This document shows, one piece after another, positions 1-64,000 of a DNA stretch of 64,000 nucleotides. Below the pieces are notes generated by a model. That model saw only the letters and a program-made list of their open reading frames with translations. It ran no database searches and had not been told where the DNA came from. Made by a program: the position numbers and the translations under genes. The stretch spans positions 3,718,501-3,782,500 of the forward strand of contig NZ_CP135529.1 in assembly GCF_032401055.1 (NCBI RefSeq), given 5' to 3'. The first letter of the stretch is position 1; each line of letters begins with the position of its first letter. The DNA is from Tardiphaga sp. 709 (GTDB lineage: Bacteria; Pseudomonadota; Alphaproteobacteria; Rhizobiales; Xanthobacteraceae).

Positions 1-68
1 TCGCCCAGATGCGCCAATGCTTCGGTGGTGACGGCGGCGTTTTCATTGATCGTAACAACTTCAGTCAT
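1..68 (-). CDS. DUF1150 family protein, N-terminus only (cut by window edge)
   Basis: Only the first 22 codons are present (MTEVVTINENAAVTTEALAH...). The start is supported by an AAGGAG ribosome binding site about 8 bases upstream. In alphaproteobacteria a small DUF1150 protein commonly follows an Hsp20 gene in the same direction, which is the arrangement here. The function of the family is not known to me. The call rests on position plus a short N-terminus, so it is tentative. Confidence 0.6.
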   Translation of the reverse strand, partial: MTEVVTINENAAVTTEALAHLG

Positions 69-127
69 CGTCTCGACTCCTTCTATGAGATCAAGCGGTC
101 GAGTCCGCTACTCGTTCCACACTCAGG

Positions 128-161
128 ATGCATGACCTGATCAGTTTGTCGCGTCATGCAT
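128..161. repeat. 9-bp perfect inverted repeat between hsp20 and the DUF1150 gene
   Basis: ATGCATGAC at 128-136 and GTCATGCAT at 153-161 are exact inverted copies around a 16-base loop. The second arm overlaps the hsp20 stop codon. No T-run follows on the minus strand, so it is more likely an mRNA processing or stabilising hairpin than a terminator. That role is inference. Confidence 0.5.
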
Positions 162-586
162 TATTCGTGTTCATTGATAGCGATTGTCTTAATGACCCTT
201 TCAGGCTCAGGCCTGGCCAGATCAATCGACAACAACCCGTTCTTTAGATCCGCACCCAGCACCAGCATCCCCTCTGCCAGCACGAAAGTGCGCTGGAAGT
301 GGCGCGCGGCGATGCCGCGATGGATGTATTGCCGAGTCTTGTCGTCCTGCTGGCGGCCCCGGATCACGAGCTGGTTTTCCTCGGTGGTCACATCGAGCTG
401 ATCGCGAGTGAAACCTGCGACCGCCAGCGTGATCCGCAGGCGTTCGGGTTGACCATTGTTACGGTCGCACCGCTCGATGTTGTAAGGAGGATAACCGTCT
501 GCGCCTTTGACGACGCGATCGAGCGCACGCTCAATCTCGTCGAATCCCAAAAGGAACGGACTAGATAACGAAGGAACACGAGACAT
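161..586 (-). CDS. Hsp20-family small heat-shock protein
   Basis: 141 residues from the start MSRVPSLSSPF. It is an ATP-independent chaperone that holds unfolding proteins in the cytoplasm. The alpha-crystallin domain covers roughly residues 30-125: an ERCDRNNGQPERLRIT-type first strand, then LVIRGRQ, and HRGIAARHFQRTFVLAEG near the dimer strand. This is the class A/IbpA-like layout usual in rhizobia. An upstream extension to 649 is open in frame, but the chosen ATG at 584-586 fits the family's usual N-terminus and has GAGAGGG about 10 bases before it. A sigma-32-like promoter and a structured leader lie upstream, so heat induction is expected. Confidence 0.9.
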   Translation of the reverse strand: MSRVPSLSSPFLLGFDEIERALDRVVKGADGYPPYNIERCDRNNGQPERLRITLAVAGFTRDQLDVTTEENQLVIRGRQQDDKTRQYIHRGIAARHFQRTFVLAEGMLVLGADLKNGLLSIDLARPEPERVIKTIAINEHE

Positions 587-664
587 ACCTACAAAGCCCT
601 CTCGAAGCGACTTTGAGGGGCCCTTACGGCACCCCTGGCCAATCGGCACTCTGCCAACCGGTCA
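587..664 (-). promoter_or_regulatory. Structured 5' leader of hsp20, candidate ROSE-like RNA thermometer
   Basis: About 78 nt lie between the predicted transcription start and the hsp20 ATG. Read on the minus strand, the leader can fold into successive hairpins: CCGGTTGGCA/TGCCGATTGG around GAG, then GGGG/CCCC, then a weak hairpin AAAGTC...GGCTTT. The last one encloses the Shine-Dalgarno GAGAGGG and carries TCGCT, which matches the UYGCU signature of ROSE elements. ROSE thermometers control rhizobial small heat-shock genes (established). That this one works so is inference. Confidence 0.45.
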
Positions 665-670
665 ATCAAC

Positions 671-699
671 AATATGGGCATGCCAAAGCCCGGTTCAAG
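671..699 (-). promoter_or_regulatory. RpoH (sigma-32)-type promoter for hsp20
   Basis: On the minus strand CTTGAA (694-699) and CCCATATT (671-678) are separated by exactly 15 bases. This matches the heat-shock sigma-factor consensus CTTGAA-N13-15-CCCATNT closely. It sits about 85 bases before the hsp20 start codon, leaving room for a thermometer leader. Confidence 0.65.
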
Positions 700-744
700 C
701 ACCTCTAAATTGCAGGGAAACCGTTACTAAGGCCTTGAAACCGA

Positions 745-1842
745 TCAGATATCGATCCGGTTGCGGCCGTTAGCGCTGAACAGGTGCAGTTTGTCGGGGG
801 AAGCCGTGGCGCGGATCGAAGCACCGATGGCCGGGGCATCCTGGCCGGGGATACGCACGATGACCTCGCCCTCGGGCAGCTCGCCTGGCGTGGCGCTGAC
901 GGCCTTCTCGGCCCGCGCCCGGGTGCCATAGACGAAGGTTTCCGCGCCCACCCGCTCGATGGCCTCGACCGTCAGGTTCAGCGTGATGCCGCCGTCAGCT
1001 GCCGCCTCGCCGGAGATTGCAAGGTCTTCCGGCCGGACGCCCAGTATACCGGCCTCGGCAGCGCTGCGGCTGTCGCCGGCGAACTGTGCACGGATCTCAT
1101 CGCCGCTCAGCTTGATCAGGTTCATCGGGGGCGCGCCGATGAAGGAAGCGACGAAAGTGGTCGCCGGTTTGCGGTAGATATCGAGGGGACTGCCGATCTG
1201 CTCGACCTGGCCGCCATTCATCACCACCAGAATATCGGCCAGCGTCATCGCCTCCAGCTGGTCATGGGTGACGTAAATCGAGGTCGTCTTCAGGCGACGT
1301 TGCAGCTTGCGGATTTCGACCCGCATGGCGACGCGCAGCTTGGCGTCGAGATTCGACAGTGGTTCGTCGAACAGGAACACTTTCGGCTGCCGGACGATGG
1401 CGCGGCCCATGGCAACGCGCTGGCGCTGCCCGCCGGACAATTGTCTGGGCTTGCGATCGAGCATGCCGGCGAGTTCGAGCGTCTGCGCGGCTTCGCGCAC
1501 GCGCGTATCGATCTCCGGCTTCGGCATACCCCTGTTGCGCAGGCCATAAGCCATGTTGTTGTAGACGCTCATATGCGGATAAAGCGCGTAGTTCTGGAAC
1601 ACCATGGCGATGTCGCGATCCGCCGGCTCGATCTCGTTGACGATACGGCCGCCAATATCGACCTCGCCGGAAGTGATGGTTTCGAGGCCGGCAACCATGC
1701 GCAGCAAGGTTGACTTGCCGCAGCCGCTTGGCCCGACGAGCACGCAGAATTGGCCGTCACCGATTTCGAAATCGATGCCCTTGATGGCCTCGAAGCCGCC
1801 GGGATAGGTCTTGCGGACGTTGCGCAGCGAAACATTGGCCAT
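745..1842 (-). CDS. ugpC: sn-glycerol-3-phosphate ABC transporter, ATPase subunit UgpC
   Basis: 365 residues. Cytoplasmic ATPase that powers the UgpAE channel for glycerol-3-phosphate and glycerophosphodiesters. Walker [10 protein letters not shown] is at residues 37-45, signature LSGGQRQ at 135-141, Walker B VFLFDEP at 155-161, and the switch His is H193. The C-terminal third is the TOBE/OB regulatory domain of the MalK/UgpC family (LGVRPEDL near residue 270). It is the last gene of ugpBAEC, 6 bases after the ugpE stop. Close MalK-type paralogues carry sugars, so the substrate call leans on the UgpB, UgpA and UgpE neighbours. Confidence 0.92.
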
Positions 1843-1848
1843 CTGAAT

Positions 1849-2697
1849 TTACTTCTCCGTCTCGACCAGGCCGCGCACGAACAGCCGCTGCATGAACACC
1901 ACGACGGCGACAGGCGGCACCATCGCAAGGATCGCTGTCGCCATCGCGAGCTGCCATTCGGCGAGTTCATCCGTCGTCGTCAGCATCTTCTTGATGCCGG
2001 TGACGATGGTCTGCATCGATTCCTGCGTCGTGATCAGCAGCGGCCACAGATACTGGTTCCAGCCATAGATGAACTGGATCACGAACAGTGCCGCCATCGT
2101 CGTGACCGACAGCGGCAGCAGCGTATCCTTGAAAAAGCGAAAGGGACCGGCGCCGTCAATGCGCGAGGCTTCGAGCAATTCATCGGGGACGGTCATGAAG
2201 AACTGGCGAAACAGCAGCGTGCCGGTGGCTGATGCGATTAGCGGCAGGATGAGCCCGGCATAGGTGTCGAGCATCTTCAGATCGGCGATCACCTTGTAGG
2301 TCGGATAGATACGGACCTCGACCGGCAGCATCAGCGTGACGAAGATGATCCAGAACGCGGTCTGGCGGAACGGAAAACGGAAATATACCACCGCATAGGC
2401 GGAGAGGATCGAGATCATGATCTTGCCGAGCGCGATGCCCATTGCCATGACGAACGAGTTCATCAGCATGTGGCCGACCGGCTCGCGGCTGGCGCGCGAG
2501 CCGCCGACGAAAATCGCGCGGTAGTAGTTCTCCAGCGTATGACTGCCCGGCAGCATCGGCATGTTGCCGTTGACCACCGTTGCTGCGTCATGGGTCGAGG
2601 CGATCAGCGCGACATAGACCGGGAACACGACGATGAATACGCCGAGCGTCAGGATCGCGTAAGCGAGGATGTCGTTCCAGCGGCGGTGCTCGACCAT
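1849..2697 (-). CDS. ugpE: sn-glycerol-3-phosphate ABC transporter permease UgpE
   Basis: 282 residues with about six hydrophobic segments (first near residues 10-32). The cytoplasmic EAA loop that docks onto the ATPase is seen as LLEASRIDGAGPFRFF with the following leucine-rich stretch. It forms the inner-membrane channel together with UgpA. Its ATG overlaps the ugpA stop by one base (TGATG), so the pair is translationally coupled. Length is normal for UgpE. Confidence 0.92.
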   Translation of the reverse strand: MVEHRRWNDILAYAILTLGVFIVVFPVYVALIASTHDAATVVNGNMPMLPGSHTLENYYRAIFVGGSRASREPVGHMLMNSFVMAMGIALGKIMISILSAYAVVYFRFPFRQTAFWIIFVTLMLPVEVRIYPTYKVIADLKMLDTYAGLILPLIASATGTLLFRQFFMTVPDELLEASRIDGAGPFRFFKDTLLPLSVTTMAALFVIQFIYGWNQYLWPLLITTQESMQTIVTGIKKMLTTTDELAEWQLAMATAILAMVPPVAVVVFMQRLFVRGLVETEK

Positions 2698-3578
2698 CAG
2701 TACTGCACCTTGCGCTCGACATAACGAAACTGGATGGCCGTGAGCGCGATCACGATCACCATCAGGATCACCGATTGCGCTGCCGATCCACCGAGGTCGC
2801 CGCCGAGCCTGCCGTCGGCATAGACCTTGTAGACCATGGTGGTCGTCGCCCCGGCCGGCCCACCACCCGTGACGGCGTCGATGATGCCGAAGGTGTCGAA
2901 AAACACATAGACGACATTGACGACCAGCAGGAAGAACGTGGTCGGCGACAGCAGCGGGAAGGTGATCGTCCAGAACCGTCGATATGGTCCGGCACCATCA
3001 ATCGCCCCGGCCTCCAGTACGCTGCGCGGGATCGCCTGCAGACCGGCCAGAAAGAACAGGAAATTATAGGCGATCTGCTTCCACACCGCGGCCATGACGA
3101 CGAGCGCCATAGCGTGGTTGCCGTTCAACATTGGATTCCAGTTGAAGCCCATCAGGCGCAGCGGCCGTGCCATGGTGCCGAGCGTCGGGTGGAAGATGAA
3201 CAGCCACAGCACGCCGGCGACCGCGGGAGCCACCGCATAGGGCCAGATCATCATGACCTTGAAGGTCGGTGCGGCTTTCAGATTCTTGTCGGCCTGGGTG
3301 GCGAACAGCAGCGCGATCGACAGCGACAGCGCGGCGACGAGCGACGAGAACACCACGGTCGTTGCCATTGCCTTGTAGTATTCCGGCTGGGCCAGCAGCG
3401 TCTGATAGTTCTCCAGCCCGATGAACTCCGAGTTCAGGCCGAACGCGTCCTCGCGCAGGAACGATTGCCAGACGGCCTGGCTGGCCGGCCAGTAGAAAAA
3501 CACTAGGGTGATGATCAGCTGCGGCACGAGCAACAAATATGGCAGCAGCTTACCCTTGAAGACCGCGGACTTTTCCAT
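2697..3578 (-). CDS. ugpA: sn-glycerol-3-phosphate ABC transporter permease UgpA
   Basis: 293 residues. It is the partner permease of UgpE, starting [21 protein letters not shown] with the first membrane helix immediately after. Six membrane segments are expected. The EAA loop reads [17 protein letters not shown] before a TFPLLSPT helix. It sits 106 bases downstream of ugpB; the gap contains an inverted repeat, which could separate a high level of the binding protein from lower levels of the permeases (inference). Confidence 0.92.
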
Positions 3579-3619
3579 GCAGTTCGTCGTGCCCCAGAAA
3601 GCAGCCTCATTCTGCTCAT

Positions 3620-3668
3620 GTCATCGCCCGGTCCAAGCACGCAATTGCGCGCGAGGCCGGGCAACGAC
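3620..3668. repeat. Inverted repeat between ugpB and ugpA (REP-like)
   Basis: GTCATCGCCCGG (from 3620) and CCGGGCAACGAC (to 3668) pair at 10 of 12 positions around a 25-base spacer. It resembles the short palindromic dispersed elements seen elsewhere in the window. It lies inside the ugp operon after its first gene, a common place for mRNA-stabilising hairpins. Confidence 0.5.
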
Positions 3669-3684
3669 AGCGTCCGCTTGAAGA

Positions 3685-4998
3685 CTACTTCGCAGTCTTT
3701 TCGAAGGTCCGCAACATGGCGTTGCCGCGGCTCACGGCGGTGTCGAGTGCCTGTTGTGCCGTTTTCTGGCCGCCCAGCGCAGCCTCGATCTCTTCGGACC
3801 AGATATCTCGCAGTTGCACCATGTTGCCGAACCGCAGGCCGCGCGAATTTTCGGTCGGCTCCTTGTTGGTCAGCTCCTTCAGCGGGGTCTGCAGGATTGG
3901 GTTCTTGTCATAGAAACCGTCGGCCTTGGTCTTTTCATAGGCGGCCTTGGTGATCGGCAGATAGCCTGACTCCTGATGCAGCTTGGCCTGACGATCTGTG
4001 TCGGACAGGAAGCTGAAGAATTTCGCGATGCCCTTGTATTCGTCGGGCTTCTTGCCGCCCATCACCCATAGCGAAGCGCCGCCGATGATCGAATTCTGCG
4101 GCGCGCCGGTAGCTTCGGGGTAGTAAGGCATCGGCGCCGAGGTGAAGGCGAATTTAGCGGTGCCCTTCGCCGTCGCGTAATAGCCCGAGGAGGTCATAAA
4201 GAGCGGGCATTCGCCGGAGCCGAAGCGACTCTCGCTGGCATTGGCGCGACCGGAATAATCGTAGGTCTTGTCCTTCTGCAATTCGATCAGCGTCTGCAGA
4301 TGCTTGACATGCAGTGGCGAATTGAATTTCAGCTCAGTGTCGAATCCGTCGAGTCCATTCGCCTTGGTACCGATCGGCACGTTGTGCCATGCCGAGAACT
4401 GCTCGATATTGGCCCAGGTCGCCCAGGCATTGGAGAAGCCGCAGGTCGCATAGCCGGCCGCCTTGAGCTTCTTGGCGCCCTCGAACACTTCGGGCCAGGT
4501 CTTGGGAATCTCGGCAATGTTGGCCTTTTTCAGCGCATCCAGATTGACCCACATCACCATCGACGACGAGTTGAAGGGAAACGACAGCATTTCGCCCTTC
4601 GATGTCGAATAGTAGCCGGTGATCGCGGGTAGATAGTTGTTTGGATCGAACGGCTCGCCCGCATCCTTCATCAACTGGTAGACAGGTTTGACGGCGCCCT
4701 TGGCGCTCATCATGGTCGCGGTGCCGACCTCGAAGACCTGCAGGATGTGCGGTGCGGTGCCGGCGCGGAATGCTGCGATGCCGGCATTCATGGTGTCGGG
4801 ATAGCTGCCCTTGAAGGTCGGGACCACCTTGTAGTCCGGTTGGCTGGCATTGAAGTCAGCCGCGAGCTTGTTGACGATGTCGTTGTTGCCGCCGGTCATC
4901 GCGTGCCACCACTGGATCTCGGTCACCGCCTGCGCGGGCGAAGCAAGCGCCAGCGAGGATGCGAACAAAGTGGCAAGTGCGAATTTGCGGCGGATCAT
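3685..4998 (-). CDS. ugpB: sn-glycerol-3-phosphate periplasmic binding protein UgpB
   Basis: 437 residues with a Sec signal peptide (MIRRKFALATLFASSLALASPAQA, cleavage after A-Q-A near residue 24). The mature start EIQWWHAMTGGNNDIVNKLA is typical of UgpB, which binds glycerol-3-phosphate in the periplasm and hands it to UgpAE. It is the first gene of the operon. The ATG is preceded by GGGAGAAACTGA. In E. coli the operon is under PhoB; I do not see a convincing full Pho box upstream. Confidence 0.93.
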   Translation of the reverse strand: MIRRKFALATLFASSLALASPAQAVTEIQWWHAMTGGNNDIVNKLAADFNASQPDYKVVPTFKGSYPDTMNAGIAAFRAGTAPHILQVFEVGTATMMSAKGAVKPVYQLMKDAGEPFDPNNYLPAITGYYSTSKGEMLSFPFNSSSMVMWVNLDALKKANIAEIPKTWPEVFEGAKKLKAAGYATCGFSNAWATWANIEQFSAWHNVPIGTKANGLDGFDTELKFNSPLHVKHLQTLIELQKDKTYDYSGRANASESRFGSGECPLFMTSSGYYATAKGTAKFAFTSAPMPYYPEATGAPQNSIIGGASLWVMGGKKPDEYKGIAKFFSFLSDTDRQAKLHQESGYLPITKAAYEKTKADGFYDKNPILQTPLKELTNKEPTENSRGLRFGNMVQLRDIWSEEIEAALGGQKTAQQALDTAVSRGNAMLRTFEKTAK

Positions 4999-5132
4999 TC
5001 AGTTTCTCCCGTTAGCCGTCATCGTCTCGTTGCAACAAAGCTGCGTCGGATGACGTGCATGCGACATTTTGACAGCGCGGATGCTAGGCGGGAAATGGCG
5101 GCGTTGGGAAGCCGCAAAAAGTCGAAGACGAG

Positions 5133-5157
5133 CGGGGCTGCGGATCGCGCAGCCCCG
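5133..5157 (-). terminator. Hairpin after the CoA-transferase gene
   Basis: CGGGGCTGCG (5133-5142) and CGCAGCCCCG (5148-5157) form a perfect 10-bp stem with a 5-base loop, 8 bases past the stop codon at 5166. A short T-run (TTTTT) follows about 14 bases later on the minus strand, so it is an imperfect intrinsic terminator. Confidence 0.5.
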
Positions 5158-5165
5158 TGTTGTCC

Positions 5166-6373
5166 TTATCGCTTGCGCTCGGAGCCGCTCACGGTTCCTT
5201 TGGCGACCAGCTCCTTGATCTCATCGCCGGAGTAGCCGAACTCCGTGAGGATCTCGTTGAAGTGCTCGTTGAACTTCGGCGGCACGTGGCGCAGGCTCGC
5301 TTTGGTGCGATCGAAGCGGACCGGCGAGGCAACGCCCTTGTACCAGTCCTTCTCGATGATATCGCCGCGATGCTTCGTGTGCGCATTGGCGAGCGCCTTG
5401 TCGATCGATTGCACCGGACCGGCGGGGAGGCCGGCGCCAAGCAGACGCTCGCACAGCGGTGCGCTATCGTGATCCTTCAGGATCGCTTCCAGCTCGGCAC
5501 GCAGCGCATCGCGATTCTGCACGCGGTCACGGTTGCGTGCGAAGCGCACGTCCGTGCCGAGTTCCGGCTTGCCAAGTTCACGGCACAGCTTGCGGAAGGT
5601 GCCGTCATTGCCGACGCCCATGAAGATGTTGCCGTCGCGGGCAGCGAACACGGCATAGGGCACCAGGTTCGGATGCTCGTTGCCGGTCAGCGCCGGCGGC
5701 TTACCGCCATTGTAGAAATAGTTCGCGGTATGCGGATGCATGATCGCGAGACCGGTTTCGTACAGCGTCGCCTCGACGAATTGACCGAGCCCCGATTTGG
5801 CACGCTCGGCGAGCGCCATCAGGATGCCGACGCAGGCATAGAGACCGGTCGCCATGTCGACGAGCGCGACGCCGATGCGGGTCGGGCCGCTTTCCTGTGA
5901 GCCGGTCGATGCCATCAGACCGACCATCGACTGGATGATCGCGTCATAGCCGGGGTGGCCGCCATGCGGGCCATCGCCGCCGAAGCCCGAGATGCGGCAA
6001 TGGATCAACTGCGGGAATTTCTCGCGCAGGAAATCGTTGCCGATGCCCCATTTGTCGAGCGTGCCGGGCTTGAAGTTCTCAATCATCACGTCGGCATTTT
6101 CGAGCATCCGCATCAGCACCGTGCGGCCGCCCTCGGAGGCGAGGTCGAGACCGATCGAGCGCTTGTTGCGGTTGGTGCCGATGAAATAGGCCGCGTCGTC
6201 GTCGTGGAAGGGGGGCCCCAGTCGCGAGTCTCGTCGCCGGCCGGCGGCTCGACCTTGACGACGTCAGCGCCGTGGTCGGCCAGGATCTGGGTGCAATAGG
6301 GTCCGCCAAGAACGCGCGACAGATCGATCACGCGCAGGCCGGCAATCGCGCCGGGAGCTATGGGCAAGCTCAT
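5166..6373 (-). pseudogene. CaiB/BaiF family CoA-transferase, frameshifted
   Basis: Class III CoA-transferases move CoA between organic acids. The N-terminal part from 6373 ([20 protein letters not shown]...[26 protein letters not shown]) and the rest from about 6209 ([20 protein letters not shown]...) are in different frames. The break falls in a run of six C next to four G (minus strand; plus 6210-6219). One extra C restores a product of about 402 residues, the normal family length. The downstream part has no other defect and keeps NRNKRS. So either this is a recent one-base loss, or the base was lost in sequencing or assembly of a homopolymer. The substrate is unknown. Confidence 0.8.
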
Positions 6374-6529
6374 TCAATCAGCCTTCTCTCAAGTGTCGTT
6401 GGGATATTTTTATGCCAGAGAGCATGTAAGGGCTCTCAGAGCTAGCGGGCTTCCGGCTGGTCAGCAATGGCCTTGTCCGGGCAGCGGCTATGGCCAGAGC
6501 GAGGGTATGGCGCAACCGCCAGACGAACG

Positions 6530-6562
6530 CGAACGGGCTCGGCCGATGGCCGAGCCCGTTCG
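6530..6562. terminator. 15-bp perfect hairpin downstream of ohr
   Basis: CGAACGGGCTCGGCC (6530-6544) pairs perfectly with GGCCGAGCCCGTTCG (6548-6562) around a 3-base loop. It lies 33 bases past the ohr stop codon. No T-run follows on either strand, so it may protect a 3' end or act only with Rho. The rest of 6374-6595 holds nothing else I recognise. Confidence 0.55.
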
Positions 6563-6595
6563 TATCGAGAGTTAATTCGTTTGCGTCGCTGTGAC

Positions 6596-7021
6596 TCAGA
6601 CGATCACGGTGCGGACGTCGATATTGCCGCGGGTGGCGTTGGAATACGGGCAGACCTGATGCGCCTTCTCGACCAGCGCTTCAGCTTCTGCGCGCGCCAG
6701 ACCCGGCAGGGAGACCGCGAGTTCGACATCGAGGCCGAAACCGCCGGCCGAACGCGGGCCGATGCCTACGGTGGAGGTGACCGACACATCCGCGGGCACC
6801 TTGGGGCCGCCCTGCGAGCCCACGAATTTCATCGCGCCGATGAAACAGGCAGCATAGCCGGCCGCGAACAGCTGCTCGGGATTGTTGCCGGCGCCGCCTG
6901 CGCCGCCGAGTTCCTTCGGCGTGGTGAGCTTGACGTCGAGCGCGCCATCGAGGGTTGCGGCATGGCCATCGCGGCCACCGGTTGCCTTGGCGCTGGTCTT
7001 GTAAAGTACGTTCACAGACAT
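6596..7021 (-). CDS. ohr: Organic hydroperoxide resistance protein Ohr
   Basis: 141 residues from MSVNVLYKTSAKATGGRDG. It is a thiol peroxidase of the OsmC/Ohr family that reduces organic and fatty-acid hydroperoxides. The two catalytic cysteines are visible in GYAACFIGAMKF and HQVCPYSNATRGNI, both at the usual Ohr positions. The start has GAGGAG eight bases upstream; a longer frame to 7069 runs into the operator and is unlikely. It is divergent from ohrR, the classic arrangement. Confidence 0.95.
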   Translation of the reverse strand: MSVNVLYKTSAKATGGRDGHAATLDGALDVKLTTPKELGGAGGAGNNPEQLFAAGYAACFIGAMKFVGSQGGPKVPADVSVTSTVGIGPRSAGGFGLDVELAVSLPGLARAEAEALVEKAHQVCPYSNATRGNIDVRTVIV

Positions 7022-7050
7022 TGTCGTCTCCTCATTGTTTGCATCTTGCC

Positions 7051-7117
7051 CAATTATAATTGCGCACAATTAGATTGTGTGCAATACAAAAAATGCGCGA
7101 CGCAATCGAATTGTGCT
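7051..7117. promoter_or_regulatory. OhrR operator region between ohr and ohrR
   Basis: The region is AT-rich compared with its surroundings and holds a perfect 12-bp palindrome CAATTATAATTG (7051-7062), then CACAAT-TAG-ATTGTG (7065-7079), and an imperfect third copy GCAATCGAATTGTGC (7102-7116). OhrR/MarR proteins bind AT-rich palindromes of the ACAATT-AATTGT kind (established). The sites lie 30-60 bases from the ohr start, so repression of ohr and autorepression of ohrR are likely. Confidence 0.7.
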
Positions 7118-7181
7118 CAACTGATCGTGAAGGGGTTGGGGTCTGGCGTCACCTGTGGCCAAATAAGCTCCGGAGATCATC

Positions 7182-7640
7182 ATGGCCAAGAAACCCGCAC
7201 CTGTTCCGCTGCTGCAACTCGATAACCAGCTCTGCTTTGCCGTCTATTCGACCGGCCATGCGTTCAATCGCGTCTACAAACCGTTGCTGGACCGATTGAA
7301 GCTGACCTATCCGCAATATCTGGCGATGCTGGTGCTGTGGGAGCACGATAATGTCCCGGTCAAGGATATAGGCGAGCGGCTGTTTCTCGATTCCGGCACG
7401 CTGACGCCGCTGTTGAAGCGCCTGGAAGCCGCTGGCCTGATCAAGCGCACCCGCAGCGCAGAGGATGAGCGGCAGATGCTGATCGCATTGACGGCGCAAG
7501 GTCAGGCGCTGCGTGAAAAAGCCAAGGCCGTGCCGCAGGGAATCCTCGCGGCATCAGCCTGCACGGTCGGCGAAATGGCCGCGATGAAAAATGAACTCGT
7601 GGCGCTGCGCGACAGGCTCAACGCGGCGCTGGGGGATTAG
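7182..7640 (+). CDS. ohrR: MarR-family peroxide sensor/repressor OhrR
   Basis: 152 residues. The winged helix-turn-helix covers about 45-105 (LTYPQYLAMLVLWEHD, IGERLFLDSGTLTPLLKRLE, then wing KRTRSAEDERQMLIALT). The redox-sensing Cys of OhrR is present as C18 in LDNQLCFAVY; oxidation by organic peroxide releases the repressor from DNA. It is divergent from ohr with shared operators between. A CGGAG ribosome site precedes the ATG. Confidence 0.93.
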   Translation: MAKKPAPVPLLQLDNQLCFAVYSTGHAFNRVYKPLLDRLKLTYPQYLAMLVLWEHDNVPVKDIGERLFLDSGTLTPLLKRLEAAGLIKRTRSAEDERQMLIALTAQGQALREKAKAVPQGILAASACTVGEMAAMKNELVALRDRLNAALGD

Positions 7641-7673
7641 CGCCGCCTGTCGATCTCCTCAGGTACAATGCAG

Positions 7674-8486
7674 TCATGGCTTGGTGGCCCAGGCCAGATG
7701 AGCAGGCATCGGCAGCCTGATTTTTCCCGCATCGAGATAGTTGTTCGCGGCCCGGACGATATTGTCACGAATAGCTGCCAGATTTGCGGGCGGTTGTCTT
7801 TTCAGCGTTCCACCGGTCCGCGCCGTTCCTTTCAAGAGCGCCTCGAAATAGTCCTCCGGTGAGTTGAGCTCCCATGTCTGGTCGACCGTCTTGGTCGCGA
7901 CATCGGTAAAGCCACATCGTTGGAAAGCGTCGATGCAATTGTCCGGTTCGCTAAAATGAAAGAACGATGGCCCGGCAGGCACCCGCGCGGAAGGATCTCC
8001 GAAAGCCTCGATGGCTTTGAGAGCAATCGAAAATCCGGCCACCCTGGCGGGCGTGCTCCAGACTGTGAACGCCATCCGGCCGCCCGGTTTCAGGACTCGA
8101 TGAGCGGCCCGCAGTGCCTTTTCAGGCTGATCGAAATGAAGCATGCCGAAATTCATGGCCGCGACATCGAAGCTGTTGTCGGAATAGTTTTCGAGCGTTT
8201 CTGCATCGCCCTCATCGAACTGAATGGAGGGATAGAGCTTTCGTGCTCGTGCGACCATGCGTGCGGAAAAGTCGGTTCCCACGGCTCTGGCGCCAGATTG
8301 CTGCGCGGCGGCGGCGAGATAACCCGGCCCGCATGCGATATCGAGCAAGGCGGTTCCGGACTTGACCCCCAGAACGATCAGGATCGAAGGGATGGCCTGT
8401 TCAGTGAGACGGGCGAATGCAGCGTCATATTCGTCAACGGCGTTCTGCCAGGCATCGTGTTCGAAGGCCTTGAAAGCTGACGTCAT
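7674..8486 (-). CDS. Class I SAM-dependent methyltransferase, substrate unknown
   Basis: 270 residues. The SAM-binding motif is LLDIACGPGYLAAAAQ (about 47-62), followed by the acidic strand end VGTDFS and the post-I motif DEGDAETL, as in UbiE-like methyltransferases. FGMLHFDQPEKALRAAHRVLKPGGRM is the motif II/III region. The C-terminal third (EDYFEALLKGTARTGG) is the substrate cap. Convergent with ohrR; no operon partner shows its substrate. Confidence 0.8.
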   Translation of the reverse strand: MTSAFKAFEHDAWQNAVDEYDAAFARLTEQAIPSILIVLGVKSGTALLDIACGPGYLAAAAQQSGARAVGTDFSARMVARARKLYPSIQFDEGDAETLENYSDNSFDVAAMNFGMLHFDQPEKALRAAHRVLKPGGRMAFTVWSTPARVAGFSIALKAIEAFGDPSARVPAGPSFFHFSEPDNCIDAFQRCGFTDVATKTVDQTWELNSPEDYFEALLKGTARTGGTLKRQPPANLAAIRDNIVRAANNYLDAGKIRLPMPAHLAWATKP

Positions 8487-8664
8487 TGTTCAACCCCCGC
8501 ATTGTCTACAGAAGGAGAAGCGTCACACGTCCAGGATAGATATCCGAAGCGGCCAAGGGATTGTACGGGCCGGAAGGCTTTTCGTCACGTCAACGAGTGG
8601 TTCAGAGAACGGGTAAACGCGCTACCGCAATATCGTCCTGCCTCAAGTCATCGGCAGTGAAGGA

Positions 8665-8740
<76 letters not shown>

Positions 8741-8821
8741 AATACCTGCGACGCACTGGGTGGGGCGTCGCGCGGCAAACCAAGATCACATATCAGGAGT
8801 GATCTCAAGTCTCTTCTGAGC

Positions 8822-9235
8822 TTAACTTTCTTCGTCGCCCGAGACGTCGCCGATGATGTCGGTGACGTCCTCATCGCCTTCTTCTTCGTCGGCAATGAAG
8901 GTCGAATCATCGTCTTCATCGTCATCGATGGTGTCATCGACTTCGATATCGTCCTCGGATTCCAGCACGGCAGCCTTCTTGCCGGTATTTTCCTCGGCGT
9001 CGGCTTCCTCCAGCGAGACCAATTCTTCGTTCTCGGCGGCTTCCGGAGCCTCCGCCGCAGCAGACGCTGCAGCTGCGCGAGCGGCTGCATCCGCGCGGGT
9101 TCGCGGCGGCGCAATCGGCGCAATCGGCACGACCTCGCCCGTATACGGCGAAATCACCGGGCTCTTGTTGAGGTCGTAGAACTTCTTGCCCGTCGTGGGG
9201 CAAATGCGTTTGGTTCCGAGATCGGATTTGGCCAC
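8822..9235 (-). CDS. TIGR02300 / FYDLN-acid family protein
   Basis: 137 residues with a GTG start (AGGACCC upstream). The N-terminus MAKSDLGTKRICPTTGKKFYDLNKSPVISPYTG carries the FYDLN motif that names the family, and a zinc-ribbon-like start with only one Cys. From about residue 70 the chain is strongly acidic (EESD runs, DDDEDDD), as in all members. The family is confined to alphaproteobacteria, nearly always beside aroA, and its function is unknown. Confidence 0.88.
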   Translation of the reverse strand: MAKSDLGTKRICPTTGKKFYDLNKSPVISPYTGEVVPIAPIAPPRTRADAAARAAAASAAAEAPEAAENEELVSLEEADAEENTGKKAAVLESEDDIEVDDTIDDDEDDDSTFIADEEEGDEDVTDIIGDVSGDEES

Positions 9236-9382
9236 GTGAAGGGTCCTGGGGATTTTTTGAAAAACGGTGCTTCACTTGGCTAGTTGACGCGCCCCTGTCA
9301 ATAGCGGTTTGCGTGAGAATGACCGCTGCGTGACGCAGCGTGGCTCATATGCTACGAGCCGCCTGCGCGAAGGAACACAATC

Positions 9383-10732
9383 TTGACCCAATCAGACACA
9401 GCCGCCGCCCAGCCGACACCGCTGACAGCGCGAAAATCCGGCGCCCTGCGCGGCTCTGCTCGCGTGCCCGGTGACAAGTCGATCTCGCACCGGGCCCTCA
9501 TTCTGGGCGCGCTGGCGGTCGGCGAGACCCGGATCACCGGGTTACTGGAGGGCGAGGACGTCCTGAATACCGCCAAATCGATGCAGGCGCTGGGCGCCAA
9601 GGTCGAGCGAACAGGCGATTTTGCGTGGAAGGTCAACGGCGTCGGTGTTGCCGGCTTCGCCGCACCCAAGGCGCCGCTGGATTTCGGCAATTCCGGTACC
9701 GGATGCCGGCTGGTGATGGGCGCCGTCGCGGGCTGCCCGATTGAGGTGACGTTCGATGGCGATGCCTCGCTGCGCAGCCGGCCGATGCGCCGGATCGTTG
9801 ATCCCTTGGAATTGATGGGCGCCAAGGTCACCGCGAGCCAGGACGGCGGGCGTCTGCCGCTGACGCTCAAAGGCGCGCGTGATCCGCTGCCGATCGTCTA
9901 TCGCACCCCGGTCGCCTCCGCCCAGATCAAGTCAGCCGTACTGCTGGCCGGCCTGTCGGCCCCCGGCACCACCACGGTCATCGAGACCGAGGCCAGCCGG
10001 GACCACACCGAGCTGATGCTCAAGCATTTCGGCGCCGAGATCGTCTCCGAAAAGGAAGGCGCGCACGGTCGCAAGATCACCCTCACCGGCCAGCCCGAAT
10101 TGAAGGGCGCCGATGTCGTGGTACCGGCAGATCCGTCCTCCGCAGCATTCCCGATGGTCGCGGCATTGATCGTGCCGGGCTCCGAGCTCGTGCTCACCGA
10201 TGTGATGACCAATCCGCTGCGTACAGGCCTGTTCACGACACTGCGCGAGATGGGCGCATCCATCGAGGAAAGCGATATTCGCGGCGATGCCGGCGAACCG
10301 ATGGCGCAGTTCCGGATCACAGCGTCGAAGCTGCACGGCGTCGAAGTGCCGCCGGAGCGCGCGCCGTCGATGATCGATGAATATCTGGTGCTGGCGGTGG
10401 CTGCGGCTTTTGCCGATGGCACGACCATCATGCGCGGGCTGCAGGAGCTGCGCGTGAAGGAATCCGACCGTCTGGAAGCCACTGCGGCGATGCTGCGGGT
10501 CAACGGCGTCAATGTCGAGATCGTTGGCGACGACCTCATCGTGCACGGCAACGGCCGTGTTGCCGGCGGCGGTCTCGTTGCCACCCATATGGATCACCGT
10601 ATCGCCATGTCAGCGCTGGCCATGGGCCTCGCTTCCGACAAGCCGGTGACCATTGACGACACGACATTCATCGCGACCAGCTTCCCCGATTTCATCCCGA
10701 TGATGCGTCGGCTGGGTGCTGATTTTTCGTGA
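9383..10732 (+). CDS. aroA: 3-phosphoshikimate 1-carboxyvinyltransferase (EPSP synthase)
   Basis: 449 residues. It joins PEP to shikimate-3-phosphate in the shikimate pathway. The start is TTG with AAGGA upstream; no suitable ATG lies nearby. Motifs are of class II type: SAQIKSA near 175, [31 protein letters not shown]. In the PEP-site loop it reads [10 protein letters not shown] (101-110): Gly105 stands where the glyphosate-tolerant CP4 enzyme has Ala, so tolerance should not be assumed. It is followed by cmk and rpsA, a common operon order. Shikimate-3-P binding [14 protein letters not shown] is intact (30-43). Confidence 0.96.
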
Positions 10733-10843
10733 GCTGGGCTGGCGTGGATATTTCCCGAGGCGGGTGCTAAGTCCGCGCAGGTCGCGCGAGCCTGGCTCCC
10801 GATCCACCGTCATTCATCGTGACAAGACGAGCACGCGCAACGC

Positions 10844-11482
10844 ATGATCATTGCTATCGACGGTCCCGCCGCATCTGGAAAAGGCACGCTGGGCAAACGG
10901 CTTGCGCATCATTACGGTTACCGGCACCTCGATACCGGCGTGATCTATCGCGCGGTCGCCAAGGCGATGCTCGATCTCGGCGCGGACCTGACCGATGAGG
11001 CGCAGGCCGTGGCTGTCGCCAGTGAGCTCGATCCCGAGAAATTCGGCAATCCGGCGCTGAAGACCCAGGAAGTCGGTGATGCGGCCTCTGTGGTCTCGGC
11101 CATCCCGCGGGTGCGGGAGGTCCTTTTGAACTTCCAGCGGCGTTTTGCCGAAGATCCGCCGGGAGCGGTGCTCGACGGCCGCGACATTGGAACCGTGATC
11201 TGCCCCCATGCGGACGTGAAGATCTTCGTCGTGGCCGATGCCAGGGTCCGCGCCCGCCGGCGCACCCTGGAGGCTCTTGGACGGGGCGAAGTGGCCGATG
11301 AGGCCGCCGTGCTGGCGGATATCATCAGGCGCGACGAACGCGACCAGAACCGCCCGATTGCGCCTCTGAAGCCGGCCACGGATGCATACTTGCTGGATAA
11401 CTCCAATTTGGATATAGAAGGCGGCGTCCGGGCCGCCATCGACATTGTCGAGGCCGTCCGAGCGGGCCGGCAGCGGGTCTGA
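10844..11482 (+). CDS. cmk: Cytidylate kinase
   Basis: 212 residues. It phosphorylates CMP and dCMP using ATP. The P-loop GPAASGKGT is at residues 7-15 right after the first strand, and the CMP-binding segment [12 protein letters not shown] follows at about 31-42. [18 protein letters not shown] and [20 protein letters not shown] complete the family signature. It lies 111 bases after aroA and ahead of rpsA, the cmk-rpsA order conserved in proteobacteria. Confidence 0.96.
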
Positions 11483-11529
11483 TTTTTCTTTCTTTCCGAA
11501 AGACCTCAGACAAAACCGTTGCCGTCATT

Positions 11530-11654
11530 GGAGGAAAGCCCGCTCCCGATCTCGAGCTGCGATACGCGCTTAAGGCTCCGGACACCATCAAGACCCTACC
11601 CACGTTTCGATCGTGAAGGCATGCTGCCGGCCCGTTCTTGCATCCTCCTGCAAG
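11530..11654 (+). promoter_or_regulatory. rpsA leader with a Shine-Dalgarno mimic and its complement
   Basis: The 262-base cmk-rpsA gap contains GGAGGA at 11530-11535 not followed by any start codon. A hairpin CTTGCA/TGCAAG (11637-11654) has a loop TCCTCC exactly complementary to that GGAGGA. Loop-leader pairing could form a regulatory fold for S1 autocontrol; S1 autoregulation is known in enterobacteria. The role here is inference. Confidence 0.3.
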
Positions 11655-11744
11655 GCGGTCGTTAGAGGTTGCGGACCCCTGACACTTCACATTTGAGACG
11701 CCCATTAACCCGAACGGCCGGCGATACCCGCATCTGGAGAACAA

Positions 11745-13448
11745 ATGGCTTCGACTGCTTCTTCGTATAATCCTTCCCGCGATGATTTCGCGGCAATGCT
11801 CGACGAGTCCTTCGCGGGCGGCAACCTTCAGGAAAGCTCTGTCATCAAGGGCATCGTGGTTGCGATTGAAAAGGACATGGCCGTCATCGACGTCGGCCTG
11901 AAGACTGAAGGCCGTGTGGCACTGCGCGAATTCGCCGGTCCCGGCCGTGACAGCGAACTCAAGGTCGGCGACGAAGTCGAAGTGTTCCTCGACCGGATCG
12001 AAAACGCACTCGGCGAAGCCGTTCTGTCGCGCGACAAGGCCCGCCGCGAAGAGAGCTGGGGCAAGCTCGAGAAGGCCTTCAACAACAATGAGAAGGTTCA
12101 CGGCGTCATCTTCAACCAGGTCAAGGGTGGCTTCACCGTCGATCTCGACGGCGCAGTGGCCTTCCTGCCGCGTTCGCAGGTGGACATTCGTCCGATCCGC
12201 GACGTTGCTCCGCTGATGAACAACTCGCAGCCGTTCCAGATCCTCAAGATGGATCGTCGCCGCGGCAATATCGTCGTGTCGCGTCGTACGGTTCTCGAAG
12301 AGACCCGCGCTGAACAGCGTCAGGAACTGGTCCAGAACCTTGAAGAAGGTCAGGTCATCGACGGTGTCGTCAAGAACATCACCGATTACGGTGCGTTCGT
12401 TGACCTCGGCGGTATCGACGGCCTGCTGCACGTCACCGATATCGCGTGGCGCCGCGTCAACCACCCGACCGAAGTGCTCACCATCGGTCAGACGGTCAAG
12501 GTCAAGATCATCAAGATCAACCACGAGACCCACCGTATCTCGCTCGGCATGAAGCAGCTGCTCGACGATCCGTGGCAGGGCATCGAGGCGAAGTACCCGC
12601 TGAACGCACGCTTCTCGGGTCGCGTCACCAACATCACCGACTACGGCGCATTCGTCGAACTGGAGCCGGGCATCGAAGGCCTGATCCACGTGTCGGAAAT
12701 GTCGTGGACCAAGAAGAACATGCACCCCGGCAAGATCGTTTCGACCTCGCAGGAAGTCGAAGTGCAGGTTCTCGAAGTCGACAGCGTCAAGCGCCGCATT
12801 TCGCTCGGTCTCAAGCAGACCATGCGCAATCCGTGGGAAGTGTTCGTCGAGAAATTCCCGGTCGGTTCGACCGTCGAAGGCGAAGTCAAGAACAAGACCG
12901 AGTTCGGTCTGTTCCTGGGTCTCGAAGGCGACGTGGACGGCATGGTCCATCTCTCCGACCTCGACTGGAAGCAGCCGGGCGAGCAGGTCATCGACAACTT
13001 CAAGAAGGGCGACATGGTCAAGGCCATCGTCCTCGACGTGGATGTCGAGAAGGAGCGCATCTCGCTCGGCGTCAAGCAGCTCGAAGGCGACCCCTTCGCA
13101 GAGCCGGGCGACGTCAAGAAGGGCGCTGTCGTGACTTGCGAAGTGATCGAAGTGAAGGAATCCGGCATCGACGTTCAGATCGCCGGCACCGACTTCACGA
13201 CCTTCATCAAGCGTTCGGAACTGGCGCGTGAGCGTTCGGATCAGCGCGCTGAGCGTTTCGCCGTCGGCGAGAAGGTCGATGCCCGCGTGATCCAGTTCGA
13301 CAAGAAGGCACGCAAGGTCCAGGTGTCGATCAAGGCTCTCGAAGTGGCGGAAGAGAAGGAAGCCATCGCGCAGTACGGATCGTCGGATTCGGGCGCGACC
13401 CTCGGCGATATTCTCGGCAAGGCGCTCAAGCAGAGCGGCGACAAGTAA
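11745..13448 (+). CDS. rpsA: 30S ribosomal protein S1
   Basis: 567 residues, the usual alphaproteobacterial length. It has six S1 (OB-fold) repeats. The first two bind the ribosome; later copies show the repeated VTNITDYGAFVELEPGIEGLIHVSEMSW pattern and RISLGLKQ / RISLGVKQ ends that mark mRNA-binding S1 domains. It unfolds and delivers mRNA to the 30S subunit. ATG with GGAG upstream (CTGGAGAACAA). A strong intrinsic terminator follows 40 bases after the stop. Confidence 0.97.
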   Translation: MASTASSYNPSRDDFAAMLDESFAGGNLQESSVIKGIVVAIEKDMAVIDVGLKTEGRVALREFAGPGRDSELKVGDEVEVFLDRIENALGEAVLSRDKARREESWGKLEKAFNNNEKVHGVIFNQVKGGFTVDLDGAVAFLPRSQVDIRPIRDVAPLMNNSQPFQILKMDRRRGNIVVSRRTVLEETRAEQRQELVQNLEEGQVIDGVVKNITDYGAFVDLGGIDGLLHVTDIAWRRVNHPTEVLTIGQTVKVKIIKINHETHRISLGMKQLLDDPWQGIEAKYPLNARFSGRVTNITDYGAFVELEPGIEGLIHVSEMSWTKKNMHPGKIVSTSQEVEVQVLEVDSVKRRISLGLKQTMRNPWEVFVEKFPVGSTVEGEVKNKTEFGLFLGLEGDVDGMVHLSDLDWKQPGEQVIDNFKKGDMVKAIVLDVDVEKERISLGVKQLEGDPFAEPGDVKKGAVVTCEVIEVKESGIDVQIAGTDFTTFIKRSELARERSDQRAERFAVGEKVDARVIQFDKKARKVQVSIKALEVAEEKEAIAQYGSSDSGATLGDILGKALKQSGDK

Positions 13449-13488
13449 GCGCGCAAGTAAGTTTCGACTCACTTGCTGCTATCAATTG

Positions 13489-13516
13489 GGGCCCCGGTTT
13501 CACCGGGGCCCTTTTT
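13489..13516 (+). terminator. Rho-independent terminator of rpsA
   Basis: GGGCCCCGGT (13489-13498) pairs perfectly with ACCGGGGCCC (13502-13511) around a 3-base loop, followed directly by TTTTT. Confidence 0.92.
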
Positions 13517-13650
13517 GCTGTTTCGACCATGTTTTCTTCATATTGCCTCGCAATTGATGTATTTGAGATACCTCAAGTAAACGCTGCCCGGACGACAGAT
13601 GCAGCATCCGCCAGACGCAAGCTCTCCCGAGGGCTTCCAGGAGATTTCCG

Positions 13651-14631
13651 ATGTCGCTTGATTCCGATGTGATCGTCGATCGCCGCAGAATACGTCGCAA
13701 GCTGACGTTCTGGCGCGTGGCGGCGGTGCTGGTCGCGGTCGCTGCGGTGGTCGTCGTCGGCGTCGTCGTGACACGGTCGGGCTCTGAGGCGCTGTCGTCG
13801 TCGGGGGCGATCGCGCGCATCAAGATCGAGGGCCTGATCCAGAGCAACAATGATCGCGTCGAGGCGCTGGAGCGGCTGGAGAAGTCATCCGCGGCGGCGG
13901 TGGTGGTACATATCAATTCGCCGGGCGGCACTACGGCTGGCTCCGAGCAGCTCTATGACGCGCTGATGCGCCTCAAGGCCAAGAAGCCGATGGTCGTTGT
14001 CGTCGAGGGCTTGGCCGCATCGGGCGGCTACATCGCGGCACTCGCATCCGACTATATCGTTGCGCAGCAGAGCTCGCTGGTCGGCTCCATCGGTGTTCTG
14101 TTCCAGTTTCCCAATTTCACGGGGTTGATGAAGACCGTCGGTGTCGAGGTCGAGCAGGTCAAATCCTCGCCGCTGAAGGCGGCGCCTAATGGTTTCGAGC
14201 CGACCAGCCCGGAGGCGCGGGCAGCGCTGGAATCGCTGGTGAAGGACTCCTACGGCTGGTTCCGCGGGCTCGTGCAGAGCCGCCGCGCCATGGATGACGT
14301 GCAACTACAGAAAGTCGCCGATGGCCGTGTTTTCACGGGGCGCCAGGCCGTGGACCTCAAGCTGATCGATCAGCTTGGCGACGAGAAAGCCGCCGTGGCG
14401 TGGCTGGTATCCGAGAAGAAGATCAAGAGCGACCTGCCGGTTCGCGACTTCAAGCTGACGCCTAAATTCAGCGATTTCACCTTCCTGCGCGCTGCTGCGA
14501 CGATCACGCTCGACGCTGTAGGTCTTGGTGCGATCGCGCGGCAGGTCGAGCAGGCGGGCCTCGCGCAGGCCATGGATGGCTTCGGTCTCGATGGCATGCT
14601 GGCGCTGTGGCGGCCGGCCACCACCAACTAG
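13651..14631 (+). CDS. sppA: Signal peptide peptidase SppA, S49 family
   Basis: 326 residues. A membrane anchor spans about 22-41, after a positively charged N-terminus. It degrades cleaved signal peptides in the inner membrane. The catalytic Ser is S124 in AASGGYIAA; the catalytic Lys is probably K176 in KSSPLKAAPNGFEP. HINSPGGTTAGSEQ (88-101) forms the oxyanion region. It is the short single-domain form, not the double-length E. coli type. CAGGAG precedes the ATG. It sits between rpsA and ihfB, a conserved alphaproteobacterial order. Confidence 0.93.
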   Translation: MSLDSDVIVDRRRIRRKLTFWRVAAVLVAVAAVVVVGVVVTRSGSEALSSSGAIARIKIEGLIQSNNDRVEALERLEKSSAAAVVVHINSPGGTTAGSEQLYDALMRLKAKKPMVVVVEGLAASGGYIAALASDYIVAQQSSLVGSIGVLFQFPNFTGLMKTVGVEVEQVKSSPLKAAPNGFEPTSPEARAALESLVKDSYGWFRGLVQSRRAMDDVQLQKVADGRVFTGRQAVDLKLIDQLGDEKAAVAWLVSEKKIKSDLPVRDFKLTPKFSDFTFLRAAATITLDAVGLGAIARQVEQAGLAQAMDGFGLDGMLALWRPATTN

Positions 14632-14792
14632 GGAACTGCTCGTCCTGTTCTTTCCGCACTGCAAGGAAGGCTGCAACAACGGTTTCGGGCATTTGTCACG
14701 CATTTTCGAAGGTGCCTGAATTCATTTAGCGTCTTGACAGTTCAAGGCATTTTCACGGAAATGCATCCTCCCGTTCAGAGTCCAACGTCTCG

Positions 14793-15104
14793 ATGATCAA
14801 ATCCGAACTCGTTCAACGCATCGCTGAGCATAACCCGCACCTCTACCAGCGGGATGTTGAGAACATCGTGAATGCGATTCTCGATGAGATCGTGGCCGCG
14901 CTGGCACGCGGTGACCGTGTCGAACTCCGCGGCTTCGGTGCATTCTCGGTGAAGCATCGCCCGGCCCGTGCGGGCCGCAATCCCCGGACTGGCGAGCATG
15001 TGCCGGTGGACCAGAAGAGCGTTCCGTTCTTCAAGACCGGCAAGGAAATGCGCGAGCGCCTGAATCGCGACAATGCTGTGCCGGAAGCAAGCGCAGCGCC
15101 ATAA
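14793..15104 (+). CDS. ihfB: Integration host factor subunit beta
   Basis: 103 residues. With IHF-alpha it forms the DNA-bending heterodimer used in transcription, recombination and replication. [17 protein letters not shown] and the DNA-inserting beta-arm with its proline ([15 protein letters not shown], about 60-75) identify the beta subunit. A TTGACA lies 54 bases upstream (14734-14739) and could be a -35 element, but I see no good -10. Confidence 0.95.
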
Positions 15105-15191
15105 AGAACTTTGAGGTAGCGCGCATTCGGGCCGACAGGTCTGAGCCAATTAGCGGAATGCGCGCCCGCATCGCCTTCGCGAGAGACGTTG

Positions 15192-15581
15192 ATGCGTAAA
15201 TTCTTCTCAGCTCTGGTGATCATCCCCCTCGCGATCGTTTTCGTCGTGTTCGCCGTCGCTAACCGTCATCTGGTCACGGTCTCCTTCGATCCGTTCAACA
15301 GCAGCGATCCCGCGGTCGGTGCCACGATGCCGCTATTCGCGGTGATCATCCTGTCGGCCATCCTGGGCGTCATCGCAGGGGGAATGGCGACCTGGTTCAG
15401 GCAAGGGCACTGGCGCCGTGCAGCACGTCAGCACGAGGCCGATGTGCGGCGGGCCCGTGCAGAACTGGCTGATCTGCGCGCCCATACCGCGACCACGTCA
15501 CGGAACGGTGCGCAGCGGCTTCCGGCGCCGGGTTCCTCCTATATGGCCGGTGAGCGAGACAAGTCCGGCGCGACGTTGTAG
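15192..15581 (+). CDS. LapA-domain (DUF1049) membrane protein
   Basis: 129 residues from the ATG; a TTG one codon earlier is the alternative. Two membrane helices (about 3-23 and 47-68) frame a short loop with NRHLVTVSFDPF, the LapA/DUF1049 signature, followed by a charged coiled-coil-like cytoplasmic tail (RRAARQHEADVRRARAELADL). The E. coli homologue LapA helps control LpxC and LPS assembly with LapB; no lapB is visible here. It is conserved next to ihfB and trpF in this family. Confidence 0.82.
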   Translation: MRKFFSALVIIPLAIVFVVFAVANRHLVTVSFDPFNSSDPAVGATMPLFAVIILSAILGVIAGGMATWFRQGHWRRAARQHEADVRRARAELADLRAHTATTSRNGAQRLPAPGSSYMAGERDKSGATL

Positions 15582-15638
15582 AACCCCGCGCACAGGCTTT
15601 TCCTGCCATTCCCGGTATTGCCAGCGGCCATTTGAAGC

Positions 15639-16295
15639 ATGTCTCTGATCGTCAAAATTTGCGGCCTGTCTACTCCGGAGACGCTCGATGCGGCTCTGGT
15701 CGGCGGCGCGGATATGGTCGGTTTCGTGTTCTTTCCGCCGTCGCCGCGTCACGTCACGCTCGACGTTGCGCGGGCTTTGGGCAAGCAGGCGAAGGGCCGT
15801 GCCGTGAAGGTCGCACTGTCGGTCGATGCCGATGACGCCGATCTCGAAAACAGTATCGATGCCTTGAGGCCCGATATCCTGCAGCTCCATGGCAAGGAGA
15901 GCGTGGCGCGGGTGCGTGATATCAAACAGAAGTTCAGCCTTCCGGTGATGAAGGCGCTCGCCGTCGAGACCAGGGCCGATCTCGCTGCATTGCCCGGCTA
16001 TGCCGCGGTCTGCGATCGCATCCTGTTCGATGCCAAACCGCCGAAGGATGCGACGCGTCCGGGTGGTCTCGGCGCGGTCTTCGACTGGCATCTGCTCGAA
16101 GGCCTCGATCTGAAGCTGCCCTTCATGGTATCGGGCGGCCTCACTGCCGCCAATGTCGCCGAGGCCCTGCGCATCACGCGGGCCGGCGGTGTCGATATTT
16201 CGTCCGGCGTGGAAAGCGCGCCGGGCATCAAGGATCCCGACATGATTCGCGCTTTCATCCGCGCCGCGCGCGCAACGGAAGAGTTGACGACCTGA
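15639..16295 (+). CDS. trpF: Phosphoribosylanthranilate isomerase
   Basis: 218 residues. It carries out the third step of tryptophan synthesis (PRA to CdRP). The TIM barrel opens with [10 protein letters not shown], the Cys being the catalytic base (C8); the catalytic Asp is in ILFDAKPP. The phosphate site is formed by [13 protein letters not shown] and [10 protein letters not shown]. The stop overlaps the trpB start by one base (TGATG), so trpF-trpB-trpA are translationally coupled. Confidence 0.96.
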
Positions 16296-17512
16296 TGACT
16301 CAAGCCATTCCCAATTCCTATCGGTCCGGTCCCGACGACACCGGTCACTTCGGCATTTTCGGCGGCCGCTTCGTCGCCGAGACGCTGATGCCGCTGATCC
16401 TGGACCTGCAGAAGGCCTATGAGGACGCCAAAGCCGATCCCGACTTCCGCAAGGAGATGGACGGTTATCTCAAGGCCTATGTCGGTCGCCCGTCGCCGCT
16501 CTATTTCGCGGAACGTCTCACCGAACATCTCGGTGGCGCAAAAATCTATCTGAAGCGCGAGGAGCTGAATCACACCGGCTCGCACAAGGTGAACAACGTG
16601 CTCGGCCAGATCATGGTCGCGCGCCGCATGGGCAAGAAGCGCATCATCGCCGAGACTGGCGCCGGCCAGCATGGCGTGGCGACGGCGACGCTCTGCGCGC
16701 GCTTCGGCCTCGAATGCATCGTCTATATGGGTGCAGTGGACGTCGCGCGTCAGCAGCCCAACGTGATTCGCATGGAAATGCTCGGCGCCAAGGTGGTACC
16801 TGTGCAGGTCGGTGCGCGCACGCTTAAGGATGCTATGAACGAGGCGCTGCGCGACTGGGTCACCAATGTGCACAACACGTTCTATTGCATCGGCACCGTC
16901 GCCGGCCCGCATCCGTATCCGATGATGGTGCGCGACTTCCAGTCGATCATCGGCGAGGAAACCCGTGTGCAGATGCAGGAGATCGAAGGTCGTTTGCCGG
17001 ATTCGCTGATCGCCTGCATCGGCGGCGGCTCCAATGCTATGGGGCTCTTCCATCCGTTCCTCGACGATCCATCGGTCGATATCTACGGCGTCGAGGCGGC
17101 GGGCCACGGGCTCACTAACCTGCATGCCGCATCAATCGCTGGCGGCCGTCCCGGCGTGCTGCATGGCAACCGCACCTATCTCCTGATGGATGAAGACGGC
17201 CAGATCCAGGAAGGCCATTCGATCTCTGCCGGTCTCGATTATCCTGGCATCGGCCCGGAACATTCCTGGCTGCATACGATCGGTCGCGTGAAGTATTTGT
17301 CTGCGACGGACGAGGAAGCGCTGGCTGCATTCCAGTTGCTGTCGAAACTCGAAGGCATCATCCCGGCGCTGGAGCCGGCCCATGCCCTCGCCAAGGTGAG
17401 CGAACTCGCGCCAACACTGCCGAAGGATCACCTGATGGTCGTCAACCTCTCCGGCCGCGGCGACAAGGATGTCCCGCAGGTCGGCGATATCCTGAAGGGC
17501 AGGCAGTCGTGA
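16295..17512 (+). CDS. trpB: Tryptophan synthase beta chain
   Basis: 405 residues. A PLP enzyme that joins indole and serine to make tryptophan, in an alpha2beta2 complex with TrpA. The PLP lysine sits in [14 protein letters not shown]. The catalytic Glu region is [11 protein letters not shown], the PLP-phosphate loop is [10 protein letters not shown], and the [18 protein letters not shown] segment is typical of TrpB1. It ends four bases into trpA (GTGA overlap). Confidence 0.97.
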
Positions 17513-18345
17513 CCACCCGCATCGATACCCGTTTCGCCGAACTCAAGGCCGAAGGCCGCGCGGCTTTCGTGACTTTCGTGATGGCCGGCGATCCAGATCC
17601 CGCCACCGCGCTCGAAATCGTCAAGGCGCTGCCGAAGGCCGGCGCCGACATTATCGAGATCGGTATGCCCTTCACCGATCCGATGGCCGACGGCCCGTCG
17701 ATCCAGGCCGCAGGCCTGCGCGCGCTGCAGGCCGGCATGACGCTGAAGAAGACGTTGCAGCTCGTGCGCGACTTCCGCAGCTCCGACAACAAGACGCCGA
17801 TCGTGCTGATGGGCTACTACAATCCGATCTATATTTACGGCGTCGACAAGTTCTTGCCCGATGCCAAGGCGGCCGGCGTGGATGGTCTGATCATCGTCGA
17901 TTTGCCGCCGGAAGAAGACGCTGAGCTCTGCCTGCCGGCAATCAAAGCCGGATTGAACTTCATCCGTCTGGCCACGCCGACCACCGATGACAAGCGCCTC
18001 CCGGCGGTGCTCGCGAACACCTCGGGCTTCGTCTATTACGTCTCGGTCACGGGCATCACCGGCAGTGCCAGCGCGGATTCATCCGTCGTGAGCACGGCCG
18101 TGGCGCGGATCAAGCGTCATACGAAGCTGCCGGTTTGTGTCGGCTTCGGCATCCGGACGCCGGAAGCGGCCCACGACATCGCCCGGCATGCCAATGGCGC
18201 TGTGGTCGGCACGGCGCTGATCGATGCGCTGAAAGGCTCGCTGGACGCCGATGGCAAGGCCACGGCCAGGACCGTCAGCGCGGTCGCCGATCTGGCCGCA
18301 GCCCTCGCCCAGGGCGTTCATGGGGCCAAACAGGCTGCGGAATAA
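17509..18345 (+). CDS. trpA: Tryptophan synthase alpha chain
   Basis: 278 residues, GTG start overlapping the trpB stop. TIM-barrel lyase that releases indole from indole-3-glycerol phosphate. The catalytic Glu is in [16 protein letters not shown] (Glu about residue 50) and the Asp in [10 protein letters not shown] (about 61-63 of E. coli numbering). Loop [11 protein letters not shown] and [14 protein letters not shown] form the phosphate site. The substrate channel partner trpB is directly upstream. Confidence 0.97.
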
Positions 18346-18450
18346 GCCACAATTGGCCTCCATCAACCGGGAACAACGGTTGCCGGGCTCCGTCCCGGCC
18401 GCCATATAGATATCAGAGCGACGCATCATCTCAGCGACGCGGAGACACAT

Positions 18451-19380
18451 ATGAACTGGCTCACCAACGTCGTCCGGCCGAAGATCCGCAGCATCCTCAA
18501 GCGCGATACGCCCGAGAACCTCTGGATCAAGTGCCCGGATACCGGACAGCTCGTGTTCTACAAGGACGTCGAGAGCAACCAGTTCGTCATTCCCGGCTCG
18601 AACTATCACATGCGTATGGGCGCCACCGCCCGCATGAAGTCGATCTTCGACAACGAGACCTGGTACGACGTCGCGCTGCCCGAAGTGATCGCCGATCCGC
18701 TGAAGTTTCGCGACGAGCGCAAATATGTCGACCGCATCAAGGATGCCCGCACCAAGACCGGCATGAATGACTCGGTCAAGGTCGGTTACGGCAAGATGGA
18801 AGGCTCTGGCGTCGTCGTCGCCGTACAGGATTTCGATTTCATGGGCGGTTCGCTCGGCATGGCTGCCGGTGAAGCGCTGGTGCGCGGGCTCGAACTCGCG
18901 GTCGAGAAAAAGTCGCCCTTCATCGTGTTCGCAGCCTCCGGCGGCGCGCGGATGCAGGAAGGCATTCTCTCGCTGATGCAGCTGCCGCGCACGACTGTTG
19001 GCGTGCAGATGCTGCGCGAGGCCAAGCTGCCTTACATCGTCGTGCTGACCAATCCAACCACAGGCGGCGTCACCGCGTCCTATGCGATGCTGGGTGATGT
19101 CCAGATCGCCGAGCCCGGCGCGCTGATCGGCTTTGCCGGTGCGCGCGTGATCGAACAGACCATCCGCGAGAAACTGCCGGAAGGTTTCCAGCGCGCCGAA
19201 TATCTCCGTGACCACGGCATGATCGACATGGTCGTGCATCGCCACGATCTGAAGCCGACGCTGGCGCGTCTCTGCCGTCTGCTGACGAAGTCTCCGGCCA
19301 TTGCGAGCCCGCCGCGCGCGGAGAGCATTCCGGCCGAGATCCTCGTGGCTCCTGACGCGGTGCCGGCCGCGCACGCGTGA
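18451..19380 (+). CDS. accD: Acetyl-CoA carboxylase carboxyltransferase subunit beta
   Basis: 309 residues. Pairs with AccA to transfer the carboxyl group from biotin to acetyl-CoA, the first step of fatty acid synthesis. The crotonase-like core has [26 protein letters not shown] and [17 protein letters not shown]. The N-terminal region that in E. coli holds a four-Cys zinc ribbon reads [20 protein letters not shown] here with a single Cys, so no zinc ribbon is expected. GGAGACACAT precedes the ATG. The stop overlaps the folC start by four bases. Confidence 0.96.
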
Positions 19381-20708
19381 GCACCTCCGCGCCGCCATCG
19401 TCGCCCGACCTCGGCGAGATTCTGGCGCGGCTCTCGAAGCTGCATCCAACCGCCATCGATCTGTCGCTGACCCGCATGCAGCGGCTGATGGCGCAGCTCG
19501 GCAATCCCGAGCGCAAGCTGCCCCCGATGATTCACGTTGCCGGCACCAACGGCAAGGGCTCGACCATCGCCTATCTGCGCGCGATCTGTGAAGCCGCAGG
19601 CCTGCGCGTCCACGTCTACACCTCGCCGCATCTCGTCCGCATGAATGAGAGCATCCGGCTTGCCGGCACATTGGTGAGCGACGACGCATTGCGTGACGCG
19701 TTCGCCCATGTCGAGACGGTCAATGCCGGCGCGCCGATCACGCTGTTCGAGGCCGAGACTGCGGTCGCATTCGATTTGTTCGCAAAGCATCCCGCTGATG
19801 TCGTACTGCTCGAAGTCGGTCTCGGTGGCCGCCTTGATGCGACCAATGTGATCGAAACACCAGCTGCCTGCGTGCTGACGCCGATCGCCATCGATCACAC
19901 CGATTTTCTCGGCGATACGCTCGCAAAGATTGCCAGCGAGAAGGCCGGCATCATCAAGCGTCGTGTGCCGGCGATCACGGCCGAGCAATCGCCCGATGTC
20001 GCCGACGTGATCGAGCAGCAGGCGCGCAAGATGCATGCGCCACTCGTCAGTGCCGGGCAGGAATGGCACGTCAATATCGAGCGTGGCCGTCTGGTGTATC
20101 AGGACGACCGCGGGCTGATGGATATCGCGGCACCGCGGTTGTTCGGGCGCCATCAGTTCGGTAATGCCGGCCTTGCGATTGCGACTTTGCGTGCGCTGGA
20201 TATCTTCAAGATTGATCCGGCCGCCTATGAGACGGGTGTGGCGCGCGCCGAATGGCCGGCGCGGATGCAACGGCTAACCTCAGGCAAGCTTGTCGCGGCG
20301 GCGCCCGCCGATTCCGAACTCTGGCTCGACGGCGGCCACAATGCCGATGGCGGGCGCGTGATCGCGGCGGCCCTTGGCGATCTCGAGGAGCGCGTGCCGC
20401 GGCCGCTGGTGGTCATCGCGGGCATGATGGCCAACAAGGACGCGACGGGCTTTCTGGCGAATTTTGCTGGCCAGACCCGGCATATCATCGCGGTGAAAAT
20501 CCCCGGCCGCGACGGCGCCATGGCACCGGATGCGCTGGCCGATGCCGCGCGGAGTCTCGGCATGCGCGTCGAGACGGCGCCGAGCGTCGCGGATGCGCTG
20601 CAATCTCTCACCAGGCTGGCCTATGAGGTGCCGCCGCGGATCCTGATTGCAGGCTCGCTCTATCTGGCCGGCCATGTGCTTGCCGAGAACGGCACGCTCC
20701 CTGCATAG
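19377..20708 (+). CDS. folC: Bifunctional folylpolyglutamate / dihydrofolate synthase
   Basis: 443 residues, GTG start inside the accD stop (GTGA). A Mur-ligase-fold ATPase that adds glutamate to dihydropteroate and to folates. P-loop [13 protein letters not shown] is near residues 55-67; [15 protein letters not shown] and [14 protein letters not shown] are the folate/magnesium segments. [12 protein letters not shown] is the C-terminal-domain hinge. The order accD-folC is widely conserved. Confidence 0.95.
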
Positions 20709-20765
20709 AATCGCATCGATACAAGTGATCTCTGATTGATCCTTGCTTGATTTTAGGGAGGTTCG

Positions 20766-21506
20766 ATGCGCTTCGCTGCCATTGCCGACGTTCACGGCAA
20801 TCACTTTGCCCTTGAGGCGGTTGTCGCCGATATCCGTACTCAAGGCATCACCGACATCGTCAATCTTGGTGATATGGCCAGCGGTGCGCTCGATGCGCGC
20901 CGTGCGGTGGACATCATGATGGGCCTCAATGCCACCAATGTCCGCGGCAATCATGATCGTTACATCACCGACTACAAGCTTGACGACATGTGGCCGTCCG
21001 ATCGGCTGGCACACAGCCAGCTAGAACCAGAGCAGATGGACTGGCTGCGCGCGCTGCCCTTCAGCACGATCTATCGCGAAGAAGTCTATCTCGTTCACGC
21101 GACGCCCGATGACGACAACACCTACTGGATGGAAGCGGTGACCCCCGAGGGCATCGTGCATATGGCCGCGATCGAAACCATCGAGGAGAAGGCCAAGGGC
21201 ATCGCCCAATCGCTGATTCTCTGCGCTCACACCCACATCGCGCGGTCGGTGCGGCTCCGCGACGGCCGCATGATCGTCAATCCCGGCAGTGTCGGCGGTC
21301 CCGGCTATCGCGACGTCACGCCCTATCCGCACACGCTGGAAGTCGGCACACCGGATGCCTGCTACGCGATTCTGGATTCGAGCTCAGGCCGCTGGCAGGT
21401 GACGTTTCGTCAGGTGCCTTACGATCATCAGGCGATGGCGGAGTTGGCGCTGCAGAACGAGCGACCCGAATGGGCCAGCGCGCTGGCGACGGGGTGGATC
21501 AGGTAG
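20766..21506 (+). CDS. Metallophosphoesterase (YfcE/MJ0936-like)
   Basis: 246 residues. The calcineurin-like dimetal site is complete: ADVHGN (about 7-12), NLGDMAS, VRGNHDRY, and CAHTHIARS plus NPGSVGGPGYRD near the C-terminus. Such enzymes hydrolyse phosphodiesters or phosphomonoesters; the natural substrate cannot be told from sequence. Ribosome site AGGGAGG upstream. Monocistronic, between folC and a repeat element. Confidence 0.85.
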   Translation: MRFAAIADVHGNHFALEAVVADIRTQGITDIVNLGDMASGALDARRAVDIMMGLNATNVRGNHDRYITDYKLDDMWPSDRLAHSQLEPEQMDWLRALPFSTIYREEVYLVHATPDDDNTYWMEAVTPEGIVHMAAIETIEEKAKGIAQSLILCAHTHIARSVRLRDGRMIVNPGSVGGPGYRDVTPYPHTLEVGTPDACYAILDSSSGRWQVTFRQVPYDHQAMAELALQNERPEWASALATGWIR

Positions 21507-21530
21507 ACGAGACGGTACACCCTCTCGACT

Positions 21531-21652
21531 GTCATCCCCGCGAAGGCGGGGATCCATACACGCCGAGAGTATAGTTGAAATGCTGTAGTCACGGCTCTGC
21601 CGTTTCAAACACACTGATCGTGGTTATGGGTCCCCGCCTTCGCGGGGACGAC
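21531..21652. repeat. Palindromic dispersed element with CCCCGCGAAGGCGGGG-type ends
   Basis: The left end GTCATCCCCGCGAAGGCGGGG (21531-21551) has an internal palindrome, and the right end TCCCCGCCTTCGCGGGGAC (21631-21649) is its inverted copy. About 75 bases of unrelated sequence lie between. This is the form of a small non-autonomous element or paired REP sequence. Together with the trxA terminator it fills the phosphoesterase-trxA gap. Confidence 0.65.
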
Positions 21653-21679
21653 GTCTGAGAAGATCTCGCTCCATCACAC

Positions 21680-21709
21680 AAAAAAAGGCCGGTGAAAAAA
21701 TCACCGGCC
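21680..21709 (-). terminator. Rho-independent terminator of trxA
   Basis: On the minus strand GGCCGGTGA (plus 21701-21709) and TCACCGGCC (plus 21687-21695) form a perfect 9-bp stem around five T, followed by a run of seven T (plus 21680-21686). It lies 33 bases past the trxA stop. Confidence 0.92.
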
Positions 21710-21741
21710 GTTCGAATTCTCAGATATAGCGGCGGCGCCGA

Positions 21742-22062
21742 TCAGACCGCAGCGCTGATCCACTGCTGCAGCTTCGCCTTCGGCGCGGCGCCGACCTGGC
21801 GCGAGGCCATTTCGCCGCCCTTGAAGATCATCAGCGTCGGGATCGACATCACGCCATACTTCGACGCGGTCTTCGGGTTCTCATCGACATTGAGCTTCAG
21901 GATGGTGACCTTTTCGCCCATGGCAGCAGAGATTTCGTCGAGCGCCGGCGCGATCATGCGGCACGGACCGCACCATTCGGCCCAGAAGTCGATCACGACC
22001 GGCCCGGTCGCCTTGAGCACTTCTGCTTCGAAATCGGCGTCTGTCACCTTGCCAACGGCCAT
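21742..22062 (-). CDS. trxA: Thioredoxin 1
   Basis: 106 residues. General cytoplasmic disulfide reductase. The active site WCGPC is at residues 30-34 within [15 protein letters not shown]; the cis-Pro loop is [24 protein letters not shown] precedes the ATG. It ends the addB-addA-trxA group found in many alphaproteobacteria, though a 101-base gap suggests its own promoter. Confidence 0.97.
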
Positions 22063-22163
22063 TGTCGTATCCTCGTCCTGTTCAATGAAGGGCGCGCTGG
22101 AAGATTCGCGCGCTGGAATGATGCATCCAACCTATGAACGCCCCCTTGCCGGGTCAAGGTTGG

Positions 22164-25100
22164 TCACAGTGAGATGATGGCGGCCAGCTCCGCGTCCAGC
22201 GCAGCACCGGAAATCTCCATCATTTCAAGCGTTTCCGTCCAGAGCAGGGCAGCCCGGATCGGCCGGTCTGGGTATAACTTGGCGAGCACGCCGCGATACA
22301 GCGCCAGCTGCCGGATATAGGCCTTGGGCGCCTCGATCAGTCTGCGCGGCGGGTTGTGGTTGGTCTTGTAATCGACGATCCGGATCTCGGTTTTGGTCAG
22401 GACCAGCCGGTCGATCTGGCCCGACACCAGCACGGGCGTCCCATCCTTCCGCGTCAGTCGTCCGGCCACCGCCACCTCGGCGCGACTGCCGGGGGCAAAC
22501 AGTTCCGCGAGGCGCGGATCGCCGATCAGCGACAGCACCTGCGTGGTCAGCGCCACGCGGTCGAGATCGCTCCAGTCATTAGCGTTGCGGGCGAGGAAAT
22601 TCAGCGCGGTCTCGCGACGCTTCTCGGCGGCGATGTCGGGCAGCGATTGCAACAGGCGATGCACGAGATTGCCGCGCTGCAGAGCCAGTTGACGCAGCCG
22701 TTCGGATTCGCCCGAGCTCTGCCCGCGGCCGTCGTTATCGTCGTCGGCATCCGATGGCCGCAGCAGGCTTTCGCGGCGCGGCTGGTCGCCGACCTTGCCG
22801 CGCATCCAGGCCGGCAGCACGATCGGCGCACCCGCTGCGACAGGTGCCATCGCACCAAGCGCCGGTGTCACGTCTTCCACGCGCGTATAGCGTTTCACCA
22901 CGCCGTCCGGCGGCGGAACGCTCTGCATCTGCAGCCCGGAGTTTTCCAGGCCCTTCTGAATCAGGTCGTACCAGGACAGCGGCCGCACTTCGTTGCGGTT
23001 GCCGGGCATGCAGCCGCCAACGATCAGGCGATCGGCCGCGCGCGTCATCGCGACGTAAAGCAGCCGGCGATACTCGTCCTCGGTATCGCGGATCATGTCG
23101 GCGCGCGCTGCCGCCACGGCCGGCGGATCGTCCGCCTTCTTGCCGGCCCAGACCACGACGCCCGGGCTGTTCGGTGCGGCGTTGCCCTGCGGGAGATGAA
23201 TCAGGTTGAGCCGCTGCGAATCCGCTGGCGACGATGTGGTATCGACCATGAACACAACAGGCGCTTCCAGACCCTTGGCGCCGTGCACGGTCATCACGCG
23301 GACTTCGTCGCGGGCGATCTCCATGTCGCGCTTCACTTCGGTGTCGGCGGCGCGCAGCCAGGCGATGAAGCCCTGCAGCGAGGCCGGCGCCTTGCGCTCA
23401 TATCCCAGTGCCAGTTCGAGAAATTCGTCGAGCGCGTCATTGGCCTCATGGCCGAGCCGGCGCAGGATACGCGCGCGGCCGTGATCACCGCCGAGCAGCC
23501 AGGCATAGAATGCGAAAGGCGTCTCGCTGGCGAAGCGTTTCTCGCAGGCGATGAGCCGCTTGAAAGCGCCGCCGAGCTTGGGATCGCTCGCCGCCTGTTC
23601 GTCGAGCGCGTCGCGGAGCGATCCCGTGCGCTCATAGGCCAGCTTGAACAGGTCATCGTCATCGAGTCCGAATAGCGGGCTCTTCAACACGGTCGCCAGT
23701 GCCAGATCGTCCTGCGGAAGCAGCAGCGCGTCGGCCAGATTCATCAGGTCGATGATGGCGATATGTTCGGTGAGCTTGAGTCGGTCGGCGCCGGCGACGG
23801 GAATGCCCGCATGTTTCAGCGCCTGGATGATGGCGTCGAAGGCTTTGCCGCGGCGGCGCACCAGCACCAGCATGTCGCCATAGCGCAGCGCACGGCGTTT
23901 GCCGAGCGGCCCGGTCTCGGTCTTCGCCGTGATCAAGTCTTTGATCTCGGTCTGCACACGGCGCGCGAGCTTCACCTCCGGGCTGGTCTCCGAGCGCTTG
24001 TCGAATGGCGCCTGCCAGCCTTCGATACTGGGCCGGTCGTCCGGCTGCTCCAGCTCCCACAGATCGATCAGGCTGGGACCGGCATCCTCCAGCGTTTCAT
24101 GAATGGGATAGCCGTTCTCCACGGCATGGATGCTGCGGAAAATTGCTTCCTCGCGAAACACGTGATCGACCGACTGCAGAATGGCCGAGCCCGACCGGAA
24201 CGAATGGCTGAACGCGATGGGATCGAACTTCATCCCGGCGTCCTTGAAGCGGCTCTGCAGCGCCTTGCGCCGCAGGTCGAATTCGCGCGGTGCGGCCCCC
24301 TGGAACGAAAAGATCGACTGCTTCTCGTCGCCCACCGCGAAGATCGTGCGCTTGAGGCCGTCGCGCGCGCCTTCGCCGGAGGTGAATTCCGAGATCAGAT
24401 GGGTGATGATGTCCCATTGCCGCGGGCTCGTATCCTGCGCCTCGTCGATCAGCACATGATCGACGCCGCGGTCGAGCTTGAAATGCACCCAGCTCGACGA
24501 CACCCTGTCGAGCATCTCCAGCGTGCGCGCGATCAGGTCGTCATAGTCCAGCAAGCCGCGTTCGTTCTTCTCCCGGCGATAGTTCTCCGCGACCTGGCTG
24601 GCGATCACCAGCAGTGACTGGGTACGCTCGCGCATCGCGACGGCGCGTCGACGCTCCAGCAGCGGGATCACGCGGTCGCCTTCGCGTTGCAAAGCCGCCA
24701 GCAGATCCGGCCGGCTGTCCGCGATCTTCTTGGTCGCAAGCGATTTACGGAGCGATTGGTCCTTGGTCAGAAACAGTTCGAGATATTTCTCGACCTGCTC
24801 GGTGCCCGATAGCGCCAGAGCTTCGCGCAGCCGTGCTGCCTGATCGTTATCGGTCTTGCTGCCGGTCGCGAAGATTTCCGCGGCAAGGATCCAGCGCTCG
24901 CGCGGCAGATGCGGTCCGTCGATGATCTCCAGCTCGACGCTCCCTTTGGTATCGCCGGGCGTGACGCCCAGCGTTGCCGACAGCTGCGCCATCGCGGCGT
25001 CGGTCGAGCCGGCGCGCTCGATCCACGCCAGGAACTGATCGCGGGACAGACTCGCCTCGCGCACCACGTCGCGGAACGTCACGTCGGCGGCCGAGGTCAT

Positions 25101-25658
25101 GGCCGTTGTCAACGCGCGGCCTTCTGCGCTGTCAGGCGCCGCCGCCGCGTGCAGCAGCACCTGCAGGCTGGCGCGCTCCATCATCTCGTTCTGGTCGCGG
25201 TCGTCGAGCACGCTGAACCGCGCCGGCACATTGGCCTCGAACGGAAATTGTTGCAGCAGTCGCGTACACAGCGCGTGGATCGTCTGGACTTTCAGACCAC
25301 CCGGCGTCTCCAGCGCGCTGGCGAACAATTCGCGCGCCCGCGAGCGCAGTCTGCTGTTCGATGCGGGAACGCCGGCATTCCTGATTTCCGCGTCGAGTGC
25401 GGCGTCATCCAGCGTGACCCAATGGCCGAGCCGCGTGAAGACGCGCTCCGCCATGTTGGCCGCAGCGGCCTTGGTGAAGGTGACGCAGAGAATCTTCTCG
25501 GGCGGCACGCCGTCGAGCAGCAGCCGGATGACGCGGTTGACCAGCACATAGGTCTTGCCGGAGCCGGCATTGGCCGAGACGAATACGGAGGAAGCGGGAT
25601 CCGATGCGAGTTGCTGCTTGGCGCTCGCCGCGGGCGGGATATTGCGCGGGCCGCTCAT
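22164..25658 (-). CDS. addA: AddA, helicase-nuclease subunit for double-strand break repair
   Basis: 1164 residues from MSGPRNIPPAASAKQQL. With AddB it resects double-strand ends for RecA loading (RecBCD equivalent). UvrD-type helicase: Walker A ANAGSGKTYV (29-38, K35), DEAQD in HVLIDEAQDTSPRQWD, FAVGDEKQSIFSFQGA, and motif VMTVHGAKGLEAPVVFMVD. The C-terminal RecB-type nuclease has GQIDRL and IVDYKTNH (about D1096-K1098). The ATG overlaps the addB stop by four bases (ATGA); a longer frame to 25694 runs inside addB and is not needed. Confidence 0.95.
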   Translation of the reverse strand: MSGPRNIPPAASAKQQLASDPASSVFVSANAGSGKTYVLVNRVIRLLLDGVPPEKILCVTFTKAAAANMAERVFTRLGHWVTLDDAALDAEIRNAGVPASNSRLRSRARELFASALETPGGLKVQTIHALCTRLLQQFPFEANVPARFSVLDDRDQNEMMERASLQVLLHAAAAPDSAEGRALTTAMTSAADVTFRDVVREASLSRDQFLAWIERAGSTDAAMAQLSATLGVTPGDTKGSVELEIIDGPHLPRERWILAAEIFATGSKTDNDQAARLREALALSGTEQVEKYLELFLTKDQSLRKSLATKKIADSRPDLLAALQREGDRVIPLLERRRAVAMRERTQSLLVIASQVAENYRREKNERGLLDYDDLIARTLEMLDRVSSSWVHFKLDRGVDHVLIDEAQDTSPRQWDIITHLISEFTSGEGARDGLKRTIFAVGDEKQSIFSFQGAAPREFDLRRKALQSRFKDAGMKFDPIAFSHSFRSGSAILQSVDHVFREEAIFRSIHAVENGYPIHETLEDAGPSLIDLWELEQPDDRPSIEGWQAPFDKRSETSPEVKLARRVQTEIKDLITAKTETGPLGKRRALRYGDMLVLVRRRGKAFDAIIQALKHAGIPVAGADRLKLTEHIAIIDLMNLADALLLPQDDLALATVLKSPLFGLDDDDLFKLAYERTGSLRDALDEQAASDPKLGGAFKRLIACEKRFASETPFAFYAWLLGGDHGRARILRRLGHEANDALDEFLELALGYERKAPASLQGFIAWLRAADTEVKRDMEIARDEVRVMTVHGAKGLEAPVVFMVDTTSSPADSQRLNLIHLPQGNAAPNSPGVVVWAGKKADDPPAVAAARADMIRDTEDEYRRLLYVAMTRAADRLIVGGCMPGNRNEVRPLSWYDLIQKGLENSGLQMQSVPPPDGVVKRYTRVEDVTPALGAMAPVAAGAPIVLPAWMRGKVGDQPRRESLLRPSDADDDNDGRGQSSGESERLRQLALQRGNLVHRLLQSLPDIAAEKRRETALNFLARNANDWSDLDRVALTTQVLSLIGDPRLAELFAPGSRAEVAVAGRLTRKDGTPVLVSGQIDRLVLTKTEIRIVDYKTNHNPPRRLIEAPKAYIRQLALYRGVLAKLYPDRPIRAALLWTETLEMMEISGAALDAELAAIISL

Positions 25659-28600
25659 GACTCGCCTCCCCCAGAGCCACCATTGGCCGACCATTCCTTG
25701 ATCCGCGCCAGATCGTCATAGCTGCCATAGCGGTTGGACCACATGGACAGGCTGAGCGACGTATAGGCGGTGGCTTCGTCTTCGAAGCTGCGGATCAGCG
25801 CTTCCAGCTTGGTGCGCGCTTCGATCGCAGCATCGTCGGGCAATTGCGGCTCGTCCTTGCGCTCGATCTTCAGTTCGAGCGACCGCTCTTCGCCAGGCGG
25901 GTTGTTGCCGCTGAGCCGGACATAGACCAGTTCGCTGACCGACGAGCCCGCGGCAATGCCGGCAAATCCACCCTCGCGCAGGATTGCGGCTTCCAGTGTG
26001 AGCTGCGGCGACAGGCCCATGCGCACCTGCTTGCCGGTGGGCGGCTGGCCGGTCTTGTAGTCCAAGAGCGCGAAAGTGCGGTCGCTGCGGTGTTCGATAC
26101 GGTCGGCCCGCGCCGAGAGATGGAAGACACGGTTGTGATCGAGCGGGATCGTGATCTCTCCGCGCACTTCCGCATCGATACTGGCGACATTGATGCGGCG
26201 GTCGATTTCCCAGGCGCCGAACCACGATGCGATGCGCAGGAAGCGCGGCCACCACAATGCGCGCGCTTCAGGCCGCGCCATCAGCGGCGCAAAATGCCGG
26301 TCGCCGATCCGGCGCAGCTCGCGGGCGGGATCGTCAGGCAGCGCCTTGCTGTATTCCATCGTGAAGTCGCCGAGCGACGCGTGAATCGCCGATCCCCGGT
26401 CGGCGGCCGAGAGCGGCATGTCGACGGGATCGAGCGGCGCCAGGCCCAGAATATATTTGGCATAGATCGTATAGGGATCGCGCAGCCAGTCCTCGATGGC
26501 GGTGACCGACAGCCTGAGCGGACGTGCAGCACGCGGCGGCCGCGGCTCCGGCTGGGCAATCGGCGTGACGGTCTCGGGTTTATCGAGCTCTTCGGCATAG
26601 CGAACATAATGCTCGCCCGCGGCCAGCGCCGCGTCCCAGCGGGTCTCGCCGGCGACGGCTTCGAGCCGGTGCAGGAAACGCGAGGCCACGGCCGGTGCGC
26701 CGCCGACTTTTGCCGCGTGACTGAGGATGACGTCTTCCGTGCCGAGCAGCTGCACGAAGTCATGCGCGGTGAGGCCGATGCGGCGCTCCGGGAGATCGAG
26801 ACCAAGTTGATGCCGCATCGGGCGGCTGAGCCAGGGATCGATGCGCGGCGACGGCGGCCAGATGCCTTCGACGAGACCGCCGAGAATCACACGATCCGAT
26901 TGCGTCAGGCGTGCTTCGAGCTGGCCGTAGATGCGCAAAGTCGCATTGGCGACTTCCGGCCGGCGCACGATGCGGTCGGCGAAGGCGGTGTGAAACACAT
27001 CGGGATAATCGCGGAGCTGCATCATCAGCCCGCTGGGGCGTAGTCGCTCTTCGTCGCCGCTCTCGGTCGCGACGGTCTCCATGACGACGAGATCGTCGAA
27101 TGCCTTGGTCAGCGCCGTGCCTTCGCGCCCCACAAGCGCGACGTCGTTGTTCCTGTCGTCGCGCGATAGCAGCCTGATCGCTTCGCGATGCCGCAGCGCG
27201 ACCTCGGCGAAATCGATCGGTCGGATCGGGTGGATGCTCTCCAGCGGCGCCAGCGCCGCGCGCAATCCCACGATCAATTCTTCCGCGCGGTCGAGACGGT
27301 CGTCGTCGAGTTTTGCGCGGGGCTCCGCGCCATGCAGCATCGAGGCTTCGCGGCGGCGCAGCTTGCGGAGCTCGTCGCGGAACCGCGCGAAATCCTGCGC
27401 CAGTCCCGCCGTGCCCGGCGTCGGCCGCGTGCCGCGCAGCAGTGCGAGTTCGAGCGTCTCGATCGCGTCTTTCCAGGCGTTCGGTGCGGCGCCAAGGCGA
27501 AACAGCGGATGTTTCAACAGCGCCAGCAATGTCGCCGGTTCGAGCTGCTCCGCCGCGGCCTCGGCAATGAGGCGTGCAAAGATGCCGGCCGATGTCTCCG
27601 TCAGCGCGTCGCCGCCGGAGTCGTCGAAAATCAGATTCCAGCGGCCGAGCGCGGCCATTACCCGGCGCGCCAGTGCGCGGTCGGGCGTCACGAGGGCTGC
27701 GGATTTCTTCAGCTCATGAGCCTCACGCATCGCAATCGCGATGGCCAGCGCTTCCATTTCCGGATTGGTGGCGGCAATCACGGCGAGATTCTGCATGCCG
27801 GCCGCAATCTTCTGCTCCACGGCGGGCTGCGCCAGTCGCGTATGCCATTGCGCCGTGGCATTGGACGGGCGCATCGCCTCCGAGGCCAGCAATTCGCGGC
27901 CCTGCGGTGACGGCGTGCCGAGCGTCATCACATCGCGGCGCGTGATGCCGAAGCGTTCCAGCAGTGCGTGCAGCGCGAATTGCGGATGGTTCGATGCCGA
28001 GGATTCGGTTCGGCCGAATGCATCCTTGGTGCCGCCGATGAGATTCCATGCGATGTCGTCGAGGTCGGTATCGAGGCCGGGCAGCACGACAGCGCCATCA
28101 GGCAGTTGCGCGACTTCGCGCAGGAACTTCGCCGTGGTCGGCATCGAGCCTGTCGAACCTGCCGCGATGATCGGGCCGCCTTTGTGCGCTTTCAGGCGCG
28201 CTGCTTCCGCGTCGATCAAGAGATCACGGCGCACCGCAGGCTCGATCGCATTGTGAGCCGCGAGGATGTCCGGCCACACATTTCTGGCGATACCCAGAAA
28301 CTGCAGCGTCAATTGCCAATACTGATCGAGCGCATCGGGTACCAGCCCGTCCAGCGCGCCCCAGTCGACCTTGCGCGTCGCCATGTCGTCCATCAGCCGC
28401 GCCAGATCGTCGGCCAGCGCGAGCGTCGAGGCGGGGCCACCGACCACGAGCGGTGTCTGGCCGGGGTCGCCGGGCGCGAGTTGCTTCGCCCATGCGGCAA
28501 TCAGTTGCGCCAGCAGAAGCCGGCGCTGCAATCCGTCAAGCGCGGGCGGTGCATCCAGCCTTTCGAGGGCCTCGGGCGATGCCGCCTGCGCAAAGGCCAG

Positions 28601-28846
28601 TTCCTCCTCATCGACATCCCCGAGCGGAACGATACGCGGCAGCAGCACGGCGTCGGTGCCGAGCACGTCGAGGAAGATCTCCTGTGCCATGCGGCCGGCG
28701 CGGCGTGTGGGCAGATACAGGGTGACTTCAGCCAGTTTCTCCGGCGCGCCGCGTGCAGAGAATCCCTCGACGAGATCACCGTCGACAAGCGCGGTGATCA
28801 GCGTGCGCAGGAACGGCGCAGAGGATGGAATGTTGAAGACGCGCAT
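25655..28846 (-). CDS. addB: AddB, nuclease subunit of the AddAB double-strand break repair complex
   Basis: 1063 residues from MRVFNIPSSAPFLRTL, the usual alphaproteobacterial AddB start (a GTG two codons earlier is the alternative). The helicase-like domain is degenerate, as expected for alphaproteobacterial AddB (TLYLPTRRAGRMAQEIF, IIAAGSTGSMPTTAKFL). A C-terminal RecB nuclease has FALLDYKTGQPPTGKQV (about D929-K931). I do not see the four-Cys iron-sulfur cluster of Bacillus AddB. It forms the operon addB-addA, preceded by murU. Confidence 0.93.
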   Translation of the reverse strand: MRVFNIPSSAPFLRTLITALVDGDLVEGFSARGAPEKLAEVTLYLPTRRAGRMAQEIFLDVLGTDAVLLPRIVPLGDVDEEELAFAQAASPEALERLDAPPALDGLQRRLLLAQLIAAWAKQLAPGDPGQTPLVVGGPASTLALADDLARLMDDMATRKVDWGALDGLVPDALDQYWQLTLQFLGIARNVWPDILAAHNAIEPAVRRDLLIDAEAARLKAHKGGPIIAAGSTGSMPTTAKFLREVAQLPDGAVVLPGLDTDLDDIAWNLIGGTKDAFGRTESSASNHPQFALHALLERFGITRRDVMTLGTPSPQGRELLASEAMRPSNATAQWHTRLAQPAVEQKIAAGMQNLAVIAATNPEMEALAIAIAMREAHELKKSAALVTPDRALARRVMAALGRWNLIFDDSGGDALTETSAGIFARLIAEAAAEQLEPATLLALLKHPLFRLGAAPNAWKDAIETLELALLRGTRPTPGTAGLAQDFARFRDELRKLRRREASMLHGAEPRAKLDDDRLDRAEELIVGLRAALAPLESIHPIRPIDFAEVALRHREAIRLLSRDDRNNDVALVGREGTALTKAFDDLVVMETVATESGDEERLRPSGLMMQLRDYPDVFHTAFADRIVRRPEVANATLRIYGQLEARLTQSDRVILGGLVEGIWPPSPRIDPWLSRPMRHQLGLDLPERRIGLTAHDFVQLLGTEDVILSHAAKVGGAPAVASRFLHRLEAVAGETRWDAALAAGEHYVRYAEELDKPETVTPIAQPEPRPPRAARPLRLSVTAIEDWLRDPYTIYAKYILGLAPLDPVDMPLSAADRGSAIHASLGDFTMEYSKALPDDPARELRRIGDRHFAPLMARPEARALWWPRFLRIASWFGAWEIDRRINVASIDAEVRGEITIPLDHNRVFHLSARADRIEHRSDRTFALLDYKTGQPPTGKQVRMGLSPQLTLEAAILREGGFAGIAAGSSVSELVYVRLSGNNPPGEERSLELKIERKDEPQLPDDAAIEARTKLEALIRSFEDEATAYTSLSLSMWSNRYGSYDDLARIKEWSANGGSGGGES

Positions 28847-28914
28847 GAACACCCTGATTCGTGATCAGGGTGCATCATGGCATGGCTGGAAAGGCGACGG
28901 GAGTCGCAGGAAAC

Positions 28915-29637
28915 TCAGGCGACGCTGGCGAGGAACGCGTCTTCCGCGGCGCGCACGGCGTCGGGCGTGCCGACATGCATCCAGACGCCTTCCATGCGCA
29001 GCCCGAACAGGCGCTCCTGCTCGTTGGCCTTGTCGAACAGTCTGGTCAGCGAGAATTCGCCGGATGGCGCATCCTTGAACAGCGCCGGCGACAGGATCGC
29101 GACGCCGGCATAGACGAACGGTACGACCTGATTCTCCTTGCGGCGACGCAGCGCACCATCGGTGAGCATCGCGTAGTCGCCGCATCCGGCATAGCCGATG
29201 CTGTTGGCGGTCGGCGCCATCAAGAGCAGGATATCCATGCGTGCAGGATCGAAGGCCTCCGCAAGACGCGCGAGATTCGGCTGCACCCCGTCGATCCACA
29301 TCGTGTCGGCATTGAGATGATAGAACGGCTCGCTGCCGAGCAGCGGCAGGGCCTTCACCACGGCGCCGCCGGTGCCGAGCACCTGATCGCGCTCGTCGGA
29401 AATGATGATCTTCGGTTCGATGCGCGTCGCGACATGATCGATGATCTGGTCGGGCAGGTAATGCACATTGACCACCGCTTCGGTCACGCCGGCAGCGGCG
29501 AGTTTGTCGAGCACATGATCCAGCAGCGGCTGCCCTGCGACAGGGACCAGTGGCTTCGGCAGATTGTCGGTGAGCGGTCGCATACGCAGGCCGAGACCGG
29601 CGGCGAGAACCATTGCTTTGGTGGGTTTTACGGACAT
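28915..29637 (-). CDS. murU: Nucleotidyltransferase, probable MurNAc-1-phosphate uridylyltransferase
   Basis: 240 residues from MSVKPTKAMVLAAGLGLRMRP. The Rossmann-like NTP_transferase fold has the signature AAGLGLRMRPLTDNLPKPLV, with GTGGAVVKALPLLG and LNADTMWIDG at the metal site. With the AmgK-type kinase two genes upstream it would make UDP-MurNAc from recycled MurNAc (MurU pathway known from Pseudomonas). Sugar-1-phosphate specificity is inferred from context. An in-frame extension upstream to 29802 contains tandem repeats but is probably untranslated. Confidence 0.8.
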   Translation of the reverse strand: MSVKPTKAMVLAAGLGLRMRPLTDNLPKPLVPVAGQPLLDHVLDKLAAAGVTEAVVNVHYLPDQIIDHVATRIEPKIIISDERDQVLGTGGAVVKALPLLGSEPFYHLNADTMWIDGVQPNLARLAEAFDPARMDILLLMAPTANSIGYAGCGDYAMLTDGALRRRKENQVVPFVYAGVAILSPALFKDAPSGEFSLTRLFDKANEQERLFGLRMEGVWMHVGTPDAVRAAEDAFLASVA

Positions 29638-29645
29638 GGCGACAT

Positions 29646-29699
29646 TGGCCTTAATAGAAGGACGGGCCTTGGTAGAATGATGGGCCTTGATGGAATCGT
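29646..29699. repeat. Three tandem 18-bp repeats just upstream of murU
   Basis: Units at 29646-29663, 29664-29681 and 29682-29699 share the core GGGCCTTNNTNGAA. Being multiples of three, they would encode repeated S-I/T-K-A hexapeptides on the minus strand if translation began upstream. They lie 9 bases before the murU ATG, in the ribosome-binding region. Confidence 0.7.
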
Positions 29700-29814
29700 T
29701 CTTGAATTTTCGAGCTGAAATAATGGTAGCACAGCGGCGTGTCGCATGCATGAACCTATCGAGCCATAATGGGCCGAGATGACGCGGATGCGACAATTGC
29801 ACCCGCCTGCACAG

Positions 29815-30132
29815 TCACGTTTCTGCCTCCTGCGTCTCGGAACGTTTCGTCTTTTTCTTTTTGTCGTTCGGTTTGAGAAAGTTCACACCAATCTGGTCGC
29901 CATTGACCCAGCCGAGTTCGCAGCGGCGATAGGCAAGTCCGGTTGACGAGAGCAGAAGGAAGAATTCTTTCAGGTTCAATCCTTCGACAGAACCATCGAC
30001 GGTGAGCTTGGCACCGGTCTCGGAAATATCTTCCATGATGCAGGAGCGACGCCAGGTGCCGTCGATGCCCATCATGTGCGCAGGAAAGCCGCGCTCGAAA
30101 ACGACCCGATCTCCGGCACGCCGCTCCGTCAT
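29815..30132 (-). CDS. PilZ-domain protein
   Basis: 105 residues from MTERRAGDRVVFERGF. Both c-di-GMP binding motifs are complete: RxxxR (R5-A-G-D-R9) and DxSxxG (EDISETGAKL). The chain ends in a basic, charged tail (KPNDKKKKTKRSETQEAET). A single PilZ domain suggests a small c-di-GMP effector that acts on a partner. It lies between the AmgK and MurU genes on the same strand. A CtrA-like box lies about 80 bases upstream. Confidence 0.85.
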   Translation of the reverse strand: MTERRAGDRVVFERGFPAHMMGIDGTWRRSCIMEDISETGAKLTVDGSVEGLNLKEFFLLLSSTGLAYRRCELGWVNGDQIGVNFLKPNDKKKKTKRSETQEAET

Positions 30133-30212
30133 GACACGTCCCTTGTCCAGTACGCCAAGCCCCGCACGTGCGGAGCTCAAGCGCAGGATAGAGTGTGTGC
30201 GACTAATAAGTG

Positions 30213-30228
30213 GTTAAGGAAGTGTTAG
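30213..30228 (-). promoter_or_regulatory. CtrA-like binding box upstream of the PilZ gene
   Basis: On the minus strand the sequence reads CTAA-N7-TTAAC against the CtrA consensus TTAA-N7-TTAAC, one mismatch. It overlaps the end of the tsaE/amgK gene and lies about 80 bases before the PilZ ATG. The DivL homologue is in the same cluster, and DivL acts upstream of CtrA in Caulobacter; a single box is weak evidence. Confidence 0.3.
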
Positions 30229-31763
30229 GCCCGCGGCGGTGGCACATACGCCGCATACCACTGCTGGAACGACGCCAGCGTCGGATGCGCCAGCGAACGG
30301 TTGAGATAGGTCCAGATCCGCGGCTGGTGCTTGAGATAATGCGGCTTGCCGTCGCGGCGATTGAGTCGCGCAAACGTCCCAAGCAATCGCGTATTCCGCT
30401 GAGCCGACATGATCGCATAGAGTTCGGCAAAGGCCCCAGGATCGAAGGCGGGATCTGCTGCGCGGCGCGCCTTGATGTAGCGCGTCAGCATGGTCAGCTC
30501 GAGTTGCTCGGGCACGTCGATACGCGCGTCTTGCAGCAGCGAGACGAGATCATAGGCGGCGGGGCCGAGCACCGTGTCCTGAAAGTCGATCACGCCGACC
30601 TTCTTGATGCCCTCGCGATCCTCGAGCCAGATGATATTTGGCGAATGGAAATCGCGCAGCACCCAGGTCTTCGGCGCGGCCGCGGGCTTCGCCAGGAGTT
30701 CACGCCACATCGTGACAAATTCAGTGCGAGCGTCATCGGAGAGTGGCGCGTTACGGTCCGGCAGATACCATTCCGGCATCAGGCCGATCTCGACCATCAA
30801 TGCATCCGTGTCGAAGACGGGAATGGCGTAATCGACATGCGGCAACAGCGGCAGTGTCTCCGGCAGCGTCTTGCCGTGCAGCATTGCCAGCATGTCGGTT
30901 GCTGCCTGATAGCGCTCGGCGATCGGCGCCGGCGGCTCGCCTTCGGTCACCGGCGCCGTGCCGAAATCCTCGGTGATCAGGAAACCCGCATCGAGATCGG
31001 CGTGATGGATCGCCGGCGCGGAGATCCCCTGCGCGCGCAAACCGTTCGCAATGGCGACGAACGGTCTGACGTCCTCCGCCAGATGCACCGCTGCGCTGTA
31101 GGACTTGCCGTTATAGACCGGCGCGCCATCCGGCCGCTTCGGCGCATTCATCAGGATGAAGACGTAGTCACCGCGAATCAGCCGCGCATAGGAGCGCGTC
31201 GACGCATCGCCGGCCATGCGCTGGCGCGTGGCGTCGAGATAGCGCGCTTCTTCGAGAAATTCACGCAGTGCTTTCAGGCGCAGAACGATCGATGCGGCCT
31301 TGCCGTGACCGGTGATCTCCGCCGCACGCGCCACGGAGCCCAGTGCCGGGCGATGGCTGAGCGCAATATCGATACGATCCGGCGGCAGCGTACCATCGGC
31401 GCGCTCCGGCCATTCGATCAGTGCGACCACGCCATCCGGGAGCGGTGAGAGACCGATCTCCTCGAGTTCACTCGCGTCGTTGATGCGATAGAGATCGGCG
31501 TGGATGAGAGGAAACGACGGCAGGTCGTAGCTCTGTGCCAGCGTGAAAGTCGGGCTCGGTACTTCAAGCTCGGGATCGCTGGCGAGATAGCGAATCATCG
31601 CGCGTGCCGCAGCCGTCTTGCCGGCGCCGAGATCGCCCGAGAGGGTGATGACATCGCCGGGGCTGATCAGCAGAGCGAGGTCGGCCATCAATTGCGCAGT
31701 GGCGGTCTCATTTGCGAGCGCCAGCGAAAATGTGCAGGGCTCGTTTATGATGGATTCGCTCAT
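30225..31763 (-). CDS. TsaE - AmgK fusion: t6A-tRNA ATPase plus amino-sugar kinase
   Basis: 512 residues with two enzymes in one chain. Residues 1-145 are TsaE, the ATPase of tRNA t6A synthesis (Walker A GDLGAGKT 43-50, SPTFTLAQSY 70-79, HADLYRI 88-94, IEWPER 117-122). Residues about 165-510 are an APH-fold kinase like AmgK (MAGDASTRSYARL 183-195, catalytic LRDFHSPNII 369-378, metal DFQD 393-396), which phosphorylates MurNAc/GlcNAc at C1. AmgK plus MurU form a peptidoglycan-recycling shunt. The ATG overlaps the stop of the divL-like gene by four bases. The fusion is common in alphaproteobacteria as far as I recall. Confidence 0.88.
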   Translation of the reverse strand: MSESIINEPCTFSLALANETATAQLMADLALLISPGDVITLSGDLGAGKTAAARAMIRYLASDPELEVPSPTFTLAQSYDLPSFPLIHADLYRINDASELEEIGLSPLPDGVVALIEWPERADGTLPPDRIDIALSHRPALGSVARAAEITGHGKAASIVLRLKALREFLEEARYLDATRQRMAGDASTRSYARLIRGDYVFILMNAPKRPDGAPVYNGKSYSAAVHLAEDVRPFVAIANGLRAQGISAPAIHHADLDAGFLITEDFGTAPVTEGEPPAPIAERYQAATDMLAMLHGKTLPETLPLLPHVDYAIPVFDTDALMVEIGLMPEWYLPDRNAPLSDDARTEFVTMWRELLAKPAAAPKTWVLRDFHSPNIIWLEDREGIKKVGVIDFQDTVLGPAAYDLVSLLQDARIDVPEQLELTMLTRYIKARRAADPAFDPGAFAELYAIMSAQRNTRLLGTFARLNRRDGKPHYLKHQPRIWTYLNRSLAHPTLASFQQWYAAYVPPPRA

Positions 31764-34285
31764 TCGGCGGCGTTGCGATGCGCGGTCTGGTCGATGGGGA
31801 AGTCGCAGCTGACGGTGGTGCCCTTGCCGACCGCGGAATCGACGCGGACTTTGCCGCCATGCAATTCGACGAAGGAGCGCACCAGCGACAGACCGAGGCC
31901 GGCGCCGCGATGACGCGAGCCATTGGCGTGGCTTTCGAACCAGTCGAACACCTTGTCCTTTACTTCAGGCGGAATGCCGGGGCCGCGATCCGTCACTGCG
32001 AATGTGACCGTGTGCTCCGAGCGGCGCGCCGTCAGCGTGATCGCCGAATTCTGCGGTGCGAAGCCGACCGCGTTGGCGAGCAGATTATATAGTACCTGCA
32101 CCACGCGGCTTTCGTCGCCGGTGAAGCTGCCGATGGCCGGATCGACGTCGATCTGCAGCGCGATGTGATCCTTCGCCAGTCGATCCTGAATGCCTTCGGC
32201 CGCCGCCGAGATGGTCTTGCGGATATCGATCGGGCCGAGATTCAGCGTCATCGCGCCGGCATCGATGGTGGCAAGATCCAGGATATTGTTGATGATCGCC
32301 AGCAGCGCACCGGTCGAGGTGGTGATGTAATCGAGATATTCCGCCTGCTTCGGCATCAGCGGGCCGGTGACGGGATCGCTGAGCAGATGCGCGAAGCCGA
32401 TGATCGTGGTCAGCGGCGAGCGTAGCTCGTAGGAGACGTGGTGGACGAAGTCGACCTTCATCTGGTCGGCGGTCTCCAGCGCCTCGTTGCGCTCGCGCAG
32501 AGCGCGCTCGACATTCTCGGCGTCCGAAATGTCCTGGAAGGTGAGCATGGTCGCGCCGTCGGGCAGCGGCATGGTCATGCACGCCAGCACGCTGCCGTCC
32601 TTGCGCTCGAGCTTGAGCGGAACAGACTTGCGATTGTCGATCCCGGTAATGGCACTGCGGATCGCCTGCCATGTCGGAGTGTCGTCGAACAATGGCCGGC
32701 ACCAGGTCTCGACCATTTCGATATGCGGACGCTGTTCCAGCGCTTCGTCCGACAGCTTCCACATCTTGGCGAAAGCCGGATTGAACAGTTGCGCGCGGCC
32801 GTTGCTGCCGAACACGGCGACGGCCTCGGCGAGATTGTCGAGGGTCTCGCGCTGAACGCGGATCAGGCCGTCGAAGCGCCGTGCCAGTTCAAGGCTCTCG
32901 GTGACATCGTCGAACAGATAGGTGACGCCGCCTTCGGGATTCGGCGTGGTGACGATCGAGAGCGCGCGGCCATCCGGCAGATACCAGACATCCTTATGGG
33001 CTTCGACGGCACGATAGGCTTCGTGAAGCTTGGCCTTCCAGGCGCGGAAGTCGGGCTGCTCCGGCAGTTTTCGCGCGGCACGGAGACGGTCGAGCACACT
33101 GGAGTCGTCGGGATTACCGTCGAGGAAGGTGCGGTCGAGATCCCACAGCCGACGATAGGAGTCGTTGTAGAAGGCGAGGCGGCGCTGGCCGTCGAATACG
33201 GCAACGCCCGACGACAGCTGATCGAGCGTGCGGCGATGCGCCTCGGCCATCCGCACCAGCGCAGCGCTGAGTGCCGCGGCTTCGCTGGCGTCGATGGCCA
33301 TGCCGGCGCTGCCGCTGGCGACCTTGGCGGCGTGGACGTCGAAAATACGGCGTTCACCCGAGATCACGATCGGCACGCGCGCGGCAAATGGCTGGTTGTC
33401 GTTCAGCGCACGCGCCAAACTGCTGCGGTCGTCGCTATCCAGCAGTTCCAGATTGCGACCGACCGCATCGCCCGTATCAGTCGCTTCAGTCGCACGCGCA
33501 TAGGCGGCATTGACGAAGCTCAATCGGCCATCGGCCTGTTTGGCCCAGATCGGCCATGGCGCGGCATTGGCGAAGCCGCGGAGAATCTCGGCTTCCTCAG
33601 TCAGTTCCTTGTGACGCAGCGAGACTTCGGCGAGCTCGCGGCGCAAACCGCTCAATTCGCGAATCCGGACAATGGCCTGACCGCCGATGGCGCGACCCAT
33701 CGCCTCGATGGCGCGGCCGCTCGAGGTCGTCAGATTCAGCACAAAGCCTTCGCCGGCATCGAGCAGTGCGTCGACGGCGTGATCCATCCGCAGCGCGGGT
33801 TCCGGCGGCAGCCATGTTCCGAATGCGAGAATGCGCTGCGGCTGATGCTGCTGCGGGTCCTGCGACATCATCAATGCGGTGTCGCCGGAGATATCTGGAC
33901 GGGTTTCGCCCGCAGCCCAGGCGATCAGCACCTGCGGTTCGGTGAACAGCAAGGCGCGAAAGCGGTCGGATTCAACCTGCAGCGTATGCAGCTCGGCGCG
34001 CAGCTTCGCCTCGGTCTTGGCCGAGCGAATACGATTATGCATCAACAGGATGGCGGAAACGACGGAGAAGCCGAGCACCGCTGTGGCTGTCGTCAGCGCG
34101 GCGATTTCCTGGCGATCGAGATCGAGCAGATTGGCGAGCGTCTGGGTAATGAAGGGTTCGTCGGCGGCCGACGCCGAGGAGGTGGCCAGAAGTGCAGACG
34201 CACTGATGCCGACAAGCCCGTCGCGCACGATGAAAGTGCACGACAGCAAGGTCCGACGCATCGCCGCGATCACGCCTGACATCAT
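31760..34285 (-). CDS. divL: DivL-like histidine kinase homologue with Tyr at the phospho-acceptor site
   Basis: 841 residues from the ATG at 34285 (a neighbouring ATG at 34282 and a TTG at 34294 are alternatives). Signal-like segment, membrane helix (about 63-83), then PAS domains at about 235-325, 355-465 and 485-590. The dimerisation helix reads HHVSYELRSPLTTIIGF: Tyr (codon at 32429-32431) replaces His of the usual SHELRTPL. The ATPase domain is intact: NLLANAVGFAP, DRGPGIP, GAGLGLSLV. Tyr at this place is the hallmark of Caulobacter DivL, which controls CckA-CtrA and cell polarity. Translationally coupled to tsaE/amgK. Confidence 0.85.
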   Translation of the reverse strand: MMSGVIAAMRRTLLSCTFIVRDGLVGISASALLATSSASAADEPFITQTLANLLDLDRQEIAALTTATAVLGFSVVSAILLMHNRIRSAKTEAKLRAELHTLQVESDRFRALLFTEPQVLIAWAAGETRPDISGDTALMMSQDPQQHQPQRILAFGTWLPPEPALRMDHAVDALLDAGEGFVLNLTTSSGRAIEAMGRAIGGQAIVRIRELSGLRRELAEVSLRHKELTEEAEILRGFANAAPWPIWAKQADGRLSFVNAAYARATEATDTGDAVGRNLELLDSDDRSSLARALNDNQPFAARVPIVISGERRIFDVHAAKVASGSAGMAIDASEAAALSAALVRMAEAHRRTLDQLSSGVAVFDGQRRLAFYNDSYRRLWDLDRTFLDGNPDDSSVLDRLRAARKLPEQPDFRAWKAKLHEAYRAVEAHKDVWYLPDGRALSIVTTPNPEGGVTYLFDDVTESLELARRFDGLIRVQRETLDNLAEAVAVFGSNGRAQLFNPAFAKMWKLSDEALEQRPHIEMVETWCRPLFDDTPTWQAIRSAITGIDNRKSVPLKLERKDGSVLACMTMPLPDGATMLTFQDISDAENVERALRERNEALETADQMKVDFVHHVSYELRSPLTTIIGFAHLLSDPVTGPLMPKQAEYLDYITTSTGALLAIINNILDLATIDAGAMTLNLGPIDIRKTISAAAEGIQDRLAKDHIALQIDVDPAIGSFTGDESRVVQVLYNLLANAVGFAPQNSAITLTARRSEHTVTFAVTDRGPGIPPEVKDKVFDWFESHANGSRHRGAGLGLSLVRSFVELHGGKVRVDSAVGKGTTVSCDFPIDQTAHRNAAE

Positions 34286-34454
34286 TCGCCCCAAACCGCA
34301 CGTCTTCCCGACCAGCCCCTCACCGATCGCGAATCGTTCGACAATATCCGCTTCGGGAGTCGCCGGGTAAGAGTCCAGACCGTGAACGCAGAGTCCCCGG
34401 TTAAAAAATGCGGGAGGATTTGAATCGAATTGGACGGATGCGCAGTTCCATCAG

Positions 34455-34544
34455 CCGTCGTTGCGAGCGAAGCGAAGCAATCCCGAAGGCCCCAAGCGAA
34501 GGAAGTCTGGATTGCTTCGTCGCAAGGGCTCCTCGCAATGACGG
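34455..34544. repeat. Dispersed repeat, copy 1 (TTGCGAG ... CTCGCAATGACGG)
   Basis: The ends CCGTCGTTGCGAG and CTCGCAATGACGG are inverted copies (12 of 13), with inner GCGAAGCAATCC / GGATTGCTTCG also paired. The whole 90 bases can form a long hairpin. A second copy lies at 44328-44409. It sits between the divL promoter and the end of dut and contains no gene. Confidence 0.8.
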
Positions 34545-34568
34545 TTGAGAGGACGGGTGCCGTCGCTT

Positions 34569-35033
34569 TTACCGCCCCGTCGATCCGAAGCCGCCGCTGC
34601 CGCGTTCGGTTTCGCTGAGCGCCGCGACCACCATAAGTTCCGCATGCGTGACCGGCGCGATCAACATCTGGGCGATTCGCTCGCCGCGTTTGATCGTGAA
34701 ATCCGCGGGGCCGTGATTGATCAGCAGCACGCCGATCTCGCCGCGGTAATCGGCGTCGATGGTGCCCGGTGAGTTCAGCACGGTGATGCCGTGCTTGGCG
34801 GCAAGGCCAGAGCGCGGTCGCACCTGCGCCTCATAGCCGGGCGGCAGGGCGATGGTCAGCGCGGTCGGCACCAGCGCATATTTGCCGCTCGCGAGAATCA
34901 TCGGCTGGTCCTCGGGAACTGCGGCGAGTAGATCGAGGCCGGCGGCATGCGCGGTCTGATAGGCCGGCAGCGCAAGGCCAGCGCCATGCGAGAGCTGCTG
35001 GACGTCGACCTGAACGGGGATGGCAGCGCTCAT
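34569..35033 (-). CDS. dut: Deoxyuridine 5'-triphosphate nucleotidohydrolase (dUTPase)
   Basis: 154 residues. Hydrolyses dUTP to dUMP and pyrophosphate, keeping uracil out of DNA. All five trimeric dUTPase motifs are present: [43 protein letters not shown]. The start overlaps the coaBC stop by four bases (ATGA); the coaBC-dut order is widespread. Confidence 0.97.
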
Positions 35034-36490
35034 GATGGGTCTTTCGTGGATTGCGTCGATTTATTTGATGTCACTGCGTCGGCGATTCGCGCGACCAGGG
35101 TCGTCGCGACTTGTTCCTTGCTCATCGGTGCCCACGAATCAACGGCGATATCCGCGCTGTCCTTGCTGCGTGTCAGCAGATGCACGGTATTGTCGTCGCC
35201 GCCCATGATGCCGGTGGCTGGCGAGACGTCATTGGCAACGATCCAGTCGCAGCCCTTGCGTGCGATCTTGGCCTTGGCGTTGTCGATCAGGTGCTCGGTT
35301 TCGGCGGCGAAGCCGATCACCAGCGGCGGCCGATGCGCGGGGAGTTTCGAGATCGTCGCGAGAATATCGGGATTTTCCGTGAGCTGCAGCGGTGCCATCG
35401 CAGCACCGGCGGTCTTCTTCAACTTCTGCGCACCTTCGTTGACGACGCGCCAGTCGGCCACAGCCGCCGCGAAAATCGCGATATCGACCGGCAACGCGGA
35501 CTGGACCGCCGCGAGCATGTCACGCGCGGATTCGACATGCATCATCATCACGCCCGGCACCTCGTCGAGATCGACCGGGCCCGAGACGAGAATGACCTCT
35601 GCGCCGGCGGCCCGCGCGGCGGCAGCAATCGCATAGCCTTGCTTGCCGGACGAGCGATTGGCGATGTAGCGCACGGGATCGATCGGCTCATGGGTCGGGC
35701 CCGCGGTGATCAGTACGCGCTTGCCGGCCAGTGGCTTCGGCGTGGGTGGCTGCAGGAAGGTGTGAGCCGCGATCGCGATCTCGGTCGGCTCCGCCATGCG
35801 ACCGACACCGGATTCGTTGCGTTCGGCCATCTCGCCGGCATTCGGCCCGATCATCCTCACGCCGTCACGCTGCAATTGCGCGACATTGCGGCGCGTCGCG
35901 GCGTTATTCCACATCAGCGGATTCATCGCCGGCGCAATCAGGATCGGTTTGTCGGCGGCGAGCAGAATCGCAGAGGCGAGATCATCCGCATGACCATTGG
36001 CCATCTTCGCCATCAGGTCTGCGGTCGCGGGTGCGACCACGATCAAATCGCATTCGCGCGCAAGACGGATATGCCCGGCATCGAATTCGCTCTGCGGATC
36101 GAACAGGTCGGTATAGGCCCGCTCGTTGGACAGGGCGCTGGCGGCCAGCGGGGTGACGAATTGCTGCGCGGCCCGGGTGAGCACCACGCGGACGTGGATG
36201 CCGCGCTCTTTCAGCCGGCGGATCAGGTCGAGCGCTTTATAGGCGGCGATGCCGCCGCCGATGATCAGCGTGACGCGGAGCTGATCGCCGATGTATTTCA
36301 ATGGCTTGGATGGGTTTTCCGGGTTTGGCTTGTCTTGCGGAAGTCTTGCGTCAGTCTTGAGGCCGTCTTGCGACGCCTCGCGCAAAATGACCCGCACCTC
36401 GTCCTCAACCGACCGTCCGTTGCGGGCGGCACGCAGCCGCAATTCATCGCGAATGGCGTCGTCGAGCTTGCGGATCGTCAGGCTGGCCAT
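35030..36490 (-). CDS. coaBC: CoaBC with an N-terminal FitA-like ribbon-helix-helix domain
   Basis: 486 residues. Residues 1-40 ([20 protein letters not shown], then [15 protein letters not shown]) are a FitA/VapB-type RHH DNA-binding domain, joined by a Pro/Asp/Lys linker (41-63) to CoaBC. CoaC (about 70-250) makes 4'-phosphopantetheine from [19 protein letters not shown], active-site His140 in AGHIRLA, PAMN 187-190. CoaB (about 255-470) joins cysteine to phosphopantothenate: [37 protein letters not shown]. The loop that carries the catalytic Cys in E. coli CoaC reads [17 protein letters not shown], without Cys. An internal TTG start at L64 would give plain CoaBC but has no clear ribosome site. 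See the palindrome upstream. Confidence 0.9.
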
Positions 36491-36508
36491 GAGGCGTCTC
36501 GCGCTGTT

Positions 36509-36549
36509 CTGATGGCAATGCTAGCATAAAATGCCAGCACTGCAATCAG
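36509..36549 (-). promoter_or_regulatory. 41-bp palindromic operator candidate before RHH-coaBC
   Basis: 16 of 20 base pairs are symmetric about 36529. It is built of four 8-mers: TGATGGCA (36510), TGCTAGCA (36519), TGCCAGCA (36532), TGCAATCA (36541). These resemble the half-sites TGCTATCA/TGATAGCA that I recall for the gonococcal FitA antitoxin. It fills the gap between the ubiB stop and the coaBC ATG, the position expected for an operator of the RHH domain encoded next. Confidence 0.65.
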
Positions 36550-36551
36550 TT

Positions 36552-38120
36552 CTAGCGAATCGAGAGCAGGAGTCCCAGGAATGACAGGGCGATCACCCAG
36601 ACGCCAACCGTGCGCCAGCGGAGCTGCTTGGCCCGTGCCCGCGCGATGGCGGCAATGGTCGCGTCGTCGAGCCTGACGCCGTCGCGGGTCATGGTCTCCA
36701 ACTGTTCCAGCACCGTCAGCGCCCGTGTTGCCAAGGCCGGCAGACTGCCGGCGACCTTGCCGAGTTCGCCGGCGCCGGCGAGCGCACCCTGAATCTTGCC
36801 CAATGGGCCGAGATTGCGCTCGATCCATTCGCGGACGACGGGATCGGCGACCTTCCAGATGTCGAGCTTGGGATCGAAGCTTCGCGCGACGCCTTCGACC
36901 ACGACCATGGTCTTCTGCAGCAGGATCAATTCCGGCCGCGTGCGCATATCAAAGAGACCGGTGACCTCGAGCAGCAGCGTCAGCAGCTTGGCCATCGAGA
37001 TTTCTTCGGCCGTGCGATTGTGAATCGGCTCGCCGATGGCACGGATCGCCTGCGCGAAATTCTCTACTGAATGGTGGCCTGGCACATAGCCGGCCTCGAA
37101 GTGGACTTCGGCGACGCGGCGATAGTTGCGGGTGATGAAGCCCAGCAGAATCTCCGCGAGGAAGCGGCGCTCCTTCAGACCGAGCCGACCCATGATGCCG
37201 AAGTCGACGGCGACGAGGCGGCCGTCAGGATCAAGGAACAGATTGCCGGGGTGCATGTCGGCATGGAAGAAGCCGTCACGCAGCGCATGGCGCAGGAAGC
37301 TCTGGATCACCTTGCGGCCAAGGTCCGGCAGATCGACGTTGGATTCTTCCAACCCCTTGTGGTCGTTCAGTGCGATACCGTCGATCCACTCCATCGTCAG
37401 CACATTGTGCGAGGTACGATCCCAGTCCACTTCCGGCACGCGGAAATCCGAATCGTTGCGGGTGTTCTCCGCCATCTCGGAGAGTGCTGCGGCTTCGAGC
37501 CGAAGATCCATCTCCATCGCCACCGAGCGCGACATGGTGGTGATGATCTCGATCAGGCGAAGGCGCCGCGCTTCCGAAAAATGCTCTTCGGCCTTGTGGG
37601 CGACGTAAGCGAAATCGCCGAGGTCGCGGCGAAATTGTGCCGCGACATTCGGGCGCAGCACTTTCACGGCGTATGTCTTGCGGACACCGTCCTTGTCTAT
37701 CTCGGCGCGATGCACTTGCGCGATCGAGGCCGCGGCGACCGGCGGGCTGAAGCTCGCATAGAGCTGCGCCACAGGGCGTTCCAGCGAAGCGGCGACGACG
37801 CCTTCGGCCTCGGTCAGGGAGAACGGCGGCAGCCGATCCTGCAGACTTTCGAGATCGCGCGCCATGGCGACGCCGACCACGTCGGGCCGTGTCGCGAGAA
37901 ACTGCCCGAGCTTGAGATAGGCAGGTCCCAGCCGGGTCAGCGCGCGCGACAGCCGTGCGCCGGATTTCGCGCCGGGCCGCTCAATGAGCCGCGCCATGCG
38001 CAGCGCGAGCTGTCCCGGCGGCGGCACCAGCGAGGGATCGACGACGCCGAACACGCCTTCGCGCGCAAACACGAAGCCGGCGCGGGCCAGCCGCGCCATA
38101 TGATTGAGTGCGGAGATCAC
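36552..38120 (-). CDS. ubiB: UbiB, atypical kinase/ATPase for ubiquinone biosynthesis
   Basis: 522 residues, GTG start overlapping the ubiE stop (GTGA). The ABC1/ADCK fold shows the KxGQ motif ([13 protein letters not shown]), the alanine-rich loop [11 protein letters not shown] that replaces the P-loop, the catalytic segment [12 protein letters not shown] and metal [13 protein letters not shown]-terminal membrane anchor is seen ([15 protein letters not shown]). It is needed for ubiquinone synthesis, probably by extracting lipid intermediates. Operon ubiE-ubiB. Confidence 0.95.
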
Positions 38121-38887
38121 AAACGCCAGCCCGAATGCAGCGCGACGATGCCGCCCGAGAGGAGTTCGTACTTCACGCGGGAGAAGCCGGCCTCGCGGAT
38201 TATGTCGGCAAAAATGGGCGGCTTCGGAAACTTGCGGATCGATTCGACGAGATACTGATACGACTCAGAGTCGCCGGTGACCGCCTTGCCGAGCGGCGGG
38301 ATCACCTTGAACGAAAACAGGTCATAGATCTCGTCGAGGCCCGGTACGTCGACGGTCGAGAATTCGAGACAGAGAAAACGGCTGCCCGGCTTCAACACGC
38401 GATAGGCCTCAGCGAGCGCGCGGTCGATGCGCGGCACGTTGCGGATGCCGAAGGCGATCGTATAGGCGTCATAGCTCTTGTCGGCGAATGGCAACTCTTC
38501 TGCGTTGCCCTCGACGAAGGAGACCTGATGTTCGAGATGGTGGGTAATGGCGCGCTCACGGCCGACATCGAGCATGCCGGTGTTGATGTCGCAGACCGTC
38601 GCCGTGAAGCCGAGGCCGGACGCCTTGGCGGCGCGGAAGGAAATGTCGCCGGTGCCGCCGGCGACGTCGAGCAGGGCAAACGGCGCGTCGGAGCGTGGCG
38701 GGTTGAGCTGGTTAATCATCACGTCCTTCCAGACGCGATGCATGCCGCCGGACATCAGATCATTCATCAGGTCGTAGCGCCGGGCCACGCTGTGGAACAC
38801 GTCGTTCACCAGCGTCTGCTTGTCGCCCACGGGGACGTCCCTGAAGCCGAAATGGGTGGTTTCGCCCGGCTGATCCATCGTTTTCAT
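38117..38887 (-). CDS. ubiE: UbiE, demethylmenaquinone/ubiquinone C-methyltransferase
   Basis: 256 residues from [15 protein letters not shown], with GAGG eight bases upstream (alternative ATGs at 38914 and 38878). SAM-dependent C-methylation of the quinone ring. Signatures: [57 protein letters not shown], and [13 protein letters not shown] near the end, all diagnostic of UbiE/COQ5. Divergent from mutM. Confidence 0.95.
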
Positions 38888-38972
38888 CTCAAAAGCCTCA
38901 TCGCGGCGGACCATAGCGCGCCTACGGCAATGGGGCTATCACGTCAGCCTCTCAAGGTGAATGACGTGAATC

Positions 38973-39863
38973 ATGCCTGAATTGCCCGAAGTCGAGACCG
39001 TCCGCCGCGGCCTGCAGCCCGCCATGGAGGGGTCGAAGATCACCCGTCTGGAGCTGCGGCGAAAAGACCTGCGGTTTCCGTTTCAGCCGGATTTTGCCGG
39101 CAGGTTGCAGGGCCGGACCGTCGCCAGCCTTGGCCGCCGCGCCAAATATCTGCTGGCGGATCTGGATTCCGGCGACGTGCTGCTGATGCATCTGGGCATG
39201 TCCGGTTCGTTCCGGGTGGTGTCCGATGCGCCCGATGAAGAAAATGTGATGCCCGGCGCCTTCCATCATCCGCGCAGCGACGAGCGCGCGCACGACCATG
39301 TCGTCTTCCACATGTCATCGGGGCCGTCGGTCATCTACAACGATCCCCGCCGCTTCGGCTTCATGAAGATCTTTGCGCGCAGCGAGATCGAGAACGAGCC
39401 GTTCCTGAAGGACATCGGCCCCGAGCCGCTGGGCAACGCCTTCGATGCGGCGATGCTGGCCGGCGCCACCGCAGGCAAGAAGACCAGCCTCAAGGCCGCG
39501 CTGCTCGATCAGCGCGTCGTCGCAGGCCTCGGCAACATCTATGTCTGCGAGGCGCTGTTTCGCTCGCATTTGTCGCCGCGGCGGCTGGCGGCGACGCTGG
39601 CGACCAAGAAGGGCGAGCCGACCGATCATTCCAAACGACTGGTCTCGGCGATCCACGAGGTGCTGAACCAGGCCATCAAGGCCGGCGGCTCGTCGCTGCG
39701 CGATCACCGCCAGACCGATGGCGAGCTCGGTTACTTCCAGCACTCGTTTCAGGTCTATGACCGCGAAGGCGAGCCGTGCCAGACCGATGGCTGCTCAGGC
39801 ATCGTGAAGCGCTTCGTGCAGAACGGGCGGTCGACGTTTTGGTGCCCGAAGTGTCAGAGGTGA
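38973..39863 (+). CDS. mutM: Formamidopyrimidine-DNA glycosylase (Fpg)
   Basis: 296 residues. Excises 8-oxoguanine and other oxidised purines and cuts the abasic site. The N-terminus [13 protein letters not shown] supplies the catalytic Pro2 and Glu3, and K58 in RAKYLL. The helix-two-turn-helix ([14 protein letters not shown]) and the C-terminal zinc finger (PCQTDGC and FWCPKCQR) are intact. The ATG follows a modest AAGGTGA. Adjacent to ubiE in opposite direction, as in many alphaproteobacteria. Confidence 0.96.
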
Positions 39864-39911
39864 CACCGCGTCGGCCGGCCTTGCCGGCACGTCGTTGTTG
39901 AGTATCGATCC

Positions 39912-41012
39912 TCACATGTCTTTCAATGCGGCGGCTGCGGCCTCTGCGACCCCCGCACGCGAGGTCATCAAGGGTTGAATGCGCTGGCCGAAGTCTTCAA
40001 CGCCTTGGACGAAGTCGTCGAAGGTGAGCAACACGCCCTCGGTGCCCGGCACGGTGGCAACCTCGTCGAGCATGCGGGCGACGTTGGCGAATGAGCCGAC
40101 GAAGGTCCCCATGTTGATATTGACCGCTGATGTGGGGTCCGCCATCTGGCGGATGTTGGTGTCCTTACCTGACTTCGTGTCCGCCGCACCCTGTACGCCC
40201 AGCCAGGCGACCGCTTCGTGATCCACGCCGGCTTTGTAGTGCTCCCACTTTGCGAACGCGGCATCGTCGGTTTCCGCCGCGATCACCATGAACAGCACAT
40301 AGGTCGTCACGTGCCGGCCGGTGTCATGCGTAGCCTCGAGCAGCCGTTCGGCGGCGGGCGCAAAATCGGTCGGGGCGTTGACGCCCTTGCCGAAGCAGAA
40401 ATTGTAGTCGGCGTATTTTGCGGAGAAGGCCATTCCGGCGCCGCTCTGGCCGGCGCAAATGATCTTCATGTCCGCCTGCGGCCGCGGGCTGACGCGGCAG
40501 TCCTCCATCTGGAAGAACTCGCCCTTGCGATCCGAGGCGCCGGTCTGCCAGAGCTCGCGCAGGATCTCGACATATTCCGAAAGATATTCGTAGCGGCGCG
40601 CGAAGTATTCGTCGCCCGGCCAAAGCCCCATCTGCGAATATTCGGGACGTTGCCACCCGGTGATGAGATTGAGGCCAAAGCGGCCGTGTGAAATCGAATC
40701 GATGGTCACCGCCATGCGTGCAGCAATCGCGGGAGGCATCACAAGCGTCGCTGCCGTGGCAAACAATTTTATTCGCTTGGTCACCGCGGCCAATCCGGCC
40801 GTCAGGGTGAAGGATTCCAGATTGTGATCCCAGAATTCGGTCTTCCCGCCGAAGCCACGCAATTTGATCATCGAGAGCACAAAATCGAGGCCGTAATGTT
40901 CGGCCTTTAGCGTCACCTCCTTGTTGAGGTCGAAAGTCGGCATGTATTGCGGGGCATTTTCAGAGAGCAACCAGCCATTGTTCCCGATTGGAATGAATAC
41001 GCCGACCTTCAT
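39912..41012 (-). CDS. rutA: RutA-like flavin-dependent pyrimidine monooxygenase
   Basis: 366 residues from [15 protein letters not shown], with GGAGGAGAG upstream. Luciferase-like monooxygenase. It matches E. coli RutA along its full length in my memory of that sequence: [103 protein letters not shown]. RutA opens the uracil or thymine ring with O2 and FMNH2. No other rut gene (flavin reductase RutF, RutB-E, G) is within at least 20 kb on either side, so the pathway is incomplete here. Confidence 0.85.
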
Positions 41013-41200
41013 CTCGCTCTCCTCCGCAATCGCGTGCCCCCTCGGGGCATCGCGAACCATTCTGCTTGTGTTGAACAAAGCAACAACCGTGCCGATACGC
41101 GCTCTTGCGTCGACCACACGATCTCACCATGAAGGATAGAGGTTGCAGGCGATGCATTTCCGGCCATGGTCTGCCGCCAACACCCTATTGAGGACTCCCC

Positions 41201-41998
41201 ATGACCGACGCATCGTCTCCCTCCATCCGCTTCAATGATGGCGCGTCCTATGAGCGGATGATGGGCGTCTGGAGCCGCAGCGCCGGCGAGGTCTTTCTGG
41301 ATTGGGTGGCGCCAAAGCCGGGTCTTGCCTGGGTCGATGTCGGCTGCGGCAACGGCGCCTTCACGCAGCTGATCGCCGAGCGTCATGCGCCGTCGGTGAT
41401 CGATGGTATCGATCCCTCGGAGCCGCAGCTTGCTTATGCGCGGACGAGGCCGGGCGCGGCACTGGCCGCGTTTCATCAGGGCGATGCGATGGCGCTGCCG
41501 TTTCCCGATCGCAGCTTCGATGTGGCTGTGATGGCGCTTGTGATCTTCTTCGTGCCGGAGCCAGCGAAGGGCGTGGCGGAAATGGTGCGTGTCGTGTCAC
41601 CCGGCGGCATGGTCGCCGCCTATGCCTGGGATATGGATGGCGGCGGCTTTCCGCTGCAGCCGATCCTTGGTGAATTGCTGAAGATGGGCCAGATGCCGTC
41701 GCTTCCGCCGAGCGTGGACGCATCGCGCCTCGACGTGATGCAGTCGCTGTGGACCTCTGCCGGTTTGGTGGACGTCGAAACCCGCGTGATCGATGTCACC
41801 AGGGAATTCACCGATTTCGACGACTTCTGGTCGGCCTCGTCCGCAGGGCCATCGGTGAAGGCAGCTCTGACGGTGATGACGCCGGAGGATATTGTGCAGC
41901 TCAAATCACGCGTCCGGACGGGACTTTCGGAGGATGCAACCGGCCGTATCACCTGCAGTGCCCGCGCCAATGCCATCAAGGGGCGGGTGCCGGGCTGA
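41201..41998 (+). CDS. Class I SAM-dependent methyltransferase, substrate unknown
   Basis: 265 residues. Motif I WVDVGCGNGAFTQLIAE (about 44-60), acidic strand end IDGIDPSEPQL, then FHQGDAMALPFPDRSFDVAVMALVI and RVVSPGGMVAAYAWD, the layout of Methyltransf_11/25. The C-terminal cap is small. It is divergent from rutA with a 188-base gap that shows no clear operator. It is not closely alike to the methyltransferase at 7674. Confidence 0.8.
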   Translation: MTDASSPSIRFNDGASYERMMGVWSRSAGEVFLDWVAPKPGLAWVDVGCGNGAFTQLIAERHAPSVIDGIDPSEPQLAYARTRPGAALAAFHQGDAMALPFPDRSFDVAVMALVIFFVPEPAKGVAEMVRVVSPGGMVAAYAWDMDGGGFPLQPILGELLKMGQMPSLPPSVDASRLDVMQSLWTSAGLVDVETRVIDVTREFTDFDDFWSASSAGPSVKAALTVMTPEDIVQLKSRVRTGLSEDATGRITCSARANAIKGRVPG

Positions 41999-42162
41999 GG
42001 CAGGGCGTCTGCCAGCTGCCGTGGCCAAATCGCCGGGATTTTGCCGGTAATATTTCCTCAACTTGAAAGGGTATATAAGTAACGCAATAACCAAAGCGGG
42101 CGCAAATGCTGGCGTGGTTGGGTTTTCTATGGTGGTGGAAATGTACCGTAGAGGATGAACCT

Positions 42163-42840
42163 GTGTCCGTCGAAAAATTCCTCAAGCAGCGGGCCGTCAA
42201 CGTTGTCGTCAGCGGACAATATACGCTGTCGAACTGGCTCGATTCCGCAGGCAATCCGCGCAGCTTTGCTTGCCGGACCAGCCGCGTCTCGCCGTTCCGG
42301 ATGATTGTCGATGTGCCGGTGGTCGGTCGTATCGGCGATCGCATCACGCCCTATTTTGGCGACTTCGGTCAGCTCGAAGGTCGCATCAGCGACACCATCT
42401 CCGGCAGTTTCCTGCTCGAACTCAACATGACGCCGCCGATGCGTCAGAAGCTCTCGGACAAGCTGACCTGGCTGGAGAAATTCCAGAAAGACCCCACGGT
42501 GCGGGAAGAGCGCAAGCAGGCGCGCCTCATTCCCGCGAGCCCGCATTCCATGCTGACCTTTGCCGACGGCAGCATGAAAAGCTGCTTTGTGATCGACATG
42601 TCGGTGTCCGGTGCTGCAGTCTCTGCCGATGTGCAGCCGGAGGTCGGAACGCCGCTCGCCGTCGGCGCCTGCGTCGGCCGCGTGGTGCGCCATCTCCAGG
42701 GTGGCTTCGCAGTGAAATTCGTCGAGCAGCAGAACCGCGAACAACTCGAACGCCGGATCATCCGCGCGCCCGCAGCGCCGCCGCCGCGTGCGACGCCGTT
42801 CGCGGCGCAGATGGATTCGATGTACGAGGAAGTGGACTAA
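42163..42840 (+). CDS. Two-domain PilZ protein
   Basis: 225 residues from a GTG with GAGGA eight bases upstream; an ATG at 42106 in the same frame would add a Trp-rich leader and is less likely. The N-terminal half (about 8-90) looks like a PilZ/YcgR-N beta-barrel without the c-di-GMP motifs. The C-terminal PilZ (about 125-205) has RxxxR (RKQAR) and DxSxxG (DMSVSG), so c-di-GMP binding is plausible. The tail is Pro/Ala-rich. No motility or exopolysaccharide genes adjoin it. Confidence 0.78.
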   Translation: MSVEKFLKQRAVNVVVSGQYTLSNWLDSAGNPRSFACRTSRVSPFRMIVDVPVVGRIGDRITPYFGDFGQLEGRISDTISGSFLLELNMTPPMRQKLSDKLTWLEKFQKDPTVREERKQARLIPASPHSMLTFADGSMKSCFVIDMSVSGAAVSADVQPEVGTPLAVGACVGRVVRHLQGGFAVKFVEQQNREQLERRIIRAPAAPPPRATPFAAQMDSMYEEVD

Positions 42841-42871
42841 CGAACGTCGGCGCGCTTCGTATCCTGAAAAA

Positions 42872-44233
42872 CTACTTCCGCACGCAGATCACGCGCACCA
42901 TCGCCGCCCTAGCATCGGTCGAACTGCTGTTCGCGCTCACGCCATTCGCTTTCACGAAATTCAGTACAAGTTCTGCGGGCGCCAGAGCTGCTTGTGGCGC
43001 TGCATTCGGCGGGCCGGCCACGAGCAGTGGCTTCAATTGCGCAAGGCCCGCGAATTTGCCGTCGCCGTCTATGGCGGCCGCGCCGGAAAAGCCCAGGCCC
43101 GGTGCGGGTGACAGCGCCAGTTCGCTTCCGGTGCCGACCGGCGTGGTGGACGCCTTCACGCTGGTGACGGCTGCGCCGCCGCCCTGGTTTTGCGGATCGG
43201 CAATCCCCACGAGCTCAAGATTGGGCTTCGCTGCGCCTGCGCCGAGCGACAGCGGCTTCAGCTCGCGCGCGCCATAGATCCGCAGCAGAGCGAGATCGCG
43301 CACTTTATCTTCGGCGATTTTGTCGGCATTGCCATAACCGGCGACGACAATGGACATGCAGCCATCGACCGCCTGACGATCAGTGACGATGGCGCCGTCA
43401 TCGCTCACGACGATCCCCGACGCATATTCAACCTTCTTGCGCGGCGGCGGGCCCATCGCCTGCGCCCCTGCGGGGAATGCGTTGAAGGCAGACGACATCG
43501 CGATTACCACGGGCTCCATCGTGCCTTCAGTGGCCTGATCATAGAAGATCGAGAGGATGCGGACTTCGGAGTCCTTGAACTGGCCGCGGATGTAGAACTT
43601 CTTCTGGTTCTGCAACCCGGACAGCACGAAGAAATCCGGCTTCACCACCTGATAATCGATCTTGCGGCCGGGCTCCTTGCGCTCCGCCTCGGCGAGTTTC
43701 GCGGTGGAGGGTGCTTCCTCCTTGCGGCGCGCCAGCGTGATCTGGATCGTGCCGGTGGAGGACGACCACTTGCTGCCGTTGATGTCGGTGGTCTGCTGCG
43801 GCACCAGCTTTCCGGGAATGCCGAGCCGGGCGCCGGTCACCATGTCGGTGACCATCTTCCAGCCGACATTGTCCTGAAGTTTCTTCGCCGCGGCGCGCAG
43901 CACATCGCGCTCCTGCGGGTTCAGCACCCCCGTTTGTTTCGCGCCATTGTTCTTCTGGAACGTCTTGATCGCATTGACCATGCGATCCGAGACCTCGCCG
44001 GTGATGGCGCCGTTATATTGCCCGGTCCATGCCAGATCCGACTGGATCCCCAGCCGCTCGGCCTGCGCCATGGCATTGGCGGTGTCGGCAGGGGTCTGCA
44101 GCGCCGGACGGATCGGCGTCGTGGTGACAGGTTTGGGTTTGACGCCCTGCACCGCGGGAGGCGTTGCCTGCACCTGTGCGTGAGCCGCTGAGGCCGTCAC
44201 GATCATCAATGTTGCTGAAAGCATCGATCTCAT
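42872..44233 (-). CDS. Secreted peptidoglycan-binding protein with a degenerate trypsin-like domain
   Basis: 453 residues from MRSMLSATLMIVTASAAHA (Sec signal, cleavage after residue 19). A PG_binding_1 domain spans about 53-120 (AERLGIQSDLAWTGQYNG...AIKTFQKNNG). The HtrA/trypsin-like part (about 265-430) keeps the Asp segment RDLALLRI (D313) and a Ser in GFSGAAAID (S383), but the position of the catalytic His reads VTDRQAVDG (Q287), so it is probably inactive. Likely a periplasmic wall-bound protein; function unknown. The 30-base gap to the PilZ gene makes the two convergent. Confidence 0.72.
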   Translation of the reverse strand: MRSMLSATLMIVTASAAHAQVQATPPAVQGVKPKPVTTTPIRPALQTPADTANAMAQAERLGIQSDLAWTGQYNGAITGEVSDRMVNAIKTFQKNNGAKQTGVLNPQERDVLRAAAKKLQDNVGWKMVTDMVTGARLGIPGKLVPQQTTDINGSKWSSSTGTIQITLARRKEEAPSTAKLAEAERKEPGRKIDYQVVKPDFFVLSGLQNQKKFYIRGQFKDSEVRILSIFYDQATEGTMEPVVIAMSSAFNAFPAGAQAMGPPPRKKVEYASGIVVSDDGAIVTDRQAVDGCMSIVVAGYGNADKIAEDKVRDLALLRIYGARELKPLSLGAGAAKPNLELVGIADPQNQGGGAAVTSVKASTTPVGTGSELALSPAPGLGFSGAAAIDGDGKFAGLAQLKPLLVAGPPNAAPQAALAPAELVLNFVKANGVSANSSSTDARAAMVRVICVRK

Positions 44234-44327
44234 GACATGTCCGGTCTTGAAGCTGGTGATTGATTTCGGTGGAATTAAGCACATCTCGTGGGTCGGTGAC
44301 AGCGGTAGCAAGGTTCAGGCGCCTCCA

Positions 44328-44409
44328 CGTCATTGCGAGCGGAGCGAAGCAATCCAGTCTCCGCTTGTGGCTTCTGGATTGCGGCGTCGCTTCGCTCCTC
44401 GCAATGACG
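44328..44409. repeat. Dispersed repeat, copy 2 (CGTCATTGCGAG ... CTCGCAATGACG)
   Basis: The ends are perfect 12-base inverted copies (44328-44339 and 44398-44409), with inner GCGAAGCAATCC and GGATTGCGGCGTCGC. Same family as 34455-34544. It lies 37 bases before the moeB/thiF start, within its promoter region. Confidence 0.82.
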
Positions 44410-44446
44410 GGCGGAGGGCGTCGATGAACAGGGACGTAACGAAACA

Positions 44447-45247
44447 ATGCTGAATGCCGACGAGCTTGAGCGCTATGCGCGTCACATCGTGTTGCGCGAG
44501 GTCGGCGGTCCCGGCCAGACCGCGCTGCAGGGCGCGAAAGTGCTTGTGATCGGCGCCGGCGGGCTCGGCGCACCGGCGCTGATGTATCTGGCGGCCGCGG
44601 GCATCGGCACGCTCGGTGTGGTCGATGACGACACGGTGTCGCTGTCGAACCTGCAGCGGCAGGTCATTCACGCAACGCCGGATATCGGCGCGTTGAAGAC
44701 CGACAGCGCCGCGGCAAAGATCCATGCGCTCAATCCGCATGTCAGATTTATCTGCCATGCCGTCAGGCTCAATGCAGCGAATGCGATGGCGCTGTTGTCG
44801 GGCTACGACATCGTGCTCGATGGTTCCGACAATTTCACCACGCGCTATCTGCTGTCGGATGCCTGCTATCTCGCAAAGAAGCCGTTGATCTCCGCGGCGC
44901 TCGGCACTTTCGATGCGTCGCTGACCACGATCCGCGCGCATGAGACTAATGCCGCAGGTGTGTTGAACCCGACCTATCGCTGCCTGTTCCCCGAAGCGCC
45001 GCCGCCGGGCACTGTGCCGAGCTGTCAGGAAGCCGGCGTCATGGGCGCGCTGGCCGGTATGGTTGGCTCGATGATGGCGCTGGAAGCGATCCGCGAGATC
45101 GTGGGCTTTGGTGAAGGGCTGGTCGGGCGTCTGCTGATGATCGACGCCCGCAACATGCGCTTCGAGACGCTGCGTTACGGGCGCGATCCGGCGAATCCGC
45201 TGAACGGGGATGCGCCGAGCATCAGGGATTTGAGCGCGTATCTGTGA
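44447..45247 (+). CDS. moeB: MoeB/ThiF-family adenylyltransferase (E1-like)
   Basis: 266 residues. It adenylates the C-terminal Gly-Gly of a ubiquitin-like sulfur carrier (MoaD or ThiS). ATP site VLVIGAGGLGAPALMYLAAAGIG (about 33-55), Arg finger NLQRQVIH, Asp in VLDGSDNFTTRYLLSDAC, and catalytic-type Cys in PSCQEAGVMG. The CxxC pairs that hold zinc in E. coli MoeB are missing (only one Cys in YRCLFPEAPP). No moaD or thiS is nearby, so MoeB against ThiF cannot be settled. Confidence 0.85.
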   Translation: MLNADELERYARHIVLREVGGPGQTALQGAKVLVIGAGGLGAPALMYLAAAGIGTLGVVDDDTVSLSNLQRQVIHATPDIGALKTDSAAAKIHALNPHVRFICHAVRLNAANAMALLSGYDIVLDGSDNFTTRYLLSDACYLAKKPLISAALGTFDASLTTIRAHETNAAGVLNPTYRCLFPEAPPPGTVPSCQEAGVMGALAGMVGSMMALEAIREIVGFGEGLVGRLLMIDARNMRFETLRYGRDPANPLNGDAPSIRDLSAYL

Positions 45248-45324
45248 GCTGATCTTCTCCCTCCCCACCGCGCTTCGCTTGGGGGGGAAACCGTTGGCTG
45301 CTCAGCGCATCATGCCCTCGGCAC

Positions 45325-46326
45325 TCACGCCCGCTTCTTCTCGCTGTCCATATGCGCCAGATGCTCGTCCGGATAACGGCCGCCGGCTGCCGCATCGGCC
45401 GGGATCGCCTCCGCCAACGCCCTGAGATGTGCGGGCGTGAGTTTCACATCCAGCGATCCCAGCGCTTCAGTGAGCCGATCCCGTCGGCGGGCACCGACCA
45501 CGGGCAGGATGTCCTGACCTTGCGCGGCGACCCAGGCGATGGCGACCTGTGCGACCGAGGCACCGATGTCGTCGGCGACAGCGCGGATTTTTTCAACCAG
45601 AGCCAGATTCTGATCGATATTCGCGGCGCTGAAGCGTGGGCTGTGGCTGCGATAGTCCTTCGCGTTCATGCTGTCCTTGGCGAAATGGCCGCCGATCAGG
45701 CCGCGCGACAGCACACCGTAAGCCGTGATGCCGATGCCGAGCTCGCGGCAGGTCGGCAGGATGTCATCCTCGATGCCCCGCGAGATCAGCGAATATTCGA
45801 TCTGCAGGTCGGTGATGGGATGCACCTTGTGGGCACGGCGGATGGTCTCAGAGCCGACTTCGGAGAGGCCGATATGTTTGACGTAGCCGGCCTTGATCAG
45901 GTCGGCGATGGCGCCGACGGTGTCCTCGATGGGCACATTGGGGTCGAGCCGCGCGGGGCGGTAGATGTCGATGACCTCGACGCCGAGCCGAACCAGCGAA
46001 TAGGCCACGAAATTCTTGATCGCTATCGGGCGGTTGTCGAAGCCCATAAAGGCACCGGCGGGATCGCGCATACCGCCGAATTTGACCGAAAGCTGCAGGT
46101 TGTCGCGGCTGCGGCCGCGCAAGGCTTCGGCGATCAGTAGCTCGTTATGGCCCATGGCGTAGAAGTCGCCGGTGTCGATCAGGGTGACGCCGGCCTCCAG
46201 CGCGGCGTGGATGGTGGCAATGCTTTCGCCTCGGTCGGCCGGGCCGTAGACATCCGACATGCCCATGCAGCCGAGGCCGAGCGCGCCCGCTGTGGGGCCA
46301 GTCTTTCCGAGTTGAAGGTGGTTCAT
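45325..46326 (-). CDS. Aldo/keto reductase
   Basis: 333 residues. NADPH-dependent oxidoreductase with a TIM barrel. Catalytic Asp51 and Tyr56 in LIDTGDFYAMGHNE and Lys82 in LSVKFGG are present. The usual His after the fourth strand (typical xxQHRxD) is replaced in IDIYRPARLDPNVP. NADPH site segments GLSEVGSETIRRAH and LPVVGARRRDRLTEAL are normal. It is divergent from a LysR regulator, which probably controls it. Substrate unknown. Confidence 0.88.
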   Translation of the reverse strand: MNHLQLGKTGPTAGALGLGCMGMSDVYGPADRGESIATIHAALEAGVTLIDTGDFYAMGHNELLIAEALRGRSRDNLQLSVKFGGMRDPAGAFMGFDNRPIAIKNFVAYSLVRLGVEVIDIYRPARLDPNVPIEDTVGAIADLIKAGYVKHIGLSEVGSETIRRAHKVHPITDLQIEYSLISRGIEDDILPTCRELGIGITAYGVLSRGLIGGHFAKDSMNAKDYRSHSPRFSAANIDQNLALVEKIRAVADDIGASVAQVAIAWVAAQGQDILPVVGARRRDRLTEALGSLDVKLTPAHLRALAEAIPADAAAGGRYPDEHLAHMDSEKKRA

Positions 46327-46392
46327 GGTGGTTCTCCCAGAAGGCGGCCGGACCGATCCCTTGCCGCTGCCGCCCCGATATGAGCCCGCTCC

Positions 46393-46415
46393 ATTGATCC
46401 GATAAGCTGGACAAT
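46393..46415. promoter_or_regulatory. Candidate LysR binding site between the reductase and lysR genes
   Basis: ATTG (46393-46396) and CAAT (46412-46415) with partly matching flanks ATTGATCC / GGACAAT form a short interrupted dyad 30 bases before the lysR ATG. LysR regulators bind such dyads with T-N11-A cores in divergent promoters. Support is weak. Confidence 0.3.
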
Positions 46416-46444
46416 CCCGAAAGGCTTGTTCACTCTGCCGAACA

Positions 46445-47398
46445 ATGAGCGATCTCGATCTGCGCGATCTGGCGGCCTTTCTGGCAGTTGCACGGACCCG
46501 GAATTTCCGGCGGGCTGCGATAGAGACCCATGTCTCGGTGTCCAGCTTGAGTCAGCGACTGCGCGACATGGAAGAGCGGCTCGGCGTTCGTTTGCTGCAT
46601 CGCACAACGCGCAGCGTGGCACTCACCGAGGCTGGGGAATTGCTGCAACGCAAAATAGCTCCAGCCATGGACGATGTTCATGCCGCATTGCAGCAAACTC
46701 GCGATTTCGGTGACGTGCCGTCTGGCCGACTTAGGATCAATGGTCCGGCACCAGCGATCGATATCGTGGTGGCGCCGATGGTTACGCCATTTCTACAGCA
46801 ATATCCGCAGGTTGAGCTTGAAATCGTTGCCGAGACATCATTGATCGACATCGTTGCCAAGGGTTTCGACGCCGGCATTCGCTATGGCGAGGACCTGGCG
46901 CAGGACATGATCGCAGTCTCGCTGGGGCCGCCGCAACGCTTCGTGATGGTGGCTTCTTCGCAATATATTGCGCAGCATGGCCGACCTGTTGCGCCGCAGC
47001 AATTGCTGCAGCATTGCTGCATCAGGACCCGTTTCGACAACGGTTCGATTCCGGAATGGGAGTTCGAAAAGGACGGCCAGGTGGTCCGGATCCCGCCGCG
47101 GGGGCCGCTGCTGGCGAGCTATTCCCGCCTCGGGCTGGAAGCGGCCCGGGAAGGCCTCGGCTTTTACGCCGTGTTTGAGGGCTATGTCCGGGACGACCTC
47201 GCGACCGGGAGGTTGATCAGCGTGCTGGAGGATTGGTTGCCGCCATTCCCGGGCCCGTTCCTGTATTATCCGAGCCGCCGGCAACCGCCGCCGGCTTTGG
47301 CGGCGTTCGTGAGTTTTGTGGCGGAGTGGCGCAAACGGGAGCGGCGGGCTGCGGCCCCGGAGAACCCCAGCGGATCAGAGCGGCAGGGGGATCGCTGA
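46445..47398 (+). CDS. LysR-family transcriptional regulator
   Basis: 317 residues. N-terminal winged HTH (about 6-63: DLAAFLAVARTRNFRRAA, SVSSLSQRLRDMEERLGVRLLHRTTRSVALTEAG), then a linker helix and a periplasmic-binding-like effector domain (about 90-295: GRLRINGPAPAIDIVVAP, FDAGIRYGEDLAQDM). It belongs to the group that often controls a divergent oxidoreductase. The last 24 bases overlap, antisense, the end of the DUF2336 gene. Confidence 0.9.
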   Translation: MSDLDLRDLAAFLAVARTRNFRRAAIETHVSVSSLSQRLRDMEERLGVRLLHRTTRSVALTEAGELLQRKIAPAMDDVHAALQQTRDFGDVPSGRLRINGPAPAIDIVVAPMVTPFLQQYPQVELEIVAETSLIDIVAKGFDAGIRYGEDLAQDMIAVSLGPPQRFVMVASSQYIAQHGRPVAPQQLLQHCCIRTRFDNGSIPEWEFEKDGQVVRIPPRGPLLASYSRLGLEAAREGLGFYAVFEGYVRDDLATGRLISVLEDWLPPFPGPFLYYPSRRQPPPALAAFVSFVAEWRKRERRAAAPENPSGSERQGDR

Positions 47399-48478
47399 GG
47401 CGGTCTCGCGGGTCTGCCAGAAGGTCAGCACGCGCTGTGCCGTGGCGGGCACCAAGCGCTCGAAATTCTGCCGGGCTTCCTCGACATCGGCGGCGGCAGG
47501 CGAACGGCCGGGGCCGAGACGGAGCGTCATCAGGGCGCGGACGGTGGCCCAGGAAATCCCGATCGATTTGCCGAGGATCAGCATCGGATCGTCGCGGTCG
47601 CCCTTGAGGAGCTGGTCGATGGTCCCGATCCGCACGCCCGACAGAGCGGCGAGGGCGGCGGCGGTTTCCTCATATTGATGGGCGCGGGCAAAGCGCAACA
47701 AAGCGCCTTCGTCCAGCTCGTCGGCCTGGTGGAGCTTGCGAATGGCACGCTGCGCGGTGGCGAAGTCGCGGGTGACGGCCAGATGCGTGGGCGTACCGGT
47801 GATGTCCTGCATCGCGCGGTTGATCGCGTTGCGCAGTTGGGGGGCGGCGGCGTCGAACAGCCGGCGGCGAACCACCTCGACTGACTGCGCCAACAGGTGT
47901 TTGAGCTGTTCCGGCGCGAGATCGTCGCGCTGCCCGACCGTGACGGCGAGGGCGCCATCATCGCTGGCGCGGCGAATGAGGCCGGTATAGCCGAGTTGCG
48001 AGAAAGCGGCACCGGCGTTGCCGGCCACGCGGCGGATCACGTCGCGGTCGCCGCGGCGCACGATCACGTCGGTAATGCGCGGGGTCAGTGTCGAGCGATC
48101 GGAGATCGCCAGCAGATGCGACTGGCCCTGGGCCTTGGCGATATCGACCAGTGTCGGTTCGTCGATCAAAGGTGAGCGGCGCAACAGCGGTCCGGCGATC
48201 AGGATTTCGTCATCGCGGACGAGCAAGGCCACCAGTTGCGGCGGTGCGTTGACGAGATCGGACAGCCGTTCGGCCAGCTCGGTGCGTGCTTCGACCTCGG
48301 TCTGCGGAACCAGACTCGTCAGAACGCCGTCGAACAGATCGACATGGGCCGGTTGAAAACGGGATGCGCCCCTTAGGAAAAGCTCGGAAATCTTACGCAC
48401 CGCCTCGCCGCGCCGCTTGGGATCGCCATCTCTGACGATATTCTCCAGCCCGGGAATGAGCGATTTCGCCTCAGCCAT
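47375..48478 (-). CDS. DUF2336 domain protein
   Basis: 367 residues, almost entirely helical, with repeated motifs of about 35-40 residues (PQLVALLVRDDEILIAGPLL, RVAGNAGAAFSQLGYTGL, LFDAAAPQLRNAIN). This fits the HEAT-like DUF2336 family typical of alphaproteobacteria, whose function is unknown to me. It is the only gene reading left from the leader region of rimP. A start at the ATG is chosen over a TTG one codon earlier. Confidence 0.8.
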   Translation of the reverse strand: MAEAKSLIPGLENIVRDGDPKRRGEAVRKISELFLRGASRFQPAHVDLFDGVLTSLVPQTEVEARTELAERLSDLVNAPPQLVALLVRDDEILIAGPLLRRSPLIDEPTLVDIAKAQGQSHLLAISDRSTLTPRITDVIVRRGDRDVIRRVAGNAGAAFSQLGYTGLIRRASDDGALAVTVGQRDDLAPEQLKHLLAQSVEVVRRRLFDAAAPQLRNAINRAMQDITGTPTHLAVTRDFATAQRAIRKLHQADELDEGALLRFARAHQYEETAAALAALSGVRIGTIDQLLKGDRDDPMLILGKSIGISWATVRALMTLRLGPGRSPAAADVEEARQNFERLVPATAQRVLTFWQTRETASAIPLPL

Positions 48479-48840
48479 CAAAAAATACTCAACACCACCA
48501 TACGGAAAGGCTGGGGCACCCTAGATGGGGTTGATGAAGGAACGGTTAGTCCGCAGGATTGGGCTACCGCGGGTTGCAGAAATATTGCGGGGCAGCCACT
48601 GTGGCCTTGCCGGGGCGCCGGAAAAGGGCTATATCGCCCACAACTTATTAGGTTCTCATACGATCGCGTTTGAGAGTGGGCCCCTCGGGACCCGCTCTTT
48701 TTTATTACCTGAACGGACCTTGGCCGATAATCCGGCGGGGCTCGCCCGGGTCCAAAAGGGCCGAAAGCCCGACGCGATACACTTCTGCAGGCTGCACGCG
48801 CATTCAGACATCCTCCAACCGGAATACTTCGATCCTGGAC
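48479..48840 (+). promoter_or_regulatory. rimP-operon leader, 362 bases without a gene
   Basis: This stretch must hold the divergent promoters of the DUF2336 gene and of the rimP-nusA-infB operon. I could not pick out convincing -35/-10 pairs. Its main feature is the intrinsic terminator at 48673-48703, about 140 bases before the rimP start. Such premature terminators ahead of rimP are known as attenuator-type leaders; whether an antiterminator fold exists here I could not establish by eye. Confidence 0.45.
48673..48703 (+). terminator. Premature terminator / attenuator upstream of rimP
   Basis: AGAGTGGG..CC and GG.CCCGCTCT pair (one mismatch and one G-T) around a CTCG loop and are followed immediately by TTTTTT. 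There is no gene upstream on the plus strand for it to end, so it most likely terminates transcripts of the operon's own leader or of a small RNA. Confidence 0.75.
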
Positions 48841-49620
48841 ATGACCGACCAAAACCCAGAAGCCGTTGATACCGAGCTGCTTTCCGAGCCGCGCCTGGTG
48901 ATCGAGCCGGGTGCTGCGGCGCGGGTATCGGCAGTCGCTACGCCCGTGCTTGAAAACCTCGGTTACCGGCTGGTGCGGATCAAAATTTCCGGCGAGCTCG
49001 GCTGCACCGTGCAGATCATGGCCGAGCGGCCGGATGGCACCATGCTGGTCGAGGACTGCGAGGCGATCTCGCACGCGCTGTCGCCGGTAATGGATGTCGC
49101 CGATCCGATCCAGCGCGCCTATCGCCTCGAAATTTCCTCGCCCGGCATCGATCGTCCGCTGGTCCGACGCTCCGATTTCGAGCGTTATAATGGCTATCTG
49201 GTCAAGGTCGAGATGGCCGTCGCCGTCGGCGGCCGCAAACGTTTCCGCGGTCTGCTCGGCGCCATCGAAGGCGACGTCGTACTCATTGACCGCGAAGGCG
49301 CCCGCGACGGCGAGGACCCCATCACACGGTTGCCGCTGGAAGACATCTCCAATGCCAGTCTGGTACTGACCGACGAGCTGATCGCCGAGTCCATGCGCCG
49401 CGGCAAGCACGCCGAGCTTGATCTCAAGCGGGAGCTCGGTCTCGCGCCGCCGCCGGCACCGCATGCCAAGCGCAGCGATCCCAAGAAGAGCTTTGCGCCG
49501 AAGCCGAAACTCAAGGTCGCGAAAGCTACCAAGAAGCCTTTGCCGAAGAATACCAAAGAACATCGTCTGGCCGCCGACCGTGCGCGCCGAGGCGAAATCG
49601 ATCCCATCGAAGGAGAATGA
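48841..49620 (+). CDS. rimP: Ribosome maturation factor RimP
   Basis: 259 residues from [18 protein letters not shown]. Needed for 30S assembly. The RimP core (about 20-175) shows [55 protein letters not shown] and [14 protein letters not shown]. The C-terminal 75 residues are a basic Lys/Pro-rich tail ([16 protein letters not shown]), longer than in E. coli RimP but usual in this family. First gene of the rimP-nusA operon. Confidence 0.95.
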
Positions 49621-49623
49621 GCT

Positions 49624-51228
49624 ATGGCCGCTGTCAGCGCCAATAAACTCGAACTGCTGCAGATCGCCGACGCCGTCGCGCGCGAGAAATCGATCGACCG
49701 CAACATCGTCATCCAGGCGATGGAAGAGGCGATCGCGAAAGCGGCCCGTGCCCGTTACGGCTCCGAAACCGACGTGCATGCCGAGATTCATCCCAAGACC
49801 GGCCAGCTCTCTCTGACCCGCCACATGCTGGTGGTCGAGGACGTCGAGAATTCGTCTTTCCAGACCTCGCTGTTTGACGCGCAGCGCGCCAATCCGGGTG
49901 CGCAGATCGGCGACACCATCGCCGACACGCTGCCGCCGCTGGAATACGGCCGTATCGCCGCGCAGTCCGCCAAGCAGGTCATCGTGCAGAAGGTGCGCGA
50001 AGCCGAGCGTGACCGGCAGTACCAGGAATTCAAGGATCGCATCGGCGAGATCGTCAACGGCATCGTCAAGCGCGTCGAATACGGTTCGGTGATCGTCGAT
50101 CTTGGCCGCAGCGAAGCCATCGTGCGTCGCGACGAGATGCTGCCGCGCGAAGTGTTCCGCAACGGCGACCGCGTTCGCGCCTATGTGTTCGACGTGCGCC
50201 GCGAGACCCGCGGTCCGCAGATCTTCCTGTCGCGCACCCATCCGCAGTTCATGGCCAAGCTGTTCGCGCAGGAAGTGCCTGAAATCTATGACGGTATCGT
50301 CGAGATCAAGGCCGTGGCCCGCGATCCTGGTTCGCGTGCCAAGATCGGCGTGATCTCGCGCGACTCGTCGGTGGATCCGGTCGGCGCCTGCGTCGGTATG
50401 CGTGGTTCCCGCGTGCAGGCCGTGGTCAACGAGCTGCAGGGCGAAAAGATCGACATCATTCCGTGGTCGCCGGATATCGCCACTTTCGTGGTGAACGCGC
50501 TGGCCCCGGCAGAAGTCTCGAAAGTCGTGATCGATGAAGATCGTGAGCGCATCGAGGTTGTCGTTCCCGACACGAATAACCAGCTATCCCTTGCGATCGG
50601 TCGTCGCGGCCAGAATGTGCGCCTGGCTTCGCAGCTGACCGGCTGGGATATCGACATCCTGACCGAGCAGGAAGAATCCGAACGTCGCCAGGCCGATTTC
50701 GAAAATTCCACACGCGTCTTCATGGAAGCGCTGAACGTCGACGAAGTGGTCGGTCAGCTGCTCGCGTCGGAAGGTTTCACCTCGGTAGAAGAACTTTCGA
50801 TGGTCGATGCCAAGGAATTGTCGGGCATCGAGGGCTTCGACGACGAAACAGCGGCCGAATTGCAGAGCCGTGCACGTGAATACCTCGAGCAGCTCGAAGC
50901 TGAACTCGAAGGCAAACGTAAGGAACTGGGTGTGGAAGACGCTTTGAAGGACGTTCCGGGCGTGACCCTCAAGATGATGGTCAAGTTCGGCGAAAACGAC
51001 ATCAAGACCGTCGAGGATCTTGCCGGCTGCGCCACTGACGATCTGGTGGGCTGGACCGAACGCAAGGAAGGCTCCGAGCCGACCAAGCACCCGGGCATTC
51101 TCGATGCCAGCGAAGTTTCGCGCGAAGACGCCGAGCATCTGATCATGCAGGCCCGCGTCGTGGCCGGCTGGATCACCCAGGCCGATCTCGACAAGGGTGC
51201 GCCGCTCGACGCCACCGAAGAAGCGTAA
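49624..51228 (+). CDS. nusA: Transcription termination/antitermination factor NusA
   Basis: 534 residues. N-terminal RNAP-binding domain (1-130), S1 domain (about 135-200, [16 protein letters not shown]), two KH domains (about 205-345: [48 protein letters not shown]), then two C-terminal helix-hairpin-helix repeats ([19 protein letters not shown] and [12 protein letters not shown]). GGAG precedes the ATG four bases after rimP. The length matches long proteobacterial NusA. Confidence 0.96.
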
Positions 51229-51244
51229 GGACAATGCCACGCGC

Positions 51245-52033
51245 ATGCTCGCCATTGCTGACCAAGCAGATCTGGACAACGGCCCCCGGAGCACCAAGCC
51301 CGGGACCGAGCGGATGTGCGTGGTCACGCGGAGCGTGCGCCCGATCGATGATCTGATCCGGTTCGTCGTCGCGCCCACGGGCGAGGCGATTCCGGACCTG
51401 AAGCGCAAGCTTCCAGGCCGCGGCCTCTGGGTCACGGCCTCCCGCAAGGCGGTGGCCGAGGCGGCAAAGCGCAATCTTTTTGCCAAGGGCTTCAAGAAAG
51501 CGGTCAAGGCGTCGCCGACCCTGGCCGACGACACCGACAAGCTCATGGTGCGCGGTGTCATCGAGGCGCTGGCCATGACCGCCAAGGCGGGTCAGGTGGT
51601 TTCCGGCTTCACCAAGGTTGAGGATGCCCTGCGCCGCGGAACGGTCGGTGTTCTGCTCCACGCCTCCAACGGCGCCCCCGACGGAATCCGCAAACTGGAC
51701 AGCGTTGCCCGGCAACGCGTGGAATTTGACGCGGAATCCGGCGACAACGCGCCGAAATTGCCGATCATTACGGTTTTGAGCTCCGATGAATTGGATTTGG
51801 CATTGGGGCGGTCAAATGTGATACATGCTGCCGTGCTTACGGGCCCGGCGGGCAAAACGTTCCTGTCGCGCAGCCAGACTCTGGTCCAATACCGGCTGGC
51901 TGACGACGACATCAACGCAAGCGCCAAAGCTTCGCTGACAACTGCTGCGCCGGAGACGGAGCCGCTGACGCCAACGATCTCGCTGATCGAAACTTCGACG
52001 ACTGTGCGACCGCGCACAACGCAACAAGATTAG
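51245..52033 (+). CDS. YlxR (DUF448) - L7Ae-like RNA-binding protein
   Basis: 262 residues from MLAIADQADLDNGPRS. The DUF448/YlxR domain (about 20-85) has the signature ERMCVVTRSVRPIDDLIRFV and DLKRKLPGRGLWV. A ribosomal L7Ae-like domain follows (about 100-200: AKAGQVVSGFTKVEDALRRG, VGVLLHASNG) and a low-complexity Thr/Pro tail. It sits between nusA and infB as YlxR does in most bacteria. Probably an RNA-binding factor linked to ribosome assembly or RNase P; the exact role is not settled. Confidence 0.88.
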   Translation: MLAIADQADLDNGPRSTKPGTERMCVVTRSVRPIDDLIRFVVAPTGEAIPDLKRKLPGRGLWVTASRKAVAEAAKRNLFAKGFKKAVKASPTLADDTDKLMVRGVIEALAMTAKAGQVVSGFTKVEDALRRGTVGVLLHASNGAPDGIRKLDSVARQRVEFDAESGDNAPKLPIITVLSSDELDLALGRSNVIHAAVLTGPAGKTFLSRSQTLVQYRLADDDINASAKASLTTAAPETEPLTPTISLIETSTTVRPRTTQQD

Positions 52034-52042
52034 GACTGCTGA

Positions 52043-54826
52043 ATGGTTGATACGAAAACGCCTGGTGACAAGACTCTGAGCGTTCCCAGCAAGACCTTGA
52101 CGCTCAAGCCGCGCGTCGAGCAGGGCACTGTGCGCCAGAGCTTCAGCCATGGCCGCACCAAGCAGGTGGTCGTCGAGAAGCGCGGCAAGCGCCGCATGCC
52201 CGGCGATGCGCCGGCTGCTGCGCCCTCCGCCGCGCCGGCAACTGCTGCTCCCGCACCTGTCGAGACTGCTGCACCGGCTCCCGTTGCTGCTGCGCCAGCT
52301 GCTCCCGCTGCAACTGCTGCGCCCGCGGCGCCGGTTGCGCGCGCTGCTGCGCCTGCACCGGCCGCACCGGCTTCCCGCACTGCGGCGCCTTCTCCGGCAG
52401 GACGCAGCTCTGCTCCGCCTCCCGCAGCGCCGCCGTCGCGCGCGCCGCAGCGCCCGCAGCCTCCGGCCCGTTCGGGTTCGGGCGTCGTGCTCCGCACCCT
52501 GACCGAAGAAGAGCGCAATGCCCGCGCCAGCGCGCTGGCCGATGCCCGCGTGCGCGAGCAGGAAGAGCGTCGCCTCGCCGAGATCGAGGCAGCTCGCCGC
52601 AACACCAAGGAATTCAAGGAACAGGAAGAGCGTGAAGCTGCCGAAGCCCGTCGCAAGGCCGAGGAAGAGCGTCACCGCCAGGAAGAAGAAACCAAGCGCC
52701 GCGCTGAAGTCGAGGCCAAGCGCCGTCAGGCTGAAGCCGATGCGAAGGCCGCCAAGCCGGCCACGACGACGGCCCGTCCCGGCGCCACATCAACGACGCC
52801 TGCGCGTGCGCCCGGCGTCGCCGCCGACGGCACCGACGAGGATGAAGGTCCACGCGTCATTCGCCGTGGTCCCGGCGGCGCCGCGCGCCCCGTGATCGCG
52901 CCGAAGCCCACTGCCAAGCCCGGTCCGCAGAAGGAGCGCGGCCGTCTCACCGTCGTCACCGCGCTGTCGGCCGGCGACGTGCGCGAGCGTTCGATCGCCT
53001 CGTTCCGTCGCCGCACCCAGCGTCTGAAGGGTCATCAGTCGAACGAGCCGAAGGAAAAGCTGGTTCGTGAAGTCACGATCCCGGAAGCGATCACGATTCA
53101 GGAACTCGCCAACCGTATGGCCGAGCGTGCCGTGGACGTGATCCGTCTGCTGATGAAGCAGGGGGCGATCCACAAGATCAACGACGTCATCGACGCCGAC
53201 ACCGCGCAGCTGGTGGCCGAAGAAATGGGCCACACCGTCAAGCGCGTTGCCGAATCGGACGTTGAAGAAGGTCTGTTCGACAAGGTCGACGATTCCACCG
53301 ATACCGAGCCGCGTTCGCCGGTCGTGACCGTCATGGGCCACGTCGACCACGGCAAGACCTCGCTGCTCGATGCGTTGCGTCATGCCAATGTGGTGTCCGG
53401 CGAAGCCGGCGGCATCACGCAGCATATCGGCGCTTATCAGGTCACGTCGCCCGAGAGCGGCAAGAAGATCACCTTCATCGATACGCCAGGCCACGCTGCG
53501 TTCACCGCGATGCGTGCCCGCGGCGCCAAGGTCACGGATATCGTCATCCTTGTGGTGGCGGCCGATGACGGCGTCATGCCGCAGACCATCGAAGCCATCA
53601 ACCACGCCAAGGCAGCCGGCGTGCCGATGATCGTGGCGATCAACAAGATCGACAAGCCCGATGCCAAGGCGGAGCGCGTGCGCACCGAACTGCTGCAGCA
53701 TGACGTGCAGGTCGAATCCTTCGGCGGCGACGTGGTCGACGTCGAAGTGTCGGCGAAGAACAAGACCAACCTCGACAAGCTCCTGGAAATGATCGCGCTG
53801 CAGGCCGATATTCTCGACCTGAAGACCAATTCGGAGCGTCCGGCGGAAGGTACCGTGATCGAGGCCAAGCTCGATCGTGGTCGTGGTCCGGTGGCGACCG
53901 TGCTGGTTCAGCGCGGCACCCTGAAGGTCGGCGACATCATCGTGGCCGGTGCCGAAATGGGCCGTGTCCGCGCGCTGATCTCCGATCAGGGCGAGACGCT
54001 GACCGCGGCAGGTCCGTCGGTGCCGGTCGAAGTGCTCGGTTTCAACGGTCCTCCGGAAGCTGGCGATCGTATGGCCGTGGTCGAGAACGAAGCTCGCGCC
54101 CGTGAAATCACCGGCTACCGTGCCCATCAGAAGCGCGAGAAGTCCGCTGCCTCCACCAACGGCATGCGCGGTTCGCTCGAGCAGATGATGAGCCAGCTGA
54201 AGACCTCGGGTCGCAAGGACTTCCCGCTGATCATCAAGGCTGACGTGCAGGGTTCGCTCGAAGCCATTCTCGGCTCGCTTGAGAAGCTCGGCACCGATGA
54301 AGTCGCTGCGCGCATCCTGCATGCGGGCGTCGGCGGCATTTCGGAATCGGACGTCACGCTGGCGGAAGGCTTCAACGCCGCCATCATCGGCTTCTCGGTT
54401 CGTGCCAACAAGGAAGCCGCCGCTGCTGCCAAGCGCAACGGCATCGAAATCCGCTACTACAACATCATCTACGATCTCGTGGATGACGTGAAGAAAGCCA
54501 TGTCCGGTCTGCTCGCGCCCACACTGCGCGAAACCATGCTGGGCAATGCGCAGATCCTCGAAGTGTTCAACATCTCGAAGGTCGGCAAGGTTGCGGGTTG
54601 CCGCGTCACCGACGGAACCGTGGAACGCGGCGCGAATGTGCGCCTGATCCGCGACAACGTCGTGGTGCACGAAGGCAAGCTGTCGACACTGAAGCGCTTC
54701 AAGGACGAAGTGAAGGAAGTGGCGTCAGGCCAGGAATGCGGCATGGCGTTCGAGAACTACGGCGATATGCGCGCCGGCGACGTGATCGAGTGTTACCGCG
54801 TGGAGACCATCCAGCGCTCGCTGTAA
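52043..54826 (+). CDS. infB: Translation initiation factor IF-2
   Basis: 927 residues. GTPase that recruits fMet-tRNA to the 30S subunit. Residues about 55-145 are Ala/Pro-rich disordered, and 155-240 form a charged Glu/Arg coiled coil. IF2_N is at about 340-395 ([20 protein letters not shown]). GTPase motifs: GHVDHGKT 432-439, DTPGH 480-484, NKID 534-537. The C-terminal domains end in [16 protein letters not shown]. The long N-terminus is normal for alphaproteobacterial IF-2. ATG 10 bases after the ylxR stop. Confidence 0.97.
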
Positions 54827-54862
54827 GTCCAAATCTTACAGAGAGACCGGATTTAAACGAGA

Positions 54863-54970
54863 CGTCATGCCCGGCCTGCGCGAAGCTAGCTTCGCTAGAT
54901 GGTCGGGCATCCACGTCTTTGAATTTCAAAAGAGCAGTCGTGGATGGCCGGGACAAACCCGGCCATGACG
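54863..54970. repeat. Palindromic element inserted between infB and rbfA
   Basis: The ends CGTCATGCCCGGCC and CCCGGCCATGACG are imperfect inverted copies. Inside are the perfect palindrome CGAAGCTAGCTTCG (54881-54894) and the pair ATCCACG / CGTGGAT. The whole can form a cruciform of about 108 bases. Dispersed palindromes of this type are frequent in Bradyrhizobium relatives. The element interrupts an otherwise tight operon and lies 24 bases before rbfA. Confidence 0.7.
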
Positions 54971-54994
54971 AATTTTGTTTTCGTAGGGAAACCG

Positions 54995-55411
54995 ATGCCC
55001 AAGCATCACCAGAAGTCCGCGGCGCCGGGCGGTTCGCAGCGTCAATTGCGCGTTGGCGAGCTGATGCGCCACGCGATTGCCGACATCCTGTCGCAGGGTG
55101 GGGTCCACGATCCCGTTCTGCAGACCACCATCATCACCGTGCCCGAGGTGAAGATGTCGCCCGATCTGAAGCTCGCCACCGTCTATGTGATGCCGCTCGG
55201 CGGCCAGAACACCGAACCGGTGCTGAAGGCGCTCGCGGCGAACAAGAGCTTCCTGCGAACCGAGGTCGCGTATCGCGTGAACCTGAAATACGCCCCCGAT
55301 CTTCGCTTCCGCATAGATGAGCGCTTCGACGAAGCCGAGCGCATCGACAAACTCCTGCGCACGCCTGCCGTTGCGCGCGACCTCAAACCAGACTCGGACG
55401 AAAACGAATGA
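54995..55411 (+). CDS. rbfA: Ribosome-binding factor A
   Basis: 138 residues from [21 protein letters not shown]. 30S maturation factor that binds 16S rRNA helix 1. The KH-like fold shows [37 protein letters not shown] and [25 protein letters not shown]. An in-frame start at 54944 would translate part of the repeat element and is rejected. The stop overlaps the truB ATG by four bases. Confidence 0.94.
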
Positions 55412-56568
55412 CTGTGACGACCCCAGCCGCCGCCCTCGATTCACGCCTCGATGAAACGGGCAATGGCGAGTCCACCCTGTCTCCGGCTGTGCAGCACGGC
55501 GACCACGGTCAGCAAGGTGACCGCGGCGGCAATGACCAGCGTCAGCATCAGGGCCATCGCGGCAATAACGATCCCCGCCATCAGGGCGGCAAGCAGCGTC
55601 AGCAGGGCCAGGTCCGGCGCGACAAGCGCGACGTTCATGGCTGGGTGATCCTCGACAAGCCGATCGGCATGACCTCGACCCAGGCGGTCGCGATCGCCAA
55701 GCGCCTGTTCCAGGCCAAGCGCGCCGGCCATGCCGGTACCCTCGATCCGTTGGCGTCCGGCGGTCTGCCGATCGCGCTCGGCGAAGCCACCAAGACGGTT
55801 CCGTTCGTAATGGACGGCCGCAAGCGCTATCGCTTCACGGTCGCCTGGGGCGAGGAGCGCGATACCGACGACACCGAGGGCCGCGCGACCTTCACCAGCC
55901 CGAATAGGCCAACGGCCGACCAGATCCGGGCTCTGCTGCCGCAATTTACCGGCAATATCGAACAGACCCCGCCGCAATACTCGGCGATCAAGATCCAGGG
56001 TGAGCGCGCCTATGATCTCGCCCGCGACGGCGAGGTGGTGCCGCTGGTTCCCCGACCGGTTGTGATTCACGAATTAGTCCTGACAGAACAGCCAGATAGC
56101 GACCATGCCGTGTTCGAGGCCGAGTGCGGCAAGGGCACTTATGTGCGCGCACTGGCTCGCGATATCGGCCGTTTGCTCGGCTGTTACGGCCATATCAGTG
56201 CGCTCCGGCGCACCCTGGTCGGACCTTTCGCCGAAGCCGACATGATTCCGCTGGAACAGTTGGAGGCTTTGTGCGATAGAGCCGCGTCTGGCGAGGGTAG
56301 CCTCGCCGACGCGCTACTGCCCGTTGAGACCGCGCTGGACGACATCCCGGCACTGGCCGTCACACGGGCGGATGCGGCAAGGCTCCATCGGGGCCAGGCC
56401 GTTTTGTTGCGCGGACGGGATGCGCCCGATTGTAGCGGCACAGTTTATGTCACGGTGGCAGGGCGATTATTGGCCCTCGCTGAAGTTGGCAATGGCGAAC
56501 TCATCCCCAAGCGCGTGTTTAACCTGACCGGACTGACCGCCAGTTCGGCCCGCAAAGAAAGTAACTGA
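55408..56568 (+). CDS. truB: tRNA pseudouridine-55 synthase with a low-complexity N-terminal extension
   Basis: 386 residues. Isomerises U55 of the tRNA T-loop. The catalytic Asp113 is in [25 protein letters not shown] (78-90), [15 protein letters not shown] and [19 protein letters not shown] complete the TruB core, followed by a C-terminal PUA-like part. Residues about 28-75 are a Gln/His/Gly/Asn/Arg-rich disordered stretch ([14 protein letters not shown]...) not found in E. coli TruB. ATG overlaps the rbfA stop (ATGA). Confidence 0.95.
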
Positions 56569-56570
56569 CG

Positions 56571-56840
56571 ATGTCGATTACCGCAGAACGCAAAGCGGAA
56601 GTCATCAAGACCAATGCCAACAAGACCGGCGACACTGGTTCGCCGGAAGTCCAGGTTGCGATCCTCTCCGAGCGCATTGCCAACCTGACCGGACACTTCA
56701 AGACCCACACCAAGGACAACCATTCCCGCCGTGGTCTTTTGAAGCTCGTCTCCACGCGTCGTTCGTTGCTTGACTACATCAAGCGCAAGGACGAGGCGCG
56801 CTACAAGGCGCTGCTCGAGAAGCACAACATTCGCCGCTAA
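56571..56840 (+). CDS. rpsO: 30S ribosomal protein S15
   Basis: 89 residues, the standard length. Binds 16S rRNA in the central domain. Signatures: [47 protein letters not shown] and the end [12 protein letters not shown]. It starts two bases after truB and is followed by an intrinsic terminator. Confidence 0.97.
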
Positions 56841-56848
56841 GCGAAATC

Positions 56849-56880
56849 ACGCGCGCAAAAACCCTTTGCGCGCGTTTTTT
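56849..56880 (+). terminator. Rho-independent terminator of the rimP-rpsO operon
   Basis: ACGCGCGCAAA (56849-56859) pairs perfectly with TTTGCGCGCGT (56865-56875), followed by five more T. It lies 8 bases past the rpsO stop. Confidence 0.92.
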
Positions 56881-56883
56881 GTA

Positions 56884-57163
56884 GCGGAAGCCATGTGCGG
56901 CTTTCGCGATAACGTTCAGAAGCAATCCGGCAACTGGACGATGACGGGCAAGGTGCCCGTCGCGCGGCGCGATCCTCCAAAGATCCCCGCGACCATCGGA
57001 AGGATGGACGCCATTCAGAATACCAGAGCCATGGCAGGATCGCCGGACGCTGATTTCGCGACATCGCGAACAGCTTCTTGCCGTCTTGCGCATGGCTTTT
57101 GTGTTTTGGACTTCAGTGTTTTTGGCCGTCACGTCCTCCGTGAACCCATGAAAGAAACCTAAG
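56884..57163 (+). promoter_or_regulatory. pnp leader region with hairpins
   Basis: The 323 bases between rpsO and pnp hold no gene. After the rpsO terminator come a 9-bp stem GCGGAAGCC/GGCTTTCGC (56884-56907, one G-T) and a second stem GCTG.TTTCGCG/CGCGAA.AGC (57049-57073). In E. coli the pnp leader forms an RNase III-cleaved stem used in autocontrol by PNPase. These hairpins could serve similarly (inference). An open frame across this region has no family resemblance and is not called. Confidence 0.4.
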
Positions 57164-59311
57164 ATGTTTAATGTTCACTCCGTCGAGATCGATTGGGGCG
57201 GTCGTCCGCTCAAGCTGGAAACCGGCAAGGTTGCCCGTCAGGCTGACGGCGCCGTCATCGCGACCTATGGCGAGACCGTCGTTATCGCCACCGTCGTCGC
57301 CGCGAAGACTGCCAAGGATGGCATCGACTTCCTGCCGCTGACCGTCGATTACATCGAGAAGACCTACGCAGCTGGCCGCATTCCCGGCGGCTACTTCAAG
57401 CGCGAAGGTCGTCCGACCGAGAAGGAGACGCTGGTCTCCCGCCTGATTGATCGTCCGATCCGCCCGCTGTTCGTCGATGGCTGGCGCAACGAAACCCAGA
57501 TCGTCGTTACCGTGCTGTCGCACGACATGGAAAACGATCCGGACATTCTCGCGCTGGTCGCCACCTCGGCTGCCCTGACGATTTCCGGCGCCCCGTTCCA
57601 GGGCCCGATCGGTGCAGCCCGCGTCGGTTTCATCAACGATGAATACGTCCTCAACCCGACCCTCGACGAGATGGCCGACACCAATCTCGACCTCGTCGTC
57701 GCCGGCACCGGCGATGCCGTGCTGATGGTGGAATCGGAAGCCAAGGAGCTCAACGAAGACGTGATGCTCGGCGCCGTGATGTTCGGTCACCGCCACTTCC
57801 AGCCGGTCATCAAGGCGATCATCGAACTCGCCGAGAAGGCCGCCAAGGAGCCGCGCGAGGTCAAGACCATCGATGACAGCGAAATCGAGAAGGAAATGCT
57901 CGGTCTCGTCGAAACCGAGCTGCGCGCTGCCTATGCGATCCCTGTGAAGCAGGACCGCTACGCGGCCGTCGGCGCCGTCAAGGCGAAGGCGATGGCGCAT
58001 TACTTCCCGGAAGGTCAGGAGCCGAAATACGACAAGCTCCGCATCGCCGGCGTTTTCAAGGAACTGGAATCGAAGATCGTTCGCTGGAACATCCTCGACA
58101 CCAAGAAGCGTATCGATGGCCGCGACCTGACCACGGTTCGTCCGATCGTCGCCGAAGTCGGCGTGCTGCCGCGCGCCCATGGTTCGGCTCTGTTCACCCG
58201 CGGTGAAACCCAGGCGCTGGTCGTGACCACGCTTGGCACCGGTGAAGACGAGCAGTACATCGACTCGCTGTCGGGAACGTACAAAGAGACGTTCCTGCTG
58301 CACTACAACTTCCCTCCCTACTCGGTCGGCGAGACCGGTCGTATGGGCGGCACCAAGCGTCGCGAAATCGGCCACGGCAAGCTCGCCTGGCGCGCGATCC
58401 ATCCGGTTCTGCCGGGTCACCACGAGTTCCCGTACACCGTGCGCGTGGTGTCGGAGATCACCGAGTCCAACGGTTCGTCGTCGATGGCATCGGTTTGCGG
58501 TGCTTCGCTGGCGCTGATGGATGCGGGCGTTCCGATGAAGCGTCCGACGGCGGGTATCGCCATGGGCCTCATCCTCGAAGGCGCACGCTACGCAGTTCTG
58601 TCGGACATCCTGGGTGATGAAGATCACCTCGGCGACATGGACTTCAAGGTGGCTGGTACCGATACCGGCATCACCTCGCTGCAGATGGACATCAAGATCG
58701 CCGGTATCACCGAAGAGATCATGAAGGTCGCTCTGGGCCAGGCCAAGGAAGGCCGCATTCACATTCTCGGTGAGATGTCGAAGGCGCTCAACAACGCCCG
58801 TGCCGAGCTCGGCGAATACGCGCCGCGCATCGAGACCTTTAAGATCGCCACCGACAAGATCCGTGAAGTGATCGGCACCGGCGGCAAGGTGATCCGCGAG
58901 ATCGTCGAAAAGACCGGCGCCAAGGTCAACATCGAAGACGACGGCACCGTGAAGGTGGCCTCATCCGATGGTGAGTCGATCAAGGCTGCGATCAAGTGGA
59001 TCAAGTCGATCGCGTCCGATCCGGAGCTCAACGCGATCTATGAAGGTACCGTGGTCAAGGTCATGGAGTTCGGTGCATTCGTGAACTTCTTCGGCGCCAA
59101 GGACGGTCTGGTTCACATCAGCCAGCTCGCCGGCGGCCGCGTGCAGAAGACCTCCGACGTCGTCAAGGAAGGCGACAAGGTCAAGGTCAAGCTGCTCGGC
59201 TTCGACGATCGCGGCAAGACGCGTTTGTCGATGAAGGCTGTCGATCAGGAGACCGGCGAAGACCTCGAAGCCAAGCAGAAGGCCGCCGAAGGCGCGACTG
59301 CAGCGGAGTAA
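57164..59311 (+). CDS. pnp: Polyribonucleotide nucleotidyltransferase (PNPase)
   Basis: 715 residues. 3'-5' phosphorolytic exoribonuclease of the degradosome. Two RNase PH domains (about 12-145 and 325-465: [63 protein letters not shown]), an all-helical linker, then KH ([20 protein letters not shown], about 565-600) and S1 ([23 protein letters not shown], about 625-690). The active-site Asp cluster [16 protein letters not shown] is intact. A short GAAAG serves as ribosome site. Confidence 0.97.
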
Positions 59312-59337
59312 TTTTCGCTCACGCGAAATGAGTTGCG

Positions 59338-59365
59338 AAAGGGCGGCCGAAAGGCCGCCCTTTTT
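59338..59365 (+). terminator. Rho-independent terminator of pnp
   Basis: AAAGGGCGGCC and GGCCGCCCTTT form an 11-bp stem around a GAAA tetraloop, and the T-run continues to 59365. It starts 27 bases past the pnp stop. Confidence 0.92.
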
Positions 59366-59567
59366 GTTTGTGGCGATGTTTTGCGAGGACGCCGACGTAT
59401 CCCTCCCCACTGCGTGTGGCTTTGTTGCGCTTGGGGGAAAGAGGAACACGTCTCTCCGACACGTGATGTGCTATATCCTGCTGCGTCACAATGCCCGCAT
59501 ATGAAACTGGCAGTGATGCGTTGCGTATCTGTCCGACGAACCCGCAAATTCCTCAGGGAGAAGCCCC

Positions 59568-60323
59568 ATGACGACCTCCGCATCGATGTCTCGACGCCAT
59601 CTCATGCTCGCTGCGACTGGCATCGCTGCCGCGGTTGTCGCGCCCCGTCTTGCTTTCGCCCAGGCGGCTGCGCCAGCCACCCCCGCTGCCGGCAATGCAC
59701 CATTCATCCTGCCGCCGCTGACCTATCCGGTCACGGCATTCGAGCCGCATATCGATGCCAAGACGATGGAGATCCATCACGATAAACATCACGCCGCCTA
59801 CGTTGCCAACATGAACAATTTTGCCAAGGACACCCCGGTGATCGGCGAGAAGCCGCTGGTCGAGGTGCTCGGCAATCTCAACAGCGTGCCTGATGCGATC
59901 CGCACCGGCGTGCGCAACAATCTCGGCGGCCATGCCAACCACACCATGTTCTGGCAGATCATGGGCCCGAATGGCGGCAAGCCGGAAGGCGATGTGCTTG
60001 CCGCGATTGATCGCGACCTCGGCGGCCTCGAGAAATTCCAGACCGACTTCAATGCCGCCGGCGGCCGTCAGTTCGGCTCTGGCTGGGTGTTCGTGATCGT
60101 CGATAAGGACGGCAAGCTGTCGATCGAGACGCGTCCGAATCAGGACAATCCGATCATGGACGGCAAGCGCGCGCTGATGGGCAACGACGTCTGGGAGCAC
60201 GCTTACTATCTGACCTATCAGAATCGTCGCGCTGATTATCTCAAGGCGTGGTGGAATACGGTCAATTGGACCAAGGTCGGCGAGCGCTATGCGGCGGCAA
60301 AGGCCGGCACGCTGGCGGTATAG
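59568..60323 (+). CDS. Periplasmic Fe/Mn superoxide dismutase with Tat signal
   Basis: 251 residues. A twin-arginine signal (SRRHLMLAATG, Arg9-Arg10, hydrophobic to A31, cleavage AFA-QA) points to export as a folded metalloprotein. The mature enzyme (about 45-251) has ligand segments IHHDKHHAAYV, GGHANHTMFW, and DVWEHAYYLTYQNRRADYL. Fe or Mn preference cannot be decided safely by eye. CAGGGAG precedes the ATG. Monocistronic. Confidence 0.92.
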   Translation: MTTSASMSRRHLMLAATGIAAAVVAPRLAFAQAAAPATPAAGNAPFILPPLTYPVTAFEPHIDAKTMEIHHDKHHAAYVANMNNFAKDTPVIGEKPLVEVLGNLNSVPDAIRTGVRNNLGGHANHTMFWQIMGPNGGKPEGDVLAAIDRDLGGLEKFQTDFNAAGGRQFGSGWVFVIVDKDGKLSIETRPNQDNPIMDGKRALMGNDVWEHAYYLTYQNRRADYLKAWWNTVNWTKVGERYAAAKAGTLAV

Positions 60324-60326
60324 TTT

Positions 60327-60490
60327 CCTTCTCCCCGCTTGCGGGGAGAAGGTGTCTCGAACGCGCAAAGCGCGTTCGAGACGGATGAGGGGGAGTCTCC
60401 GCGAGTTCGGAATAAATGGAGAGTGCCCCTCACCCGACTTCCACGCGCTGTGCGCGTTCCAGTCGACCTCTCCCCGCAGGCGGGGAGAGG
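60327..60490. repeat. Composite palindromic repeat between sod and yciB
   Basis: Three perfect hairpins: CCTTCTCCCCGC/GCGGGGAGAAGG (60327-60352), TCTCGAACGCGC/GCGCGTTCGAGA (60355-60381), and CCTCTCCCCGC/GCGGGGAGAGG (60467-60490). The outer two are near-copies of each other. Similar CTCCCCGC...GCGGGGAG pairs are dispersed repeats in many Bradyrhizobium-type genomes. It fills the gap between two convergent genes and may end both transcripts. Confidence 0.75.
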
Positions 60491-60497
60491 TTAGAAG

Positions 60498-61109
60498 TTA
60501 CTTCCTCACATCGCCTTCGTCCGCAGCGCTCTCGGCGAGGGTCGCCGGCTCGATGCTGTAACGCTTGATCAGCGGCATCTGCGCCACCGCGAAGACCATG
60601 GTCAGCGGGATGACGCCGAACGCCTTGAAGGCCACCCAGAAATCGGTGCTCTGGGTGCGCCAGATCGCTTCGTTCAGAAGCGCCATCGCGAAGAAGAACA
60701 GCGCCCAGCGCTTCGTCAGCGCGCGCCAGCCTTCGTGCGTGAGATTGAACATCTGGTCGAACATGATGGCGATGAAGGAACGGCCGAACAACAGGCCGCC
60801 GCCGAGGATCGCTGCGAACAGGCCATAGATGATGGTCGGCTTGACCTTGATGAAGGTCTCGTCATGCAGCACCAGCGTCAGCGTACCGAACACCAGCACG
60901 ATGACAGCGGTGACCAGCGCCATGATCGGCACATGCTTGACCACGACGTAAGACGCGATCATCGCCGCGACGATCGCCACCATGAAGGCGCCGGTGGCGA
61001 CGAACAGGTTGAATTTTGCATTGGCGACGAAGAACACGATCAGCGGGCCGAGTTCGGTGGCGAGCTTGAACAGCGGATGCGGCTGGTTTTTGGCAAGTAC
61101 GTCAGTCAT
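60498..61109 (-). CDS. yciB: Septation protein A / YciB-type inner membrane protein
   Basis: 203 residues with about five or six membrane helices ([19 protein letters not shown], then repeated hydrophobic spans). Signatures of the family: [37 protein letters not shown] and NEAIWRT. In enterobacteria YciB affects cell-envelope synthesis and septation; it was earlier called IspZ. Its ATG overlaps the ftsY stop by one base (TGATG), a coupling I regard as conserved in alphaproteobacteria. Confidence 0.93.
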
Positions 61110-62053
61110 CAGCTTTCAATTCCTGCAATCGCTTGCGCGAAGTCCTTGGCGGTGAACGGCGCGAGATCGTCGATGCCTTCGCCGACGCCGATGAAATGCA
61201 CCGGCAGTTTGTACTTTTCCGACAGTGCCACGAGGATGCCGCCGCGCGCGGTGCCATCGAGCTTGGTCATCACAAGGCCGGTGACGCCAGCCGTACGATG
61301 AAACGCTTCGACTTGTGACAGCGCGTTTTGTCCCACTGTGGCATCGAGGACCAGCAGCACCGCATGGGGCGCTGTGGCATCGACCTTCTTGATGACCCGC
61401 ACGACCTTCTCCAACTCGACCATGAGTTCGGTCTTGTTCTGCAGGCGGCCGGCGGTGTCGATCAGCAGGACGTCGCGATTGTCGTCGCGCGCCGCGGTGA
61501 CGGCGGTGAAGGCGAGGCTCGCGGAATCCGAACCCTGCGCGCCGGCGATGACTGGCACCTTGTTGCGTTCGCCCCAGACTTTCAGCTGCTCGATGGCCGC
61601 CGCGCGAAACGTATCGCCGGCGGCGAGCATCACCTTGCGGCCTTCGGCGGAGAAGGTGGACGCCAGCTTGCCGATGGTGGTGGTCTTGCCGGAACCGTTG
61701 ACGCCGACCACGAGGATGACGAACGGCTTGTGGGCGGTGTCGATCACCAGCGGCTTCGCCACCGCCGAGAGCACCTTTTCGACCTCCGTGGCTACGACGG
61801 TTTTGACCTCGTCGGCCGAGATCGCCTTGTCGTAGCGGCCATGGCCGACGGCGGCGGAAATCCGCGCTGCCACTTCGGTACCCAGGTCGGCGCGCAGCAG
61901 CACATCCTCGATATCCTCGAGCATGGCGCGGTCGAGCTTGCGCTTGGTCACGAGGTCGGCGACCGCGGTGCCAAGGGCGCTCGAGGTGCGCTTCAGCCCG
62001 CCGGAGAGCCGTCGCCACCAGCTCAGTTTTGGCGTTTCGGGAGTGTCGCTCAT
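61109..62053 (-). CDS. ftsY: Signal recognition particle receptor FtsY
   Basis: 314 residues. SRP GTPase that docks ribosome-SRP complexes to SecYEG. N domain 1-100, then the NG GTPase: [15 protein letters not shown] from 117, [31 protein letters not shown], and the end [21 protein letters not shown]. The acidic A domain of E. coli FtsY is nearly absent, as usual in alphaproteobacteria. Confidence 0.96.
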
Positions 62054-62081
62054 GTCGGGGGTGTGTTAGCCGTTTCGCGCC

Positions 62082-62852
62082 ATGATTCAAAGTATGACCA
62101 GTGAAAGTGACGAAGACGTAAGCCTGGAGGCCGAGCCCCGGCTGGAACCCCGCACCGATGCGGTGGAGCTGACCGAGGCCGAGATTCTGGCGCGGGTGCT
62201 GCACCGTGACGGGTTGATGCTGGTGATCGACAAGCCGGCCGGCCTGCCGGTGCATCGCGGCCCCAAGGGCGGCGCCAATCTGGAAACCTCGTTCGAATTC
62301 TTGCGCTATGGCCTGCCGCGCGCACCCGTTCTGGCGCATCGGCTGGACCGCGACACGTCGGGCTGCCTGGTGCTGGGGCGGCATCGCAAGGCGACCGCGT
62401 CGCTCGGTCTGCTGTTCAAGCACGGCCGTATCCGAAAGACCTATTGGGCGGTCGTCGAGGGCGGGCCTGCCGAAGATTCCGGCGTGATCGACATGCCGCT
62501 CGGGCGGCTCAATGCCGATCGGGGCTGGTGGATGAAGCCGGATCCCGAGGGACTCAAGGCCGTTTCGAATTTCACCGTGCTCGGCCGCGGCGGCGGCATG
62601 AGCTGGCTGGCGCTGGAGCCGGTGACGGGGCGCACGCATCAGCTCCGTGTGCATTGTGCATCATCGGGATTTCCGATTGTCGGCGATAATATCTATGGCA
62701 ACGGGCCCAGATTCGGCGAGCCGACGCTGCATCTGCATGCCCGCGAGATCGTGATTCCGATCTCGCGTAACAAGGACCCGATCCGTGTCGTCGCGCCGGC
62801 CCCGCCGCATCTGCATGAGCGGCTCAAAGCGTGCGGCTGGAACGGGGAGTAG
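62082..62852 (+). CDS. RluA-family RNA pseudouridine synthase
   Basis: 256 residues (alternative ATG at 62094). The catalytic motif HRLDRDTSGCLVLG (Asp in HRLDRDT), VIDKPAGLPVHRGP near the start, and EPVTGRTHQLRVHCASSGFPIVGD place it in the RluA/RluC/TruC group. No S4 domain is visible, which favours a TruC/RluA-like enzyme. The modified site (rRNA or tRNA) is unknown. Divergent from ftsY with a 28-base gap. Confidence 0.88.
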   Translation: MIQSMTSESDEDVSLEAEPRLEPRTDAVELTEAEILARVLHRDGLMLVIDKPAGLPVHRGPKGGANLETSFEFLRYGLPRAPVLAHRLDRDTSGCLVLGRHRKATASLGLLFKHGRIRKTYWAVVEGGPAEDSGVIDMPLGRLNADRGWWMKPDPEGLKAVSNFTVLGRGGGMSWLALEPVTGRTHQLRVHCASSGFPIVGDNIYGNGPRFGEPTLHLHAREIVIPISRNKDPIRVVAPAPPHLHERLKACGWNGE

Positions 62853-62855
62853 GGC

Positions 62856-63728
62856 TTACGCGACCGAAGCGAACAGCTTCGGATCGAACGTGCCTTCATA
62901 TTCAAACGCGGCCGGCCCCGTCATCAGCACGTGGTCGTCGCTCTCGCGCCATTCGATGGTGAGTTCACCGCCGGGCAGCGTCATATGCACAGTTCGATTG
63001 GTCCGGCGCAGGCGAGCGGCGGCAACAGCGGTTGCGCAAGCTGCGGAGCCACAAGCCTTGGTCAGGCCGGCGCCGCGCTCCCAGGTACGCATCACGATGT
63101 GATCGCGATCGACGATATGGGCCAGCGTGATATTGGCGCGGTCCGGGAAGATCGGGTGGTTTTCCAGCAGCGGGCCGAACTTTTCGAGATCATAGGCCTG
63201 GATGTCGTCCACCCAGAAGATCGCATGAGGGTTGCCCATCGAGACGACTGACGGGGTGTGCAGGATCGGCGCGTCGATCGGGCCGATCTGCAACTCGATG
63301 CCGCGGGTGTCACGGAATTCCTCGGCCAGCGGAATGTCCTGCCAGCCGAACTTCGGTGTGCCCATGTCCACCGTGTAAAGGTCCGGCGCGGGGCCTTGCC
63401 AGCAATTGATCAGGCCAGCCCTGGTCTCGAATGTGAGCGCCGTCTTGTCGCCGCCGGCAAAAGTCTGGCGCGCCACGCAACGCATGCCATTGCCGCAGGC
63501 GCCGGCTTCGGAGCCGTCATTGTTGTAGATTGAGACGAAGGCGTCGGTGCCGGCCAGCCGGGGCTTCTGCAGCACCATCAACTGGTCATAGGGTACGCCT
63601 TCGGGGGTGGCCACGGCGCGGGCGTCGGCAGGCGTAATACCGGATGCCGTATCGCGCAGGTCGATCACGACGATCTCGTTGCCGATGCCGTTCATCTTGG
63701 CGAAGGAATGGTTGGCCAGTGCGCTCAT
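62856..63728 (-). CDS. dapF: Diaminopimelate epimerase
   Basis: 290 residues. Converts LL- to meso-diaminopimelate for lysine and peptidoglycan. The two catalytic cysteines are C78 in [14 protein letters not shown] and C226 in [31 protein letters not shown] at the N-terminus is typical. Ends convergently three bases from the pseudouridine synthase gene. Confidence 0.96.
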
Positions 63729-63923
63729 GCTCGGTCCCGTTGATCTCAGCCTTATATGGCGAGGCCGGGCGGATTGGCCAGTACGGCGATTCTGTGTCGG
63801 CTGTTTTGAATGGCCCTGCGCAATTTGGGGAGGGGACGAAAGCCGCGGCTGCGTGTTACCATGGTGCCGTATCGCGCATGTTGCCGGACACTGCGCTGCA
63901 GGATGTCACTGGAGACCCTTCGA

Positions 63924-64000
63924 ATGACCCGTTCTCGCCTGTCCCGCCTCGCCACTGCGGCGCTGATCCCGGCAGCCGCGCTGACGCTGAACGCCGCGGC
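63924..64000 (+). CDS. Start of an exported protein (cut by window edge)
   Basis: Only 25 codons are visible. MTRSRLSRLATAALIPAAALTL is a clear Sec-type signal peptide: two or three Arg, then a hydrophobic Ala/Leu stretch. GGAG lies nine bases before the ATG. The mature part is outside the window, so no function can be given. Divergent from dapF with a 195-base gap that shows no other gene. Confidence 0.65.
   Translation, partial: MTRSRLSRLATAALIPAAALTLNAA

Follow-up and report, generated by a model that had tools for sequence, protein, structure and literature searches.

A FitA-type ribbon-helix-helix domain fused to CoaBC in Tardiphaga sp. 709 and its relatives, a predicted autogenous regulator of CoA synthesis

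Architecture of the coaBC locus

The window analyzed here is a 64,000-nt stretch of the Tardiphaga sp. 709 genome (NZ_CP135529.1, positions 3,718,501 to 3,782,500). Within it, coaBC is one open frame on the minus strand (36490-35030) encoding 486 aa, with the following parts and neighbors:

36552..38120, minus strand: presumed ubiB/AarF-like gene (open frame), the upstream neighbor, whose end adjoins the predicted operator
36374..36490, minus strand: FitA-like ribbon-helix-helix (RHH) DNA-binding domain, residues 1-39, assigned from PF22513, the closest structures (FitA) and dN/dS
36278..36373, minus strand: linker, about residues 40-71, poorly conserved by identity and dN/dS, containing the TTG codon of L64
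35783..36277, minus strand: CoaC (phosphopantothenoylcysteine decarboxylase, flavoprotein) domain, residues 72-236 (PF02441, E 1e-32)
35174..35731, minus strand: CoaB (phosphopantothenate-cysteine ligase) domain, residues 254-439 (PF04127, DFP, E 9.7e-70)
34569..35033, minus strand: presumed dut-like gene (open frame), overlapping the end of coaBC at 35030-35033

The Pfam family FitA-like_RHH (PF22513) covers residues 2-39 with an E-value of 2.3e-15 and a score of 56.7 bits (cut-off 27), and the closest solved structures to the domain are those of FitA (2h1o/2bsq, E 0.0016). The preliminary description of this DNA had placed a FitA-kind RHH at the start of the coaBC frame, in frame with an intact CoaBC, and the matches to PF22513, PF02441, PF04127 and TIGR00521 bear this out; the linker, described there as 23 residues long, comprises instead about 31 residues (40-70). 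RHH, Flavoprotein and DFP are the only families above the Pfam cut-off in the 486-aa protein, and the whole sequence scores 391.4 bits against the TIGR00521 coaBC equivalog (cut-off 219.7). RHH-CoaBC carries a complete CoaBC, whose catalytic function is predicted. As PF04127 matches only once in the whole genome, this is the sole copy, and for the same reason coaBC is presumably essential here. PMC11487621 reports that coaBC of B. subtilis is essential unless pantethine is supplied.

The ubiB-like gene ends 61 nt ahead of the RHH start, and a ubiB-like gene also precedes coaBC in relatives. Because the end of the ubiB-like gene borders the predicted operator, no toxin gene lies between it and coaBC. 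There is no adjacent PIN-domain toxin gene, as had been described, and the genome's one PIN match lies on its other contig (C2). Nor did a second close FitA turn up in the genome among RHH matches up to E 0.001, and a crude pattern that we made for the toxin-binding C-terminal tail of FitA did not match the linker of the window protein. In PADLOC the ubiB-like gene (36552-38120) weakly matched the kinase models of PD-T4-6, probably through a shared kinase fold only.

Selection on the RHH domain, the linker and the start codon

We calculated dN/dS by the Nei-Gojobori method for 104 fused sequences (862 sequence pairs), which include some copies and near-copies. The values were 0.216 for RHH, 0.204 for CoaC, 0.210 for CoaB and 0.737 for the linker (residues 40-70), and the mean pairwise identities among the 104 sequences were 78%, 79%, 76% and 17%, respectively, the linker figures being limited by an unreliable alignment. 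The RHH domain is under purifying selection like the catalytic parts of the enzyme; its ratio of 0.216 lies below 1, the mark that had been proposed as a check. Together with the strong Pfam score, this value rules out a chance RHH-like stretch. The N-terminal strand of the domain, [TS][IV]R.LD, which we take to be the DNA-contacting strand, is conserved in all 26 aligned proteins.

Translation of CoaBC had also been suggested to start at the TTG of L64. This codon is not conserved: position 64 is TTG in 6 of the 104 fused sequences and any Leu in 12 of them. A start at L64 alone is ruled out, since the codon is unconserved and the RHH is under selection. Upstream of the RHH start, 65 of the 104 fused genes have a Shine-Dalgarno-like tetramer, a count made without a control.

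The tail pattern was found in 9 of 18 separate FitA proteins versus 6 of 104 fused linkers; these six are from Bradyrhizobium and have near-identical linkers. The linkers of two fused loci, L027 (genome G019) and L179 (G068), hold the sequences LINPP or TINPP, which slightly resemble the end of FitB (..INPW). They could be traces of a lost toxin gene or could have arisen by chance.

Distribution of the fusion

With the RHH domain and linker as query, we obtained matches in 75 of 150 relatives, which rules out an artefact of a single genome. All 17 same-genus genomes had a match, in one case at a contig end (G008) and in another from residue 20 onward, the RHH being partly masked (G016). In 36 of a further 72 genomes of the same family the match falls in an open frame of 469 aa or longer, and two more matches sit in short frames (G071, at a contig end, and G037). 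The same-family loci inspected by sequence were L002-L031 (L011 and L028 being cut) and L162-L164, and the others were judged by frame length alone. L162, L163 and L164 are all fused with half-sites (see below) upstream, the RHH of L164 being partly masked; they stand outside the counts. CoaBC proteins longer than 450 aa, another proposed check, are thus common among relatives.

The best 80 of 526 named relatives include Bradyrhizobium, Tardiphaga, Rhodopseudomonas, Nitrobacter, Afipia and Pseudolabrys. Many bacteria of soil and of root nodules have the fusion. In 79 of these best 80 the reading frame of the RHH runs on into CoaC, with L042 and L054 truncated beyond that point; the exception is L070, from a MAG, in which the frame is broken. 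An order-wide scan of 297 genomes gave six RHH matches outside family f1 in frames of at least 450 aa; five belong to fusions, and the sixth (G123) is an unfused FitA. A scan of 385 genomes of the class (E 1e-6, at most 18 candidates scored per genome) gave no RHH match in a frame of at least 450 aa outside the same family, so that within this sample the fusion seems confined to the order. One 6.6-kb contig with the fusion (L111) comes from a record labelled as a Deltaproteobacteria MAG, probably through misbinning.

We found no earlier description of a CoaBC with an RHH or antitoxin domain, or of its autoregulation, among the openly licensed papers that our searches listed, and a description elsewhere is possible. 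No word starting with "pantothen" appears in the 2009 survey PMC2701414, and in the available text of PMC11487621 the DNA-binding domain that is mentioned belongs to CymR, not to CoaBC.

Predicted operators upstream of coaBC

An alignment of 16 same-genus loci, together with site statistics, pointed to an array of sites ahead of the gene:

36510..36548, minus strand: predicted operator array, with outer half-sites TGATTGCA and TGCCATCA and inner half-sites TGCTGGCA and TGCTAGCA
36518..36545, minus strand: weak promoter-like elements TTGCAG and TAGCAT inside the operator, from a loose pattern

The predicted 39-bp array stops 19 nt ahead of the ATG. Between the ubiB-like gene and the ATG the window reads TGATTGCA...TGCTAGCATTGCNATCA, and across the 16 same-genus loci the arms are near-invariant and the middle is variable. 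The consensus of the palindromic site is TGATNGCA-N-YGCNATCA.

Of 89 distinct fused loci, 83 have the half-site TGATNGCA or its complement no more than 150 nt upstream, and 67 have at least two copies. Upstream of unfused coaBC genes lacking a FitA neighbor, the exact half-site was found in 1 of 23 same-family and 0 of 20 same-order loci (together 1/43). The difference between 83/89 and 1/23 gives a Fisher p-value of 7e-17, uncorrected for relatedness; the same-family fused loci are kin, and their half-site counts are not independent events. Mononucleotide shuffles gave a half-site in 1.8% of cases (91 loci, including two copies). These counts exclude L003-L016, whose genus is also in the named collection, and L057 and L061, which are copies of L022 and L025. 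The frame-broken fused locus L070 was removed from the unfused set, and we did not count as unfused either L130, L138, L139 and L140, which have a FitA beside coaBC (one of them, from G065, with half-sites), or eight order-level loci with a fusion or a FitA neighbor. Our script recognized no core in L011, L028, L042, L054, L111, L115, L207 and L211, while L143 is cut and L144 is not a CoaBC.

The six exceptions among the fused loci fall into pairs. In L024 and L090 the sites lie 171-282 nt upstream, with a repeat-like insert between operator and start codon. In two Rhodopseudomonas loci, L062 and L076, both arms are altered alike (TGATTGCA to TGACTGCA, giving TGACTGCA...TGCAGTCA) and the symmetry is kept, and L023 and L041 have near-matches to the half-site. 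Paired changes were also seen in genus g25, where the variable base of the arm often switches on both sides together (TGATTGCA.YGCAATCA, TGATAGCA.YGCTATCA). The commonest spacings between half-sites are 9, 22-23 and 31 bp, at which successive palindromes would share one face of the helix.

We searched for the exact palindrome TGATNGCANTGCNATCA in 91 genomes and found 13 sites, of which 10 lie 17-86 nt before an RHH match and 3 are within long open frames; a reversed-pattern control gave 0 sites. In genus g25 (60 genomes) the palindrome matched in 42, and of 30 loci examined 24 were upstream of RHH-coaBC (L256 included), 5 were in long open frames and 1 (L245) was in none and not before coaBC, a placement that covers all but 12 of the matching genomes. 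No recurrent second target of the exact palindrome appeared among the sites examined (91 genomes and 30 g25 loci). A genome-wide scan of the window genome allowing one mismatch gave 16 matches, one of them at coaBC. The palindromic site thus looks nearly dedicated to RHH-coaBC. By their sequence, the sites before its own gene are operator-like, and we predict that they are bound by the RHH.

A loose -35/-10 pattern was found in the last 110 nt before 72 of 91 fused genes, versus a mean of 10.8/91 in shuffles and 2 of 23 unfused genes, counts that are weakened by the fact that the half-sites themselves feed the pattern. A stricter sigma-70 scan found no promoter in the upstream region of coaBC in the window.

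Origin from FitAB modules

Several relatives carry what may be earlier states of the locus. Intact fitA and fitB genes lie between ubiB and coaBC in G060 (L160) and G089 (L161), and fitA, fitB and coaBC overlap or nearly touch in G333 (L201, family f24) and G244 (L208, family f16); matches to the PIN and RHH families confirm fitB and fitA in L160, G333 and G244. The intact order fitA-fitB-coaBC, found in three families, makes a CoA-synthesis gene the third member of a toxin-antitoxin operon. G026 and G065 have fitA, then a remnant of FitB that keeps its start and end and lacks the middle, and then a separate coaBC. Three half-sites at 9-bp spacing are present in G065 and also in L110, a fused relative of it.

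Separate fusions were found in family f24 (G192, G222 and G315, with TGATTGCA.TGCTATCA upstream) and in family f16 (G346, with one exact half-site). A further f24 fusion, G295 (L196), has a different RHH, and the TGATNGCA half-site is absent. Pfam matches were obtained for the fusions L195, L196 and L198. Within genus g108, a different FitA is fused in L196 and two FitA-like genes precede a separate coaBC in L200 (G157), which suggests rapid turnover of FitA at coaBC in this genus.

The exact half-site was not found at the intact fitA-fitB-coaBC loci L160, L161, L201 and L208 or at the fitA-remnant locus L158, and with L196 also lacking it the half-site is not universal. A relaxed half-site was present at 8 of 18 separate FitA genes (7 of 13 of those away from coaBC) versus 2.6% in shuffles, and the site may well have come along with the antitoxin for this reason.

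On a tree of 59 CoaBC cores with the RHH left out, 20 of them fused, the fused state requires 6 changes, of which at least 5 are imposed by well-supported branches. With 77 cores, nearly all of the same family, the tree requires 2 changes because G065 falls inside the fused group. Both are gene trees, on which changes may be gains or losses. The FitA-like tail retained in G065 speaks against the re-splitting of a fusion. FitA reached coaBC more than once, since G026 and G060/G089 fall among unfused genes. Sinorhizobium sp. and Shinella records of the plasmid collection, 76% identical over 33-37% to the f24 fusions, were the nearest ones, and in the two examined none of the listed frames ahead of coaBC is a FitA. 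On our best reading of these sequences, an antitoxin domain would have been domesticated, more than once, as an autogenous regulator of an essential CoA enzyme.

A model for autogenous regulation and its alternatives

We consider it highly probable that the bifunctional CoA-synthesis enzyme RHH-CoaBC also regulates the transcription of its own gene, most likely by repression, through an RHH derived from FitA. The sequences themselves show the fusion, its selection and spread, the conserved upstream sites, the intermediates and several separate fusions, whereas DNA binding, the sign of regulation, the position of the promoter, the effector and the stoichiometry are inferred. In this model a FitAB (VapBC-type) module came to lie between ubiB and coaBC and lost the toxin FitB and the toxin-binding tail of FitA, and its RHH was fused in frame with CoaBC. 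The RHH dimers carried by the CoaBC oligomer would bind an array of TGATNGCA half-sites, paired 9 bp apart as a palindrome with the next palindrome 22-23 bp on, or about two helical turns. The array would overlie the presumed coaBC promoter, and transcription would drop once there is sufficient free enzyme, or free enzyme in a particular ligand state. According to PMC3920265, FitAB places four heterodimers on a 36-bp site via the RHH of FitA; the CoaBC oligomer could replace the toxin in holding the RHH dimers together. Repression is proposed because PutA, in its trifunctional form an N-terminal RHH flavoenzyme, represses its own regulon (PMC5293562). CoA or a CoA thioester would be a plausible effector, since both inhibit the CoaB of mycobacterial CoaBC (PMC7794376). 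For the fuller scenario the balance is even: FitAB operons of the Hyphomicrobiales may repeatedly have captured coaBC as a third overlapping gene, with loss of the toxin and fusion of the RHH producing a feedback switch in which the oligomer bridges several RHH operators and CoA thioesters are read at CoaB.

The preliminary description had offered two readings, an enzyme carrying its own repressor domain and a captured antitoxin. Selection on the RHH and the dedicated upstream sites support the former, FitAB intermediates in relatives support the latter, and the two are probably parts of one story.

The alternative with the most in its favor, possible although we judge it unlikely, is that the RHH regulates coaBC as an activator or as a ligand-free buffer of enzyme concentration. 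Autogenous control needs no ligand, and the position of the sites relative to the transcription start is presumed. However, the loose -35/-10 pattern at 72 of 91 loci, itself fed by the half-site, would place the sites over the promoter, and VapBC operons are negatively autoregulated, with FitA binding the region before fitAB (PMC3920265).

It is improbable that each gene yields two products, a CoaBC translated from within the linker in addition to the full-length protein, in which case only part of the subunits would carry the RHH. An in-frame ATG or GTG is present in the linker of 52 of the 104 fused genes, but the other 52 have none, and the presence of TTG at position 64 in only six genes and the uncontrolled count of Shine-Dalgarno-like tetramers before the RHH start also speak against it.

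Somewhat less probable still is that the RHH was retained solely as a dimerization or assembly module of the CoaBC oligomer that makes no contact with DNA. RHH domains are dimers, and the independent fusion L196 lacks the half-site. The mycobacterial CoaBC is a dodecamer (PMC7794376). Against such a role, however, palindromic sites occur at 83 of 89 fused loci and hardly ever at unfused genes, and the strand [TS][IV]R.LD is kept throughout the aligned proteins. Finally, the occurrence of FitA-like matches on plasmids (239 records, many from rhizobia) could suggest that the RHH is a leftover antitoxin neutralizing incoming FitB toxins (anti-addiction), but we regard this as very unlikely, as the crude pattern indicates that fused proteins lack the FitA C-terminal tail (6/104 versus 9/18) and the conserved upstream sites would be left unexplained.

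If autogenous control by RHH-CoaBC is correct, a transcription regulator of CoA synthesis would be built into the pathway enzyme itself in large and well-studied genera such as Bradyrhizobium, Rhodopseudomonas and Nitrobacter. The relatives also let one read a route from antitoxin to housekeeping regulator, since intact module, broken-toxin intermediate and fusion are all present among them, and the fate of chromosomal toxin-antitoxin genes becomes a question that common laboratory strains can address directly.

Comparison with known systems

RHH-CoaBC shares with CoaBC (Dfp) proteins all the CoaBC domains, an equivalog score over the cut-off and its presence as the sole copy. In contrast, the unfused same-order CoaBC examined have a short N-terminus without an RHH and the half-site upstream in 1 of 43 cases. 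With FitA of the FitAB/VapBC-type modules it shares the RHH family PF22513 and the closest structures 2h1o/2bsq, and fitAB pairs precede coaBC in some relatives; unlike FitA, it has no toxin partner, has lost the toxin-binding tail and is fused to a housekeeping enzyme. PutA offers a parallel as a multifunctional flavoenzyme with an N-terminal RHH, and RHH-CoaBC has palindromic sites before its own gene. It differs from PutA in being CoaBC, a biosynthetic rather than catabolic enzyme, in lacking the proline dehydrogenase and P5C dehydrogenase domains (Pfam scan) and in having an RHH that appears to derive from the FitA antitoxin; its repression is predicted, and no membrane switching is expected. 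NadR and BirA are enzyme-repressor fusions of NAD and biotin metabolism. Like RHH-CoaBC, they combine a cofactor-pathway enzyme with its own DNA-binding domain and feedback at transcription, whereas their DNA-binding domains are helix-turn-helix rather than RHH, their pathways are different and they have no toxin-antitoxin origin.
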